A stretch of DNA of 43,865 nt from Cyanobacteria bacterium QS_8_64_29 (lineage in GTDB: Bacteria; Cyanobacteriota; Cyanobacteriia; Cyanobacteriales; Rubidibacteraceae), in NCBI GenBank assembly GCA_003022125.1, contig PXQH01000052.1, forward strand, positions 1 through 43,865, given 5' to 3'. A model generated the notes under the pieces. It saw only the letters and a list, made by a program, of their open reading frames with translations, was not told where the DNA came from and did no database searches. Position numbers and translations under genes: made by a program. Position 1 is the stretch's first letter. Every line of letters begins with the position of its first letter. This document shows, in pieces, positions 1-43,865 of this stretch.

Positions 1-52
1 GCAGCGGTTCGATTTCGGCCCAAAGCTCGTCAGGCACGAGCGGCTTAGCCAT
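1..52 (-). CDS. IS5/IS4-type transposase, N-terminal fragment (runs off the window)
   Basis: Only 17 codons are inside the window, read from the ATG at 52 leftwards: MAKPLVPDELWAEIEPL. This opening, with a PLxPDELWxxIEPL pattern, is the usual start of small DDE transposases of the IS5 family found in many cyanobacteria and proteobacteria. The catalytic part lies outside the window, so activity cannot be judged. Its position, starting 51 bases from the end of the ABC-F gene, fits an element inserted into the 3' part of that gene. Confidence 0.75.
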   Translation of the reverse strand, partial: MAKPLVPDELWAEIEPL

Positions 53-103
53 GGCACAGATCGGAGCTCTCTACCCCTATCTATACCAGTTTTGTTAGGT
101 GCT
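1..103 (-). mobile_element. End of an IS5-type insertion sequence (continues off the left edge)
   Basis: The stretch holds the first codons of a transposase reading leftwards (start codon at 50-52) plus about 50 bases of non-coding sequence that would be the terminal part of the element. The outer boundary is inferred to lie near 103-107, where a CTAA tetranucleotide overlaps the stop codon of the neighbouring ABC-F gene. IS5-group elements often target short CTA-type sites. The terminal inverted repeat cannot be confirmed because the other end is outside the window. Confidence 0.6.
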
Positions 104-1785
104 CTAAGGGCTGGGTTGCCGCTCGCGGCCAGCGGTGGATTGGGCCGAGCGCGGCGCTTGCTGGGACTCATGCTCTTCCCGCTGCTTGTAGTCCCGATAG
201 ACCGAATAATTGCCCGGGTAGGAGCGGATCCGGCCGCCCTCACCCACCTCCAGGATGCGGTTCGTCACCCGGTCGAGGAAGTAGCGATCGTGGGAGACCG
301 TGAGGACGCAACCCTCGAAGGCTTGCAGGTAATCTTCCAGCACGCCCAACGTTTTGACATCCAGGTCGTTGGTGGGCTCATCCAACAGCAGCACGTTGGG
401 TGCCCCATCAGGATGCGCAGCAGGAACAACCGCCGCTGCTCGCCGCCCGAGAGCTGGTGCAGCGGCAAGTACTGGTGCCCGGGCGGGAACAAAAAGCGCT
501 CCAGCATCTGCGAGGCACTGATCGTGGTGCCCTCGCCGGTGGTGAGGTACTCGCCTACCTCGCGCAGGTAGTCGATGGGGCGCTGGTTTTGGTCTCGGGC
601 GCGCTGCAAGTGATGCGATTGCTGGTCGAAGTAGCCAATGCGGATGGTGCCGCCCCACTCCACGCGGCCGGCATCCGGTTGCAGGCGGCCGGCCACCACA
701 TCCAGCAGCGTAGTCTTACCGGCCCCATTGCGCCCGACAATGCCGGTGCGCTCGCCCGGGCTGACGGTGTAGCTAAAGTCGCGCACGATGGCGCGATTGC
801 CCCAAGCCTTGGAGACTTGCTGCAGCTCGATGGCTTTTTTACCCAGGCGGCGGCTGGGGGCCGAGATGGCTACCTGCCCCTCAGCTGGCTTGAAATCAAT
901 CGCCTGCAGCTCGCGCGCCCGCTGGACGCGAGCCTTCTGCTTAGTGCCGCGTGCTTTGGGATCGCGCCGCAGCCAGGCGAGTTCCCGGCGCAGGATGGCT
1001 TGGTGCTTTTGCTGCGCGCGCGCAGCCGCCTGCTCCAGCTCGGCTTTTTGGGCGAGGTAGTGGGCGTAGTTGCCCTCATAGACGCGCAAATCGCCGCCCT
1101 CGAGCTCCACATTCCGCTCGGTAACGCCATCCAAAAAGTAGCGATTGTGGGTCACCAGCACCACCGCGCCGCGAAAGGCTTGCAGGTAGCCCTGCAGCCA
1201 GTCGATGGCCCGGACGTCGAGGTGGTTGGTGGGCTCATCCAGCAGCAGCACCTCCGGTTCGGTGAGCAAGGCGGCCGCCAGGGCCACGCGCTTGCGCTCG
1301 CCGCCCGAGAGATCCCGAATGGGCGTATTGAGGACGCCCAGGCCCAACTGGGTCAGTACGATGCGCGCGTGGGTTTCTAGATTCCAGGCATTGCAGGCAT
1401 CCATGCGCTCGGTGACCCGCGCTAGCTGGCCCAACAGCCGCTCGTCCTCGGGGGCTTGCGCCAACTGCGCCGAGAGGGTTTCGTACTCGCACACCAAGCG
1501 GGCGCGCTCGCAGCTATCGGCCAGGACTTGCTCTAGGACCGTCCGGTCCTCGGCCAGCGCTGGCTGCTGCGGCAAGTACGCCACCCGGACGTTGCCGCTG
1601 ACCTGAAAGCGACCGCTATCAACGGTTTCCCAACCGGCCAGGATCTGCAGTAGGGTCGATTTGCCCGAGCCGTTGGTACTGATCGCGCCTACTTTGTCCG
1701 TGGCGCCAATGCTGAGGGTGGCATCGCGCAGGATGGGTTTGATGCCAAATTCTTTCCAAACGCCTTGGAGGGTAAAAACGGCCAT
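104..1785 (-). pseudogene. ABC-F family ATPase (Uup-like), frameshifted and probably 3'-truncated
   Basis: The reading frame from ATG 1785 encodes an ABC-F protein with two ATPase domains and no membrane segments; members act on the ribosome or on DNA intermediates. Domain 1 has a Walker A NGSGKST and an LSGGERKRVALAAALL signature followed by DEPTNHLD. Domain 2 has GRNGAGKTT and LSGGEQRR. Just before the second Walker B the frame is lost at a CCCC run (403-406). The missing part (APNVLLLDEPTNDLD, then SHDRYFLDRVTN) continues in the next frame down to the stop at 104. One missing base in a G run on the coding strand explains this. The protein also ends soon after domain 2, with no C-terminal coiled-coil domain, exactly where the IS5-type element begins. 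It shares its strand with leuB (39 bases apart). A sequencing error in the homopolymer is the main alternative for the frameshift. Confidence 0.8.
403..406 (-). other. Frameshift site in the ABC-F gene
   Basis: Upstream the frame reads ILMG then HPTCCCW. One base over it reads APNVLLLDEPTN, the expected Walker B region. A fifth G in the coding-strand run GGGG would restore the frame. Confidence 0.75.
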
Positions 1786-1824
1786 GGCGCTCGGTTGGGG
1801 GGGTGCCGGTAGCTAGGCAGAGCG

Positions 1825-2907
1825 CTACTCGAGGCAGGCCAGCACAGCATCGCCCATGGCCTGGCAGCCCAGCTGCCGCATGCCGGGCGCCATAATGTCA
1901 CCGGTGCGATCGCCGCGCTCGAGGACGCGCCTTACGGCCTGCTCGATGTGATCGGCGGCTTGGGGCTGACCCAGGCCGTAACGCAACATCATGGCAGCGC
2001 TGAGGACTTGCGCCAGCGGGTTGGCGGCATCCTGGCCGGCAATGTCGGGCGCGGAGCCGTGGACAGGCTCGAACACCCCTGGCTGGGCGGCTCCTATGCT
2101 AGCAGAGGGCAACATGCCGATGCTGCCGGTCAGCATGGCAGCCGCATCGGAGAGGATGTCGCCAAACAGGTTGCCGGTGACGATAGTGTCGAACTGGGTG
2201 GGATCGCGCACTAGCTGCATGGCGGCGTTGTCCACATAGAGGTGCGCGAGTTGGACGTCCGGGTATTCGGCCGCCAGCGCCTCGAGGCGCTGGCGCCAAA
2301 ACTGCGAGACCTCGAGCACGTTGGCTTTATCCACCGAATGGAGCTTGCCGCTGCGCTTGCGCGCTGTTTCGAAGGCGACCCGCGCGATGCGCTCGATCTC
2401 GCTGCTGGTGTAGGCCATGGTGTTGACGCCGCGGCGCTCGCCCCCCTCGGCCTCGAAGATGCCTTTAGGCTGGGCAAAGTAAACGCCACCGGTGAGCTCG
2501 CGCACGACCATGATGTCGGCACCTTCCACCACCGAGCGCTTGAGCGTCGAGGCATCGGCCAGCTGCGGAAAGACGGTTGCCGGGCGCAGGTTGGCAAACA
2601 GCGATAGGCCCGAGCGCAGCGCTAGCAAGCCGGTTTCGGGCCGTTGCTCGCGCGGCAGCTCGTCCCATTGCGGACCGCCGATGGCCGCTAGCAGGACGGC
2701 GTCGCTATCGCGGCACTGCGCGAGGGTGGCCTGGGGCAGTGGCTCGCCGGTCTCGTCGATGGCCGCCCCGCCCATCAGCGCCGTTTGGAACTCAAAGCGC
2801 AGATCGCACTGCGAGCCCACAGCCTGCAAAACGCGCACGGCCACATCCATGATTTCGGGGCCGATGCCATCGCCGGGGAGCAAGGTAATGCGGTAGGGCT
2901 GGCGCAT
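1825..2907 (-). CDS. leuB: 3-isopropylmalate dehydrogenase
   Basis: This is the NAD-dependent oxidative decarboxylation step of leucine synthesis, converting 3-isopropylmalate to 2-oxoisocaproate in the cytosol. The 360-residue length is normal. It opens with [15 protein letters not shown] and carries the substrate region [14 protein letters not shown], the [11 protein letters not shown] strand, the catalytic [14 protein letters not shown] lysine/aspartate region, [25 protein letters not shown] and the NAD-binding [14 protein letters not shown]. Start ATG 2907 matches the family N-terminus. It is transcribed away from the ABC exporter pair; the 110 bases between them must hold both promoters. 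The ABC-F gene follows on the same strand. Confidence 0.97.
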
Positions 2908-3007
2908 GGGAGCGGTTATTTGCTGGCTGCCGCACCCACCCTAGCCCGGTTGGCACTCCCAGCGGACAGTGCGCTCGCGGCAGGCTACCGTACCCCTAAC
3001 GGTTGCT

Positions 3008-3012
3008 GGAGG
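3008..3012 (+). promoter_or_regulatory. Ribosome-binding site deciding the start of the ABC ATPase
   Basis: GGAGG lies 5 bases upstream of ATG 3018 and would fall inside the coding region if the upstream TTG at 3003 were used. Confidence 0.7.
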
Positions 3013-3017
3013 ATGCC

Positions 3018-4019
3018 ATGGCCGGCGAGCGCTCCCAGCTTGCTCCGGATGCCGCCCAGCGCGAGGCGGGCGCCGTGATCGCCACCTACGGGCTCACCAA
3101 ACGCTTCGAGCGCCAAGTGGCGGTCAACGATGTAGATTTGCAGGTTGCCCCCGGCAAAATCTACGGCCTGATTGGCCCCAATGGGGCGGGCAAAACCACG
3201 CTGCTGCGCCTGCTGGCTGCGGTCGAGGCCCCCACGCGCGGCGAAATTTACCTGCACGGCGAGCGCCTCTCGCGCGGTGCCGACAGCGCCCACCTGCGGC
3301 GCCGCCTGGGCTACCTCCCGGACGACTTTCCGGTTTATGACGACCTGAGCGTGTGGGACTATCTGGACTACTTTGCGCGCCTGTACCGGTTGCGCCAATC
3401 CCAACGCCGCCGCCGCCTGCAAGAAGTGCTGGAGCTCGTACAGCTAACGCCCAAGCGCAAAAGCGCGGTTGCCACCCTCTCGCGCGGCATGAAGCAGCGC
3501 CTGAGCCTGGCGCGCACCCTGGTTCCCGAGCCCACCGTGCTGCTACTGGATGAGCCCACCTCGCAGCTCGATCCGGCCTCGCGCCAGACCGTCTGGGACG
3601 CCATCCGGACCTTGCAGGAGGCCGGCATGACGACCATCATTGCCTCGCACGGGCTGGGCGATTTGGAAGCGCTCTGCACCTCGGTGGGAATCCTAGAGCT
3701 GGGCCATCTGGTCGAGAGCGCCCCACTACCGGTGCTGCATCGGCGCTGGGGCAGCCCCGGCGTTGTGATTTCAGTCTCGGACGGTTGGGACAACCTGCAA
3801 CAGGCGCTGGCCGGTACTGCTGCCGTCAAGCGGTGGGAGCCCCTAACCCAGCAAGGCAACAGCGGCCGGATCTGGCTCCAGTTCGAAGGCGACGTGCGCG
3901 ATCGCGCCGAGCTGCTGCGATCGCTAGTCCAAGCGGGCGTTGCCGTGACCGAATTTCGCCCCCATGGCCCCACCTTGGAGCAGATCTTCCAGCACCTGGA
4001 CCACCAACAGGCCGATTAG
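3018..4019 (+). CDS. ABC transporter ATP-binding protein (ABC-2 exporter type)
   Basis: A 333-residue ATPase subunit that would energise the membrane protein encoded just downstream. Residues about 15-230 form the nucleotide-binding domain, with GLIGPNGAGKTTLLRLLA (Walker A), LSRGMKQRLSLARTL (signature with an LSRGM variant), VLLLDEPTSQLDP (Walker B) and a switch histidine in IIASHGLGDLEALC. About 100 further residues follow, as in DrrA/CcmA-like exporters. I chose ATG 3018 rather than the TTG at 3003 because GGAGG at 3008-3012 sits 5 bases before it. The substrate is unknown. Cyanobacteria commonly have this type of pair, but I cannot assign a cargo. Confidence 0.9.
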   Translation: MAGERSQLAPDAAQREAGAVIATYGLTKRFERQVAVNDVDLQVAPGKIYGLIGPNGAGKTTLLRLLAAVEAPTRGEIYLHGERLSRGADSAHLRRRLGYLPDDFPVYDDLSVWDYLDYFARLYRLRQSQRRRRLQEVLELVQLTPKRKSAVATLSRGMKQRLSLARTLVPEPTVLLLDEPTSQLDPASRQTVWDAIRTLQEAGMTTIIASHGLGDLEALCTSVGILELGHLVESAPLPVLHRRWGSPGVVISVSDGWDNLQQALAGTAAVKRWEPLTQQGNSGRIWLQFEGDVRDRAELLRSLVQAGVAVTEFRPHGPTLEQIFQHLDHQQAD

Positions 4020-4100
4020 CGCTTCGGCCCGATTCGGGTTAACGTTGGGACGCAGCCTGATGCTGCCAGCCGATCGGTTTGGATGAGGAGTGGGCAACCC

Positions 4101-5774
4101 ATGGGACGCACGCTGCTGAGCCGCTTGGGCGAGCTCAACCCGCAACTGTTCCGCGAGCTCAAGGGGCGGCTGACCCCGGCTAAATTGAGCGTTGCGGCGG
4201 CCATTTCGCTAGGCGGCCAATTGCTGCTGTACGCGTTTTTGCAGGCGCGCCTGAGCGTAGATTCTTTCTGCGCGACTAGCTCGCCAGCGCTGCGTTACCG
4301 CGATGCTGATATTGGCGGGCGCGCCGGCCAAACGGCCAGCGAATCCGCCATTAATTGGCCGCTTTGGTGGCTGGATGCATTCGTTGCGCTAAGCGCGATC
4401 GGCATGGGCGCGCTGCTGGTCGTGAGCACCTACATGCTCGTTGCCGATCTGGCGCGGGAGGAGCGCCGCGGCACCCTGGCGTTCGTTCGCCACAGCCCGC
4501 AATCGGCAACCACCGTGCTGGTGGGCAAGTTGCTGGGCGTTCCCGTGCTGCTTTATGTAGCAGTCCTTTTGGCCTTGCCGCTGCATTTGGGCGCGGGTAT
4601 GGCCGCCCAACTGCCGCTGGGGCCGATTTTCGGGTTTTATGTTGCCTTGGCAGCCAGTTGCGCCTTTTTCTATAGCGCTGCCCTGTTGTGGGGCCTGGTG
4701 GGCGCGCGCTGGGGACACCTCCCCATCTGGCTGGGGAGCGGTGCCGTCTTGCTGTATTGGGGCACTGCAACCGCCAACCTCTTAGACCTGGACGCTGCCT
4801 CTGTTTTCCCGCTCGTCACTGCCACCCCACTCGATTGGTTGCAGCTGTTTTACCCCGGCTTTGCCCTCCCCTATGCCGTTAGCGAAGCGCCGCACTCGCT
4901 GGAGACCATCGGCTATCTCAACATCAAGGATTGGGCGCAGCTGCAGTGGTTCGGCCAGCTGTTCTGGCAAGCGCCAGCCCGCGGGATTGGCTTCATGCTG
5001 GCCAACTACGCCATCGGAACGGTGGCAATTTGGAGCGCGCTCAAGCGCCGCTTTGACACCCCCGAACGGCCGCTTGCGAGCAAGCCCCAGAGTTATGGCA
5101 TCGTGGGTGCTTTTACGTTGGGCGCTTTGGGCTTTGCCGTCCAAATGCCCGGCCTCGAGTACCGCCCAGTGGCAAGTTTCGCCATGCTGTTCGGGCTGGA
5201 GTTGCTGCTGTTTCTGGGCCTCATTGCCGCGCTTACTCCCCACCGCCCCACTTTGCAGGCGTGGCTGCGCGCGCGCGCGAGCCGCACCCGGCGGCCGCTA
5301 GCTGTCGCTCTGCTGTGGGACGATGGCAGTCCGGCTGTGGGGGCGATCGCGCTCGGCTTGGCGATTGCGTCGGCGGCAATTGGGGGGTCGGCGCTGCTGT
5401 TGCCGCTGGAGGGCAGTCGCCCGGTGGTGCTGGTGGGCTGGTTTGTCACCGCCGGCACGATTTTGCTAGCCGCCACCTTGGTGCAGGGGCTGCTACTGCT
5501 GCGGACCCGGCAACGCAGCCGTTGGGCAACGGGCGCGATTGCGGCGCTGGTGGTGCTGCCGGTTGCGAGCCGAGTGGTGGGCGGACCAACTGCGCTGGCG
5601 CTACTGCTGTTTCCAATGCCTGCGATCGGAGCTGCGCCAACCATAACCGTTTTTTGGACCATCCTGGGGCAGTGGACGGCCATCGTGCTGTTGAATCTGG
5701 GAACGGTGCAGCAGCTAAAGCGCGCCGAGCGCTCGGAGTTTGCGGCCTTGCAAGCCGAGCGTAACGCCGCCTAG
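4101..5774 (+). CDS. ABC-2 type transporter permease
   Basis: A 557-residue integral membrane protein, partner of the ATPase 81 bases upstream. It has a short cytoplasmic N-terminus, a first hydrophobic segment around SVAAAISLGGQLLLYAF, and then a block near residues 90-240 with several membrane spans. A coupling-type motif REERRGTLAFVRHSPQS follows the second span, typical of ABC-2 permeases. More spans follow in two further clusters (about residues 330-400 and 430-550), giving roughly 12 in all by eye. ATG 4101 is preferred over ATG 4083 because GAGGAG (4085-4090) can serve as its ribosome-binding site. The exported substrate is unknown. Confidence 0.85.
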   Translation: MGRTLLSRLGELNPQLFRELKGRLTPAKLSVAAAISLGGQLLLYAFLQARLSVDSFCATSSPALRYRDADIGGRAGQTASESAINWPLWWLDAFVALSAIGMGALLVVSTYMLVADLAREERRGTLAFVRHSPQSATTVLVGKLLGVPVLLYVAVLLALPLHLGAGMAAQLPLGPIFGFYVALAASCAFFYSAALLWGLVGARWGHLPIWLGSGAVLLYWGTATANLLDLDAASVFPLVTATPLDWLQLFYPGFALPYAVSEAPHSLETIGYLNIKDWAQLQWFGQLFWQAPARGIGFMLANYAIGTVAIWSALKRRFDTPERPLASKPQSYGIVGAFTLGALGFAVQMPGLEYRPVASFAMLFGLELLLFLGLIAALTPHRPTLQAWLRARASRTRRPLAVALLWDDGSPAVGAIALGLAIASAAIGGSALLLPLEGSRPVVLVGWFVTAGTILLAATLVQGLLLLRTRQRSRWATGAIAALVVLPVASRVVGGPTALALLLFPMPAIGAAPTITVFWTILGQWTAIVLLNLGTVQQLKRAERSEFAALQAERNAA

Positions 5775-5777
5775 CCG

Positions 5778-6689
5778 CTACTTTTTCTTTTGCCGCTCCT
5801 TCAGCGTTTTTTCAAGCAACTGCGGCAGTTGCGAGGGTTGCTTGGCAACGGTGACCTGGGCGCGCTCCAGGGCAGCAACTTTCTGCTTGGCGGTGCTGGT
5901 TTCGGGAAGCGGCACCGACAGGCGGGCTGCCACAATCGCGGTGGCCTCGCCCGAGCGGCGATTGATTTTGACGCGCGCCCCTGGCACGTAGGCAAACACC
6001 GGTTTGGTCAGCTCGGCAGCGACGGCGGCGGCCGCTTCTTCATCGCCCGAGCCCGGCTGGCCCACCAGCACGATGGCTTTGGTGTCCGGATCCTGCTCCA
6101 GCACCGACAGCCAGTGCCGAAAGCTCGAGCCGTAGAGTGCATCCGTGCCCAAATTGAGCGCCAGCGATTGCCCCAAACTAGCCTGGCTCAGCTGGCGGGC
6201 GACCTCATTCGTTAGGCCGTTGGAGCGGCTTATGATGCCCACCGAGCCGGCCTGGTAGAACTGCGGGTCGCTGGTGCCCAACAGCGCCGAGTTGGGGCGG
6301 ATGGTGCCGGCACTACCAGGGCCCAGCAGCAGCGTCTGGGTGGCTTCGGCCTTGCGAAACAACCGCACTAGATCCAGCGGCGGCACGCCGCCCGTCACCA
6401 GGACAATCTGGCGGATGCCGGCCGTGATCGCCTCTAGGGCCGCATCCAGGACCCAGTAGGGGTGGGCAAACACCAACGAGGTTTCGATGGGACCGACAGC
6501 CTCGATCGCCTGGGCGACCAGATCGAATACCGGAATTTCGGCTTGTTCCCCGCCGCCCCAACCGGGCTGGGTACCGGCCACAACGGGCGTACCGTAGGCC
6601 TGCATCTGAGCTGCATAGTGCGCGCCCAGCGGCTCGTTGATGCCCTGAATCAGCACCCGGGATTGCGGATCGAACGGTTGCGCACTCAT
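5778..6689 (-). CDS. Succinyl-CoA synthetase alpha-like protein lacking the catalytic histidine
   Basis: A 303-residue protein with the two-domain layout of SucD. A CoA-binding Rossmann domain (VLIQGINEPLGAHYAAQMQAYG, then TPVVAGTQPGWGG) is followed by the ligase domain (GSVGIISRSNGLTNEVARQL). Canonical SucD has GHAGAI with the phosphorylated histidine and GEIGG with a glutamate that steadies it. Here the aligned stretches read GEATAI (Glu248 in the His position) and GQPGSG (Gln211). The PNCPG loop is also changed, to PGSAG. The start at 6689 overlaps the end of the sucC-like gene by ATGA, so the two are coupled. Classic phosphohistidine chemistry looks impossible from what is seen. It may be a regulatory or other CoA-binding protein, or use another mechanism. 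The C-terminus is lysine-rich. Confidence 0.85.
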   Translation of the reverse strand: MSAQPFDPQSRVLIQGINEPLGAHYAAQMQAYGTPVVAGTQPGWGGGEQAEIPVFDLVAQAIEAVGPIETSLVFAHPYWVLDAALEAITAGIRQIVLVTGGVPPLDLVRLFRKAEATQTLLLGPGSAGTIRPNSALLGTSDPQFYQAGSVGIISRSNGLTNEVARQLSQASLGQSLALNLGTDALYGSSFRHWLSVLEQDPDTKAIVLVGQPGSGDEEAAAAVAAELTKPVFAYVPGARVKINRRSGEATAIVAARLSVPLPETSTAKQKVAALERAQVTVAKQPSQLPQLLEKTLKERQKKK

Positions 6690-7864
6690 CGCGATTTGGC
6701 CAGCGACGCTGCTTGCCGGATGGCTTCCTCCCCATCCGCCATCCAGTGCACGGGCAACTCGGCCAAACGCTCTTGGAACGGCCCCAGATCGCCGCCCACC
6801 AAGCGGATGACGTACTGGCAGTGCTCCGAGCTTGCCTCGGCATCCGCTGGGACTTGGAGCAGGTTGGCGATTGCCTCGCCTGCGGCCTCGCTCGCGGCTG
6901 GCCCGCAGGTGAGATTGACCAGAATGACCTCGACTTGAGGCGTTGCTGCTAGCTGCATCAGCGTCTGCTCCAGCTGCCGGATGGCAGCCGTCTCGGGCGG
7001 GAGGTTGCCGGGCACGCGATCGCCGACCAGCAAGCAGCAGGCCAACTTGCCCCGATGCAGGGCCAGCAAATCCCACGTCGCCAGGGCCAAGCCCCAATCG
7101 TTGGCGATCGCGCCGATATTGGCCCGAGCGCCGTCGCTCCAATCGAGATCGCGCGGCGGGGGTGGCTCGCCCTCGGCCGGAACGGCATCTGCCGCCTGCA
7201 CCTGCTGCGGGGCTGCCAGCGAGCGCAAATCCGCGTGGCGGGCAATGGCGCTATCGTTGGCTTTTACCTTGCCATCCAGGGCCATGACTTCGCTGTCGGG
7301 GCCGATCCCCAGCGGGTTGATCTCGACGCTATTGAGATCTTTGTCCACCAGCAGCTGGTACATCTTTTCGATCACCGTGCTGATGGCCTGGATGCGATCG
7401 CCACTCAAGCCCATGCGGATGGCGAGGTGGCGCGCGTAAAACGGCGAAAAATCGTCATCGACCACCACGCTCTGCAGCTGCTCCACCACTGACTCGGGCC
7501 CCATGCCGCCCTGGACCGATCCCAACAGCACCAGACACTGGCGCTGGTAATCCAGCACCACCGCTAGCAAGAACTCTTGCTCGGCGTCGTAGCGGGCCTC
7601 GGCCAGCAGCACCTGGGGATACTCGCCCAAAATGGGCAAGTTAAAAATACTGCGCGCCGCGGCGATGGCATCGATGGTGTTTTCGACAAAGCGCACGCCA
7701 CCGACCTGCCCGCGCCCGCCGGCGTGGACCTGCGACTTAAGGACCACCGGGTAGGGGATTTGCAGTCGCTTGAGGCTGCGGGGATCGTCGATGCGTTGCG
7801 AGGGCAGCACCGGGATACCCACTTCCCCAAATAGCTCCTTAGCTTGGTACTCCAGTAAATCCAT
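6686..7864 (-). CDS. Succinyl-CoA synthetase beta-like protein (ATP-grasp), altered C-terminal domain
   Basis: A 392-residue homologue of SucC. The N-terminal ATP-grasp half is well kept: MDLLEYQAKELFGEVGIPV, then VVLKSQVHAGGRGQVGGVRFV and VEINPLGI. The C-terminal half diverges at the points that normally contact the phosphohistidine and CoA end. The usual NGAGLAM becomes NDWGLAL, the glycine-rich DVGGGA loop becomes LVGDRVPG, and NIFGGI becomes NLTCGP. A Pro-rich linker (AEGEPPPPRD) sits near residue 225. It is followed with a 4-base overlap by the alpha-like gene, which is degenerate at matching positions, so both have probably changed function together. In a cyanobacterium the ordinary role would be the succinyl-CoA step of the TCA cycle; I do not think that role is safe to assign here. 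Confidence 0.85.
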   Translation of the reverse strand: MDLLEYQAKELFGEVGIPVLPSQRIDDPRSLKRLQIPYPVVLKSQVHAGGRGQVGGVRFVENTIDAIAAARSIFNLPILGEYPQVLLAEARYDAEQEFLLAVVLDYQRQCLVLLGSVQGGMGPESVVEQLQSVVVDDDFSPFYARHLAIRMGLSGDRIQAISTVIEKMYQLLVDKDLNSVEINPLGIGPDSEVMALDGKVKANDSAIARHADLRSLAAPQQVQAADAVPAEGEPPPPRDLDWSDGARANIGAIANDWGLALATWDLLALHRGKLACCLLVGDRVPGNLPPETAAIRQLEQTLMQLAATPQVEVILVNLTCGPAASEAAGEAIANLLQVPADAEASSEHCQYVIRLVGGDLGPFQERLAELPVHWMADGEEAIRQAASLAKSR

Positions 7865-7887
7865 GGGGAAGCGAGCGCTGGCAGGGG

Positions 7888-8670
7888 TTAGCGCGGGTCG
7901 ATGAGCTGGGCGTTGCGGTTGAAAAACTGGCGGTAGACACCCTCAGCTACCAGCAGCGTAGCAACCGCACTGGCCGCCGCTTGCATTACCAATACTAACC
8001 CTTGATAGGCGGCGGCATTGAGCGGATCGATGCCGCCCAGTAGCTGGCCGGCCAGCAGGCCGGGCAGCGTTGCCAGCCCCACCACGCTCATTTGATTGAG
8101 CGCGGGTAGCATGCCCGCACGGACTGCTGCCTGGCGGTAGGGGGTGGCAGCTTGCCGCGGCGTTGCCCCCAAGCTCAGGTGCGTCTCAATGGCGGAGCGG
8201 CTGCGGCTCAGGGTGTCCACCAGGCGCTCGCCGGCAACAGTGGCGCTGCTGGCGGCATTGCCCACGGTCATGCCCGCCAATGGGATGAGGTACTGGGGTT
8301 CGTGCCAGCTGGGCGGTTGCCCGATCGCGACCAAGACGTAGCCGAGCGTCAGCGTGCTGCTGGCTAACAACGCGCCCCAGTTTAGGGGCAACAAACGCGG
8401 CAGCCGGCGCGAGATGCGATTGCGGGCGGCTAGCGCCGCAACGGTTATCATAACCGCCAGGGCGAGGGCGACCGCCCAGGGAGCATCCAATACAAAGACC
8501 GCGCCCAAGGCGTAGCCCAGCGCCGCCAACTGCAGGCAAGCGCGGCCGGTCGCCAGCACGATTTGCCCCTCCAGCTCCAGGCGCTGCCAGCTCGAGAGGG
8601 CCAAAGCCCCGCCCATGGGGACCAGGGCCAGTGCCAAATCGAGGGGCTCTAGGGTCAGCCAATCGGCCAT
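7888..8670 (-). CDS. FetB-like ABC permease (UPF0014 family)
   Basis: A 260-residue hydrophobic protein of the family of E. coli FetB/YbbM, which with an ATPase is linked to iron export and oxidative-stress tolerance. Features seen include an opening with an early membrane span, the segment RACLQLAALGYALGAVF, the conserved loop GMTVGNAASSATVAGERL near the middle, and LSLGATPRQAATPYRQAAVRAGMLP followed by LATLPGLLAGQLLGG. Six to seven spans are likely. No FetA-type ATPase gene lies next to it, so a partner must be elsewhere. It is divergent from the aminotransferase gene by 38 bases and 23 bases upstream of the sucC-like gene on the same strand. Confidence 0.85.
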   Translation of the reverse strand: MADWLTLEPLDLALALVPMGGALALSSWQRLELEGQIVLATGRACLQLAALGYALGAVFVLDAPWAVALALAVMITVAALAARNRISRRLPRLLPLNWGALLASSTLTLGYVLVAIGQPPSWHEPQYLIPLAGMTVGNAASSATVAGERLVDTLSRSRSAIETHLSLGATPRQAATPYRQAAVRAGMLPALNQMSVVGLATLPGLLAGQLLGGIDPLNAAAYQGLVLVMQAAASAVATLLVAEGVYRQFFNRNAQLIDPR

Positions 8671-8708
8671 CCGCCCGTTGCTCCGCTTCCACCGCAGCCA
8701 ATCCTGTC

Positions 8709-9854
8709 ATGACAACCGCCATCAACGCGACCGCCGTTCCGCTTGTGGACCTGCAGCGGCAGCACGCGCAGCTGGGCAATGCGCTGGAGGAAGCGGTTGC
8801 CGAGGTGTTGCACGCCGGTCGCTATGTCGGCGGCGAGGCCGTGGCGGGCTTTGAGCGCCAGCTGGCTGCCGAGCTGGGGGTCGCCGAGTGCGCTAGCTGC
8901 AACTCTGGCACGGATGCCCTCTATCTGGCGCTGCGCGCCTTGGGCATTGGCAGCGGGGACGAGGTCATCACCACACCGTTTACGTTTATTGCCACCGCCG
9001 AGGCGATCGCGGCTGCCGGCGCCACCCCCGTTTTTGTCGATATTGAGCCTGGCAGCTTCAACCTGGACCTCTCGCAGTTGGAAGCGGCGATTGGGCCGCG
9101 CACGCGCGTCGTGTTGCCCGTGCACTTGTTCGGCCAGCCCGTCAATATGACCCGGCTGCTGGCGATCGCGCGCGCGCACAGGCTCTACACCATCGAGGAT
9201 TGCGCCCAAGCAGCAGGCGCGCAGTGGCAGGGGTACCCTGTCGGCAGCCTGGGGGATGTGGGCTGCTTTAGCTTTTTCCCCACCAAGAACTTGGGGGCCT
9301 GCGGCGATGGGGGCGCGATCACCACCAACGATCCGGCCCTGGCCGCGCGGTTCCGTCAGCTCGCCGACCACGGGCGCGAGCAAGGCTACTACCACACGCT
9401 GACTGGCACTAACAGTCGCCTGGATACCCTCCAGGCGGCCATCTTGCAGGTTAAGTTGCCCTACCTAGCGCGCTGGAACCAGCAGCGTCGCGAGCTGGCG
9501 GCCGGCTATCAGCGCGCGCTGCGCTCGCGCTCCGAGCTGGGATTGCCGCGCGAGCCAGCTGGCGGCCGCAGCGTCTGGAACCAGTACACCGTGCGCGTCC
9601 CCGGCAGCGATCGCCGCGATCGCCTGCGCCAGGCTTTGCACGAGCGTGGCATTGGCACTGCCGTTTACTATCCGCTGCCGCTGCACCGCCAGCCCGCCTA
9701 CGCCCATTTGGGCTATCGGCCCGGGCAGCTGCCCGCAGCCGAGCGCGCGGCGCGCGAGGTGCTGTCGCTACCGTTGTTTCCCGGCCTGACGGCCCAAGAG
9801 CAGCAGCACGTCGCTGCTTGCCTGCACGCCAGCTGGCAGGCGCTGGCTGCTTAG
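8709..9854 (+). CDS. DegT/DnrJ/EryC1/StrS-family PLP aminotransferase
   Basis: A 381-residue enzyme of the sugar-nucleotide aminotransferase family, which makes aminated deoxysugars for surface polysaccharides or glycosylated products. It has the N-terminal PLVDLQRQHAQL, ASCNSGTDALYLALRALGIG (cofactor phosphate loop), DEVITTPFTFIATAEAI, IEDCAQAAGA and the PLP lysine in CFSFFPTKNLGACGDGGA. The C-terminal substrate part includes SRLDTLQAAILQVKL and GIGTAVYYPLPLHRQPAY. The ATG at 8709 gives the family N-terminus; longer upstream reading overlaps the FetB-like gene. The 3' end overlaps the ycf23 stop codon by 4 bases. No sugar-modifying neighbours are present, so the exact sugar is unknown. Confidence 0.92.
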   Translation: MTTAINATAVPLVDLQRQHAQLGNALEEAVAEVLHAGRYVGGEAVAGFERQLAAELGVAECASCNSGTDALYLALRALGIGSGDEVITTPFTFIATAEAIAAAGATPVFVDIEPGSFNLDLSQLEAAIGPRTRVVLPVHLFGQPVNMTRLLAIARAHRLYTIEDCAQAAGAQWQGYPVGSLGDVGCFSFFPTKNLGACGDGGAITTNDPALAARFRQLADHGREQGYYHTLTGTNSRLDTLQAAILQVKLPYLARWNQQRRELAAGYQRALRSRSELGLPREPAGGRSVWNQYTVRVPGSDRRDRLRQALHERGIGTAVYYPLPLHRQPAYAHLGYRPGQLPAAERAAREVLSLPLFPGLTAQEQQHVAACLHASWQALAA

Positions 9855-10606
9855 GGCTCGCGCGCTTGCAAGTGGGGCGCGCTGCAGCCGGTTAGGGCTT
9901 CGGCCACATCGCGCACTGCCGCCACCATGGCGACTTCGCTATCGAGTTGGTTGATGGCCGAGCCTATTCCAACGCCCGAGGCGCCAGCCGCGATCGCCAT
10001 GGGCGCTGTAACGCGCGACAGCCCTGAGGCGCACAAAACCGGCACTGAGACTGCCTGCGCGATGGTGTAGGTAGCAGCCAGCGTGGGCGCCGCTTTTTCG
10101 ATCAAGCCCGTGGTGCCGCTGCGCTCGGGGGTGCTGCTGGTGCCGCCCTCGGTTTGGATTAGATCGGCGCCCTGGGCGACCAGTTGCTCGGCCAGTTGGG
10201 CTTGCTCGTCTAGCGCCAGGATGTGGGGCACCGTCACCGAGAGGGTGGCCTCGGGCAGGCGCTCGCGGGTCTGGCGCGTTAGGGCCAAAACGTCATCGGC
10301 CTCAAAGCGGTAGCCCTGGGCGTAGAAGCTGTCAAAATTGCCGATCTCGATGGCATCGGCCCCGGCCTCGACGGCGCGCTCGAGCGCTGCTGCTTCAACG
10401 GCTGAGGCGCAAACGGGCAAGTTGGTGAGCTTGCGCGCTAGCGCTACCAGATTGGGATCGGCTGCAATATCGACAAAGGTGGCACCGCCTGCTGCGGCCG
10501 CTTGCACCACAGCCCCCACGCGATTGGCGTCGCGGTTGCTCAGGCCGCTAATGACTTTGAAGGCGCGCCGTTGCGCTAACGCTTGCTGCAGTTGCGAATG
10601 CATCAT
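9851..10606 (-). CDS. ycf23: Ycf23 / DUF561 family protein
   Basis: A 251-residue protein of the Ycf23 (DUF561) family, found in cyanobacteria and red-algal plastids, with a predicted TIM-barrel fold and no firmly known function. Seen are FKVISGLSNRDANRV, AAAAGGATFVDIAADPNLV, VEAGADAIEIGNFDSFY, the run AQGADLIQTEGGTSS and, near the C-terminus, VPVLCASGLSRVTAPMAIAAGASGVGIGSAIN. This last glycine-rich phosphate-binding-like segment is typical of barrel enzymes. The tandem ATG at 10606/10603 is the start. The small coiled-coil gene lies 35 bases upstream on the same strand, suggesting one transcript. Confidence 0.88.
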   Translation of the reverse strand: MMHSQLQQALAQRRAFKVISGLSNRDANRVGAVVQAAAAGGATFVDIAADPNLVALARKLTNLPVCASAVEAAALERAVEAGADAIEIGNFDSFYAQGYRFEADDVLALTRQTRERLPEATLSVTVPHILALDEQAQLAEQLVAQGADLIQTEGGTSSTPERSGTTGLIEKAAPTLAATYTIAQAVSVPVLCASGLSRVTAPMAIAAGASGVGIGSAINQLDSEVAMVAAVRDVAEALTGCSAPHLQAREP

Positions 10607-10641
10607 CGTGTCGCTCGCTTCAACCGACCTCGGCCCCAATT

Positions 10642-10893
10642 CTAGCCATCGCGGGCCGCGATATTGCCCTCGGCCCCGTCCGAGTTCGAGTGGCTCGGGG
10701 CCGCTCGCTTGCGGGCGCGAACTTGCTGCCACAGCGACTCCACCTCCGCTTGCAAATGGAGCAGCTTGGCGTGCTGCTCGGCTTTGTAGATCGACTTTTC
10801 GATCTTGCGCAAGCGCGCATTGTGGTTGAACTCTGCCGGCAGCTTGGGCAGCGACGGCCACCGGTCAAACGGGACAGGCGATCGCGGTGACAT
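10642..10893 (-). CDS. Small hypothetical protein, probable coiled coil
   Basis: An 83-residue protein that I do not recognise. The first 20 residues are Pro-rich (MSPRSPVPFDRWPSLPKLP). They are followed by a charged helix, from NHNARLRKIEKSIYKAEQHA through LLHLQAEVESLWQQVRARKR, with heptad-like spacing that could form a coiled coil. The tail is hydrophilic and may be disordered. It precedes ycf23 by 35 bases, and that co-orientation is the main reason to believe it is a real gene. Overlapping reading frames in this stretch are long but lack such a regular amphipathic pattern. Confidence 0.55.
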   Translation of the reverse strand: MSPRSPVPFDRWPSLPKLPAEFNHNARLRKIEKSIYKAEQHAKLLHLQAEVESLWQQVRARKRAAPSHSNSDGAEGNIAARDG

Positions 10894-10950
10894 CGGGCAG
10901 CAGTTCGTTCGGACTTAGTTCCCCCATTGTACCGAGGGGGCCGGCCGGCG

Positions 10951-12693
10951 CTATTGCTGCGTCGGTTCTTTGGACGGTTGCTCGCTGTTGGCCGTGGCGC
11001 CCGTGGGGGACTCAGCCTCGCCGGTCGCTGCCAAGGTTTTGCTCAGCCGCAGCCCGTACATGTAGACGCGCAGGTCCTCGCCCACTTTGCCCGCTAGCAA
11101 AAAGCAACCCAGCAGGTTGGGCACCGACATCCCCAGCAGCATCATGTCGCTAAAGTCCAGCACGGCGCCCAGATTGACCACCGACCCGATGAAAACAAAC
11201 ACCACGAACACGACTTTGAACGCCAAGGTGCTGCCATCGCCGAACAGATAGATCCAGGCTTGCTCGCCGTAATAGCTCCAGGAGATGATGTTGGAGAAGG
11301 CAAACAGCAGCACGGCGCCTGCCAGCGCTACCGGCAACCAGCCCGCCACCGTGCCGAAAGCAGCGGCCGTGAGCTCGACGCCATCGGCCTGGGCGGCAGC
11401 GCTGCCCTGATACACCCCCGTCACCACAATCGAGAGCGCCGTGAGGTTGCAGATGATGATGGTGTCTACTAGCGGCTCCAGCGAGGCCACCATGCCTTCC
11501 CGCACGGGTTCTTTGTTGCGCGTGGCCGAGTGAGCGATCGCCGCCGAGCCGATGCCGGCCCCGTTGGAAAAGGCAGCCCGCCGGATGCCTTGCACCAGCA
11601 CCCCGACAAAGCCCCCCTGCACGGCCTCGGGCGAGACAGACTGCTCGAGCATGATGGCGAGCGCCTCCGGCACGATTGCGGCGTGGTCGATCAAAATCCA
11701 GATGCAGCCGCCGACGTAGCCCAGTACCACCACCGGCACCAAGCGGCTGGTCACGGCCCCAATGCGGCTGATGCCGCCAACGATCACCACCCCCACCAGA
11801 AAGGCAATGGCAAAGCCATAGAGCCAGCTGCGCTCGGCCAGATAGGGCACGACATTGGCCAGGGCCGCGTAGGATTGGTTGGCCTGGAACATGTTGCCTG
11901 CCCCCAGCGAAGCCGCCACGCACAGCAGGGCAAACAGCACGGCCAAGCTTTTGCCCAGCGTGGGCCAGCCCAGCTCGGCAATGCCGTTGGCGAGGTAGTA
12001 CATGGGCCCGCCTGCGACCGTGCCGTCCGAGCGCACCAGGCGGTACTTTTGAGCCAAGGTGCACTCGACGAACTTGCTCGACATGCCCAAAAAGCCGGCC
12101 AGGATCATCCAAATGACGGCGCCGGGGCCGCCGAGCTGAATGGCGATCGCCGAGCCGGCAATGCTGCCCAGCCCCACCGTGGCCGAGAGTGCAGTCGAGG
12201 CCGCCTGGAACGGCGAGACCTCGCCTTCCCCCGGACCGCCACCGCTGGTGTCTTCCTTGCCAAACAGCACCTTGAGCGCGTGCCGGAAGCCGCGCAGGTT
12301 AATAAAGCCGGTGCGCAGAGTGAAATAGATCCCGCCCAGCAGCAGCCACAGTACGATCAGCGGGACGCCGGCCACCTCAAAGAAAAAAACCGTTTCGATC
12401 GCAGCGACCGCCTGGGAGAAGAAGCTGTCGAGGCGCTCAATGGCGCTCAGCGAGCTCTCCCGGTCCAGATAGGGCGGTAATTGAAAGCCATCTGCCTCAG
12501 CGGCTCCGACCGGCAGCGGCTGCAACTGGCCTGGCAGCCAGACGCCGCTCTCGCTCAAGCGTCCGGCTAGCGGGGCGAGTGGCAAGGGCAGGCTCGCGCC
12601 GAAGGGCATAGCCACCGTTGGCACGCACGTCAAAGGGCGGTTGCCGCTGCCGTGGCAGGCCAACCTGTTGTTAAGTATATGGCATAACTTCAC
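10951..12693 (-). CDS. Sodium/amino-acid symporter, AGCS family (AlsT-like)
   Basis: A 580-residue inner-membrane carrier of the alanine/glycine:cation symporter family, importing small neutral amino acids with Na+. Family hallmarks are GGIYFTLRTGFINLRGFRHAL near the first span, ALSATVGLGSIAGSAIAIQLGGPGAVIWM, SSKFVECTLAQKYR, GAGNMFQANQS and the region FSNGAGIGSAAIAHSATRNKEPVREGMVA. About 120 residues precede the first membrane span, longer than usual. The true start may be a later Met, for example ATG 12609. The C-terminal tail is hydrophilic and Ser/Thr/Gln-rich. It is monocistronic by appearance. Confidence 0.92.
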   Translation of the reverse strand: MKLCHILNNRLACHGSGNRPLTCVPTVAMPFGASLPLPLAPLAGRLSESGVWLPGQLQPLPVGAAEADGFQLPPYLDRESSLSAIERLDSFFSQAVAAIETVFFFEVAGVPLIVLWLLLGGIYFTLRTGFINLRGFRHALKVLFGKEDTSGGGPGEGEVSPFQAASTALSATVGLGSIAGSAIAIQLGGPGAVIWMILAGFLGMSSKFVECTLAQKYRLVRSDGTVAGGPMYYLANGIAELGWPTLGKSLAVLFALLCVAASLGAGNMFQANQSYAALANVVPYLAERSWLYGFAIAFLVGVVIVGGISRIGAVTSRLVPVVVLGYVGGCIWILIDHAAIVPEALAIMLEQSVSPEAVQGGFVGVLVQGIRRAAFSNGAGIGSAAIAHSATRNKEPVREGMVASLEPLVDTIIICNLTALSIVVTGVYQGSAAAQADGVELTAAAFGTVAGWLPVALAGAVLLFAFSNIISWSYYGEQAWIYLFGDGSTLAFKVVFVVFVFIGSVVNLGAVLDFSDMMLLGMSVPNLLGCFLLAGKVGEDLRVYMYGLRLSKTLAATGEAESPTGATANSEQPSKEPTQQ

Positions 12694-12732
12694 CCGGGCA
12701 GGGTCGCGCCGGGGAACAGCCTCCTTGGGGCG

Positions 12733-13515
12733 CTAGCCCCCGGAGTCGGGGCTGCCGTTGACGAGCGCCTCCCCGCGCGCTAGCAGTCGAGCCGTCAGGC
12801 AGTCGCAGTCAGCGGCGGTGAGCCGGATGCCTTCCCAGTCGCGATCGGCGGTGGAGGCGCTGAGGTTGGCGGCGCCAATGGTGCTGCCAGCATGCTGCCG
12901 GTGCAAGCTCAGCGCTGGCCCGCCGCCTGCGAGCAAATCGCGGTTCACTAGAGGGCTAAACATGGCCACCTCGGGCAGCGCGGGCAACGCCAGCCAGCTA
13001 TCCAGGGCGCTCAGCAGCTTGGGGCCGACCAACTGCGGCATCATGTTGCCTTGGTGGCGGCGGACCACGCGCTGGCAGGCATGGATGTAGAAGGCAAGGA
13101 AGGGGTTGTCGCGGGCGAAGGCGCAGACAGCGTTGTGAACTTGGCGGTAGGCGCGCAGTTGCTGCCGCTGGCGCTGGATCCAGACTTCGCGGCCAAAGGC
13201 GTACCCTTGCGGCGTCTCCATGGCTAACCGCGCCGGGGCAAAGACCAAAACGTCGGCATCGAGCCAGATGGCGCGCTCGTAGCCTGCTTGCAAGCATTCC
13301 TGGGCTAGCAACAGCCGCGCCAAATCAGTGGCAACCACGGGCCGCTCGCGGGTCTTTTGCCGGTACCAATCGGGCAGGCGCTCGAATAGCGCATCGCCGA
13401 TAAAGCAGTAGGCCCACCCTTGGCGCTCGGTCCAGTCCCGAACGCTGGCCAGGCAGGTGGCAATCCAGGCCGGCACATCGTGATCGCGATAGCTCTGGCA
13501 GACGATGGTGGTCAT
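12733..13515 (-). CDS. Glycosyltransferase-like protein with a DxD motif
   Basis: A 260-residue soluble protein with a GT-A-like arrangement. MTTIVCQSYRDHDVPAWIATC opens it, and ERAIWLDADVLVFAP in the middle supplies a DAD motif that in such enzymes binds a metal and nucleotide sugar. Downstream are FYIHACQRVVRRHQ and a segment with conserved-looking MMPQLVGPKLLSAL. The start is taken at ATG 13515 because this gives the expected beta-strand opening; 14 more residues upstream are Arg/Ser-rich. Donor and acceptor are unknown. The exact family is not certain, and the DxD could be coincidental. Confidence 0.65.
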   Translation of the reverse strand: MTTIVCQSYRDHDVPAWIATCLASVRDWTERQGWAYCFIGDALFERLPDWYRQKTRERPVVATDLARLLLAQECLQAGYERAIWLDADVLVFAPARLAMETPQGYAFGREVWIQRQRQQLRAYRQVHNAVCAFARDNPFLAFYIHACQRVVRRHQGNMMPQLVGPKLLSALDSWLALPALPEVAMFSPLVNRDLLAGGGPALSLHRQHAGSTIGAANLSASTADRDWEGIRLTAADCDCLTARLLARGEALVNGSPDSGG

Positions 13516-13599
13516 GGCCGCACTGTCGGCTCCGCGCGATCGCCGGCTCGAGGTCAATCGGATTGCGCTCGGGTTGGGGGAATTGAGGCTCGGTCAGTC

Positions 13600-14367
13600 C
13601 TAGTACGTTCGCTCGAGGGCCTTGCGCCTTTTGTGTCGTTTGTGCTTTTCGACTTCGTGGTGCACTTTTCGTTCGGCTTGATGATAGTGCTTGGCTTTGT
13701 GCAGGCGGTAATAGTGAGTAATGCCACCCAGCAAAAACAGGATGCTGCCAGCAATGTACTCCCACCCCACGTAGGCAAACAAGACCCAGTTGTCTTCTAG
13801 GTTTAGCGCCTCCGATAAGTAAGGCAGCGATGCAACTAAAAACAGAATCGAGCCTAGCGCAAACGCAATAGCAGTCACATTTAGCAGTTGCAGCCGAACG
13901 ATCGACTCTTCCTTGATGATCTGGATGGCGTTCAAAAAAGCCCCAAACAGGAAAAACAGGCTGCCGACTGTAAAGCACCATCCCCCGGCCACAATCCAAT
14001 CGATTTGCGATAGAAATAACAGGCTGCCGACGGTAAAAAGCACGGTTCCGCCCACGTAAATACCGGCGATCACGAGCTCCAGCCAACTCCAGATTTTGGA
14101 GCCCTTTCCGGACCTAACGTAGGCCGAGGATTCCAATAAGTCGTAGCCGGTCACGAGCAAATAGACCAGCGAGCCGATAAAGAATATCCATGCCCCTAAA
14201 TCAGATAGGGCTTCGTATTGGGGCAGGAAAAAGATGCTGCCCAGAATAAAGGTCGAGCCGCCGACAATGTAGAGGATGGCACTCGTCCGTTCCCAATTTA
14301 AGCGGCCTGCACCTAACCTGGCCGGAAACAGGCGCTGGCGGGGTCGGTTGGTAAATAGGCGTGGCAT
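13600..14367 (-). CDS. YrhK-like membrane protein with three tandem repeats
   Basis: A 255-residue membrane protein with six spans arranged as three two-helix units (about residues 29-79, 101-153 and 160-218). Each unit carries two GS(I/L/T)-type motifs, such as FILGSIFFLPQ and FFIGSLVYLL, as in the YrhK-like domain (function unknown). YrhK proteins often have one or two such units; three in one chain is unusual to my knowledge. The C-terminal tail of about 35 residues is extremely His/Lys/Arg-rich (YYRLHKAKHYHQAERKVHHE). This could bind metal or acidic lipids, by inference only. The gene is less GC-rich than its left neighbours and has no HIP1 site. Confidence 0.75.
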   Translation of the reverse strand: MPRLFTNRPRQRLFPARLGAGRLNWERTSAILYIVGGSTFILGSIFFLPQYEALSDLGAWIFFIGSLVYLLVTGYDLLESSAYVRSGKGSKIWSWLELVIAGIYVGGTVLFTVGSLLFLSQIDWIVAGGWCFTVGSLFFLFGAFLNAIQIIKEESIVRLQLLNVTAIAFALGSILFLVASLPYLSEALNLEDNWVLFAYVGWEYIAGSILFLLGGITHYYRLHKAKHYHQAERKVHHEVEKHKRHKRRKALERTY

Positions 14368-14403
14368 AGGGCGCGCTAGGCCATGACGCTCTCGCTCACT
14401 ATA

Positions 14404-14448
14404 CTAGTGCAATTTGCCTCATACCAATTCTCGTGGCTTGTGCACTAG
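14404..14448. repeat. Inverted repeat CTAGTGCA / TGCACTAG
   Basis: Two perfect 8-base arms lie at 14404-14411 and 14441-14448. The position between a core gene and a hydrolase remnant fits an old element end, but no transposase is present. Confidence 0.45.
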
Positions 14449-14462
14449 ATTGCGATCTCCAA

Positions 14463-14483
14463 AACTCCTTCAATATAGGAGTT
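14463..14483. repeat. Short hairpin, 7-bp stem
   Basis: AACTCCT at 14463-14469 pairs with AGGAGTT at 14477-14483 around a 7-base loop TCAATAT. No T tract follows on either strand, so a simple intrinsic terminator is not supported. Confidence 0.4.
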
Positions 14484-14516
14484 ATGAACTTTGGTCAGCG
14501 TGCATCTGCTGCTCAA

Positions 14517-14765
14517 ATTCTGCTCAGCCGGCGCGCTCAACGGCTGCTGCAGGGCGGTGTAGGCTGCAATGCCATCGCCGTCGGCGCTCCGCTCGGTTGG
14601 GGGGCCCTAGCTGTGGCCGTAGCCGCGGTAGTCGTAGGCCGGCACGGCAAAGCCAGACTGCTGCAGGGCAGTCAGTTCGGCAGTGCAGAAAGCGAACGGA
14701 ACGTAAGCGATCACCAGCACCACACCAACCAGGATGCGGCAACCAGGATCGGGGGTCCCACAAAA
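14517..14765 (-). pseudogene. Remnant of a membrane-anchored alpha/beta hydrolase
   Basis: Read on the minus strand, one frame gives a hydrophobic anchor (ILVGVVLVIAYVPFAF), then LTALQQSGFAVPAYDYRGYGHS, an in-frame TAG (14607-14609), and GPPTERSADGDGIAAYTALQQ. The DYRGYGHS...GPPTER...DGxxAxxxL pattern is the strand/loop region of BEM46-type hydrolases. Compare VDYRGYGRSDGPFPNEQRVYQDAKAA in the intact gene at 41489-42382. The oxyanion region between anchor and DYRGYG is missing, and so is the nucleophile GHSLGG. So this is a decayed fragment with an internal deletion and a nonsense codon, not a working gene. Confidence 0.6.
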
Positions 14766-14847
14766 CTAACAAGCTTTTAAAGCAAGTCAGCTACTCAGAA
14801 AGGGGACTCAGAAACGCTTCCAGCCGGTACAAGATTAGCACTCTGCG

Positions 14848-15537
14848 TTACCTCCATACTCTGGTTTCGTAGTTAATTCTATACGCGTTAGTAATATTTT
14901 TCCATAGCTGCTGATAGAGAGGATTTTTAGCTTTTGTTTTCTTAGGTTGCAACAATTTAACTCCAGATTTCAGCTCGAACTCATCATAAAAAGGTCTATG
15001 ATTGATTATGTCCTCAACGACCGAATTAAGCCGCTTTTCGCCAATACCATTGACGTTGCCAAGCTTTGCCTCTAATGTCCTTTGCGGTTCCAAGTTAACT
15101 AATAGCTCAGTATCAGGAACAACTTGTTGAAATATGCGCTCGGCTCGATCCTGCTGCCTCTCTAGAGTCTGCTCGATCGACTCGAGCTTTCTCTGGATCG
15201 GTGTCAAATCAACGCTGCTGCCGTTTCCATCCGAGGCTTGCAAGATTTGCGCTTTTTCGATCTGATTCGCTACCCCTTCATCCTCATCCACCTGAATGCA
15301 GTAGGCAACTTTTTGATCGGCTCGCTTGGTAGCCTCTAATATTACTGGACTACCAATTAATTGGTAGTTATGTCTGCCCAGCTCGCGCACGTAGACTGGT
15401 ACCCAGTTTCGTCCCTTTTCTCGAATGCTAAGGGCAAGCTCGTTGGCTAGTGAGGCTTCTTGCTCAGTAATCTCTCGATTGTAGCTTATGTTTTTGGTTG
15501 CTGTTTTTATAAGCTCCCCAATATTTGCTTTTCCCAT
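14848..15537 (-). CDS. ParB-like / coiled-coil / helix-hairpin-helix protein
   Basis: A 229-residue protein following the nuclease-ParA gene by 9 bases, with TGAGG overlapping that gene's stop as its ribosome-binding site. Residues 17-85 resemble a ParB N-terminal domain (ITEQEASLANELALSIREKG, then RNWVPVYVREL and YQLIGSPVILEA), but the GERR box used by CTP-binding ParB proteins is replaced by GSPV. Residues 112-140 form a likely coiled coil (IQRKLESIEQTLERQQDRAE). Residues 152-186 look like a helix-hairpin-helix DNA-binding unit (VNGIGEKRLNSVVEDIINHRPF). The basic tail ends in RVWR. Related ParB-like proteins occur on cyanobacterial plasmids. It may be the DNA-binding partner of the ATPase. 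Exact function is unknown. Confidence 0.75.
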   Translation of the reverse strand: MGKANIGELIKTATKNISYNREITEQEASLANELALSIREKGRNWVPVYVRELGRHNYQLIGSPVILEATKRADQKVAYCIQVDEDEGVANQIEKAQILQASDGNGSSVDLTPIQRKLESIEQTLERQQDRAERIFQQVVPDTELLVNLEPQRTLEAKLGNVNGIGEKRLNSVVEDIINHRPFYDEFELKSGVKLLQPKKTKAKNPLYQQLWKNITNAYRINYETRVWR

Positions 15538-15546
15538 AATATTGCC

Positions 15547-16878
15547 TCATTTGCTCGAGTCAACAAAAATCGAATTAGCCAGGCTTAGAAAGTTTTTAGT
15601 GGCTTTGTTATTAGGTGACTTAAAAACGACTGGTTTCTGGGCATCTATTGATTTAACTGTCTCTGCATATCGCCCCATAACCCAATCTCGCCACTCTATA
15701 TCAAATTCCTCCAATTGTTCTCGCACTCTTTTGACGGAATTCTCGCCAGTTTCGCCTTGGAAAAGGCAATTGACGATGCACCCGTAAACCATCGGTGGTT
15801 CGCTAGTCTCATCTTCTTCTTGAAACTCTTCCGATGTAAGATAGCGAGTTCGAAGATCTTTGACGGCCTCTACGGCAAACTTTGAATCATCGATCACTGG
15901 AATCAAAATATCTGAAGCATGAGCGGCCATCTTGCCAAACGGTATCCACGATGGGGAGGCATCAATAAAGATGTAGTCGTAATGGCCGCAGGCTTCTTCT
16001 AGTAGGTCCTGTAGCGCTGTCATCTGCGCCGTACCCTCAGGTCCCCTGCGTTCAACTGATTTGATCGATTCATCTCCGGGTATGACATAGAGTTTATAAA
16101 TTTGGCTGGAGCCAAATAGCGCCTGTCCTGGCAACCGCGAACGTCTGACCTCAAACGATTGCTCCCGGATAAGATGGTCAGGTCGAACTTCCCCAACACC
16201 GGTGGCAGCGTCATCGAGCGCTTCTTGCATTGTGACAGGCGGAGTATAGTCCCACATCTGGGGGAAGCCTGTTAGCGTGTTTAGATCGCCTTGCAGGTCG
16301 AAGTTGACCAAAAGAACCTTGGCATCTTGCTCCTGGGCCAACGCTGCCCCTAAGTTAGCTGTCATGGTCGTTTTACCAACGCCTCCCTTTTTGGCCCAAA
16401 ACATGGCAGTTAGCGCTCGCCTGGGAGACTCAAGGCGAGCGCGTATCTCGCTCAAGATTTGCTCAATGTTGCTAGCAGATAAATTATAAAGCGGCGTTCT
16501 CAGAACGGAAATGGCGCCGTGCCGCTGCCATAGCTGCAGTTGCAGTCCATTAGTGGCGAGACCAAACTGGGCCGAAGACACCGCCATTTGCTCTCGAACT
16601 TCTTGAATGGCTTGGCCGATCAAGTTTTTATTGACCGACTTGTGCTCGACCACCAGTATGGGGTGCGAGAAACTATCTGATTTGCGATAGCATGCATAGT
16701 CGGGGATAATATTTTTCTTTTTGCTGTTATTGCGATTGCGAAATCCTTTGGATTTTGAGACTTCAGTCTTCTTGAAGCCCAATCCCTCATACAGAAGCGC
16801 TGACGTGAATAGTTTGTCTAGATCGGCTTCCGATGTTCCGACAGGGATTTCGTCAAATATAGCCTGCCAATCCACCAT
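15547..16878 (-). CDS. Fusion of a restriction-nuclease-like domain and a ParA-family ATPase
   Basis: A 443-residue protein. Residues about 15-135 look like the N-terminal nuclease domain of type I restriction HsdR proteins. They show IIPDYACYR (Asp60), PILVVEHK (Glu78, Lys80: a D-ExK pattern), a following Gln helix (QAIQEVREQM) and FGLATNGLQLQLW. Residues 155-430 are a ParA/MinD ATPase with the deviant Walker A KKGGVGKTT (Lys164 and Lys169), LLVNFDLQGDLN (Walker A', Asp194), and YDYIFIDASPS (Asp306). All visible catalytic residues of both domains are kept. The ParB-like gene follows directly. The gene is AT-richer than its neighbours and without HIP1 sites, so probably acquired. A plasmid-type partition ATPase with a DNA-binding nuclease fold, or a defence system, are both possible. 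Confidence 0.8.
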   Translation of the reverse strand: MVDWQAIFDEIPVGTSEADLDKLFTSALLYEGLGFKKTEVSKSKGFRNRNNSKKKNIIPDYACYRKSDSFSHPILVVEHKSVNKNLIGQAIQEVREQMAVSSAQFGLATNGLQLQLWQRHGAISVLRTPLYNLSASNIEQILSEIRARLESPRRALTAMFWAKKGGVGKTTMTANLGAALAQEQDAKVLLVNFDLQGDLNTLTGFPQMWDYTPPVTMQEALDDAATGVGEVRPDHLIREQSFEVRRSRLPGQALFGSSQIYKLYVIPGDESIKSVERRGPEGTAQMTALQDLLEEACGHYDYIFIDASPSWIPFGKMAAHASDILIPVIDDSKFAVEAVKDLRTRYLTSEEFQEEDETSEPPMVYGCIVNCLFQGETGENSVKRVREQLEEFDIEWRDWVMGRYAETVKSIDAQKPVVFKSPNNKATKNFLSLANSIFVDSSK

Positions 16879-17122
16879 AGTTGCTATTGGACTGCAAACG
16901 GTTGCACCCTAACGGCTCGAGCGCAAAAGTGGCATCCCATTGAAAGTCGCTAGCGCGGTAGCCAACTGATTGCCCGGATTTGCAAAGCAAGTTTAACTTT
17001 TTTGAACGGCTTGTTACGCTCTTTTGCAACTGCAGTCGCAGCTCCTCAAAATCCCACTACTGCGGCCGTTGAGGCGTGTTAGCATGCGCGGCTAGCCGCA
17101 AACGTTGTGGAGGAGGGGAACC
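16879..17122. other. Intergenic region between the ParA module and chlP
   Basis: These 244 bases separate divergent genes and must hold the promoters of both. I see no clear -35/-10 pair. A GGAGGAGGGG ribosome-binding site (17109-17118) belongs to chlP. No gene or repeat is supported. Confidence 0.5.
17109..17118 (+). promoter_or_regulatory. Strong ribosome-binding site of chlP
   Basis: GGAGGAGGGG ends 4 bases before the GTG at 17123. It would be inside the gene if the in-frame TTG at 17105 were the start, so it decides for GTG. Confidence 0.75.
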
Positions 17123-18343
17123 GTGGCGCTAAGGGTTGCCGTTGTGGGAGGCGGACCGGCGGGTGCCTCCGCAGCCGAGACACTGGCTGAGGCCGGCATT
17201 GAGACCTATCTTATCGAGCGCAAGCTCGACCACGCCAAGCCCTGCGGTGGGGCATTTCCGCTCTGCATGGTGGACGAGTTCGATCTGCCGCCCGAAATTA
17301 TCGATCGGCGGGTGCGCAAGATGAAAATGATCTCGCCCTCCAATACCGAGGTGGACATCCAGCTGGAGCGGGATAACGAGTACATCGCCATGTGCCGCCG
17401 CGAGGTGCTGGATGGCTTCATGCGTGATCGCGCCGCCGAAAAGGGCGCCCAGGTCATCAACGGCACGGTGCAAAAAATCGAGCTACCCCAAAGCCGGCGC
17501 GAGCCCCACGCCATCCACTACGCCGACCATAGCGACGGCAGCGCGGTGGGTCAGTCGCAGACGCTGCACGCCGATGTTGTCATTGGAGCCGATGGCGCCA
17601 ACTCCCGCGTGGCCAAGGCCATCAATGCCGGCGACTACAACTACGCCATCGCCTTTCAGGAGCGCGTGCGCCTCACCGACGAGCAAATGGCGCACTATGA
17701 AGACCGGGCCGAGATGTACGTCGGCGATGATGTCTCGCCCGATTTCTACGCCTGGGTCTTTCCCAAATACGACCACGTGGGCATTGGCACCGGCACCATG
17801 AAGGCCAACAAGGCCAACATCAAAAAGCTGCAAGCCGGCATCCGCGAGCGCTGCGCCCACCGCACCTCGGGGGGTGAGGTCATCAAGATTGAAGCCCATC
17901 CCATCCCCGAGCACCCACGGCCGCGGCGCGCGCTGGGGCGCGTGGCCCTAGTGGGCGATGCCGCCGGTACTGTGACCAAATCCTCGGGCGAGGGCATTTA
18001 CTTTGCGGCCAAATCGGCCCGCATGTGCGCCGAGACCATCGTCGAGCGCTCGCAAAACGGGCGCTATGTCCCCACCGAAGACGATCTCAAGCTCTACCTC
18101 CAGCGCTGGGACCAAAAGTACGGCATGACCTACCGGGTCATGGACCTCCTGCAGCGGGTATTCTACCGCTCCGACGCCACGCGCGAGGCCTTTGTCGAGA
18201 TGTGCGCTGACAAAGACGTGCAGAAAATGACCTTCGATAGCTACCTCTACAAGACCGTGGCGCCGGCCAACCCGCTGACGCAGATGAAGGTCACCGCCAA
18301 GACCCTGGGCAGCCTCATGCGGGGGAACGCGCTAGCCCCCTAG
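17123..18343 (+). CDS. chlP: Geranylgeranyl reductase
   Basis: A 406-residue flavoprotein that reduces the geranylgeranyl chain to phytyl, supplying chlorophyll a and tocopherol/phylloquinone synthesis at the thylakoid membrane. It starts (GTG) [20 protein letters not shown], an FAD-binding dinucleotide fold, followed by [18 protein letters not shown]. It goes on to [50 protein letters not shown] and the second FAD motif [20 protein letters not shown], with the reductase-specific C-terminus [17 protein letters not shown]. Length and sequence match the cyanobacterial type. A hairpin follows the stop codon. Confidence 0.97.
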
Positions 18344-18350
18344 GCTGCCA

Positions 18351-18367
18351 ACCGTTCGGGAAACGGT
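18351..18367 (+). terminator. Possible terminator hairpin after chlP
   Basis: ACCGTT and AACGGT form a 6-bp stem around CGGGA, 8 bases after the chlP stop. A second weaker stem (TTCCC...GGGAA) follows. There is no T tract, so it may be a processing or weak terminator structure. Confidence 0.4.
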
Positions 18368-18461
18368 CGGCGTTCCCAGGCGCGGGAAGCGTCTGGGGAC
18401 TTTGCTGATGGCGCGTCCGATAGTGCTAGGTTGGCGATCGCCGCAAACGCGCGCACGCGCC

Positions 18462-19535
18462 ATGGCAGACCGCATCCTCGTGGGCTTATCGGGCGGGGTC
18501 GATAGTTCGGTAACCGCCGCCACGTTGCAGCAGCAAGGCTACGACGTCACCGGCGTCTCGCTCTGGTTGATGCAGGGTGGGGGCCAGTGCTGCTCGGAAG
18601 GCATTGTGGATGCCGCCGCCATCTGCGAGCAGCTGGGCATTGCCCACCACGTGGTCGATACGCGCGAGCTGTTTCGCGAGCATGTCATCGACCCGCTCGT
18701 GAGCGGCTACAGCACCGGCATCACGCCGCTGCCCTGCGCCCAGTGCAACCGCTCGGTCAAATTCGGCCCCATGCTGCGCTATGCGCGCGAGGTGCTGGGC
18801 ATCGAGCGCATCGCCACCGGGCATTACGCCCGCATCCGCTACGACGCCGGGCGTGATCGCTACCAACTGCTGCGCGCAGTGGACCAGCACAAAGATCAGT
18901 CCTACTTTCTGTACGGCCTGCCGCAAGAGCAGCTAGCCGCCATTGCGTTCCCGCTGGGGGAGCAAACTAAAGGCCAAACGCGCCAAATCGCGGCCCAGCT
19001 AGGGCTCAGAACGGCCGATAAGCCCGACAGCCAGGATTTGTGCGTTGCCGACAGTTACGGCTCGATGCAGGAATTTCTGGATGAGTACATTGCCCCGGTT
19101 GAGGGCGACATTGTCGATACCGCGGGCAACGTCCTGGGCAAGCACCAAGGCGTGCACCACTTCACCATCGGCCAGCGGCGCGGGTTAGGCATTGCGGCTG
19201 GCGAGCGCCTCTACGTCACGGCCCTGGATGCGAGCGCCAACCAGGTCGTCGTTGGCAACCGCCAGCACGCCACCAGCACTGAATGCACAGCCAGCGGTTT
19301 CAACTGGATCTCAATGCCCGAACCGAGCGCGCCGCTGCGAGCGCAAGTGCAGGTGCGCTCGCGCATGGCACCAGCGCCGGTCACGGCCGTGCCGTTAGGG
19401 GAAGGCCGGATGCGGCTGCTGTTTGACGAGCCCGAGTTCAGCATTACGCCGGGGCAAGCAGCCGTCCTCTACGACGGCGATTGCCTGCTGGGCGGGGGCA
19501 CCATCGAGCGCTCGCCGCCATCGGCAGGCGGGTAG
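18462..19535 (+). CDS. mnmA: tRNA-specific 2-thiouridylase
   Basis: A 357-residue ATP-dependent enzyme that makes 2-thiouridine at U34 of Lys, Glu and Gln tRNAs. The P-loop pyrophosphatase motif is [16 protein letters not shown] at the N-terminus. The catalytic cysteines are in [13 protein letters not shown] (about residue 100) and SQDLCVAD (about residue 200). [17 protein letters not shown] and [13 protein letters not shown] are also typical. The chain ends with the normal [24 protein letters not shown] 18462 gives the standard start; an in-frame ATG at 18402 is less likely. Its 3' end overlaps the opposite-strand methylase by 67 bases. Confidence 0.97.
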
Positions 19536-20428
19536 TTGGCAATCAGCAGCTCGTTGATGGCCCCGCGGCGGTCGGGCTTGCTGTTGATGGCGCGCGTCGC
19601 CGCGACGCGCTCGATCCAGTAGCCCCGATAAGCCGCATCGAAAAACGCATCGTCGGGGTCGGCGTTGCGCGGATCGGCATTGCTCAGCAGCAGCTTGGCC
19701 CCCTTGGCATCTAGGCGGGCGAACCAATCGCGCAGCCGCAGCTGTTCGGCATCGTCGAAGGCGGCCGGGGCATAGGCATTGAAGCGGGCGGTTTTGCCGA
19801 TGGGGCGGTAGGGCGGGTCGAGATAGACCAGCGTCTGCCCGTCAATGGCAGGTTCGCAGTGGGTAAAGTCGCCCCACCCGATCCGCGCGCGCTGCAGCAG
19901 TTGGGCAACGGCCCGCAGGTTGGCCGCATCGCAGATGCGGGGGCGGGCGTAGCGCCCGAAGGGGACGTTGAACTCGCCGCGAGCGTTGACGCGAAAGAGG
20001 CCGTTAAAGCAGGTGCGGTTGAGAAAGATCAGCTGCGCGGCGCGCTCGATGCGATCAGCGCTGGTGGGCGAGGCGCGGTTAAAAGCGGCGCGCACTTGGT
20101 AAAAATAGGTCCGGCGCTCGGGCTCGGCGAGGCGCTCGTAGTGTGCCTGAATCTGGGCGAGGCGCTCGATAAGCGGCTCGACAGCCTCCCGGACGGCCGT
20201 GTAGGCCAGCGCTAGCTCGGCGCTGCGATCGGCGAGGAAAAACTCGGCAACAGGATAGTGCTGGGCGACGTGCAAAAAAACGGCCCCGCTGCCCACAAAC
20301 GGCTCGACGTAGCGCGCGATCGCGCCGTTGGCGAGCTCGGCCGGCAAGCGCCGGTCAATGTAGGCCAGCAACTGGCCCTTACCGCCCGCCCACTTCAAAA
20401 AGGGCTTGGCTGACTGGTAGGTTGGCAT
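19469..20428 (-). CDS. dam: Dam-type DNA adenine-N6 methyltransferase
   Basis: A 319-residue D12-class methylase, the family that methylates adenine in GATC. It shows [15 protein letters not shown] (SAM-binding motif X), the target region [16 protein letters not shown] (motif I), [18 protein letters not shown], and [12 protein letters not shown] (catalytic DPPY, motif IV). ELLIANY closes the conserved part; about 17 further residues run into the opposite strand of mnmA. No restriction gene is nearby, so it looks like an orphan methylase. HIP1 (GCGATCGC), abundant in this genome, contains GATC, so this enzyme would be expected to methylate HIP1 sites if it has Dam specificity. Specificity is inferred. 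Confidence 0.88.
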
Positions 20429-20513
20429 CTCGAATGGGGGGGAGTGCAGGTCAGCAGGCCATTCGAGCTAGCGTTATTTACAGTAACGATCGCAGTATCG
20501 CTGCCACACCACT

Positions 20514-21176
20514 ATGGATGCTTCTGCCGCCACCACGCTGGACGAACGGCAAGCCCCCACCCCAGTCCCGCCGCCCGAGCAGCGGCCCTTTCCGTTTGAG
20601 GTCCCTACGCCAGCGGATGAAGCGGCCATCCGCAAGCAGCTCGGTGATCGCGGCATGCCGGGCAAAATCGGGGTCGCGCGGCGCTGCTGCTGGGGCTATC
20701 CCCAAGCAGTCGTCAACGCACCACTGTTGGTGGGGCCGCGGCTCTCGGTGGCCTCAACCCTGACCCGATTGACCTGCCCGCTGCTGGTGGCAGCCGTTAA
20801 CGAGCTGGAGCACGAGAAGCAAATCGAGCGCTACGACGAGCGCGTGCGCCGCGATCCCAAGCTGTGGCGCGAGCTGGAGGCCACGCACCGCTCGGCAGCC
20901 CGCGATCGCGTTGCCCTGCTGCCGGCCGAGTGGCGGCAGCGCCTGGAGCGCGATCCCCAACTGGCGCACTTTCGCTGGGTGCTCTACGAAACCGGCCTCT
21001 CCGGCATCTCCCGCACCGACCACATCAAGTGCCTGCACGCCCACCTGGCCGACTACCTGGGCCGCACCGATAACCCCATCGGCCGCAAGGTGGCCGCAAC
21101 GCTGCGCGCGCGCGGCATCCCACTGGAAGGGACGCGCGAGTGCTGGCGCTACTGCACCCCCGCCGAGGGCGTCTAA
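20514..21176 (+). CDS. DUF501-like conserved protein
   Basis: A 220-residue protein whose centre resembles the DUF501 family. GVARRCCWGYPQAVVNAPLL and RLTCPLLVAAVNELEHEKQI match the family's RRCxxGxPxVI and LTCPxLVxxVSxLE patterns. Further on are WRQRLERDPQLAHFRWVL and GISRTDHIKCLHAHLADYL, giving a His/Cys-containing C-terminal part. The function of the family is unknown. The N-terminus (first 35 residues) is Pro/Ala-rich and probably disordered. The stop overlaps the stop of the convergent lipoprotein gene. Confidence 0.75.
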   Translation: MDASAATTLDERQAPTPVPPPEQRPFPFEVPTPADEAAIRKQLGDRGMPGKIGVARRCCWGYPQAVVNAPLLVGPRLSVASTLTRLTCPLLVAAVNELEHEKQIERYDERVRRDPKLWRELEATHRSAARDRVALLPAEWRQRLERDPQLAHFRWVLYETGLSGISRTDHIKCLHAHLADYLGRTDNPIGRKVAATLRARGIPLEGTRECWRYCTPAEGV

Positions 21177-22474
21177 TCGCGGCCCGCCGGATCGAGCATG
21201 AGCTCCAAATGGGCCTGAGCGTCCGCCAGCGCCTCACCGGGCTCGGCCTGGCCCAGCAGCGAGGCTTCGATCGCGCGCCCAAAATGCTTGGAGATGCGCG
21301 CGTAGCCAGCGCGAATGGGCCGCGATCGCGCCCAGCCCATTTGCTGCAGAAAAATGTTCAGAACCGGGTTCTCGCGAACCACCTCGCGGTAAGCCTCGCT
21401 CTGCCGGGCAGTGGTAGTAACGGGCAAATAGCCCGTCTCGCGGGCCCACTCGATTTGAAATTCATCGCTAAGGACAAATTCTAAAAAGCGCAGGGCCGCT
21501 CGCTCGCGCTCGGGGGTGCTTTGGAAAGCAAACAGGTTCTCGCCCCCCACTACAGCTGCCTGCTGTTGGCGAGCCGGAAAGGGGAAAGCATCGTAATCAA
21601 CATCGCTCTGGCGCAACTGCCGCAGTGTCCACGGCCCGGTTACCTGCATGGCGGCCCGGCCGGTGAGGAAACCTTCCAACAAAAAGCCCCGGTTGGGCGG
21701 CGAGAGGGTCGCCCAGTCCTGCGCCACCAAATCGACCCCGAACTGCAGGGCCTCGGCAGTTCCCGGGTCGACCAGTTGCGGCTCGCCGTCGGCATCCACC
21801 AGCTCGCCGCCCGCTGCGTAGACAAACGGCAACCAGGCAAACACGGTCCACTCGTTTTGGCCCAGCGACAGCAACAGGCCGTACTGCTCTGGGGTACCAT
21901 CGCCGTCGCGATCGCGGGTGAGCCGGCGGGCCACCTGGCGCAGCTCCGCCCAGGTTTGGGGTGGCTGCTCGATCCCGGCCTGCTCGAACAAGCTGGGGCG
22001 ATAGAAAATCGCCGCATTGTTGGTGCCCAACGGCACAGACCAGCTGCGGCCGTCCAGTTGCATGGACTCCAGCAGGGCAGGCTCGATGCGCTCGCGCAGC
22101 CCAGTCCGCGCTAGCCACTCGTCCAGAGGCCGAATGGCCCCGAGCGCCACCAGCTGCCCCGTGATTTGCGGCGCGAACCACAGCAAATCGGGGGTAGCCT
22201 CGCCCACAATGGCAGTCAGGATTTTGGGCAGCTGGTCGCTGGGCTGGCCCAGATAGCGCGGCTCAACGCGGAGGTCGGGCTGCCGCCGGTTGAAGCGCTC
22301 GACCAACCGCTCGAACACTTCGCGATTGGCCGGCGGGTTGATGCCGTGCCACAGCCGCAGCGCGAGCTCGCCCTCGCGAGGGGCGCGGCTGTCGCTGCAA
22401 CTACCCAGCACCAGCATCAGGCTCGCAAGGGCGGCTAGCAGCAAGGGCTGCCAGCGCAGGGGGCGGGCTGGCAT
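21173..22474 (-). CDS. Extracellular solute-binding lipoprotein (sugar ABC type)
   Basis: A 433-residue periplasmic lipoprotein of the carbohydrate-binding (MalE/UgpB-like) family. The N-terminus has a hydrophobic core and a lipobox LVLGSCS (Cys about residue 26). Domain features include LRLWHGINPPANREVFERLV, PDLLWFAPQITGQLVALGAI, SWSVPLGTNNAAIFYRP, and a C-terminal part NPVLNIFLQQMGWARSRP. It is the last of a tight operon: a GT4 glycosyltransferase, an SRPBCC protein and this gene. Permease and ATPase genes are not present next to it. A sugar is the likely ligand; trehalose or glucosylglycerol would be plausible in a cyanobacterium, but this is a guess. Confidence 0.85.
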   Translation of the reverse strand: MPARPLRWQPLLLAALASLMLVLGSCSDSRAPREGELALRLWHGINPPANREVFERLVERFNRRQPDLRVEPRYLGQPSDQLPKILTAIVGEATPDLLWFAPQITGQLVALGAIRPLDEWLARTGLRERIEPALLESMQLDGRSWSVPLGTNNAAIFYRPSLFEQAGIEQPPQTWAELRQVARRLTRDRDGDGTPEQYGLLLSLGQNEWTVFAWLPFVYAAGGELVDADGEPQLVDPGTAEALQFGVDLVAQDWATLSPPNRGFLLEGFLTGRAAMQVTGPWTLRQLRQSDVDYDAFPFPARQQQAAVVGGENLFAFQSTPERERAALRFLEFVLSDEFQIEWARETGYLPVTTTARQSEAYREVVRENPVLNIFLQQMGWARSRPIRAGYARISKHFGRAIEASLLGQAEPGEALADAQAHLELMLDPAGRD

Positions 22475-22476
22475 GG

Positions 22477-23013
22477 CTATTGCGGCGCCCGTTCGCGTTG
22501 CTGCAGGTACTGGCGCACGCCCTGACTGACTTGTTCTAGGTTGTTGGCAATCTTTTGGCCCAGCAGGTCTTCCACAATGCGGGCGATGCGCCTGGCCAAA
22601 AACGGCGGGACGCCCTGGAGCTGCTTGGCATCGATGATAAACGCGCCCCGCGTCTCGATCCGGGTGGCGCCCCCGGCCTCCAAAAAGCGGTTGCAACCGG
22701 CACAATGCACAGCCTGGGTAAAGGCGTGGGTCTCAATGTGCCAATCGAGGGCCCAATCGTCGCTGCGCCAGGTGTCGTACTCGGTCCAGGCCAGCATGGC
22801 CTCGCTCAGAAACGCCTTGGCGACCCCCGGGATGTCGCCGCCGCCGTGCCACTCGCTGACGCAGTCAACGCGGCTGCCGGTTTGCTGGCGGGATTTGAGG
22901 TAAAAAGCGCGCATATCGGACAGGTAGGGGACGATCTGGGCGAACCGGTCCCGAAACGTGGTGTAGACCCGCTCGCGCGGGAACGGGATGCGCGTATCGG
23001 CAGCGATCTTCAT
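22477..23013 (-). CDS. SRPBCC-superfamily (START-like) protein
   Basis: A 178-residue soluble protein opening MKIAADTRIPFPRERVYTTFRDRFAQIVPYL. This is the first strand and helix of SRPBCC (Bet v 1/polyketide-cyclase-like) folds that bind small hydrophobic ligands. The last part is a long amphipathic helix (VPPFLARRIARIVEDLLGQK). A Cys pair in VHCAGCNRF around residue 105-108 is notable. It starts inside the end of the glycosyltransferase gene (ATGA overlap) and is followed 2 bases later by the lipoprotein gene. Cyanobacterial homologues are common but uncharacterised. The ligand is unknown. Confidence 0.7.
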   Translation of the reverse strand: MKIAADTRIPFPRERVYTTFRDRFAQIVPYLSDMRAFYLKSRQQTGSRVDCVSEWHGGGDIPGVAKAFLSEAMLAWTEYDTWRSDDWALDWHIETHAFTQAVHCAGCNRFLEAGGATRIETRGAFIIDAKQLQGVPPFLARRIARIVEDLLGQKIANNLEQVSQGVRQYLQQRERAPQ

Positions 23014-24125
23014 GGCGAGCTGGTAGTGCGTTCGGTCAGTTGGCGGAACCAAGCTTCAAAGCGATCACCGAGCGCCTCGCGCGAGTACTCGGCCTCGGCC
23101 TGCTGGCGGCAGGCGCGGCGATCAAGGTGCCCGAGCGCCTGGATGCCCTCGACGAGGCCGGCCACGCGATCGGGCTCGACCAGATACCCCGTCCGGCCGT
23201 GCCGCACGATCTCGCTGGGACCGCCGCGCCAGTAGGCAATGACGGGGACGCCGCAGGCCAGGGCTTCGATGGCAACGTTGCCAAAGGCCTCCAGCCAGCG
23301 CGGGGTGACCAGCAGCCCCTGGCAGCGGCGCAGTTGCGCCTGCAGGGCCTCGGTGGCCAAAAAGCCTCGGTACTCAAAGGGCGCATCCGGATACTGCCGG
23401 CAAACGCCCTGCCAGTAGGCTTCATCCTGAATCTTGCCCCAGATGCGCAGCGGCATGCCCGCCTGCTGGGCGGCTGCGATCGCGTCCTCCAGGCCTTTTT
23501 CGGGGGCGATGCGCCCCACCCACCCCAGGGCGGCATCCGGCTGGGCGCAGAAGCGGTATTGGGCCAGATCGATGCCGCTGCCCAGGCACCGGCAGTGCGC
23601 GGCAAAGGGGAACGTGGCGGCTTGGCTGGCCGTGTAAACGCCCACCGTTCCGGGAAAGCGCTCGGCCACCTGGGCGGCTACGGGATCGAGCGCGTTCTGC
23701 ATCGAGCCCATGCTGAGAAAGTGGGCAATGGAGCGCTGGAAAAACGGGGTGAGATAAAACGGCAGCCAGTCAAAGGCAAAGTTGACCAGCAGATCGCACG
23801 CCGGTTGCAGCGCGCGCGCCTGGGCCCACATGTTGCCCAGAACCGGGTTGGCGGGCATGCAGATGGCTGCGCCGCCATCGCGGGACTGGGCAGCGCTTTG
23901 CAGGTTGCCGCCCACTTCGCGCACCGGGATGCCGGCCAGCGCGGACCCGGCTGGTGCCACCACCTCCACTTGGTGGCCGCGGCGCAGCATCTCGGCGGCA
24001 ACGTCGCGGACGGTGAGCTCCACGCCGCCGCCATCGCCCGTTCCCAGCACGCCCACTGGCGTCGAGAGCAGCTCCAGCTTGAGAGAATCCGGCACGGCAG
24101 GGGCGATTGAGACCGCTTCGGGCAT
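23010..24125 (-). CDS. Family GT4 glycosyltransferase
   Basis: A 371-residue GT-B-fold enzyme. GTGDGGGVELTVRDVAAEML in the N-terminal half matches the donor/acceptor loop of GT4 enzymes, which use nucleotide sugars. The C-terminal half has the phosphate-binding GWVGRIAPEKGLEDAI and the ExxFGNVAIEALACGVPVIAY loop (E-x7-E) that holds the donor sugar. No membrane span is seen, so it is a cytosolic or peripheral enzyme. It is the first gene of a three-gene operon. Divergent from sppA with 87 bases between. Acceptor unknown. Confidence 0.88.
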   Translation of the reverse strand: MPEAVSIAPAVPDSLKLELLSTPVGVLGTGDGGGVELTVRDVAAEMLRRGHQVEVVAPAGSALAGIPVREVGGNLQSAAQSRDGGAAICMPANPVLGNMWAQARALQPACDLLVNFAFDWLPFYLTPFFQRSIAHFLSMGSMQNALDPVAAQVAERFPGTVGVYTASQAATFPFAAHCRCLGSGIDLAQYRFCAQPDAALGWVGRIAPEKGLEDAIAAAQQAGMPLRIWGKIQDEAYWQGVCRQYPDAPFEYRGFLATEALQAQLRRCQGLLVTPRWLEAFGNVAIEALACGVPVIAYWRGGPSEIVRHGRTGYLVEPDRVAGLVEGIQALGHLDRRACRQQAEAEYSREALGDRFEAWFRQLTERTTSSP

Positions 24126-24212
24126 TGTAGGGCCAAGGCCCTGGTGCGATACGCTGGGTAGGTTCGAGCCCCAGCCCAATGGGGCCGCTTAGTTCGCGCA
24201 TCGCAATCCCCC

Positions 24213-25034
24213 ATGATATGGCCGTTTCGCTCCAGACCCGCCAAGCAAATCGCGCGCTTGGAGATCTCGGGCGCGATCGCGGGCGGGATGCGCCAGCGCG
24301 CGCTCAAAGCCCTCAAAACGGTTGAGGAGAAAGGCTTTCCAGCGTTGCTGCTGCGCATCGACTCGCCGGGCGGGACAGTGGCCGACTCGCAGGAGATCTT
24401 CAACGCGCTCAAGCGCTTGCAGGACAAAACGGCGATTGTGGCGAGCTTTGGTAACGTCTCGGCCTCAGGGGGGGTCTATGTGGGGATGGGGGCGCCCCAC
24501 GTGGTGGCCAACGCCGGCACGATTACCGGCAGCATCGGCGTCATCCTGCGCGGCAACAACCTGGAGGGGTTGCTGGATAAGGTGGGCGTCTCGTTCAAGG
24601 TGGTCAAATCGGGCCCCTACAAGGACATTCTGGCCTTCGATCGCGAGCTCACCCCCGAAGAGACCGACATCCTGCAGTCGCTGATTGACACCAGCTACCA
24701 GCAGTTTGTCGATACGGTTGCCGAAGCCCGCCATCTGGCGGCCGAGACGGTCAAAACCTTTGCCGACGGCCGCATTTTTACTGGCCAGCAGGCCCAGGCG
24801 CTGGGCGTGGTCGATCGCCTGGGCAGCGAAGAAGACGCCCGCCGTTGGGCGGCCGAGCTGGCCGGCCTCGACCCGGAGAAAGCAAGCTGCGTCTCGGTCG
24901 AGGAGAAAAAATCCCCGCTGGCGCGGTTGCTGCCTGGTCGCGAGGAACAGCGAGCAGCGGGGCAAGCCGCGGTGGATTGGCTAGAATTCGAGCTAGCTAC
25001 CAGCGGCCAGCCGCTATGGCTGTACCGCCCCTAA
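24213..25034 (+). CDS. sppA: Signal peptide peptidase SppA (short form)
   Basis: A 273-residue serine protease of the S49 family that degrades cleaved signal peptides in or near the membrane. LLLRIDSPGGTVADSQEIF is followed by GNVSASGGVYVGMGAPHVVANAGTITGSIGVI, where Ser in SASGG is the nucleophile. SGPYKDILAF supplies the general-base Lys. This is the short type with one catalytic domain, as in many cyanobacteria. An N-terminal membrane anchor is not obvious, since it starts MIWPFRSRPAKQIARLEISG. The C-terminus is charged. aroH follows 33 bases later on the same strand. Confidence 0.93.
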   Translation: MIWPFRSRPAKQIARLEISGAIAGGMRQRALKALKTVEEKGFPALLLRIDSPGGTVADSQEIFNALKRLQDKTAIVASFGNVSASGGVYVGMGAPHVVANAGTITGSIGVILRGNNLEGLLDKVGVSFKVVKSGPYKDILAFDRELTPEETDILQSLIDTSYQQFVDTVAEARHLAAETVKTFADGRIFTGQQAQALGVVDRLGSEEDARRWAAELAGLDPEKASCVSVEEKKSPLARLLPGREEQRAAGQAAVDWLEFELATSGQPLWLYRP

Positions 25035-25067
25035 CCGCTGCCGGGATCGCGAGGCGAACGGAAGCTG

Positions 25068-25487
25068 ATGGCAGGGGTAGCGAGAGTGCAAGCGATCCGC
25101 GGGGCAACCACTGCCGCCGACAACACGGCCGAGGCCATTCGCGAAGCCGTCGCGGAGTTGCTCGACGACCTCGAGCGGCGCAATCCGCTTATCCCGGACG
25201 AAACCATCAGTGCGGTGTTTACCGTCACCAGCGATCTGGATGCCGTCTTTCCGGCCGCGATCGCGCGCCAGCGCCACCATTGGGAGAGCGTCGCGCTGCT
25301 GGATGTCCAACAGATGCGCGTCGAAGGCAGTCTGGCACGCTGCATCCGCGTGCTCATCCACGTCAACGCGCCCTCGCCCCATTGCGGGATTGCCCACTCC
25401 TACCTACGCCAGGCCCAGCACCTGCGCCCGGATCGCAGCCTGTCGCCGCCCCCGGGCACTGCAGCGGCGCCCCCCGATCCGAGCTGA
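25068..25487 (+). CDS. aroH: Chorismate mutase, AroH type
   Basis: A 139-residue monofunctional AroH-type (trimeric barrel) chorismate mutase, which converts chorismate to prephenate for Phe/Tyr synthesis. VQAIRGATTAADNTAEAIREA contains the conserved Arg. Further motifs are ISAVFTVTSDLDAVFPA, ALLDVQQMRVEGSLARCIRVLIHV and, near the end, HSYLRQAQHLRPD. About 15 Pro/Ser-rich residues after LRPD exceed the usual length and overlap crtR on the opposite strand by 125 bases. GTG/ATG alternatives exist near 25068; I kept ATG 25068. Confidence 0.9.
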   Translation: MAGVARVQAIRGATTAADNTAEAIREAVAELLDDLERRNPLIPDETISAVFTVTSDLDAVFPAAIARQRHHWESVALLDVQQMRVEGSLARCIRVLIHVNAPSPHCGIAHSYLRQAQHLRPDRSLSPPPGTAAAPPDPS

Positions 25488-26376
25488 GCGCTCGCTCGCT
25501 GACCGGCGCATCCGCGCGCTGGCCGCGGCGAATGCCAATAAAAATATCGTAGACGAAACTGCGGAAGTCGCGGCCGGCAAGCAGGCCCAGCGTTTGCGGG
25601 CTGCCTTGCGCCTCCAGCAGCAGCTGCGCGTGGCGGTAGGCCTGCTGGTACTTGTACCAGGGGATGGAGGGCCACAGGTGGTGGATGAGGTGATAGTTCT
25701 GGCCCAGGATGAGCAGGTTGAGCAGGGTACTGGGATAGACCCGCGCATTTTTCCAGCGCTGGCGGTGCTGAAAGGGGCGATGGGGCAGATAGTCAAAAAA
25801 CAGGCCCAGCGCCCAGCCCACCACGAGCGAGGCGCAAAACCAGTAGTTGAGCAAGTACTCGACAAATCCGTAGTTCCAGGCCAGCGCGACCAGTGCCGCT
25901 AGCGCCGCGCGGCTCGCAACCCACTCCAGCAACTCGTAGTGCTGCCAAAGCCGGCGCCGGAAAAAAAAGACTTCGTGGTAGAAAAAACGCACCGGCACCA
26001 GCAGCAGCGGTCCGCCGGTGGAGACAAAGTGATCGGGATCGTTTTCGGGATCGTTGACGTGGGCGTGGTGCTGGCGGTGAACGCGCGTAAACACCGGAAA
26101 GACAAAGCCCAGCATCAGGGCGCTGCCGTGGCCCATAATGGTGTTGATGGCGTGATTGCGATGGGCGGCGCGGTGCGAGGCGTCGTGGATTACCGTTCCG
26201 GCCAGGTGGAGCGCCAGCACGTTGCCGCCAAAGCAGACCCAGCCGGACCAATCCCACAGCCAGTAGCCGCAGCTGGTGAGCGCCAGCAGCGAAACGGCGG
26301 CGACAAACATGGCAACGGTGGGATTGAAGCCCCCAGGCGATTTGAGCAACGATTTGGGCACCGTCAGCTCCGACAT
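25363..26376 (-). CDS. crtR: Beta-carotene hydroxylase (fatty-acid-desaturase fold)
   Basis: A 337-residue membrane di-iron hydroxylase that turns beta-carotene into zeaxanthin (and acts on related carotenoids) in cyanobacteria. All three histidine boxes are seen: HDASHRAAH (about residues 64-72), HRQHHAHVNDPENDPDH, and NYHLIHHLWPSIPWYKY. Four hydrophobic spans are likely. Homology ends near FRSFVYDIFIGIRRG (about residue 284). The last 50 residues are low-complexity and run 125 bases into the opposite strand of aroH, making the protein longer than typical (about 300). It has its own promoter region of 130 bases with an inverted repeat. Confidence 0.93.
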   Translation of the reverse strand: MSELTVPKSLLKSPGGFNPTVAMFVAAVSLLALTSCGYWLWDWSGWVCFGGNVLALHLAGTVIHDASHRAAHRNHAINTIMGHGSALMLGFVFPVFTRVHRQHHAHVNDPENDPDHFVSTGGPLLLVPVRFFYHEVFFFRRRLWQHYELLEWVASRAALAALVALAWNYGFVEYLLNYWFCASLVVGWALGLFFDYLPHRPFQHRQRWKNARVYPSTLLNLLILGQNYHLIHHLWPSIPWYKYQQAYRHAQLLLEAQGSPQTLGLLAGRDFRSFVYDIFIGIRRGQRADAPVSERALSSDRGAPLQCPGAATGCDPGAGAGPGVGRSGQSRNGARAR

Positions 26377-26415
26377 GGTTGGCGGTTGTTCCTTATCCAG
26401 CCCAACTGCTCATCC

Positions 26416-26446
26416 TACCCATGCTTGCAGACGTTTGGCATGGGTA
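26416..26446. repeat. Perfect 9-bp inverted repeat upstream of crtR
   Basis: TACCCATGC (26416-26424) faces GCATGGGTA (26438-26446) with a 13-base spacer. It lies 40 bases upstream of the crtR start and 61 bases after the hydrolase stop, on the same strand. It could be an operator, attenuator or terminator; no T tract follows. Confidence 0.55.
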
Positions 26447-26476
26447 AAAGCTGCTCTGGGGCCGCAAAGCCGGCTG

Positions 26477-26490
26477 CAGGCAACTGCCTG
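26477..26490. repeat. Palindrome CAGGCA-AC-TGCCTG
   Basis: A perfect 6-bp stem with a 2-base centre, between the inverted repeat and the hydrolase stop. It may form a protein-binding site or short hairpin. Confidence 0.35.
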
Positions 26491-26506
26491 ACGCAATGGC
26501 AAGCCC

Positions 26507-27319
26507 TCACGGTGCCGCACAGCTGTAGGGTGGCGCAAGCGCAGCTCGAGGCGGTGCTTGCAACAGCTCGCCCAAATCGACATCGCGCTCGAGCAGGCAG
26601 GTGTGGCCGCTTTGGGGCAAAACTGTGACGCGCGCCTCGGGCAGTTCGCGCGCGAGGCGTTGGGCTTCTCGGACCGAGGGCAACAGCCGATCAGCCCCAC
26701 CGGCTAGCAACAAGCTCGGCACCCTCAGCGATCGGAGGGCATCGCGGCTGAGCTGGAAGCGTTTCAGCAGCAGCAGCCGCCAGCGCAGGGTCTCTAACGG
26801 GAGTGCCTGCATGACCGCCAGCAGCGCCCGGCGCTGTGCCGGCTCGACGCGCTGCGGCGCCGTCAGCAACGGTAGCAGTCCCTGCGCCGCCCAGCGGTAA
26901 ACCCCCTGCGGCAGCCAGGGCGCCACTTCGGCGGCGTAGCCCAGTAGCGGCCGATCAGGGCACGTGGTTGCCGGATTGACCAAAATCAAGCGCTCGAGCA
27001 GGTGGGGCGCTTGCAGCGCCACCTGCAGGGCCAGGCAACCGCCAAAGGACTCGCCGCACAAATGGATGGCCCGATGGCGCGAGGCCGCTTGGCACGCGCG
27101 CAGCTCGGCCACAACGCGCTGGGCCAGAGCCTGCCAATCGCGGCGATCGCTGGCCGGGAGATGCAGGCAGCGCATGTCAAAACGGGGCGCCAGCGCGGCC
27201 GCCTGCCGCGCGTAGAGCTCTCCCGTGCCGTCCAGCCCTGGCAAAAAAACGAACAGCGGCCGTTCGGGCTGCGGCGGCTGCGGGGCGAACAAATGCAGGC
27301 AATCGCGGCGCGGCTGCAT
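26507..27319 (-). CDS. Alpha/beta hydrolase
   Basis: A 270-residue hydrolase with the complete triad in order. The oxyanion strand FVFLPGLDGTGELYARQAAAL resembles the LPGLDGTG opening of plant phytyl-ester-synthase N-terminal domains and cyanobacterial relatives. The nucleophile elbow is GESFGGCLALQVAL, the acid LLLAGGADRLLPSV, and the base His is in VLPQSGHTCLLERD. No signal peptide or membrane span is seen, so it is probably cytosolic. Substrates in this branch are lipid-like acyl esters, but that is inferred. It lies upstream of crtR on the same strand (130 bases apart). Confidence 0.8.
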   Translation of the reverse strand: MQPRRDCLHLFAPQPPQPERPLFVFLPGLDGTGELYARQAAALAPRFDMRCLHLPASDRRDWQALAQRVVAELRACQAASRHRAIHLCGESFGGCLALQVALQAPHLLERLILVNPATTCPDRPLLGYAAEVAPWLPQGVYRWAAQGLLPLLTAPQRVEPAQRRALLAVMQALPLETLRWRLLLLKRFQLSRDALRSLRVPSLLLAGGADRLLPSVREAQRLARELPEARVTVLPQSGHTCLLERDVDLGELLQAPPRAALAPPYSCAAP

Positions 27320-27375
27320 GAATCGGCCTAAGCTGGAACGGCGCTTGCGCTGGGGAAGCTAGAGGACCCGTGACC

Positions 27376-27490
27376 CTAGCTTAATACTACAGTCGCGGAT
27401 CGAAAATCGGCTATCCATCTTGGCAACGCACAACTGCTGGAGTTTGGTTATCTCCACATGCCAACAGATACAACATCGCACTGCTGGTAG
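27376..27490 (+). mobile_element. Possible insertion-sequence end remnant upstream of metG
   Basis: GCTTAATACTACAGTCGCGG (27379-27398) matches GCTTAGTACTACAGCCACGG beside the decayed IS701-type element (43344-43363) in 17 of 20 positions and in the orientation expected for an outer end. The stretch then carries an AT-richer sequence up to the metG start. No transposase is encoded, so a solo end is the most that can be claimed. Confidence 0.4.
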
Positions 27491-27496
27491 TTCCAG

Positions 27497-29068
27497 GTGC
27501 AAACGCCGCTCTACTACGTCAACGATGCGCCCCACATCGGCAGTGCCTACACCACCATGGCCGCCGATGCAATCGCGCGCTTTGCGCGATTGCAGGGGCG
27601 CCCGGTGCTCGCCATTACCGGCACCGACGAGCACGGCCAAAAAATCCAGCGCACGGCCGAGGCCCAAGGGCTGGATCCGCAAGCGCAGTGCGATCGCGTT
27701 GCCGCCAGCTTCGATGCCCTCTGGCAGCGGCTCAACATTCGCTACGACCGCTTCAGCCGCACCACCGCCCGGCGCCACGCCGCGATCGTGGCCGAGTTTT
27801 TCCAGCGCGTCTGGGATGCTGGCGACATCTATTTAGGCCAGAAGCAGGGCTGGTACTGCGTCTCCTGCGAGGAGTTCAAAGACGAGCGCGAGCTCACCCA
27901 GACTGGCAACTGTCCGCTCCATCCCAACAAGCCCGCTGAGTGGCGGGACGAGCAAAATTACTTTTTCCGGCTCTCGCGCTATCAGGGGGCGCTGGAGTCG
28001 CTATTCGAGCGCCACCCCGAATTCGTCCGGCCCGAGGCGCGGCGCAACGAAATGCTGGCGCTCCTAAACCAGGGCCTGCAGGACTTTTCCATCTCGCGGA
28101 TCGATCTGCCTTGGGGCATTCCGGTGCCCACTGATCGCCGCCACACCATCTACGTCTGGTTCGATGCGCTGCTGGGCTACGTGACGGCGCTGCTGGATCC
28201 CGACAGCGAGCCCACCCTGGACAATGCCCTGGCGCGCTGGTGGCCCATCGACCTGCACCTGATCGGCAAAGATATCCTGCGCTTTCACGCCATTTACTGG
28301 CCGGCCATGCTGATGTCGGCCGGCATCTCGCCTCCCAAGCAGATCTTCGGCCACGGCTTTTTGACCAAAGACGGGCAGAAAATGAGCAAGAGCCTGGGCA
28401 ACACGCTCGATCCCGTTGCACTAGTGGATCGCTACGGCTCGGATGCCGTGCGCTACTACTTTTTGCGCGAAATCGAGTTCGGCCAGGACGGCGATTTCAA
28501 CGAAACCCGCTTTGTCAATCTGCTCAACGCCGACATTGCCAACGACTGGGGCAACTTGCTCAATCGCACGCTCAAAATGGCCCGCAAGTACTGCCAGGGC
28601 CAGGTTCCCAACCATAGCGGCGCCGACTTTGGCAGCGACCACCCGCTCAAAGCCATTGGCACTGGCCTGGGCGAGCGGGTCGCGCCGGCCTACCAGGCGC
28701 TGGCGTTTCACCAGGCCTGCGACGAAATCCGCCATTTGATCCGCGCCAGCAACAAGCACCTCGACGATTGTGCCCCCTGGAGTGCCTACAAAGCCGGCCG
28801 ACAGGCCGAGGTGGAGCGGACGCTGTACGCCGTACTGGAATCGGTCCGCCTGGCGAGCTACCTGCTCTCGCCTATCGTTCCCAACTTGAGCGCGGAAGCC
28901 TACCGCCAGCTGGGCTTCGAGCTGGATTTTGACGATGCCGCCCAGCTGGCCGAGCGCGCCCCGTTCGAGCGGCACGCTCAGTGGGGGACGCTGCCGCCCC
29001 GGCAAGGCTTGGAAGCGCCCCAGCCGCTGTTTGCGCGCTTGGAGGTACCGCAAGCCGATCCGCTCTAG
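27497..29068 (+). CDS. metG: Methionyl-tRNA synthetase (unusual 5' end)
   Basis: A class I aminoacyl-tRNA synthetase of 523 residues, short form with no C-terminal dimerisation domain, charging tRNA-Met. Motifs are YYVNDAPHIGSAY (HIGH-type), a zinc-binding-like knuckle WYCVSCEEF, GHGFLTKDGQKMSKSLGN (KMSKS) and VWFDALLGYVTALLDP. Cyanobacterial homologues begin FxLTTPLYYVND; here GTG 27497 gives MQTPLYYVND and TAG stands 6 bases upstream in frame. An in-frame ATG at 27458 is followed by that TAG. So the first strand is cut short or read through, or a mutation is present. No good ribosome-binding site precedes GTG. Confidence 0.95.
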   Translation: MQTPLYYVNDAPHIGSAYTTMAADAIARFARLQGRPVLAITGTDEHGQKIQRTAEAQGLDPQAQCDRVAASFDALWQRLNIRYDRFSRTTARRHAAIVAEFFQRVWDAGDIYLGQKQGWYCVSCEEFKDERELTQTGNCPLHPNKPAEWRDEQNYFFRLSRYQGALESLFERHPEFVRPEARRNEMLALLNQGLQDFSISRIDLPWGIPVPTDRRHTIYVWFDALLGYVTALLDPDSEPTLDNALARWWPIDLHLIGKDILRFHAIYWPAMLMSAGISPPKQIFGHGFLTKDGQKMSKSLGNTLDPVALVDRYGSDAVRYYFLREIEFGQDGDFNETRFVNLLNADIANDWGNLLNRTLKMARKYCQGQVPNHSGADFGSDHPLKAIGTGLGERVAPAYQALAFHQACDEIRHLIRASNKHLDDCAPWSAYKAGRQAEVERTLYAVLESVRLASYLLSPIVPNLSAEAYRQLGFELDFDDAAQLAERAPFERHAQWGTLPPRQGLEAPQPLFARLEVPQADPL

Positions 29069-29091
29069 CACATCGCCAGCGGACAGAGATG

Positions 29092-29105
29092 TTAAGCTAG
29101 CTTAA
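29092..29105. repeat. Perfect palindrome TTAAGCTAGCTTAA
   Basis: A 14-base perfect palindrome between metG and the LabA-like gene. A near-copy (GTTAAGCTAGGTTAAG) lies at 41448-41463 in front of another gene. It could be a regulator site. Confidence 0.4.
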
Positions 29106-29171
29106 TATCAAGGTAGTCCCTGCAAGCTTTTAACCGCTTGCTTAACATTTCGATACAAACTGAGGGATAGG

Positions 29172-29798
29172 ATGCTGGACAGTTTCGGTCAGGATCCGGT
29201 TTTTACCCCGGAGCAAGTGCTCGAGAACCGCGGCCGAATCGCCATTTTTATCGACGGCTCCAATCTGTTTTACGCGGCCCTGCAGCTGGGCATCGAAATT
29301 GACTATACCAAGATGCTCTATCGTCTGACGGCGGGATCGCGGCTGCTGCGCGCGTTTTTTTACACCGGCGTTGACAGTGCCAACGAAAAGCAGCAAGGGT
29401 TTTTGCTCTGGATGCGCCGCAATGGCTACCGGGTCATTGCCAAGGACTTGGTGCAGCTGCCGGATGGCTCCAAAAAAGCCAACCTGGATGTTGAGATTGC
29501 CGTCGACATGCTGTCGCTGGCCGGAACCTACGATACGGCCGTATTGGTCAGTGGAGATGGCGATCTGGCCTACGCCGTTGATGCCGTCAGTTACCGCGGC
29601 GCCCGCATCGAGGTGGTGAGCTTGCGCTCGATGACCAGCGACAGCCTCATCGACGTTGCTGATCGCTACGTAGACCTCGATCGCATCCGAGACGGCATTT
29701 GCAAAACGAGCCCCAGCAACGGCAACCGCCAGGGCAACGGCCGGGCGAGCGAGTACCGCAGCGTCACCAGCCTCAACGTCCTGGAAGACGGCAAATGA
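29172..29798 (+). CDS. LabA-like NYN-domain protein
   Basis: A 208-residue protein with a NYN (PIN-like nuclease) domain, related to LabA, which in Synechococcus elongatus acts in clock-dependent negative feedback on transcription. Catalytic-type acidic residues are visible in IAIFIDGSNLFYAAL, KANLDVEIAVDMLSLAGTYD and AVLVSGDGDLAYAVDAVSYRG. The extra C-terminal tail (SPSNGNRQGNGRASEYRSV) is hydrophilic and disordered-looking. The stop overlaps the next gene's ATG (ATGA), so expression of the lptC-like gene is tied to it. Whether it is true LabA or a paralogue cannot be decided from sequence by eye. Confidence 0.85.
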   Translation: MLDSFGQDPVFTPEQVLENRGRIAIFIDGSNLFYAALQLGIEIDYTKMLYRLTAGSRLLRAFFYTGVDSANEKQQGFLLWMRRNGYRVIAKDLVQLPDGSKKANLDVEIAVDMLSLAGTYDTAVLVSGDGDLAYAVDAVSYRGARIEVVSLRSMTSDSLIDVADRYVDLDRIRDGICKTSPSNGNRQGNGRASEYRSVTSLNVLEDGK

Positions 29799-30958
29799 AG
29801 CGCCCGGCCAAGCGTTACGGCAGGCTGGCGGCGCTCGTGCTGCTTTGGGGCGTGGGCGGCTGCGGCGCGCTGTCCTCCCCCTCAGCCCAGACGGACTCGC
29901 CAGCCCAAGCGAGCGAGTCAGCGCAAGACAAACGCGTCGTGCTGGAGAACGCCACGCTGGAGCACGCCGGCAAGCGCGGCCAAACGCGCTGGAAGCTGCA
30001 AGTCGAGCGCGTCCGCTACAGCCACGACCGCCAGCGCGCCCAGCTTGAGGGCCTGCGCGGGAACCTCTACCGCCAGGGCGAGTTGGTCTTGCAGGTTGAG
30101 GCCCAACAGGGCAAGCTCGCGCGCGAGCGCCAGACCCTGACTTTTCAAGGCGAGATCGCCGCTACCGATCCGCGCAATGCGGTTACCATCCGCAGCGACC
30201 GGCTGGCGTGGCAAGCCCAGCAAGGCATTTTGGTCGCTCCCAATCGCCTCAGCGCGCGCACCCCCCAAGCGGCGGTTTCGGCGCAGCAGGGGCGCTACAA
30301 AGCCAGCCAGCAGCAGCTAACGCTGACCGGCGGCATTGAAGCCCAAACCCAGGACCCGGCAGTGCGGCTGCAAACCCAACGGCTGCGCTGGTCGCTGGCC
30401 CAGCAGGAGCTCACTACCGATCACCGCGTGCGGCTCGAGCGCGAGCGCGCTGGCGCCCAGCCCGATGGGCTGGTTGCCGGGGGCGCAACCGTGGCGCTAC
30501 CCGCCACCCGCGTGCAGTTGCAGGAGCGCGTCACGCTGCAATCGGTTGCCGATTCGCTGCAGCTGGCAACCGAGCGCGCCCTCTGGCGCCCCCAGGCACG
30601 CACGGTAACCTTCGAGCGCCCCGTTCGCGCTGTCGATCGCGATGCTGGGGTAACGCTCGAGGCCGCCCGCGGACAGCTCCAGCTCGAGGCCGAGACTATC
30701 CGCCTACGCGGTGGCGTGCGCGCCCGGCGCGAAGACGGGCAGGCTAAGCTCTACGCCCGGCAGCTCAGTTGGGATATTTCCCAGCAGCACCTGCGCGCCC
30801 AAGGCGAGGTCGCGTACCGGCAGCAAGATCCCCCGCTGGCGACTGCCGGCAGCACGGCAACCGGCCGGCTGGCGCAAAAGCAGATATCAGTGCAAGGCCA
30901 GTCTGGCGAGCAGCGCGCTGTGACTCAGATCGCGCCCCAATCGCCGTCCAGTCAGTAG
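29795..30958 (+). CDS. lptC: LptC-like lipoprotein (LPS export)
   Basis: A 387-residue envelope protein. LVLLWGVGGCGAL is a lipoprotein signal with Cys near residue 22, followed by a Ser/Ala/Gln linker. The rest has repeating beta-strand patterns of the LptC/OstA type: LENATLEHAGKRGQTRWKLQ, GNLYRQGELVLQVEAQQGKL, TFQGEIAATDPRNAVTIRSD and WSLAQQELTTDHRVRLERE. In cyanobacteria such proteins are longer than the 190-residue E. coli LptC, as here. It would bridge the inner-membrane LPS exporter to the periplasmic path. ATG 29795 overlaps the LabA stop. Orthology to LptC is by pattern. Confidence 0.75.
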   Translation: MKRPAKRYGRLAALVLLWGVGGCGALSSPSAQTDSPAQASESAQDKRVVLENATLEHAGKRGQTRWKLQVERVRYSHDRQRAQLEGLRGNLYRQGELVLQVEAQQGKLARERQTLTFQGEIAATDPRNAVTIRSDRLAWQAQQGILVAPNRLSARTPQAAVSAQQGRYKASQQQLTLTGGIEAQTQDPAVRLQTQRLRWSLAQQELTTDHRVRLERERAGAQPDGLVAGGATVALPATRVQLQERVTLQSVADSLQLATERALWRPQARTVTFERPVRAVDRDAGVTLEAARGQLQLEAETIRLRGGVRARREDGQAKLYARQLSWDISQQHLRAQGEVAYRQQDPPLATAGSTATGRLAQKQISVQGQSGEQRAVTQIAPQSPSSQ

Positions 30959-31022
30959 CGCGCCCAGCGTTGGGGACGCTGCCGCCCGCTCGCCGCAGTG
31001 CAGGCGCTCAGGCAGCGTTTGA

Positions 31023-31028
31023 TAGAAT
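31023..31028 (+). promoter_or_regulatory. Possible -10 box of the plsX operon
   Basis: TAGAAT lies 29 bases before the plsX start codon, in the only AT-rich patch between lptC and plsX. No convincing -35 box is seen. Confidence 0.25.
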
Positions 31029-31057
31029 CTGTAGGGTTTAGCGACGCGCACGTTGGA

Positions 31058-32161
31058 ATGGCAGCGACGCGGACGGCAATTGCGGTGGATGCCATGGGCG
31101 GCGATCGCGCCCCGGATGCGATCGTCGCGGGCGCGCTGCAAGCCGTGCCCGAGTTGGGAGTCGACGTGCTGCTGGTGGGCGTCCCCCAACAGCTAGAAGC
31201 CTCGCTAGAGCAGCACCTGGGCTCGGATCGCAACCGGCAGGACTGGCGCGAGCGCATTGAGGTCGTGCCCTCCGAGCCCGCCATCGGCATGGATGAGGAG
31301 CCCACCGTTGGCGTCCGGCGCAAGCCCCAGGCCTCTATTAACGTGGCGATGGATTTGGTCCGGCAGGCGCGGGCCGATGCCATCGTCTCGGCCGGCCACT
31401 CGGGCGCTGCCATGGCAGCGGCGATGCTGCGCTTGGGGCGCCTGCGCGGGATTGATCGCCCGGCCATTGGCACGGTGTTTCCCACCATGGACCCGGACAA
31501 GTCGGTCATCGTGCTCGATGCCGGCGCGATCGTCGACTGCCGCCCCAAGTACTTGGAACAGTTCGCCCTCATGGGGACGATCTACAGCCAGTACGCCCTG
31601 GATGTCGCCCACCCCAGGGTGAGCCTGCTCAACATTGGCGAGGAGGCCTCCAAAGGGAACGAACTCGCGCTCAAAAGCTACCAACTATTGCAGGCCAACC
31701 CTCAAATCCCGTTTGCGGGCAATGTTGAAGGGCGCGACGTTCTCTCGGGCCGATTCGATGTCGTGGTCTGCGACGGCTTTGTCGGCAACGTGCTGCTCAA
31801 GTTTGCCGAGGGGGCCGGCGAGGCAATCTTGCAGATCCTGCGCGAAGAGCTCCCTCGAGGTTGGCGGGGCAAGCTGGGGAGCGCGCTGCTGGCCCCCAAT
31901 CTCAAGCGCGTCAAGCAGCGCGTCGATCACGCCGAGTACGGCGGCGGCTTGCTGCTGGGCGTAGCCGGTATCTGCATCATCAGCCACGGGGACTCGCAGG
32001 CCCCCTCGATTGCCAGCTCCTTGCACCTGGCAGCCGAGGCCAGCCAAAACCAGGTGCTCGAGCGCATCCGGGCCTGCGAGTCCCAAGCCAGCGACCGCGA
32101 ACGCTCGGCAACGCCGCCCTCGGCCGATAGTGATCGCGTGGGCGAGGTGGAATCGAGCTAA
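31058..32161 (+). CDS. plsX: Phosphate acyltransferase
   Basis: A 367-residue peripheral membrane enzyme converting acyl-ACP to acyl-phosphate, the first step of phosphatidic-acid synthesis with PlsY. AIAVDAMGGDRAPDAIVAGAL (start) and RKPQASINVAMDLV, VSAGHSGAAMAAAMLRLGRL, RPAIGTVFPTMDPDKSV, FDVVVCDGFVGNVLLKFAEG and YGGGLLLGVAGICIISHG are diagnostic. Residue 1 is ATG 31058; the in-frame upstream codon at 30998 is less likely. fabH starts 29 bases after the stop. PlsX, FabH and FabD side by side form a common bacterial operon coordinating membrane lipid with fatty-acid initiation. Confidence 0.96.
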   Translation: MAATRTAIAVDAMGGDRAPDAIVAGALQAVPELGVDVLLVGVPQQLEASLEQHLGSDRNRQDWRERIEVVPSEPAIGMDEEPTVGVRRKPQASINVAMDLVRQARADAIVSAGHSGAAMAAAMLRLGRLRGIDRPAIGTVFPTMDPDKSVIVLDAGAIVDCRPKYLEQFALMGTIYSQYALDVAHPRVSLLNIGEEASKGNELALKSYQLLQANPQIPFAGNVEGRDVLSGRFDVVVCDGFVGNVLLKFAEGAGEAILQILREELPRGWRGKLGSALLAPNLKRVKQRVDHAEYGGGLLLGVAGICIISHGDSQAPSIASSLHLAAEASQNQVLERIRACESQASDRERSATPPSADSDRVGEVESS

Positions 32162-32190
32162 GCGCTCGCCAGCGCCCCAGGAGAGGCCCC

Positions 32191-33216
32191 GTGGAGCAGC
32201 TAAGGTACGGCATTGCCATCACGGGCAGCGGCTCGGCAGCTCCGAGCACCGCGCTCGATAATGACGATCTCAGCCAGATCGTGGCGACCTCCGACGACTG
32301 GATCCGCCCGCGCACTGGCATCCGCGAGCGCCGCCTGGCCGCGCCCGAGGAATCGCTGACCGAGTTTGCGGCGCTCGCGGCCGAGCGCGCGCTCACCATG
32401 GCCGGCCTCTCGGCAGCCGAGCTGGATCTGATCGTGCTGGCCACCTCCACCCCAGACGACCTGTTCGGCAGTGCCAGCCACTTGCAGGCCTCGCTGGGGG
32501 CCTCGCGCGCCGTTGCCTTCGATCTGACCGCCGCTTGCTCAGGGTTTGTCTTTGGCTTGGTCACCGCCGCCCAGTTCGTGCGTACCGGCGCCTACCAAAA
32601 CGTGCTGCTAGTCGGCGCCGATTTGCTCTCGCGCTGGCTGGATTGGACGGATCGCAGCACTTGCGTGCTGTTTGGCGACGGCGCTGGGGCCGCCGTGGTC
32701 CGCGCCCGCTCCGACGGCGAGGACGGCCTGCTGGGCTTTGAGATCTGCAGCGACGGCACCCAGTGCGATGCCCTGACCCTGAGCTGCGCCCCCAAGCCCC
32801 GCTCGCTGCTGGGCAACGTCCGCGTGGGCAGCGGTCACTACCAGGCGATCGCCATGCAGGGCCGCGATGTCTACCGCTTTGCTGTCGCCCAGGTACCGGA
32901 AGCGATCGCCAAGGCGCTCCACCGGGCGCAGCTGAGCTCGCAGCAGCTCGACTGGTTGCTGCTCCATCAGGCCAACCAGCGCATCCTGGATGCCGTCGCC
33001 CAGCGCCTGGAAATGCCCAGCGAGCGCGTGGTCAGCAACCTGGCGCGCTACGGCAACACATCGGCCGCCTCCGTGCCGCTGGCGCTCGATGAAGCGGTGC
33101 GCGCCGGGCAGATCCGCTCCCGCGATATTGTGGCGACGGCTGGCTTTGGGGCAGGTCTCAGCTGGGGGGCCGCCATTTTTCGATGGGGAAGCGACGGAGG
33201 GAGCGATCGCCAATGA
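32191..33216 (+). CDS. fabH: 3-oxoacyl-ACP synthase III
   Basis: A 341-residue condensing enzyme that starts fatty-acid synthesis from acetyl-CoA and malonyl-ACP. The catalytic triad is visible: Cys in DLTAACSGFVFGL, His in WLLLHQANQRILDAV and Asn in RYGNTSAASVPLAL. TSDDWIRPRTGIRERR and GDGAGAAVV also match. The GTG start has GGAGAGG 6 bases upstream. The stop TGA overlaps the fabD ATG. Confidence 0.97.
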   Translation: MEQLRYGIAITGSGSAAPSTALDNDDLSQIVATSDDWIRPRTGIRERRLAAPEESLTEFAALAAERALTMAGLSAAELDLIVLATSTPDDLFGSASHLQASLGASRAVAFDLTAACSGFVFGLVTAAQFVRTGAYQNVLLVGADLLSRWLDWTDRSTCVLFGDGAGAAVVRARSDGEDGLLGFEICSDGTQCDALTLSCAPKPRSLLGNVRVGSGHYQAIAMQGRDVYRFAVAQVPEAIAKALHRAQLSSQQLDWLLLHQANQRILDAVAQRLEMPSERVVSNLARYGNTSAASVPLALDEAVRAGQIRSRDIVATAGFGAGLSWGAAIFRWGSDGGSDRQ

Positions 33217-34109
33217 AGCCAACGGCATGGGTCTTTCCCGGTCAAGGCTCGCAGGAAAGCGGCATGGAGGCCGATCTGGGCGAGGTGCCAGCCGCCCAAG
33301 ACCGGTTCAAGACGGCCGAGCGCGTGCTGGGCTGGTCGGTTCCGGCTGTTTGCGGCGGCGATCGCCAGCAGCTGAGCCAAACGCGCTACACTCAACCTTG
33401 CCTCTACACCATCGAGTGCGTCCTGGTGGATCGCCTGTGCGAGCGCGTGCCCTCGCCGGCGCTGGTTGCCGGCCACAGTCTGGGCGAGTACGTCGCCCTC
33501 TACGCGGCCGGGGCCTTGGATTTTGAGACTGGGTTGCGGTTGGTGGCCCAGCGAGCGGCCTTAATGGATGCCGCCCAGGGCGGCAAGATGGTGGCATTGA
33601 TGAAGTTCGAGCGCGAGCAGCTGGAGGCGCAGCTGGCGGCAACCCCGGACGCGGTGCTGGCCAACGACAACAGCCCCGCCCAGGCTGTTATCTCGGGCAA
33701 GCCCGAGGCCGTTGATGCCGTCGTCGAGCGAGTCGGCGCCAAGCGAGCCATCCCGCTCGAGGTCTCGGGGGCCTTCCACTCGCCGCTGATGGCCGAGGCG
33801 GCCCGCTCCTTCGCGCAGGTGCTGGATGCGGTGACGCTGGCCGATGCCCGGATGCCGGTGCTGCCCAACGCCGACCCGCGGCCCATTACCGATGGAACAA
33901 CCCTCAAAGCCTGCCTGAGACAGCAAATGACCGCCCCCGTGCGCTGGCGCGAAACAGTCCTGCAACTGCGCGATTCGGGCATCGAGCGCGTGATCGAGGT
34001 GGGGCCGGGCAAGGTCCTGCAGGGCCTGATCGGCAAAACCTGCGCCCCGATCGCCGCCACCGGCGCCAGCAGCGCCGTCCAAATCGATGCCCTCGCGGCT
34101 GCTGCCTGA
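33213..34109 (+). CDS. fabD: Malonyl-CoA:ACP transacylase
   Basis: A 298-residue enzyme transferring malonyl from CoA to acyl carrier protein. Seen are WVFPGQGSQESGM, the nucleophile GHSLGEYVALYAAGAL, the Arg in LVAQRAALMD, the His in SGAFHSPLM and GPGKVLQGLIGKT. It overlaps fabH (ATGA) and its TGA shares its last base with the ATG of the next gene, so three genes are coupled in translation. Confidence 0.97.
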   Translation: MKPTAWVFPGQGSQESGMEADLGEVPAAQDRFKTAERVLGWSVPAVCGGDRQQLSQTRYTQPCLYTIECVLVDRLCERVPSPALVAGHSLGEYVALYAAGALDFETGLRLVAQRAALMDAAQGGKMVALMKFEREQLEAQLAATPDAVLANDNSPAQAVISGKPEAVDAVVERVGAKRAIPLEVSGAFHSPLMAEAARSFAQVLDAVTLADARMPVLPNADPRPITDGTTLKACLRQQMTAPVRWRETVLQLRDSGIERVIEVGPGKVLQGLIGKTCAPIAATGASSAVQIDALAAAA

Positions 34110-35254
34110 TGGAACCCACGGTCTCGAGCTACGCGCTGCCCCAGCTGGCTTCCGGCGATCGCCCCACGCTGCAGTTATACCGCTTTAGCGGGGCGCGCAC
34201 CGGGCCGGTGGCCTACCTACAGTCCAATCTGCACGGGGCCGAGATTGTCGGCAATGCCGTCATCCACGAGCTGATCGCGTGGTTGCGCGGCCTCGAGCCC
34301 ACCCAGCTTGCGGGCGAGATCCGGCTGCTACCGGCTTGCAACCCGGCTGGGACCAACCAGCGCGGCCACTTTTTTGCCACCGGGCGCTACAATCCTTACG
34401 ACGGTCGGGATTGGAACCGCATTTTTTGGGACTACACCCAAGACGATCCCGATCTGGGGGCATTCGCCCGCCAGCGCCTGGGGTGGGCGCGCGAGGCGAT
34501 CACGCGCGACTACGACCGCACTCTCCAAGATGCCTTCGAGGCGCAGGCGCAGCGCGCCCAGCGCGCCAGCAGCTTGCCCTACAGCGACCAGTACCGCAAC
34601 CTGCTGCAATCGCTGTGCCTGGATGCGAACTACGCCATCGATATCCACAGCTCCAGCAACCGGGCCGTGGGATTTCTCTACGGCTTTAGCGGCCGCGAGG
34701 CGAGCGCCGGCGCCTTTGGGTTGGAGCTGGGCGTCTTGCTGGCCGAGGCCGACTGCGATGGGGTGTCTTTTGATGAAGCCTTCATCAAACCCTGGCTGGC
34801 ACTGGAAAACGCCCTGGCTCAGGCCGGGCAACCTACTCAGTTCGAGCGCGAATCCTGGACCCTGGAGCTAGGGGCCGGCATGCAAATGCAGCCCCAGTTC
34901 GTGCGCCAAGGCACCAGCGGCATCCAGCACTATTTGGCCCAACAGAGCATGGTTGCCCCCGAGGCCGTCCCCGCCAGCCAGAGGGCGCCCTGTCCCCTGG
35001 ACTGGGTCAGCAAGGACCAAATCCATAAGTACTACGCCCCCGGCGGCGGCATGGTGCAGCCAGCGTGCCAGCTGGGGGCGCGCGTCGCACGCGGCGAGCG
35101 GCTCTACTGGCTGCTGCAGCTGGACAAAACCGGCGGATTGCCGGCCGCTCAGGCAGTGACGGCCGAGGCTGACGGCCTGGTGTTCGATGTGGCCACCAAC
35201 CATGCCGTCAACCAGGGCGAGTACGTGCTGACCGTGTTGGAGTCGGCCCCGTAG
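34109..35254 (+). CDS. Zinc carboxypeptidase / aspartoacylase-like protein
   Basis: A 381-residue protein of the M14/AstE-AspA superfamily (succinylglutamate desuccinylase/aspartoacylase). AYLQSNLHGAEIVGNAVIHEL has the zinc-binding His-x-x-Glu (LHGAEIVGN). LLPACNPAGTNQRG and YNPYDGRDWNRIFWD are the substrate loop, and ANYAIDIHSSSNR carries the third zinc ligand His. The C-terminal portion (WVSKDQIHKYYAPGGGMVQP and ADGLVFDVATNHAVNQGEYVLTVL) resembles a barrel-sandwich (biotinyl-lipoyl-like) domain seen in AstE relatives. It starts in the TGATG overlap with fabD. Substrate unknown; an N-acyl amide or amino acid is plausible. Confidence 0.82.
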   Translation: MEPTVSSYALPQLASGDRPTLQLYRFSGARTGPVAYLQSNLHGAEIVGNAVIHELIAWLRGLEPTQLAGEIRLLPACNPAGTNQRGHFFATGRYNPYDGRDWNRIFWDYTQDDPDLGAFARQRLGWAREAITRDYDRTLQDAFEAQAQRAQRASSLPYSDQYRNLLQSLCLDANYAIDIHSSSNRAVGFLYGFSGREASAGAFGLELGVLLAEADCDGVSFDEAFIKPWLALENALAQAGQPTQFERESWTLELGAGMQMQPQFVRQGTSGIQHYLAQQSMVAPEAVPASQRAPCPLDWVSKDQIHKYYAPGGGMVQPACQLGARVARGERLYWLLQLDKTGGLPAAQAVTAEADGLVFDVATNHAVNQGEYVLTVLESAP

Positions 35255-35263
35255 TTGCATCCC

Positions 35264-36220
35264 ATGGCAGCTGAGGATCCCCCCACAGCGCTCGAGCGCG
35301 CCGGCGACGCCATTCCGGTTGCGCCCGAAGGGTTCCGCTCGGGCTTTGTAGGCATTGTTGGCCGGCCCAATGTAGGCAAATCCACGCTCATAAACCGGTT
35401 GGTGGGCCAACAGGTCGCAATCACGTCTTCAGTAGCCCAAACCACGCGCAACTGCCTGCAGGGTATTGCAACCGGCGAGCAGGCCCAGCTCATCTTTGTG
35501 GATACCCCCGGCATCCACAAGCCCCACCACGAACTGGCGCGGGTCCTGGTAGCCAACGCGCGCAACGCCATCGATGCGGTGGATGCGGTGCTGTTTGTGG
35601 TAGATGCCTCGGTCCCGCTAGGAGGCGGCGATCGCTTCGTTGCCCGCCTACTGGCTGCCAGCCCGCTCCCGGTGGTGCTGGCACTCAACAAGCGCGACCG
35701 GCAACCCCCCGACTGCCAGCCCTTGGACGCTGGCTATACCGAGCTGGCCCAGGCCAACGGCTGGTCTTGCTGCAAAGTCTCGGCCGCGACGGGGGCGGGC
35801 CTGGAGGCGCTGCAGCAGCAGTTGGTGGCCCAGCTACCGGTGGGACCGTACTACTACCCGCCGGACGCGGTTACTGATCGACCCGAGCGTTTCATCATGG
35901 CCGAGGCCATTCGCGAGCAAGTGCTGTACCAGACGCGCAACGAGATCCCGCACTCGGTGGCCATTACCATCGACCGCATCGAGGAAGCCCCCGAGCAAAC
36001 CGCGATTTGGGCCACCATCTGCGTGGAGCGCAAATCGCAAAAAGGCATCCTCATCGGCAAGCACGGCAGCGTGCTCAAGGCCATCGGCACGGCCGCGCGC
36101 GAGCGCATCCAGGCGATTGTGGCGGGCAAGGTTCATCTGGAGCTGTTCGTCCGCGTGCAGCCCAAGTGGCGCCAGTCGCGGCGGCAGCTGGCAGAGCTGG
36201 GGTACGAGCTTGAGGCTTGA
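35264..36220 (+). CDS. era: GTPase Era
   Basis: A 318-residue GTPase that helps 30S ribosome maturation and 16S rRNA 3' end processing. GFVGIVGRPNVGKSTLINRLVG is the P-loop, IFVDTPGIHKPHHEL is the DTPG switch II, and LALNKRDRQ matches NKxD. The C-terminal KH domain has ERKSQKGILIGKHGSVLKAI and VHLELFVRVQPKWRQSRRQL. The 23-residue N-terminal extension before the P-loop is normal for cyanobacterial Era. ATG 35264 is chosen over an in-frame TTG (35255). Confidence 0.96.
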   Translation: MAAEDPPTALERAGDAIPVAPEGFRSGFVGIVGRPNVGKSTLINRLVGQQVAITSSVAQTTRNCLQGIATGEQAQLIFVDTPGIHKPHHELARVLVANARNAIDAVDAVLFVVDASVPLGGGDRFVARLLAASPLPVVLALNKRDRQPPDCQPLDAGYTELAQANGWSCCKVSAATGAGLEALQQQLVAQLPVGPYYYPPDAVTDRPERFIMAEAIREQVLYQTRNEIPHSVAITIDRIEEAPEQTAIWATICVERKSQKGILIGKHGSVLKAIGTAARERIQAIVAGKVHLELFVRVQPKWRQSRRQLAELGYELEA

Positions 36221-36234
36221 GCGAGCCGCATTTG

Positions 36235-36240
36235 CTATAA
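36235..36240 (+). promoter_or_regulatory. Possible extended -10 box (TGCTATAAC) before the SpoIID-like gene
   Basis: TATAAC preceded by TGC lies 26 bases before the start codon and just after the Era stop. The best -35 candidates are badly spaced, so this is tentative. Confidence 0.3.
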
Positions 36241-36266
36241 CGGAGTGCCTCAAATGCGACCACTGG

Positions 36267-37916
36267 ATGATGGCTCGGGCAATGCAGGCACTACGGCGAT
36301 CGGGCTGCTTGCTGGCCGGGTTGGGGATCGCCGCGATCGCGCCGGCGGCCCCAGCGCGGGCGCTGCAAGTGGGCATCATCCAGCAGTTCGGCCGCTCCGA
36401 GCTCGAGCGCCTGACGCTGCGCGCACCGGCCGGCGAGACGCTAACGGCCTCGTTCCCACAGCGTGCAGAGCCGACACCGCTGCAAGCCCGCAAGCTCGAG
36501 CTGAAAGTGCGCTGGCAGCGGTTGCGACTGCCGCAGATTCGCGAGCGCGTCGTTTTAGGCGAGCGCGCCACGTTCGAATCGGCCGAACGGCTGGCGCGGC
36601 AGTGGCAGCAGCGCGGCGTCGAGACCGCCATCACCCAACCTGACCGCTGGCAGGTCTGGGCCAAGCCCCAAACCTACGGTTCGCTACTGTCGCGGCGCTG
36701 GTTGCTGCACGGCCTCCGGCAGCAAGGCTACGAGGCCCCCTCGTTGCAAACGCGCCTCATCCAGCGCGTCCCGGCCGTGGCCCTCCTGACCGGGCAAGGG
36801 CAAAAGCGCTTGGTGGGCCGCTCGCCGGATGGCGGGCATGCCAATCCCGTCCTGGTCCGGATTGCCAGCTCCGGCGATCGCATCCGCGTTGAGCCCCAAG
36901 GCGCCGATTGCCCGGCGCGTCCCTATCCGGGCGAGCTCAAGCTGCAGCGGGATTCCTACGGCAGCTATACCCTGGTCAACGCCGTCCCGCTGGCGGCGTA
37001 CTTGCGCGGCGTCGTCCCTTATGAAATCGGCGCCGATGCGCCCCAGGCTGCCCTTGAGGCCCAAGCCATCATCGCGCGCACCTACGCCCTGCGCAACCGG
37101 CGGCGCTTTGCCGCCGACGGCTACCAGCTCTGTGCCGATGTCCACTGCCAGGTCTATCGCGGGCTCGCGCGCACTAACCCGCGCATCGATCGCGCCATTG
37201 CCGCCACCGAGCGGCAGGTACTGACCCATGGCAACGAGCTCATCGACGCCCTCTACTCGGCCACCACCGGCGGCGTCACGGCCGAGTTCGATGACATTTG
37301 GAACGGCCGCAACCGCCCTTACCTGGAGCCCATCGTCGATGCCACCCAACCGGTCTGGGATCTCGAGCAGCGCCCGCTGGCAGACAAGCAGGCCCTGCGC
37401 CAGTTCCTCGCTCGCGAGCGCGGCTTCAACGAAAGCGGCGACAGCACCTTCCGCTGGCGCCGAGAGCGCTCGCTCGAGGCGCTCGCCGACGACCTGCGCG
37501 CTTACCTCAAGGCCAGCTATCGCCAGGGGCCGGATTTCGAGCAGCTGCAGGCACTCGAGGTAACTGAACGTGCCCGCTCGGGGCGCGTGCTGGAGCTAGT
37601 CGCGCGCACCGACGCTGGCCCAATCGTGCTCACCAAAACCGAGATCCGCAGCGCGCTAAAGCCACCGCGCAGCACGCTGTTTTACCTAGAACCGCTGTAT
37701 GCAAGCGAGGCGCAACAGAGGCTGACCGGGTATGCCTTTGTGGGGGGTGGCTTCGGCCACGGCGTTGGCCTGAGCCAGACGGGCGCGCAGACGCTAGCGC
37801 GGCAGGGATGGTCCGCCGAGCGGATCCTGGCGTTTTATTACCGGCAAACCGAGTTGCGCCGCCTGGGTGGTTCCGTGGCGCTCGAGCGGCGCCAGTCGGC
37901 TGCTACGCGGCAGTAG
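36267..37916 (+). CDS. SpoIID/LytB-domain secreted protein
   Basis: A 549-residue exported protein with a signal peptide (LLAGLGIAAIAPAAPARALQ). The N-terminal 200 residues are a SPOR-like or unknown domain with charged patches. Residues about 215-440 carry the SpoIID motifs: YPGELKLQRDSYGSYTLVNAVPLAAYLRGVVPYEIG, ALEAQAIIARTYALRNRRRF, CADVHCQVYRGLA and ALYSATTGGVTA (family S-x-x-G pattern). Late in the chain GGFGHGVGLSQTGAQTLARQG is the closing motif. SpoIID proteins are peptidoglycan lytic transglycosylases in spore formers; cyanobacterial ones are thought to act on the cell wall. ATG 36267/36270 are equally good. Its 3' end overlaps the GNAT gene by 14 bases. Confidence 0.9.
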   Translation: MMARAMQALRRSGCLLAGLGIAAIAPAAPARALQVGIIQQFGRSELERLTLRAPAGETLTASFPQRAEPTPLQARKLELKVRWQRLRLPQIRERVVLGERATFESAERLARQWQQRGVETAITQPDRWQVWAKPQTYGSLLSRRWLLHGLRQQGYEAPSLQTRLIQRVPAVALLTGQGQKRLVGRSPDGGHANPVLVRIASSGDRIRVEPQGADCPARPYPGELKLQRDSYGSYTLVNAVPLAAYLRGVVPYEIGADAPQAALEAQAIIARTYALRNRRRFAADGYQLCADVHCQVYRGLARTNPRIDRAIAATERQVLTHGNELIDALYSATTGGVTAEFDDIWNGRNRPYLEPIVDATQPVWDLEQRPLADKQALRQFLARERGFNESGDSTFRWRRERSLEALADDLRAYLKASYRQGPDFEQLQALEVTERARSGRVLELVARTDAGPIVLTKTEIRSALKPPRSTLFYLEPLYASEAQQRLTGYAFVGGGFGHGVGLSQTGAQTLARQGWSAERILAFYYRQTELRRLGGSVALERRQSAATRQ

Positions 37917-38373
37917 CCGTGCCGCGGTACTGCATTACCGCCACCGGCAGCCGCAGGACGGTGCGGGCTAGGGCAGCCGGGGCAAACTTGCGGCGCAGCG
38001 ATCGCGGCAGGTCCCGCCAAGCCACGGCCTCAAAGCCCAAACGCCCAAAAAACTGCGCCCGCTGCCGGCCCAAGCACTCCAGATACAGCGGCTGCGTGGC
38101 AGCGCCAATGGCATGCCGCGCGATCGCCGTGCCGATGCCGCGCCGGCGCCAGCCTGGGGCAACGACGACGCTGCCCAGCTCTTGCGCCTCGGCAAAGCGA
38201 CGCAGTTGCCCGCATCCCACCAGCTGGCCTTTGCAGTCCACGACCCAAAACTGCTGCCAGCGCAGCTGGGTGGGATCGAGCTTGGCTTGCCAGACCAAGC
38301 GGCGGATGGCTGGCAGGTCCCGGGCGGTTGCCGCTCGGAGCGCGCAGCCCGCCGGCAGCTCGGTCTCAGGCAT
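37903..38373 (-). CDS. GNAT-family N-acetyltransferase
   Basis: A 156-residue protein with the GNAT fold. The acetyl-CoA loop is VVVAPGWRRRGIGTAIARHA (Q/R-x-x-G-x-G/A). The N-terminal acceptor strands run CALRAATARDLPAIRRLV and LVGCGQLRRFAEAQELGSVVV, and the C-terminal strand includes AQFFGRLGFEAVAWRDLP. The substrate is unknown. The start ATG 38373 is preferred to the in-frame TTG nine bases upstream. The gene is convergent with the SpoIID-like gene and divergent from arsS. Confidence 0.82.
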   Translation of the reverse strand: MPETELPAGCALRAATARDLPAIRRLVWQAKLDPTQLRWQQFWVVDCKGQLVGCGQLRRFAEAQELGSVVVAPGWRRRGIGTAIARHAIGAATQPLYLECLGRQRAQFFGRLGFEAVAWRDLPRSLRRKFAPAALARTVLRLPVAVMQYRGTATAA

Positions 38374-38498
38374 GGCAGCCAACGCCAGTCAGCGTTCCCC
38401 AGCGACTCGGTAGGTAACCTTAGCACTGCTCAGCCCGGACTCAGCGCCGCCTGCTTGAATGGAGCCAGTTCCCTCGTGCCAGAGTGGAGGACAGACCT

Positions 38499-38504
38499 GG
38501 AGGA
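38499..38504 (+). promoter_or_regulatory. Ribosome-binding site of the radical SAM gene
   Basis: GGAGGA ends 6 bases before ATG 38511 and lies inside the longer in-frame alternative starting at 38484, supporting the shorter start. Confidence 0.65.
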
Positions 38505-38510
38505 ACGACT

Positions 38511-39512
38511 ATGGTCCAAACGCCCGTACGAGCCGGCATTACCCCCTTCCGCGACAAGATCGGCGGATCGCTGAGCAAGCACCCCATTCGCGTGCTGCAA
38601 ATCAATTTGGGCAAGCGCTGCAACCTGGCCTGCACGCACTGCCACGTTGAGGCGGGACCCAATCGCACCGAGGAGCTGAGCCCCGAGGTCCGCGATCGCC
38701 TGATCGCTCTAATCGAGCGCTTCCCGCAAATCGAGACCGTCGATCTCACCGGCGGGACCCCCGAGATGAATTTGGGCTTTCGCCCGCTGGTGGAAGCGGC
38801 TCGAGCCCAAAACAAGCAGGCGATCGTTCGCTCCAACCTCTCCATCTACTTTCAGCCGGGCTTTGAAGATGTCCCCGAGTTTTGCGCGCGCCATCAAGCG
38901 CGCGTGGCAGCCTCGCTGCCCTGCTACCTCCCCAACAACGTTGACAGCCAGCGTGGCGCCGGCGTTTACGACGCCTCCATTCGCGCCCTCCAGCGGCTGA
39001 ACCAACTGGGCTACGGGCACGATCCCGAGTTAGTGCTGGATTTGATCTACAACCCGCCCCTACCGCTGAGCGAGGACGGCTTCCGGCTACCGCCACCGCA
39101 GCAAGGGCTGGAGCAGGACTACAAGACGCATCTGCAATCGCAGTTCGGCATTCAGTTCAACAACCTGCTCACCCTAGCCAACTTGCCCATCGGGCGGACC
39201 AAGCAGTTCCTGCAGCGCCAGCAATTGCACGCCGCTTACCTGCGCTATCTGGAGGCCAACTTCAACCCCCAGACCGTGCCCAACGTCATGTGCCGCAACC
39301 AGCTCTCGGTGGACTACACCGGCAACGTCTTCGACTGCGATTTCAACCAGATGGAGAACCTGCCAGCGCAAACGCCCGACGGCGAGCCCGTCACTGTGGA
39401 GAAGCTGCTGGCGCTCGATAGTCTCGATGCCATCGAGCAGATCCAAACGCGGCCTTACTGCTACGGCTGCACGGCGGGCAACGGTTCCAGCTGCGGCGGC
39501 TCGCTGGTGTAG
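38511..39512 (+). CDS. arsS: Radical SAM protein of the ArsS type (arsenosugar-linked)
   Basis: A 333-residue radical SAM enzyme. The cluster motif is GKRCNLACTHCHVEAGPNRTE (CxxxCxxC) and the SAM-binding TVDLTGGTPEMNLGFRPLVEAA follows. SLPCYLPNNVDSQRGAGVYD and NVFDCDFNQMENLP are typical of the family, and the C-terminal Cys region runs RPYCYGCTAGNGSSCGGSLV. In arsenic-handling bacteria ArsS is linked to turning methylated arsenic into arsenosugars. No arsM methyltransferase gene is adjacent, so this assignment rests on sequence pattern only. Confidence 0.85.
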   Translation: MVQTPVRAGITPFRDKIGGSLSKHPIRVLQINLGKRCNLACTHCHVEAGPNRTEELSPEVRDRLIALIERFPQIETVDLTGGTPEMNLGFRPLVEAARAQNKQAIVRSNLSIYFQPGFEDVPEFCARHQARVAASLPCYLPNNVDSQRGAGVYDASIRALQRLNQLGYGHDPELVLDLIYNPPLPLSEDGFRLPPPQQGLEQDYKTHLQSQFGIQFNNLLTLANLPIGRTKQFLQRQQLHAAYLRYLEANFNPQTVPNVMCRNQLSVDYTGNVFDCDFNQMENLPAQTPDGEPVTVEKLLALDSLDAIEQIQTRPYCYGCTAGNGSSCGGSLV

Positions 39513-39536
39513 GGCGAGTGCCAGTTGCCTGCCGGC

Positions 39537-39872
39537 TCACCCTGACGGTGGCTGACGCTGCCACCGGCCCAAGGCTAGTCCCACCCCCAGCGCTACAATG
39601 ACCAAGGCACCAGCGGCCAGGGCCGCCTCCCACGCCGAGAGCGCCACGGCTACATCGGCGGCGTAGGGCGCCAAATCGCGGGGGCCGATCTGGGTCATTT
39701 GCGGCACCTCGCCAAGACCGTAGACGCATAGCTCGCCGCCACTGAGCGAACAAAAGTTCTCGCTCGGGCAGGCGGTCAGGATCTGGGGCGATTCGCCCTC
39801 GCCGCAGGCAATGCCTTCCTGGCGCAGCAGCTTGCGCACGATTTGGGGATATTGGGTGACAACTTCTGGCAT
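39537..39872 (-). CDS. Small membrane protein with four cysteines
   Basis: A 111-residue protein of a cyanobacterial type without known function. The N-terminal half carries four Cys (23, 35, 41, 49) in ACGEGESPQILTACPSENFC and LSGGELCVYG, then VPQMTQIG. One membrane span follows (about residues 77-98, ALSAWEAALAAGALVIVALGVGLALG), and a short tail ends it. The Cys pattern might hold a disulfide pair or a cofactor. No signal peptide is seen, so the topology is uncertain. Confidence 0.7.
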   Translation of the reverse strand: MPEVVTQYPQIVRKLLRQEGIACGEGESPQILTACPSENFCSLSGGELCVYGLGEVPQMTQIGPRDLAPYAADVAVALSAWEAALAAGALVIVALGVGLALGRWQRQPPSG

Positions 39873-39954
39873 GGGAAATAGGGCTGGCTATTGCTGCTTC
39901 CGGTCTAGATTAGCGACAGCGCATCCCTTGCCGGCCCAGGAGCGGCGAATGGGG

Positions 39955-39960
39955 TAAAAT
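39955..39960 (+). promoter_or_regulatory. Possible -10 box before gatA
   Basis: TAAAAT is 39 bases before the gatA start. The nearest -35-like TTGCCG is 21 bases away, longer than the usual 17, so the promoter is tentative. Confidence 0.3.
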
Positions 39961-39999
39961 CGCCCGTCGCAGGCCCAACAGCAACGAGCGAGGACAGCC

Positions 40000-41439
40000 A
40001 TGGCCGCCATCCGCGAGCTGCACCAGCAGCTAGTGCGCCGGGAGCGCTCGGCGCGCGAGATTGCCGAAGAGGCGATCGCGCGCATCCGCTCCCAGGACCC
40101 GCAGTTGCAAAGCTTTTTGCACGTCACTGAGCAACAAGCGCTCGAGGCGGCGCAAGCCGCGGACGACCGGATTGCGGCTGGCGAGTCAGTTGGGCCGCTG
40201 GCCGGGATTCCCGTTGCGCTCAAAGACAACATTTGCACCCAGGGCATTCCCACCACCTGCGGCTCGCGGATTTTGGAGAACTTTGTTCCGCCCTACGACG
40301 CAACCGTGGTGCAAAAGCTCAAGCAGGCGGGGGCCGCGATTGTGGGCAAAACCAACCTGGACGAGTTTGCCATGGGCAGCTCCACCGAGAACTCGGCCTT
40401 TCAGGTTACCGGCAACCCTTGGGATCGCGCGCGGGTTCCGGGCGGTTCCTCGGGGGGCTCGGCGGCGGCGGTCGCCGCGCAAGAAAGTTGCGTGGCCCTA
40501 GGCTCGGACACTGGCGGCTCGATCCGGCAGCCGGCGTCTTTTTGCGGCATTTTGGGCCTCAAGCCTACCTACGGCTTGGTCTCGCGCTATGGGTTGGTGG
40601 CCTTTGCCTCCTCGCTCGATCAGATTGGGCCGCTGGGGCGCAGCGTCGAGGATGCGGCGCTGCTGTTGAGCGCGATCGCTGGACCCGATCCCTACGACGG
40701 CACCAGCTTGAACGTCACGGTCCCCGACTACACCCAGTTTCTGAGCCCCGAGCTCCCGCAAGGCGGCCTCAAGGTGGGCGTTATCCGCGAGACCTTCGAG
40801 CAAGGCTTGGATGCCGAGGTGGCAGCAAGCGTCCGCCAGGGGATCGACCGGCTGCAGGCGCTGGGCGCTGAGGTCAGCGAGGTGTCGTGCCCGCGCTTTG
40901 ACTACGGCTTGCCGGTTTACTACATCATCGCGCCCTCAGAAGCTTCCTCCAACCTGGCCCGCTACGACGCGGTGCGCTACGGCATGCGCGCCCAGGATGC
41001 TGAGGATTTAAACAGCATGTATGCCCGCACGCGCGGAACGGGATTTGGCGCTGAGGTCAAGCGCCGCATCATGCTGGGAACCTACGCCCTCTCGGCCGGG
41101 TACTACGATGCTTACTACCTCAAGGCGCAAAAAGTTCGCACGCTCATCAAGCAGGATTTTGAGGCAGCCTTCGAGCAGTTTGATGTCCTAGTAGCCCCTA
41201 CCTCGCCGACCGCGGCATTTCAAGCAGGCGAGAAAACCGACGATCCGCTCAGCATGTACCTCTCAGACCTGATGACTATCCCGGTCAACTTGGCCGGCCT
41301 ACCCTCGCTGAGCGTGCCTTGCGGCTTTAACAGTGAGGGGTTGCCCATTGGGATGCAACTGATCGGCAACGTACTGCGCGAGGACTGCATCCTGCAGCTG
41401 GCGTATGCCTACGAGCAAGCAACGGCGCCGTCGCAATAA
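40000..41439 (+). CDS. gatA: Glutamyl-tRNA(Gln)/aspartyl-tRNA(Asn) amidotransferase subunit A
   Basis: The 479-residue amidase subunit of GatCAB, which makes Gln-tRNA(Gln) from Glu-tRNA(Gln) using glutamine ammonia. The catalytic Lys is in [15 protein letters not shown]. The Ser pair is in [15 protein letters not shown] and [18 protein letters not shown], and further on [30 protein letters not shown] lies 8 bases before ATG 40000. gatB and gatC are not next to it, as is common in cyanobacteria. Confidence 0.97.
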
Positions 41440-41447
41440 GGGGGCTT

Positions 41448-41463
41448 GTTAAGCTAGGTTAAG
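41448..41463. repeat. Near-palindrome GTTAAGCTAGGTTAAG
   Basis: It resembles the perfect palindrome at 29092-29105 (14 of 16 positions with flanks). It sits between gatA and the hydrolase gene, 26 bases upstream of the latter's start. Confidence 0.4.
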
Positions 41464-41488
41464 CGCGCTTCTCCCGCCCCTGGAGCCG

Positions 41489-42382
41489 ATGCAGCAGCTC
41501 ACCTCGCTTCCGTTAGGCAAAGTTGCGCTCGCCCTACTGGGGGTAGCGGCGGCCGGCTACGCCCTTATCTGCCTGGTGCTTTGGGCCTGGCAGCCGCACT
41601 TGATTTTTAAGCCCACGCGCTCGCTAGAGCGCACCCCAGCGGATGCAGGCGCATCCTACGAGCAAGTCTGGGTACCGCTGGAGGAGACAGGCGAGCGCCT
41701 CTACGGTTGGTGGTTGCCGAGCGCGGCCCGTGACGCGCGCCCGTTGCTCTACTTGCACGGCAATGGCGGTACCATCGGCATCAACCTAGAGCAAGCCCAA
41801 CTGTTGCGCGCGTTGGGCTTTTCCGTGCTGCTGGTTGACTATCGCGGTTACGGTCGCAGCGACGGGCCGTTTCCCAACGAGCAGCGCGTCTATCAGGATG
41901 CGAAGGCGGCGTGGCGCTATCTGGTGCGGCAGCGCGGTTACGCGCCCGAGCGCATCTGGGCTTACGGTCACTCGCTGGGTGGAGCTGTCGCCATTGAGCT
42001 GGCAACGCGCCACCCGGCCATGGCGGGCGTCATTACCGAGGCTACCTTTACCTCCATTGCCAATATGGCCCGCCATCGCGGGCCGTACGAGCTCATCCCG
42101 CTCGAGCAGCTGCTGACGCAACGGTTTGACTCGCTGGCCAAAGTCCGCTCGCTCGAGGTCCCGCTGTTGCTCATCCACGGCACTGAGGACGCGGTCGTTC
42201 CGGCCCGCATGAGCCAGGCGCTGTACGAAGCCGCCAGCGACCCCAAGCAGCTGCTGCTCGTGCCCGGCGCCAACCACTGCCTGGCCCCCCACAGCCAAAG
42301 CGCAGCCGTACTAGCTGCTTCGAAGTACCGGCAGGCGATTCGCACCTTTGTCGAGCGGAACGCAGCCGTGTCCTCCCGCTAG
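41489..42382 (+). CDS. Membrane-anchored alpha/beta hydrolase (BEM46/ABHD13-like)
   Basis: A 297-residue serine hydrolase. A membrane anchor lies at residues 12-34 (VALALLGVAAAGYALICLVLW), followed by LLYLHGNGGTIGINLEQAQLL (oxyanion loop), LLVDYRGYGRSDGPFPNEQR, the nucleophile AYGHSLGGAVAIEL, the acid LLIHGTEDAVVP, and the base His in VPGANHCLA. The protein should sit on the inner face or in the periplasm depending on topology. Substrate unknown. It resembles the decayed fragment at 14517-14765. GGAG is 4 bases upstream of ATG 41489. Confidence 0.85.
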   Translation: MQQLTSLPLGKVALALLGVAAAGYALICLVLWAWQPHLIFKPTRSLERTPADAGASYEQVWVPLEETGERLYGWWLPSAARDARPLLYLHGNGGTIGINLEQAQLLRALGFSVLLVDYRGYGRSDGPFPNEQRVYQDAKAAWRYLVRQRGYAPERIWAYGHSLGGAVAIELATRHPAMAGVITEATFTSIANMARHRGPYELIPLEQLLTQRFDSLAKVRSLEVPLLLIHGTEDAVVPARMSQALYEAASDPKQLLLVPGANHCLAPHSQSAAVLAASKYRQAIRTFVERNAAVSSR

Positions 42383-42408
42383 GAGCCGCCCCAACCGAGG
42401 TGGAGCCG

Positions 42409-43275
42409 CTACCAGACAAAATCGGCAACGGGATCGCACTGCTCGAACGGTACGGCACTAGCGCCACCCAGCAGCACCGTCCGCTGCCGCAGGCCCTCAA
42501 CGCGCCTGGCAACGCGCTGGGGAATGCCGTAACCGCAGGCAACATGGCCTTTACCGGCTAGGACCACAATCGCGCGATCGCGGTTTTGCCGGTGGAGGCG
42601 CGCAATCCGCTGGGCCATGGTTTCGTCCCACAAGATCTGGGTGGCCCAAAAGCGCTCGAAGCCTTGGCGCTGCCGGCTACGGGGAGGGTCCCGATAGACT
42701 TGCCGAATAGCCCGGCGGTACTCGGGTGGACCGAGCTGCATTTGCGAGGGTGGGGGCAGGCAGCGCCACTCGGCGCTGCTCAGGCTCGCCAGGCCCTGCC
42801 GGGCAACTTGGCGTGCGGCCTCGGTGGGCGCATTCAGGGCTATCGCCGGCAACGCGCGGCTGCGGGCAAAGCGCAAGATGGGGGCGTAGTACTGCCAGGG
42901 GAATCCCCAGCGCTGCTCGTACTCGCTGCGCTCGCGCAGCTCGGTGTCGCTAATGTCACCGGCCAAGTAGCGATCCAGCGCGTCCTGAAAGGGCTGCTGG
43001 AACATCTCCATCGCGATGGTCAGTCGGTCGCGCTGGCGCGCCAGCGCCTGGATGATGGCTAGCTCGTCGCGGTGGTCCTGAGGCTGGGCGTGGGTCTCGC
43101 CCAAATAGACAACGTCCGCCTGAGCTAGGGCTTGCACGGTTTCCATCCGCGACAGTTGCCGCTCGCGCTTGGGAGAGTGCTCGTCGCCTAGCGCCGGCGG
43201 GGCCCCCCAGCACAACCCAGCCAGCACGACGGCAACAAGCGCACACACCAAGTCGAATGGCTGGTAGTGGTACAT
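42409..43275 (-). CDS. ChaN-like protein (DUF399, iron-regulated family)
   Basis: A 288-residue protein with an N-terminal secretion signal (LVCALVAVVLAGLCWGAPPALG). The family pattern is QADVVYLGETHAQPQDHRDELAIIQAL, AMEMFQQPFQDALDRYLAGDI, FRWGFPWQYYAPILRFAR in similar form, and IVVLAGKGHVACGYGIPQRV with a His. ChaN in Campylobacter binds heme cooperatively; in cyanobacteria and plants relatives (RETICULATA/ALBINO-type fusions) have no settled role. Here it is probably an exported protein. It lies convergent with the upstream hydrolase and next to an IS remnant. Confidence 0.8.
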   Translation of the reverse strand: MYHYQPFDLVCALVAVVLAGLCWGAPPALGDEHSPKRERQLSRMETVQALAQADVVYLGETHAQPQDHRDELAIIQALARQRDRLTIAMEMFQQPFQDALDRYLAGDISDTELRERSEYEQRWGFPWQYYAPILRFARSRALPAIALNAPTEAARQVARQGLASLSSAEWRCLPPPSQMQLGPPEYRRAIRQVYRDPPRSRQRQGFERFWATQILWDETMAQRIARLHRQNRDRAIVVLAGKGHVACGYGIPQRVARRVEGLRQRTVLLGGASAVPFEQCDPVADFVW

Positions 43276-43339
43276 GGTGATTGCGGCCGCTATGGCGCAG
43301 TCGGTGTCGCGCTAGTGGCTGGGTACTGGCAGAGCGACC

Positions 43340-43865
43340 ATGCTTAGTACTACAGCCACGGTTTGGAGTCGGGCGGTCTAGCTCGGTAGTGACAGCATCG
43401 CGCAACGCTTGGTGATGGCGACGCCAGTGCGACCAAAGCAGCGCCTGCTCGGCACTCTGCAAGCTGGGCAGTACTATCGCCAACAGTAGGCGTCGCACCT
43501 CGGGCTCGGTCAATGGGACCAGGCTCCCCCTTTTTCCCCCACCCGAGCCTCGTTGGCCTGGGCCCACACCGCCGCTGGGAACGCTAGGGCCAGCAGGGAG
43601 AGGGTAATGTGCCGGTACCAACCATGCCAGCTGCGCACCTCATATTCGTCCAAGCCCGTCTCCTGCTTGGCGGTTTCGAAGCAGGCTTCGATTCCTTGGG
43701 TAAGTACAGCTCGCGGTCGAGCAAGCAATGTCCCCGGGAGCTGCCCAGGGCCAGAAACACCCCAATCTGGCAGTTCTCTATCCGGCCGGCTGTCCCGCTG
43801 TACTGGGAGCCCCACCGAGTGCTGGCCCTTTTTGAGGAACCCTGTCTCGTCAACAATGAGCGTGC
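43340..43865 (-). pseudogene. Decayed IS701-type transposase (runs off the right edge)
   Basis: Pieces of one transposase appear on the minus strand in changing frames. The order is [17 protein letters not shown], then (frameshift) [20 protein letters not shown] and [10 protein letters not shown], then (deletion, shift) [20 protein letters not shown] and [18 protein letters not shown], then (shift) [26 protein letters not shown] and RCCHYRAR. The first DDE Asp lies in the VDETG piece and the Glu in IEACFE. At least four frame breaks and an internal deletion make it inactive. The outer end near 43340-43365 carries the sequence resembling the metG-flanking end. Confidence 0.75.

What the first reader, a model, noticed from the sequence alone, without database searches (positions are those of the whole stretch)
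14848..16878. Two-gene module: HsdR-type nuclease domain fused to a ParA ATPase, plus a ParB-like protein
The upstream protein keeps a D...ExK restriction-nuclease pattern (Asp60, Glu78, Lys80) followed by a full ParA ATPase, and the second gene follows after 9 bases. Domain order and intact motifs are seen in the sequence. ParA usually moves DNA or protein cargo. A fused nuclease-like fold could make it a DNA-degrading defence system, or a partition ATPase whose nuclease fold only binds DNA. I believe related plasmid-borne proteins exist in cyanobacteria, but I know of no functional description.
Basis: partly seen in the sequence, partly recalled or inferred. Interest (0 to 1): 0.78.

Follow-up and report, generated by a model that had tools for sequence, protein, structure and literature searches.

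The report
Nuclease-ParA fusion with ParB partner
A two-gene cassette, scattered through cyanobacterial genomes, joins a restriction-enzyme-type DNA-cutting domain to a ParA 'DNA-mover' ATPase and pairs it with a ParB-like DNA-binding protein; it is probably an unstudied ATP-controlled DNA-cutting system rather than an ordinary plasmid-partition locus.

Summary
Relatives are widespread in cyanobacteria: 39 of 292 sampled genomes, own genome included, have an N-domain match of 100 bits or more. The nuclease signature is under strong constraint (E17 117/118, D60 115/118, E78 118/118, K80 117/118). The partner lies downstream in 74 of 80 loci, the rest being contig ends or a broken fusion, and no third gene travels with the pair. 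Copies from at least 15 genomes lie on contigs over 3 Mb; the pair is poorer in GC than its flanks in 60/64 loci, and one copy sits in a site empty in two congeners. The partner lacks the GxxR nucleotide box (0/96). So this is neither a plain ParABS locus nor a type I R-M subunit. Best reading: a mobile cassette in which ATP-driven ParA dimerisation pairs two nuclease domains and the ParB-like protein targets them, probably against foreign DNA. Nuclease architecture is well supported; the biological role is inferred. Partition and chromosome maintenance remain live rivals.

The parts
15547..16878 (-). Fusion gene, 443 aa: PD-(D/E)XK nuclease-like domain + ParA ATPase
16429..16878 (-). N-terminal HsdR/type IIG-like nuclease domain, residues 1-150 (conserved E17 at 16828-16830, D60 at 16699-16701, E78 at 16645-16647, K80 at 16639-16641)
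   Evidence: Pfam HSDR_N_2; predicted helix-strand order; VIA matches to BpuSI 3s1s Z 12.5, HsdR 3h1t Z 11.2, DrdV 7lvv Z 11.2; conservation
15550..16422 (-). ParA ATPase domain, residues 153-443; deviant Walker A KGGVGKTT at 16366-16389
14848..15537 (-). Partner gene, 229 aa: ParB/Srx-fold N-domain plus C-terminal DNA-binding-type tail
15238..15516 (-). ParB-like domain of partner, about residues 8-100; GxxR (box II) absent
14998..15081 (-). Candidate helix-hairpin-helix of partner, residues 153-180 (NGIGEKRLNSVVEDI...); inferred from the 38%-identical partner of L010, which matches Pfam HHH_6/HHH_5/HHH below their cut-offs; the window partner itself has no HhH hit
   Evidence: low model confidence here
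15349..15368 (.). Perfect 20-bp palindrome inside the partner gene, the only copy in the genome at up to 2 mismatches; possible operator or parS-like site, or chance

Best explanation
A self-contained, horizontally moving two-gene cassette that makes an ATP-gated DNA-cleaving complex. The fusion protein carries a restriction-type PD-(D/E)XK domain on a ParA ATPase. As in other ParA proteins, ATP would form a sandwich dimer that binds DNA without sequence preference; here that would bring two nuclease domains together so that both strands can be cut. The ParB-fold partner, which has lost the nucleotide-switch motif and carries an HhH, Rho_N or SAP-type tail in the members where a tail domain is recognised, would recruit the ATPase to target DNA and control its turnover, hence the cutting. 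Most likely purpose: destroying or excluding foreign replicons (phage, plasmid), with occasional capture by plasmids. Shown here: architecture, constrained nuclease signature, gene pairing, mobility, loss of GxxR. Inferred: nuclease activity, dimer gating, targeting by the partner, defence role.
For: Nuclease signature E/D/ExK kept in 115-118 of 118 sequences, spanning two clades whose fusion proteins align at 21% identity. N-domain matches nuclease domains of HsdR 3h1t (Z 11.2, 120 aligned, 2.9 A), BpuSI (Z 12.5, 142 aligned, 3.1 A) and DrdV (Z 11.2, 133 aligned, 3.4 A); the one plasmid tblastn hit of the main-clade N-domain outside the family is annotated N-6 DNA methylase (31% identity). 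Relatives mostly also keep a Q and a Y where QxxxY would fall after ExK (Q 98/118, Y 106/118), the motif that in EcoR124I HsdR lies over the active site D151/E165/K167 and is linked to ATP coupling (PMC4454674, passages). Nuclease domain under purifying selection like ParA (median dN/dS 0.22 and 0.20, partner 0.15, in 49-50 non-independent pairs). Partner in 74 of 80 loci; the other 6 are five contig ends and one broken fusion. Module GC below flanks in 60 of 64 loci and in the window (46.8% vs 64.3%). G017 carries a 2,809-bp insertion bounded by an 85-bp direct repeat at a site empty in G045 and G242. Partner GxxR absent in 96/96.
Against: No activity is shown. No clear defence-island setting: PADLOC families in 110 near vs 110 far neighbour proteins were 41 vs 16, inflated by many models hitting one protein, and the near-gene Pfam families shown (25 of 134) are mainly metabolic. 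No PADLOC model matches it beyond a P-loop stretch. Clade B is common on chromosomes and often beside another ParA, which suits a housekeeping role. On Pseudanabaena ABRG53g and L. boryana pLBA it is the only annotated ParA, and a perfect 20-bp palindrome lies in the window's partner gene; both suit partition. The window copy lacks the QxxxY pair (E93, Q97). Some copies have a frameshift or stop in the fusion (L011, L051, L057, L063), so it is dispensable or these are assembly errors. dN/dS quartiles are wide (0.15-0.52 nuclease, 0.14-0.62 ParA).
Confidence: 0.45

Rival explanations
1. A variant ParABS partition/stability locus. The nuclease fold has become a DNA-binding or autoregulatory domain, like the N-terminal HTH of type Ia ParA (recalled), and the partner is the centromere-binding protein.
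For: Gene order ParA then ParB-like; plasmid carriage; only annotated ParA on ABRG53g (12.6 kb) and on pLBA, which also carries a terminase gene (the PLSDB gene table is incomplete). A perfect 20-bp palindrome, unique in the genome, lies inside the window's partner gene; single palindromes also lie near the module in L010, L109 and six other loci.
Against: Catalytic residues stay nearly invariant; copies from at least 15 genomes lie on contigs over 3 Mb; main-clade N-domain in only 2 family plasmids of 72,556 records and clade-B N-domain in none; partner lacks GxxR and LG[RK]G (0/96); no shared repeat array in six loci, 18-bp or longer palindromes near the module in only 7 of 72 loci and mostly of unrelated sequence, and the one at L010 also occurs in the empty site of a congener; three Nostoc plasmids carrying it also carry other partition genes.
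Confidence: 0.25
2. A chromosome-maintenance system (repair, replication-fork or chromosome-copy handling in polyploid cyanobacteria) in which a ParA-positioned nuclease acts on the host's own DNA.
For: Clade B occurs on chromosome-size contigs in many genomes, nuclease domain and partner pass Pfam cut-offs in L141 and L142, and in 6 of 10 loci printed (of 14 fetched) it lies beside another ~300-aa ParA.
Against: Clade A, to which the window belongs, is patchy, low in GC and recently gained in G017; two genomes of the same genus do without it.
Confidence: 0.2
3. An addiction (toxin-antitoxin) pair: nuclease-ParA as toxin, ParB-like protein as antitoxin.
For: Two adjacent, often overlapping genes, mobile, nearly always paired. 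Where the fusion is frameshifted the partner can remain intact (L051, L063), as an antitoxin might.
Against: A large ATPase fusion and a DNA-binding ParB fold are unlike pairs known to me; in L091 and L093 the broken fusion has no partner left, so there is no consistent pattern.
Confidence: 0.07

Closest known systems
Type I HsdR / type IIG (BpuSI, DrdV) nuclease domains (HSDR_N, PD-(D/E)XK)
   Same: Fold match, D-ExK signature, N-terminal nuclease on a larger enzyme; most relatives keep a QxxxY-like pair
   Different: Motor is ParA, not a helicase-type translocase; no methylase or specificity domain in the pair
ParABS partition systems (Soj/ParA + Spo0J/ParB)
   Same: Complete ParA ATPase followed by a ParB-fold protein
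   Different: Nuclease domain on ParA; partner lacks GxxR and LG[RK]G; HhH/Rho_N/SAP-type tails where recognised; no shared parS found
Orphan/fused ParB-CTPase-fold proteins (PNAS 2025 survey, PMC12704722, passages read)
   Same: ParB fold with lineage-specific C-terminal domains, linked to mobile elements
   Different: The survey used Pfam gathering cut-offs; the clade-A partners scanned singly here fall below that of ParB_N. GxxR, nearly invariable there, is absent here
Two-gene nuclease/ATPase defence systems such as Hachiman (start of abstract seen in the listing)
   Same: Nuclease restrained by an NTPase in a two-gene cassette (analogy only)
   Different: ATPase is ParA, not a helicase; I know of no defence assay for this pair

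Membership tests
PD-(D/E)XK restriction-type nuclease (HSDR_N) | alpha-beta-beta-beta-alpha-beta core fold | tested here: met
   Predicted order H17-32, E40-42, E61-63, E75-79, H89-101, E105-109; VIA 3h1t Z 11.2, 7lvv Z 11.2, 3s1s Z 12.5. Foldseek's first 50 rows showed only ParA/MinD-type chains
PD-(D/E)XK restriction-type nuclease (HSDR_N) | Conserved D...ExK active-site residues | tested here: met
   D60 115/118, E78 118/118, K80 117/118, E17 117/118. Their meeting in one site was not measured
PD-(D/E)XK restriction-type nuclease (HSDR_N) | QxxxY motif of many HsdR (no clear one in family IA per PMC4454674) | tested here: not met
   Window copy has E93/Q97; relatives keep Q (98/118) and Y (106/118). 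Not defining for all HsdR
PD-(D/E)XK restriction-type nuclease (HSDR_N) | Metal-dependent DNA cleavage | not testable with these tools
   needs protein
ParA ATPase | Deviant Walker A (KGGxGKTT), Walker A' aspartate, ParA fold | tested here: met
   K164, K169, T170 118/118 (sequences had been picked by a Walker pattern), D194 117/118; Z up to 13.6 to Soj/ParA
ParABS partition system | ParB nucleotide-binding box II (GxxR) | tested here: not met
   0 of 96 partners have R at that position; three canonical ParBs from the Nostoc plasmids keep GERR in the same alignment
ParABS partition system | ParA-binding LG-R/K-GL peptide | tested here: not met
   Pattern LG[RK]G in 0 of 96 in the first 40 residues; 35 of 96 have any R/K in residues 2-12. 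P1-type ParBs also diverge here (PMC12704722)
ParABS partition system | Central HTH reading parS | tested here: inconclusive
   No HTH family among the Pfam hits of 18 partners; Rho_N, SAP, HeH and HhH in some; tail of the model is low confidence
ParABS partition system | parS-type site near the operon | tested here: inconclusive
   No shared array in six loci or in 12 aligned upstream regions; 7 of 72 loci have an 18-bp or longer palindrome near the module; the window has one of 20 bp in the partner gene, single in its genome
Type I R-M (HsdR subunit) | Helicase-type motor domain | tested here: not met
   No helicase domain in the fusion; it is the only HSDR_N_2 match in the genome
Type I R-M (HsdR subunit) | HsdM and HsdS partners | not tested
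   Neither lies in the pair; the rest of the genome was not searched for them
Known anti-phage defence systems (PADLOC-DB 2.0) | Match to a system model | tested here: not met
   Only PDC-M28B, E 3.4e-5, over 44 residues around the P-loop; partner none
Toxin-antitoxin | Toxicity neutralised by the partner | not testable with these tools
   needs expression

The most novel reading that the evidence does not exclude
The first DNA-cleaving system gated by a ParA ATPase: a nucleoid-surveying ParA-nuclease, licensed by a ParB-fold targeting protein that has given up the nucleotide switch, which finds and cuts foreign replicons in cyanobacteria without R-M-type self-marking.
Probability: 0.35. Interest if true: 0.88.

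Novelty: new variant of a known kind. Interest (0 to 1): 0.66.

Why it matters
ParA/ParB machinery is known for moving DNA and other cargo. A widespread ParA with a constrained restriction-type active site, paired with a ParB-fold protein that lacks the NTP box, suggests the partition machinery was turned into a cutting machine. Directly testable questions follow: does ParA dimerisation gate a nuclease, how does a ParB fold work without GxxR, and is this a defence layer missed because it does not sit in recognisable defence islands?

Tried and rejected
Defence-island test: 110 near and 110 far neighbour proteins (picked from 247 and 347) were scanned with PADLOC; 41 vs 16 families matched. Only 25 of the 41 are listed, 14 of those being RmrA models with one member each. 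I read this as inconclusive, not as enrichment. Pfam of the near set, 25 of 134 families shown, is mainly metabolic; the far set was not scanned with Pfam.

parS search: repeats in six loci and an alignment of 12 upstream regions gave no shared array. On re-checking I found a perfect 20-bp palindrome in the window's partner gene, with no second copy in the genome at up to 2 mismatches, and palindromes of 18 bp or more near the module in 7 of 72 loci. The one at L010 also occurs in the empty site of G242. Some 60-80 nt upstream of the start look conserved among most of the 12 loci; not pursued.

Close-relative scans with the window protein alone found nothing in genome contigs or viral contigs; relatives came from the genome search, plasmids and the family alignment. 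HMM search of PDB sequences with the N-domain gave only chance-level hits. No match in the annotated phage set for the main-clade N-domain. Rfam and tRNA scans of the window: nothing. One alignment (A4) placed D60 off the family's Asp; it was replaced.

Rows dropped before counts: 4 of 122 distinct sequences lacked the Walker pattern used for trimming and were left out of the 118; L093 had no intact ORF and is outside the 80. The 118 and the 96 are distinct strings but include close relatives, and the whole_genomes set overlaps genome contigs and plasmids (e.g. G095:C10 has the length of the Nostoc unnamed9 plasmid). Of 14 clade-B loci fetched, 10 were printed.

Full report
What is there. On the minus strand, 15547-16878 encodes 443 aa and 14848-15537 encodes 229 aa, with 9 bases between them. 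The first protein has a ParA-type ATPase at residues 153-443 (AAA_31 3.9e-20; structure matches to Soj/ParA up to Z 13.6) and an N-terminal domain that Pfam calls HSDR_N_2 (23.0 bits, cut-off 25; 26.0 bits in the genome-level search). Neighbouring genes are of chromosomal type: geranylgeranyl reductase-like, mnmA-like, a D12 adenine methylase, DUF501 and a Na/Ala symporter family gene. The module has 46.8% GC against 64.3% for the window, so it looks acquired.

Nuclease domain. The predicted order is helix 17-32, strands 40-42, 61-63 and 75-79, helix 89-101, strand 105-109. D60 directly precedes the second strand and E78/K80 lie at the end of the third, the PD-(D/E)XK layout. Block confidence is 71 or more over residues 1-40 and 61-150 but about 60 over 41-60, where D60 lies. 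VIA-align matches the domain to HsdR 3h1t (Z 11.2, 2.9 A, 120 residues), DrdV (Z 11.2, 3.4 A, 133 residues) and BpuSI (Z 12.5, 3.1 A, 142 residues, one alignment that runs past the domain), all restriction enzymes; Foldseek's own first 50 rows are all ParA/MinD-type chains. Conservation is the stronger evidence: 18 sequences, 17 relatives at 23-41% identity, share E17, D60, E78 and K80 as invariant columns, and 118 distinct sequences keep them in 117, 115, 118 and 117. Relatives mostly also keep Q (98/118) and Y (106/118) where QxxxY would fall; the window copy does not (E93, Q97). In EcoR124I HsdR this motif lies over the D151/E165/K167 site and is implicated in coupling ATP to cleavage; family IA HsdR lack a clear one (PMC4454674, passages). 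Median dN/dS in 49-50 close, non-independent pairs is 0.22 for the nuclease part (quartiles 0.15-0.52), 0.20 for ParA (0.14-0.62) and 0.15 for the partner. The domain looks kept working, not decaying.

Partner. About residues 10-90 fold confidently as a ParB/sulfiredoxin domain (Foldseek and VIA: Noc, ParB, KorB, Srx). 14 of 18 partners match ParB_N at E<=0.1, and two of three clade-B partners pass its cut-off. None of 96 partners has the R of the GxxR box that three canonical ParBs from the Nostoc plasmids keep in the same alignment. The 2025 survey of the fold reports GxxR as nearly invariable among CTP, ATP and GTP binders and gives LG-R/K-GL as the ParA-binding motif (PMC12704722, passages); no partner has LG[RK]G in its first 40 residues. 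The C-terminal tail varies: Rho_N/SAP/HeH in some, helix-hairpin-helix (below cut-offs) in the window's nearest relative L010, no hit in others.

Pairing and distribution. In 80 loci with an ORF across the match (of 81 fetched) the partner lies downstream in 74. The other 6 are contig ends (L055, L057, L087, L094, L104) and one broken fusion (L091); L093, outside the 80, is also broken and without partner. In L051 and L063 the fusion is frameshifted and the partner remains. No other gene family recurs in more than 7 loci. Of 292 genomes sampled evenly from the phylum, 86 have an N-domain match at E<=0.001, 39 of them, own genome included, at 100 bits or more; the weaker ones include a second clade and longer proteins with a similar domain. 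All 80 titled loci returned, of 112 found, are cyanobacterial. Copies from at least 15 genomes, clade B not counted, lie on contigs over 3 Mb. On plasmids the main-clade N-domain occurs in 2 family records of 72,556, and the clade-B N-domain in none; other clades occur on ABRG53g, pPg_01, pLBA and Nostoc unnamed10. Three Nostoc plasmids with the module also carry other partition genes, but ABRG53g and pLBA show no other annotated ParA, and pLBA carries a terminase gene, so it may be a phage-plasmid. One IMG/VR contig carries the pair (L109); I did not test whether it is a phage.

A second clade (e.g. L141, L142, L148) has the same architecture, with HSDR_N_2 and ParB_N both over Pfam cut-offs in L141 and L142, and L141 aligns with the first clade along nuclease plus ParA (hhalign 3.6e-51, 21% identity). 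In 6 of 10 loci printed it lies beside another ~300-aa ParA (L141, L143, L148, L149, L153, and L150, where the neighbour looks like the same ParA without the nuclease). This clade may have a more housekeeping role.

Mobility. In G017, which holds the window's nearest relative (41% identity), the module lies in a 2,809-bp insertion between two copies of an 85-bp repeat, together with a 364-bp fragment of the neighbouring Uma2-like gene (my reading of the ORF; not tested by a family search). Two genomes of the same genus, G045 and G242, have the same flanks (about 94-96% identical) and no module. Module GC is below the flanks in 60 of 64 loci (mean -5.8 points).

parS. No shared repeat array was found. 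A perfect 20-bp palindrome lies at 15349-15368, inside the window's partner gene, with no second copy in the genome at up to 2 mismatches; 7 of 72 related loci have an 18-bp or longer palindrome near the module, mostly of unrelated sequence. A single operator or parS-like site is therefore not excluded.

Interpretation. A ParA dimer forms on ATP and binds DNA without sequence preference (established for the family; recalled). Two fused restriction domains would then sit side by side; type IIG nuclease domains carry one catalytic site each and are thought to cut duplex DNA by transient dimerisation (PMC3874165, passages). ParA could therefore be the gate. The partner, having lost the nucleotide switch, would be a recruiter or ATPase regulator. 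Nearly invariant catalytic residues and mobile, patchy, low-GC distribution favour a conflict role over partition; lack of clear defence-island clustering, the clade-B context, the palindrome and the plasmids where it is the only annotated ParA argue for caution. The paper searches (listings; passages of six papers; a seventh gave no passage) showed no description of this pair; the library is open-access only.

Noticed in passing
window 19469-20428 (-): D12-class N6-adenine DNA methylase (Pfam 2.2e-49), 2.6 kb from the module; probably an orphan Dam-type enzyme (inference), no sign of linkage to the module.
   Followed up: no
window 13600-14367 (-): YrhK-like protein with three matched stretches of the domain, in a stretch of lowered GC next to the module.
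   Followed up: no
window 15349-15368: Perfect 20-bp palindrome inside the partner gene, single in the genome at up to 2 mismatches; two other perfect palindromes of 18 bp or more in the window lie at 2272-2295 and 43030-43047.
   Followed up: partly
window 14367-14848: About 480 bases without a clear gene between the YrhK-like gene and the partner gene; a 15-nt direct repeat lies 114 bases apart.
   Followed up: no
L140 9343-12744: Recent insertion carrying the module with an 85-bp duplicated flank, a fragment of a Uma2-like gene and a small 70-codon ORF; the site is empty in two congeners.
   Followed up: yes
L141, L143, L148, L149, L150, L153: A second clade of the same fusion plus partner, next to another ~300-aa ParA; in L150 that neighbour looks like the same ParA without a nuclease domain.
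   Followed up: partly
L096 9578-11344 and L091 9512-10687: Open frame extends upstream by about 130 residues (MTYSPTLVQEKLDYGF... in L096), perhaps a further fused domain in Xenococcus-type copies.
   Followed up: no
L087 6254-6645: The first 49-68 codons of the partner gene occur twice in tandem in Okeania hirsuta; in the related copies L086 and L090 the partner starts about 360-630 bases after the fusion.
   Followed up: no
L024 (G059): Fusion gene interrupted within the nuclease domain, with a transposase-like ORF downstream and no partner found within the 3.3-kb locus.
   Followed up: no
G000 (own genome): No ParB_N match over the Pfam cut-off anywhere in the 2.2-Mb assembly, only an 83-aa frame of about sulfiredoxin size at 25 bits.
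   Followed up: partly
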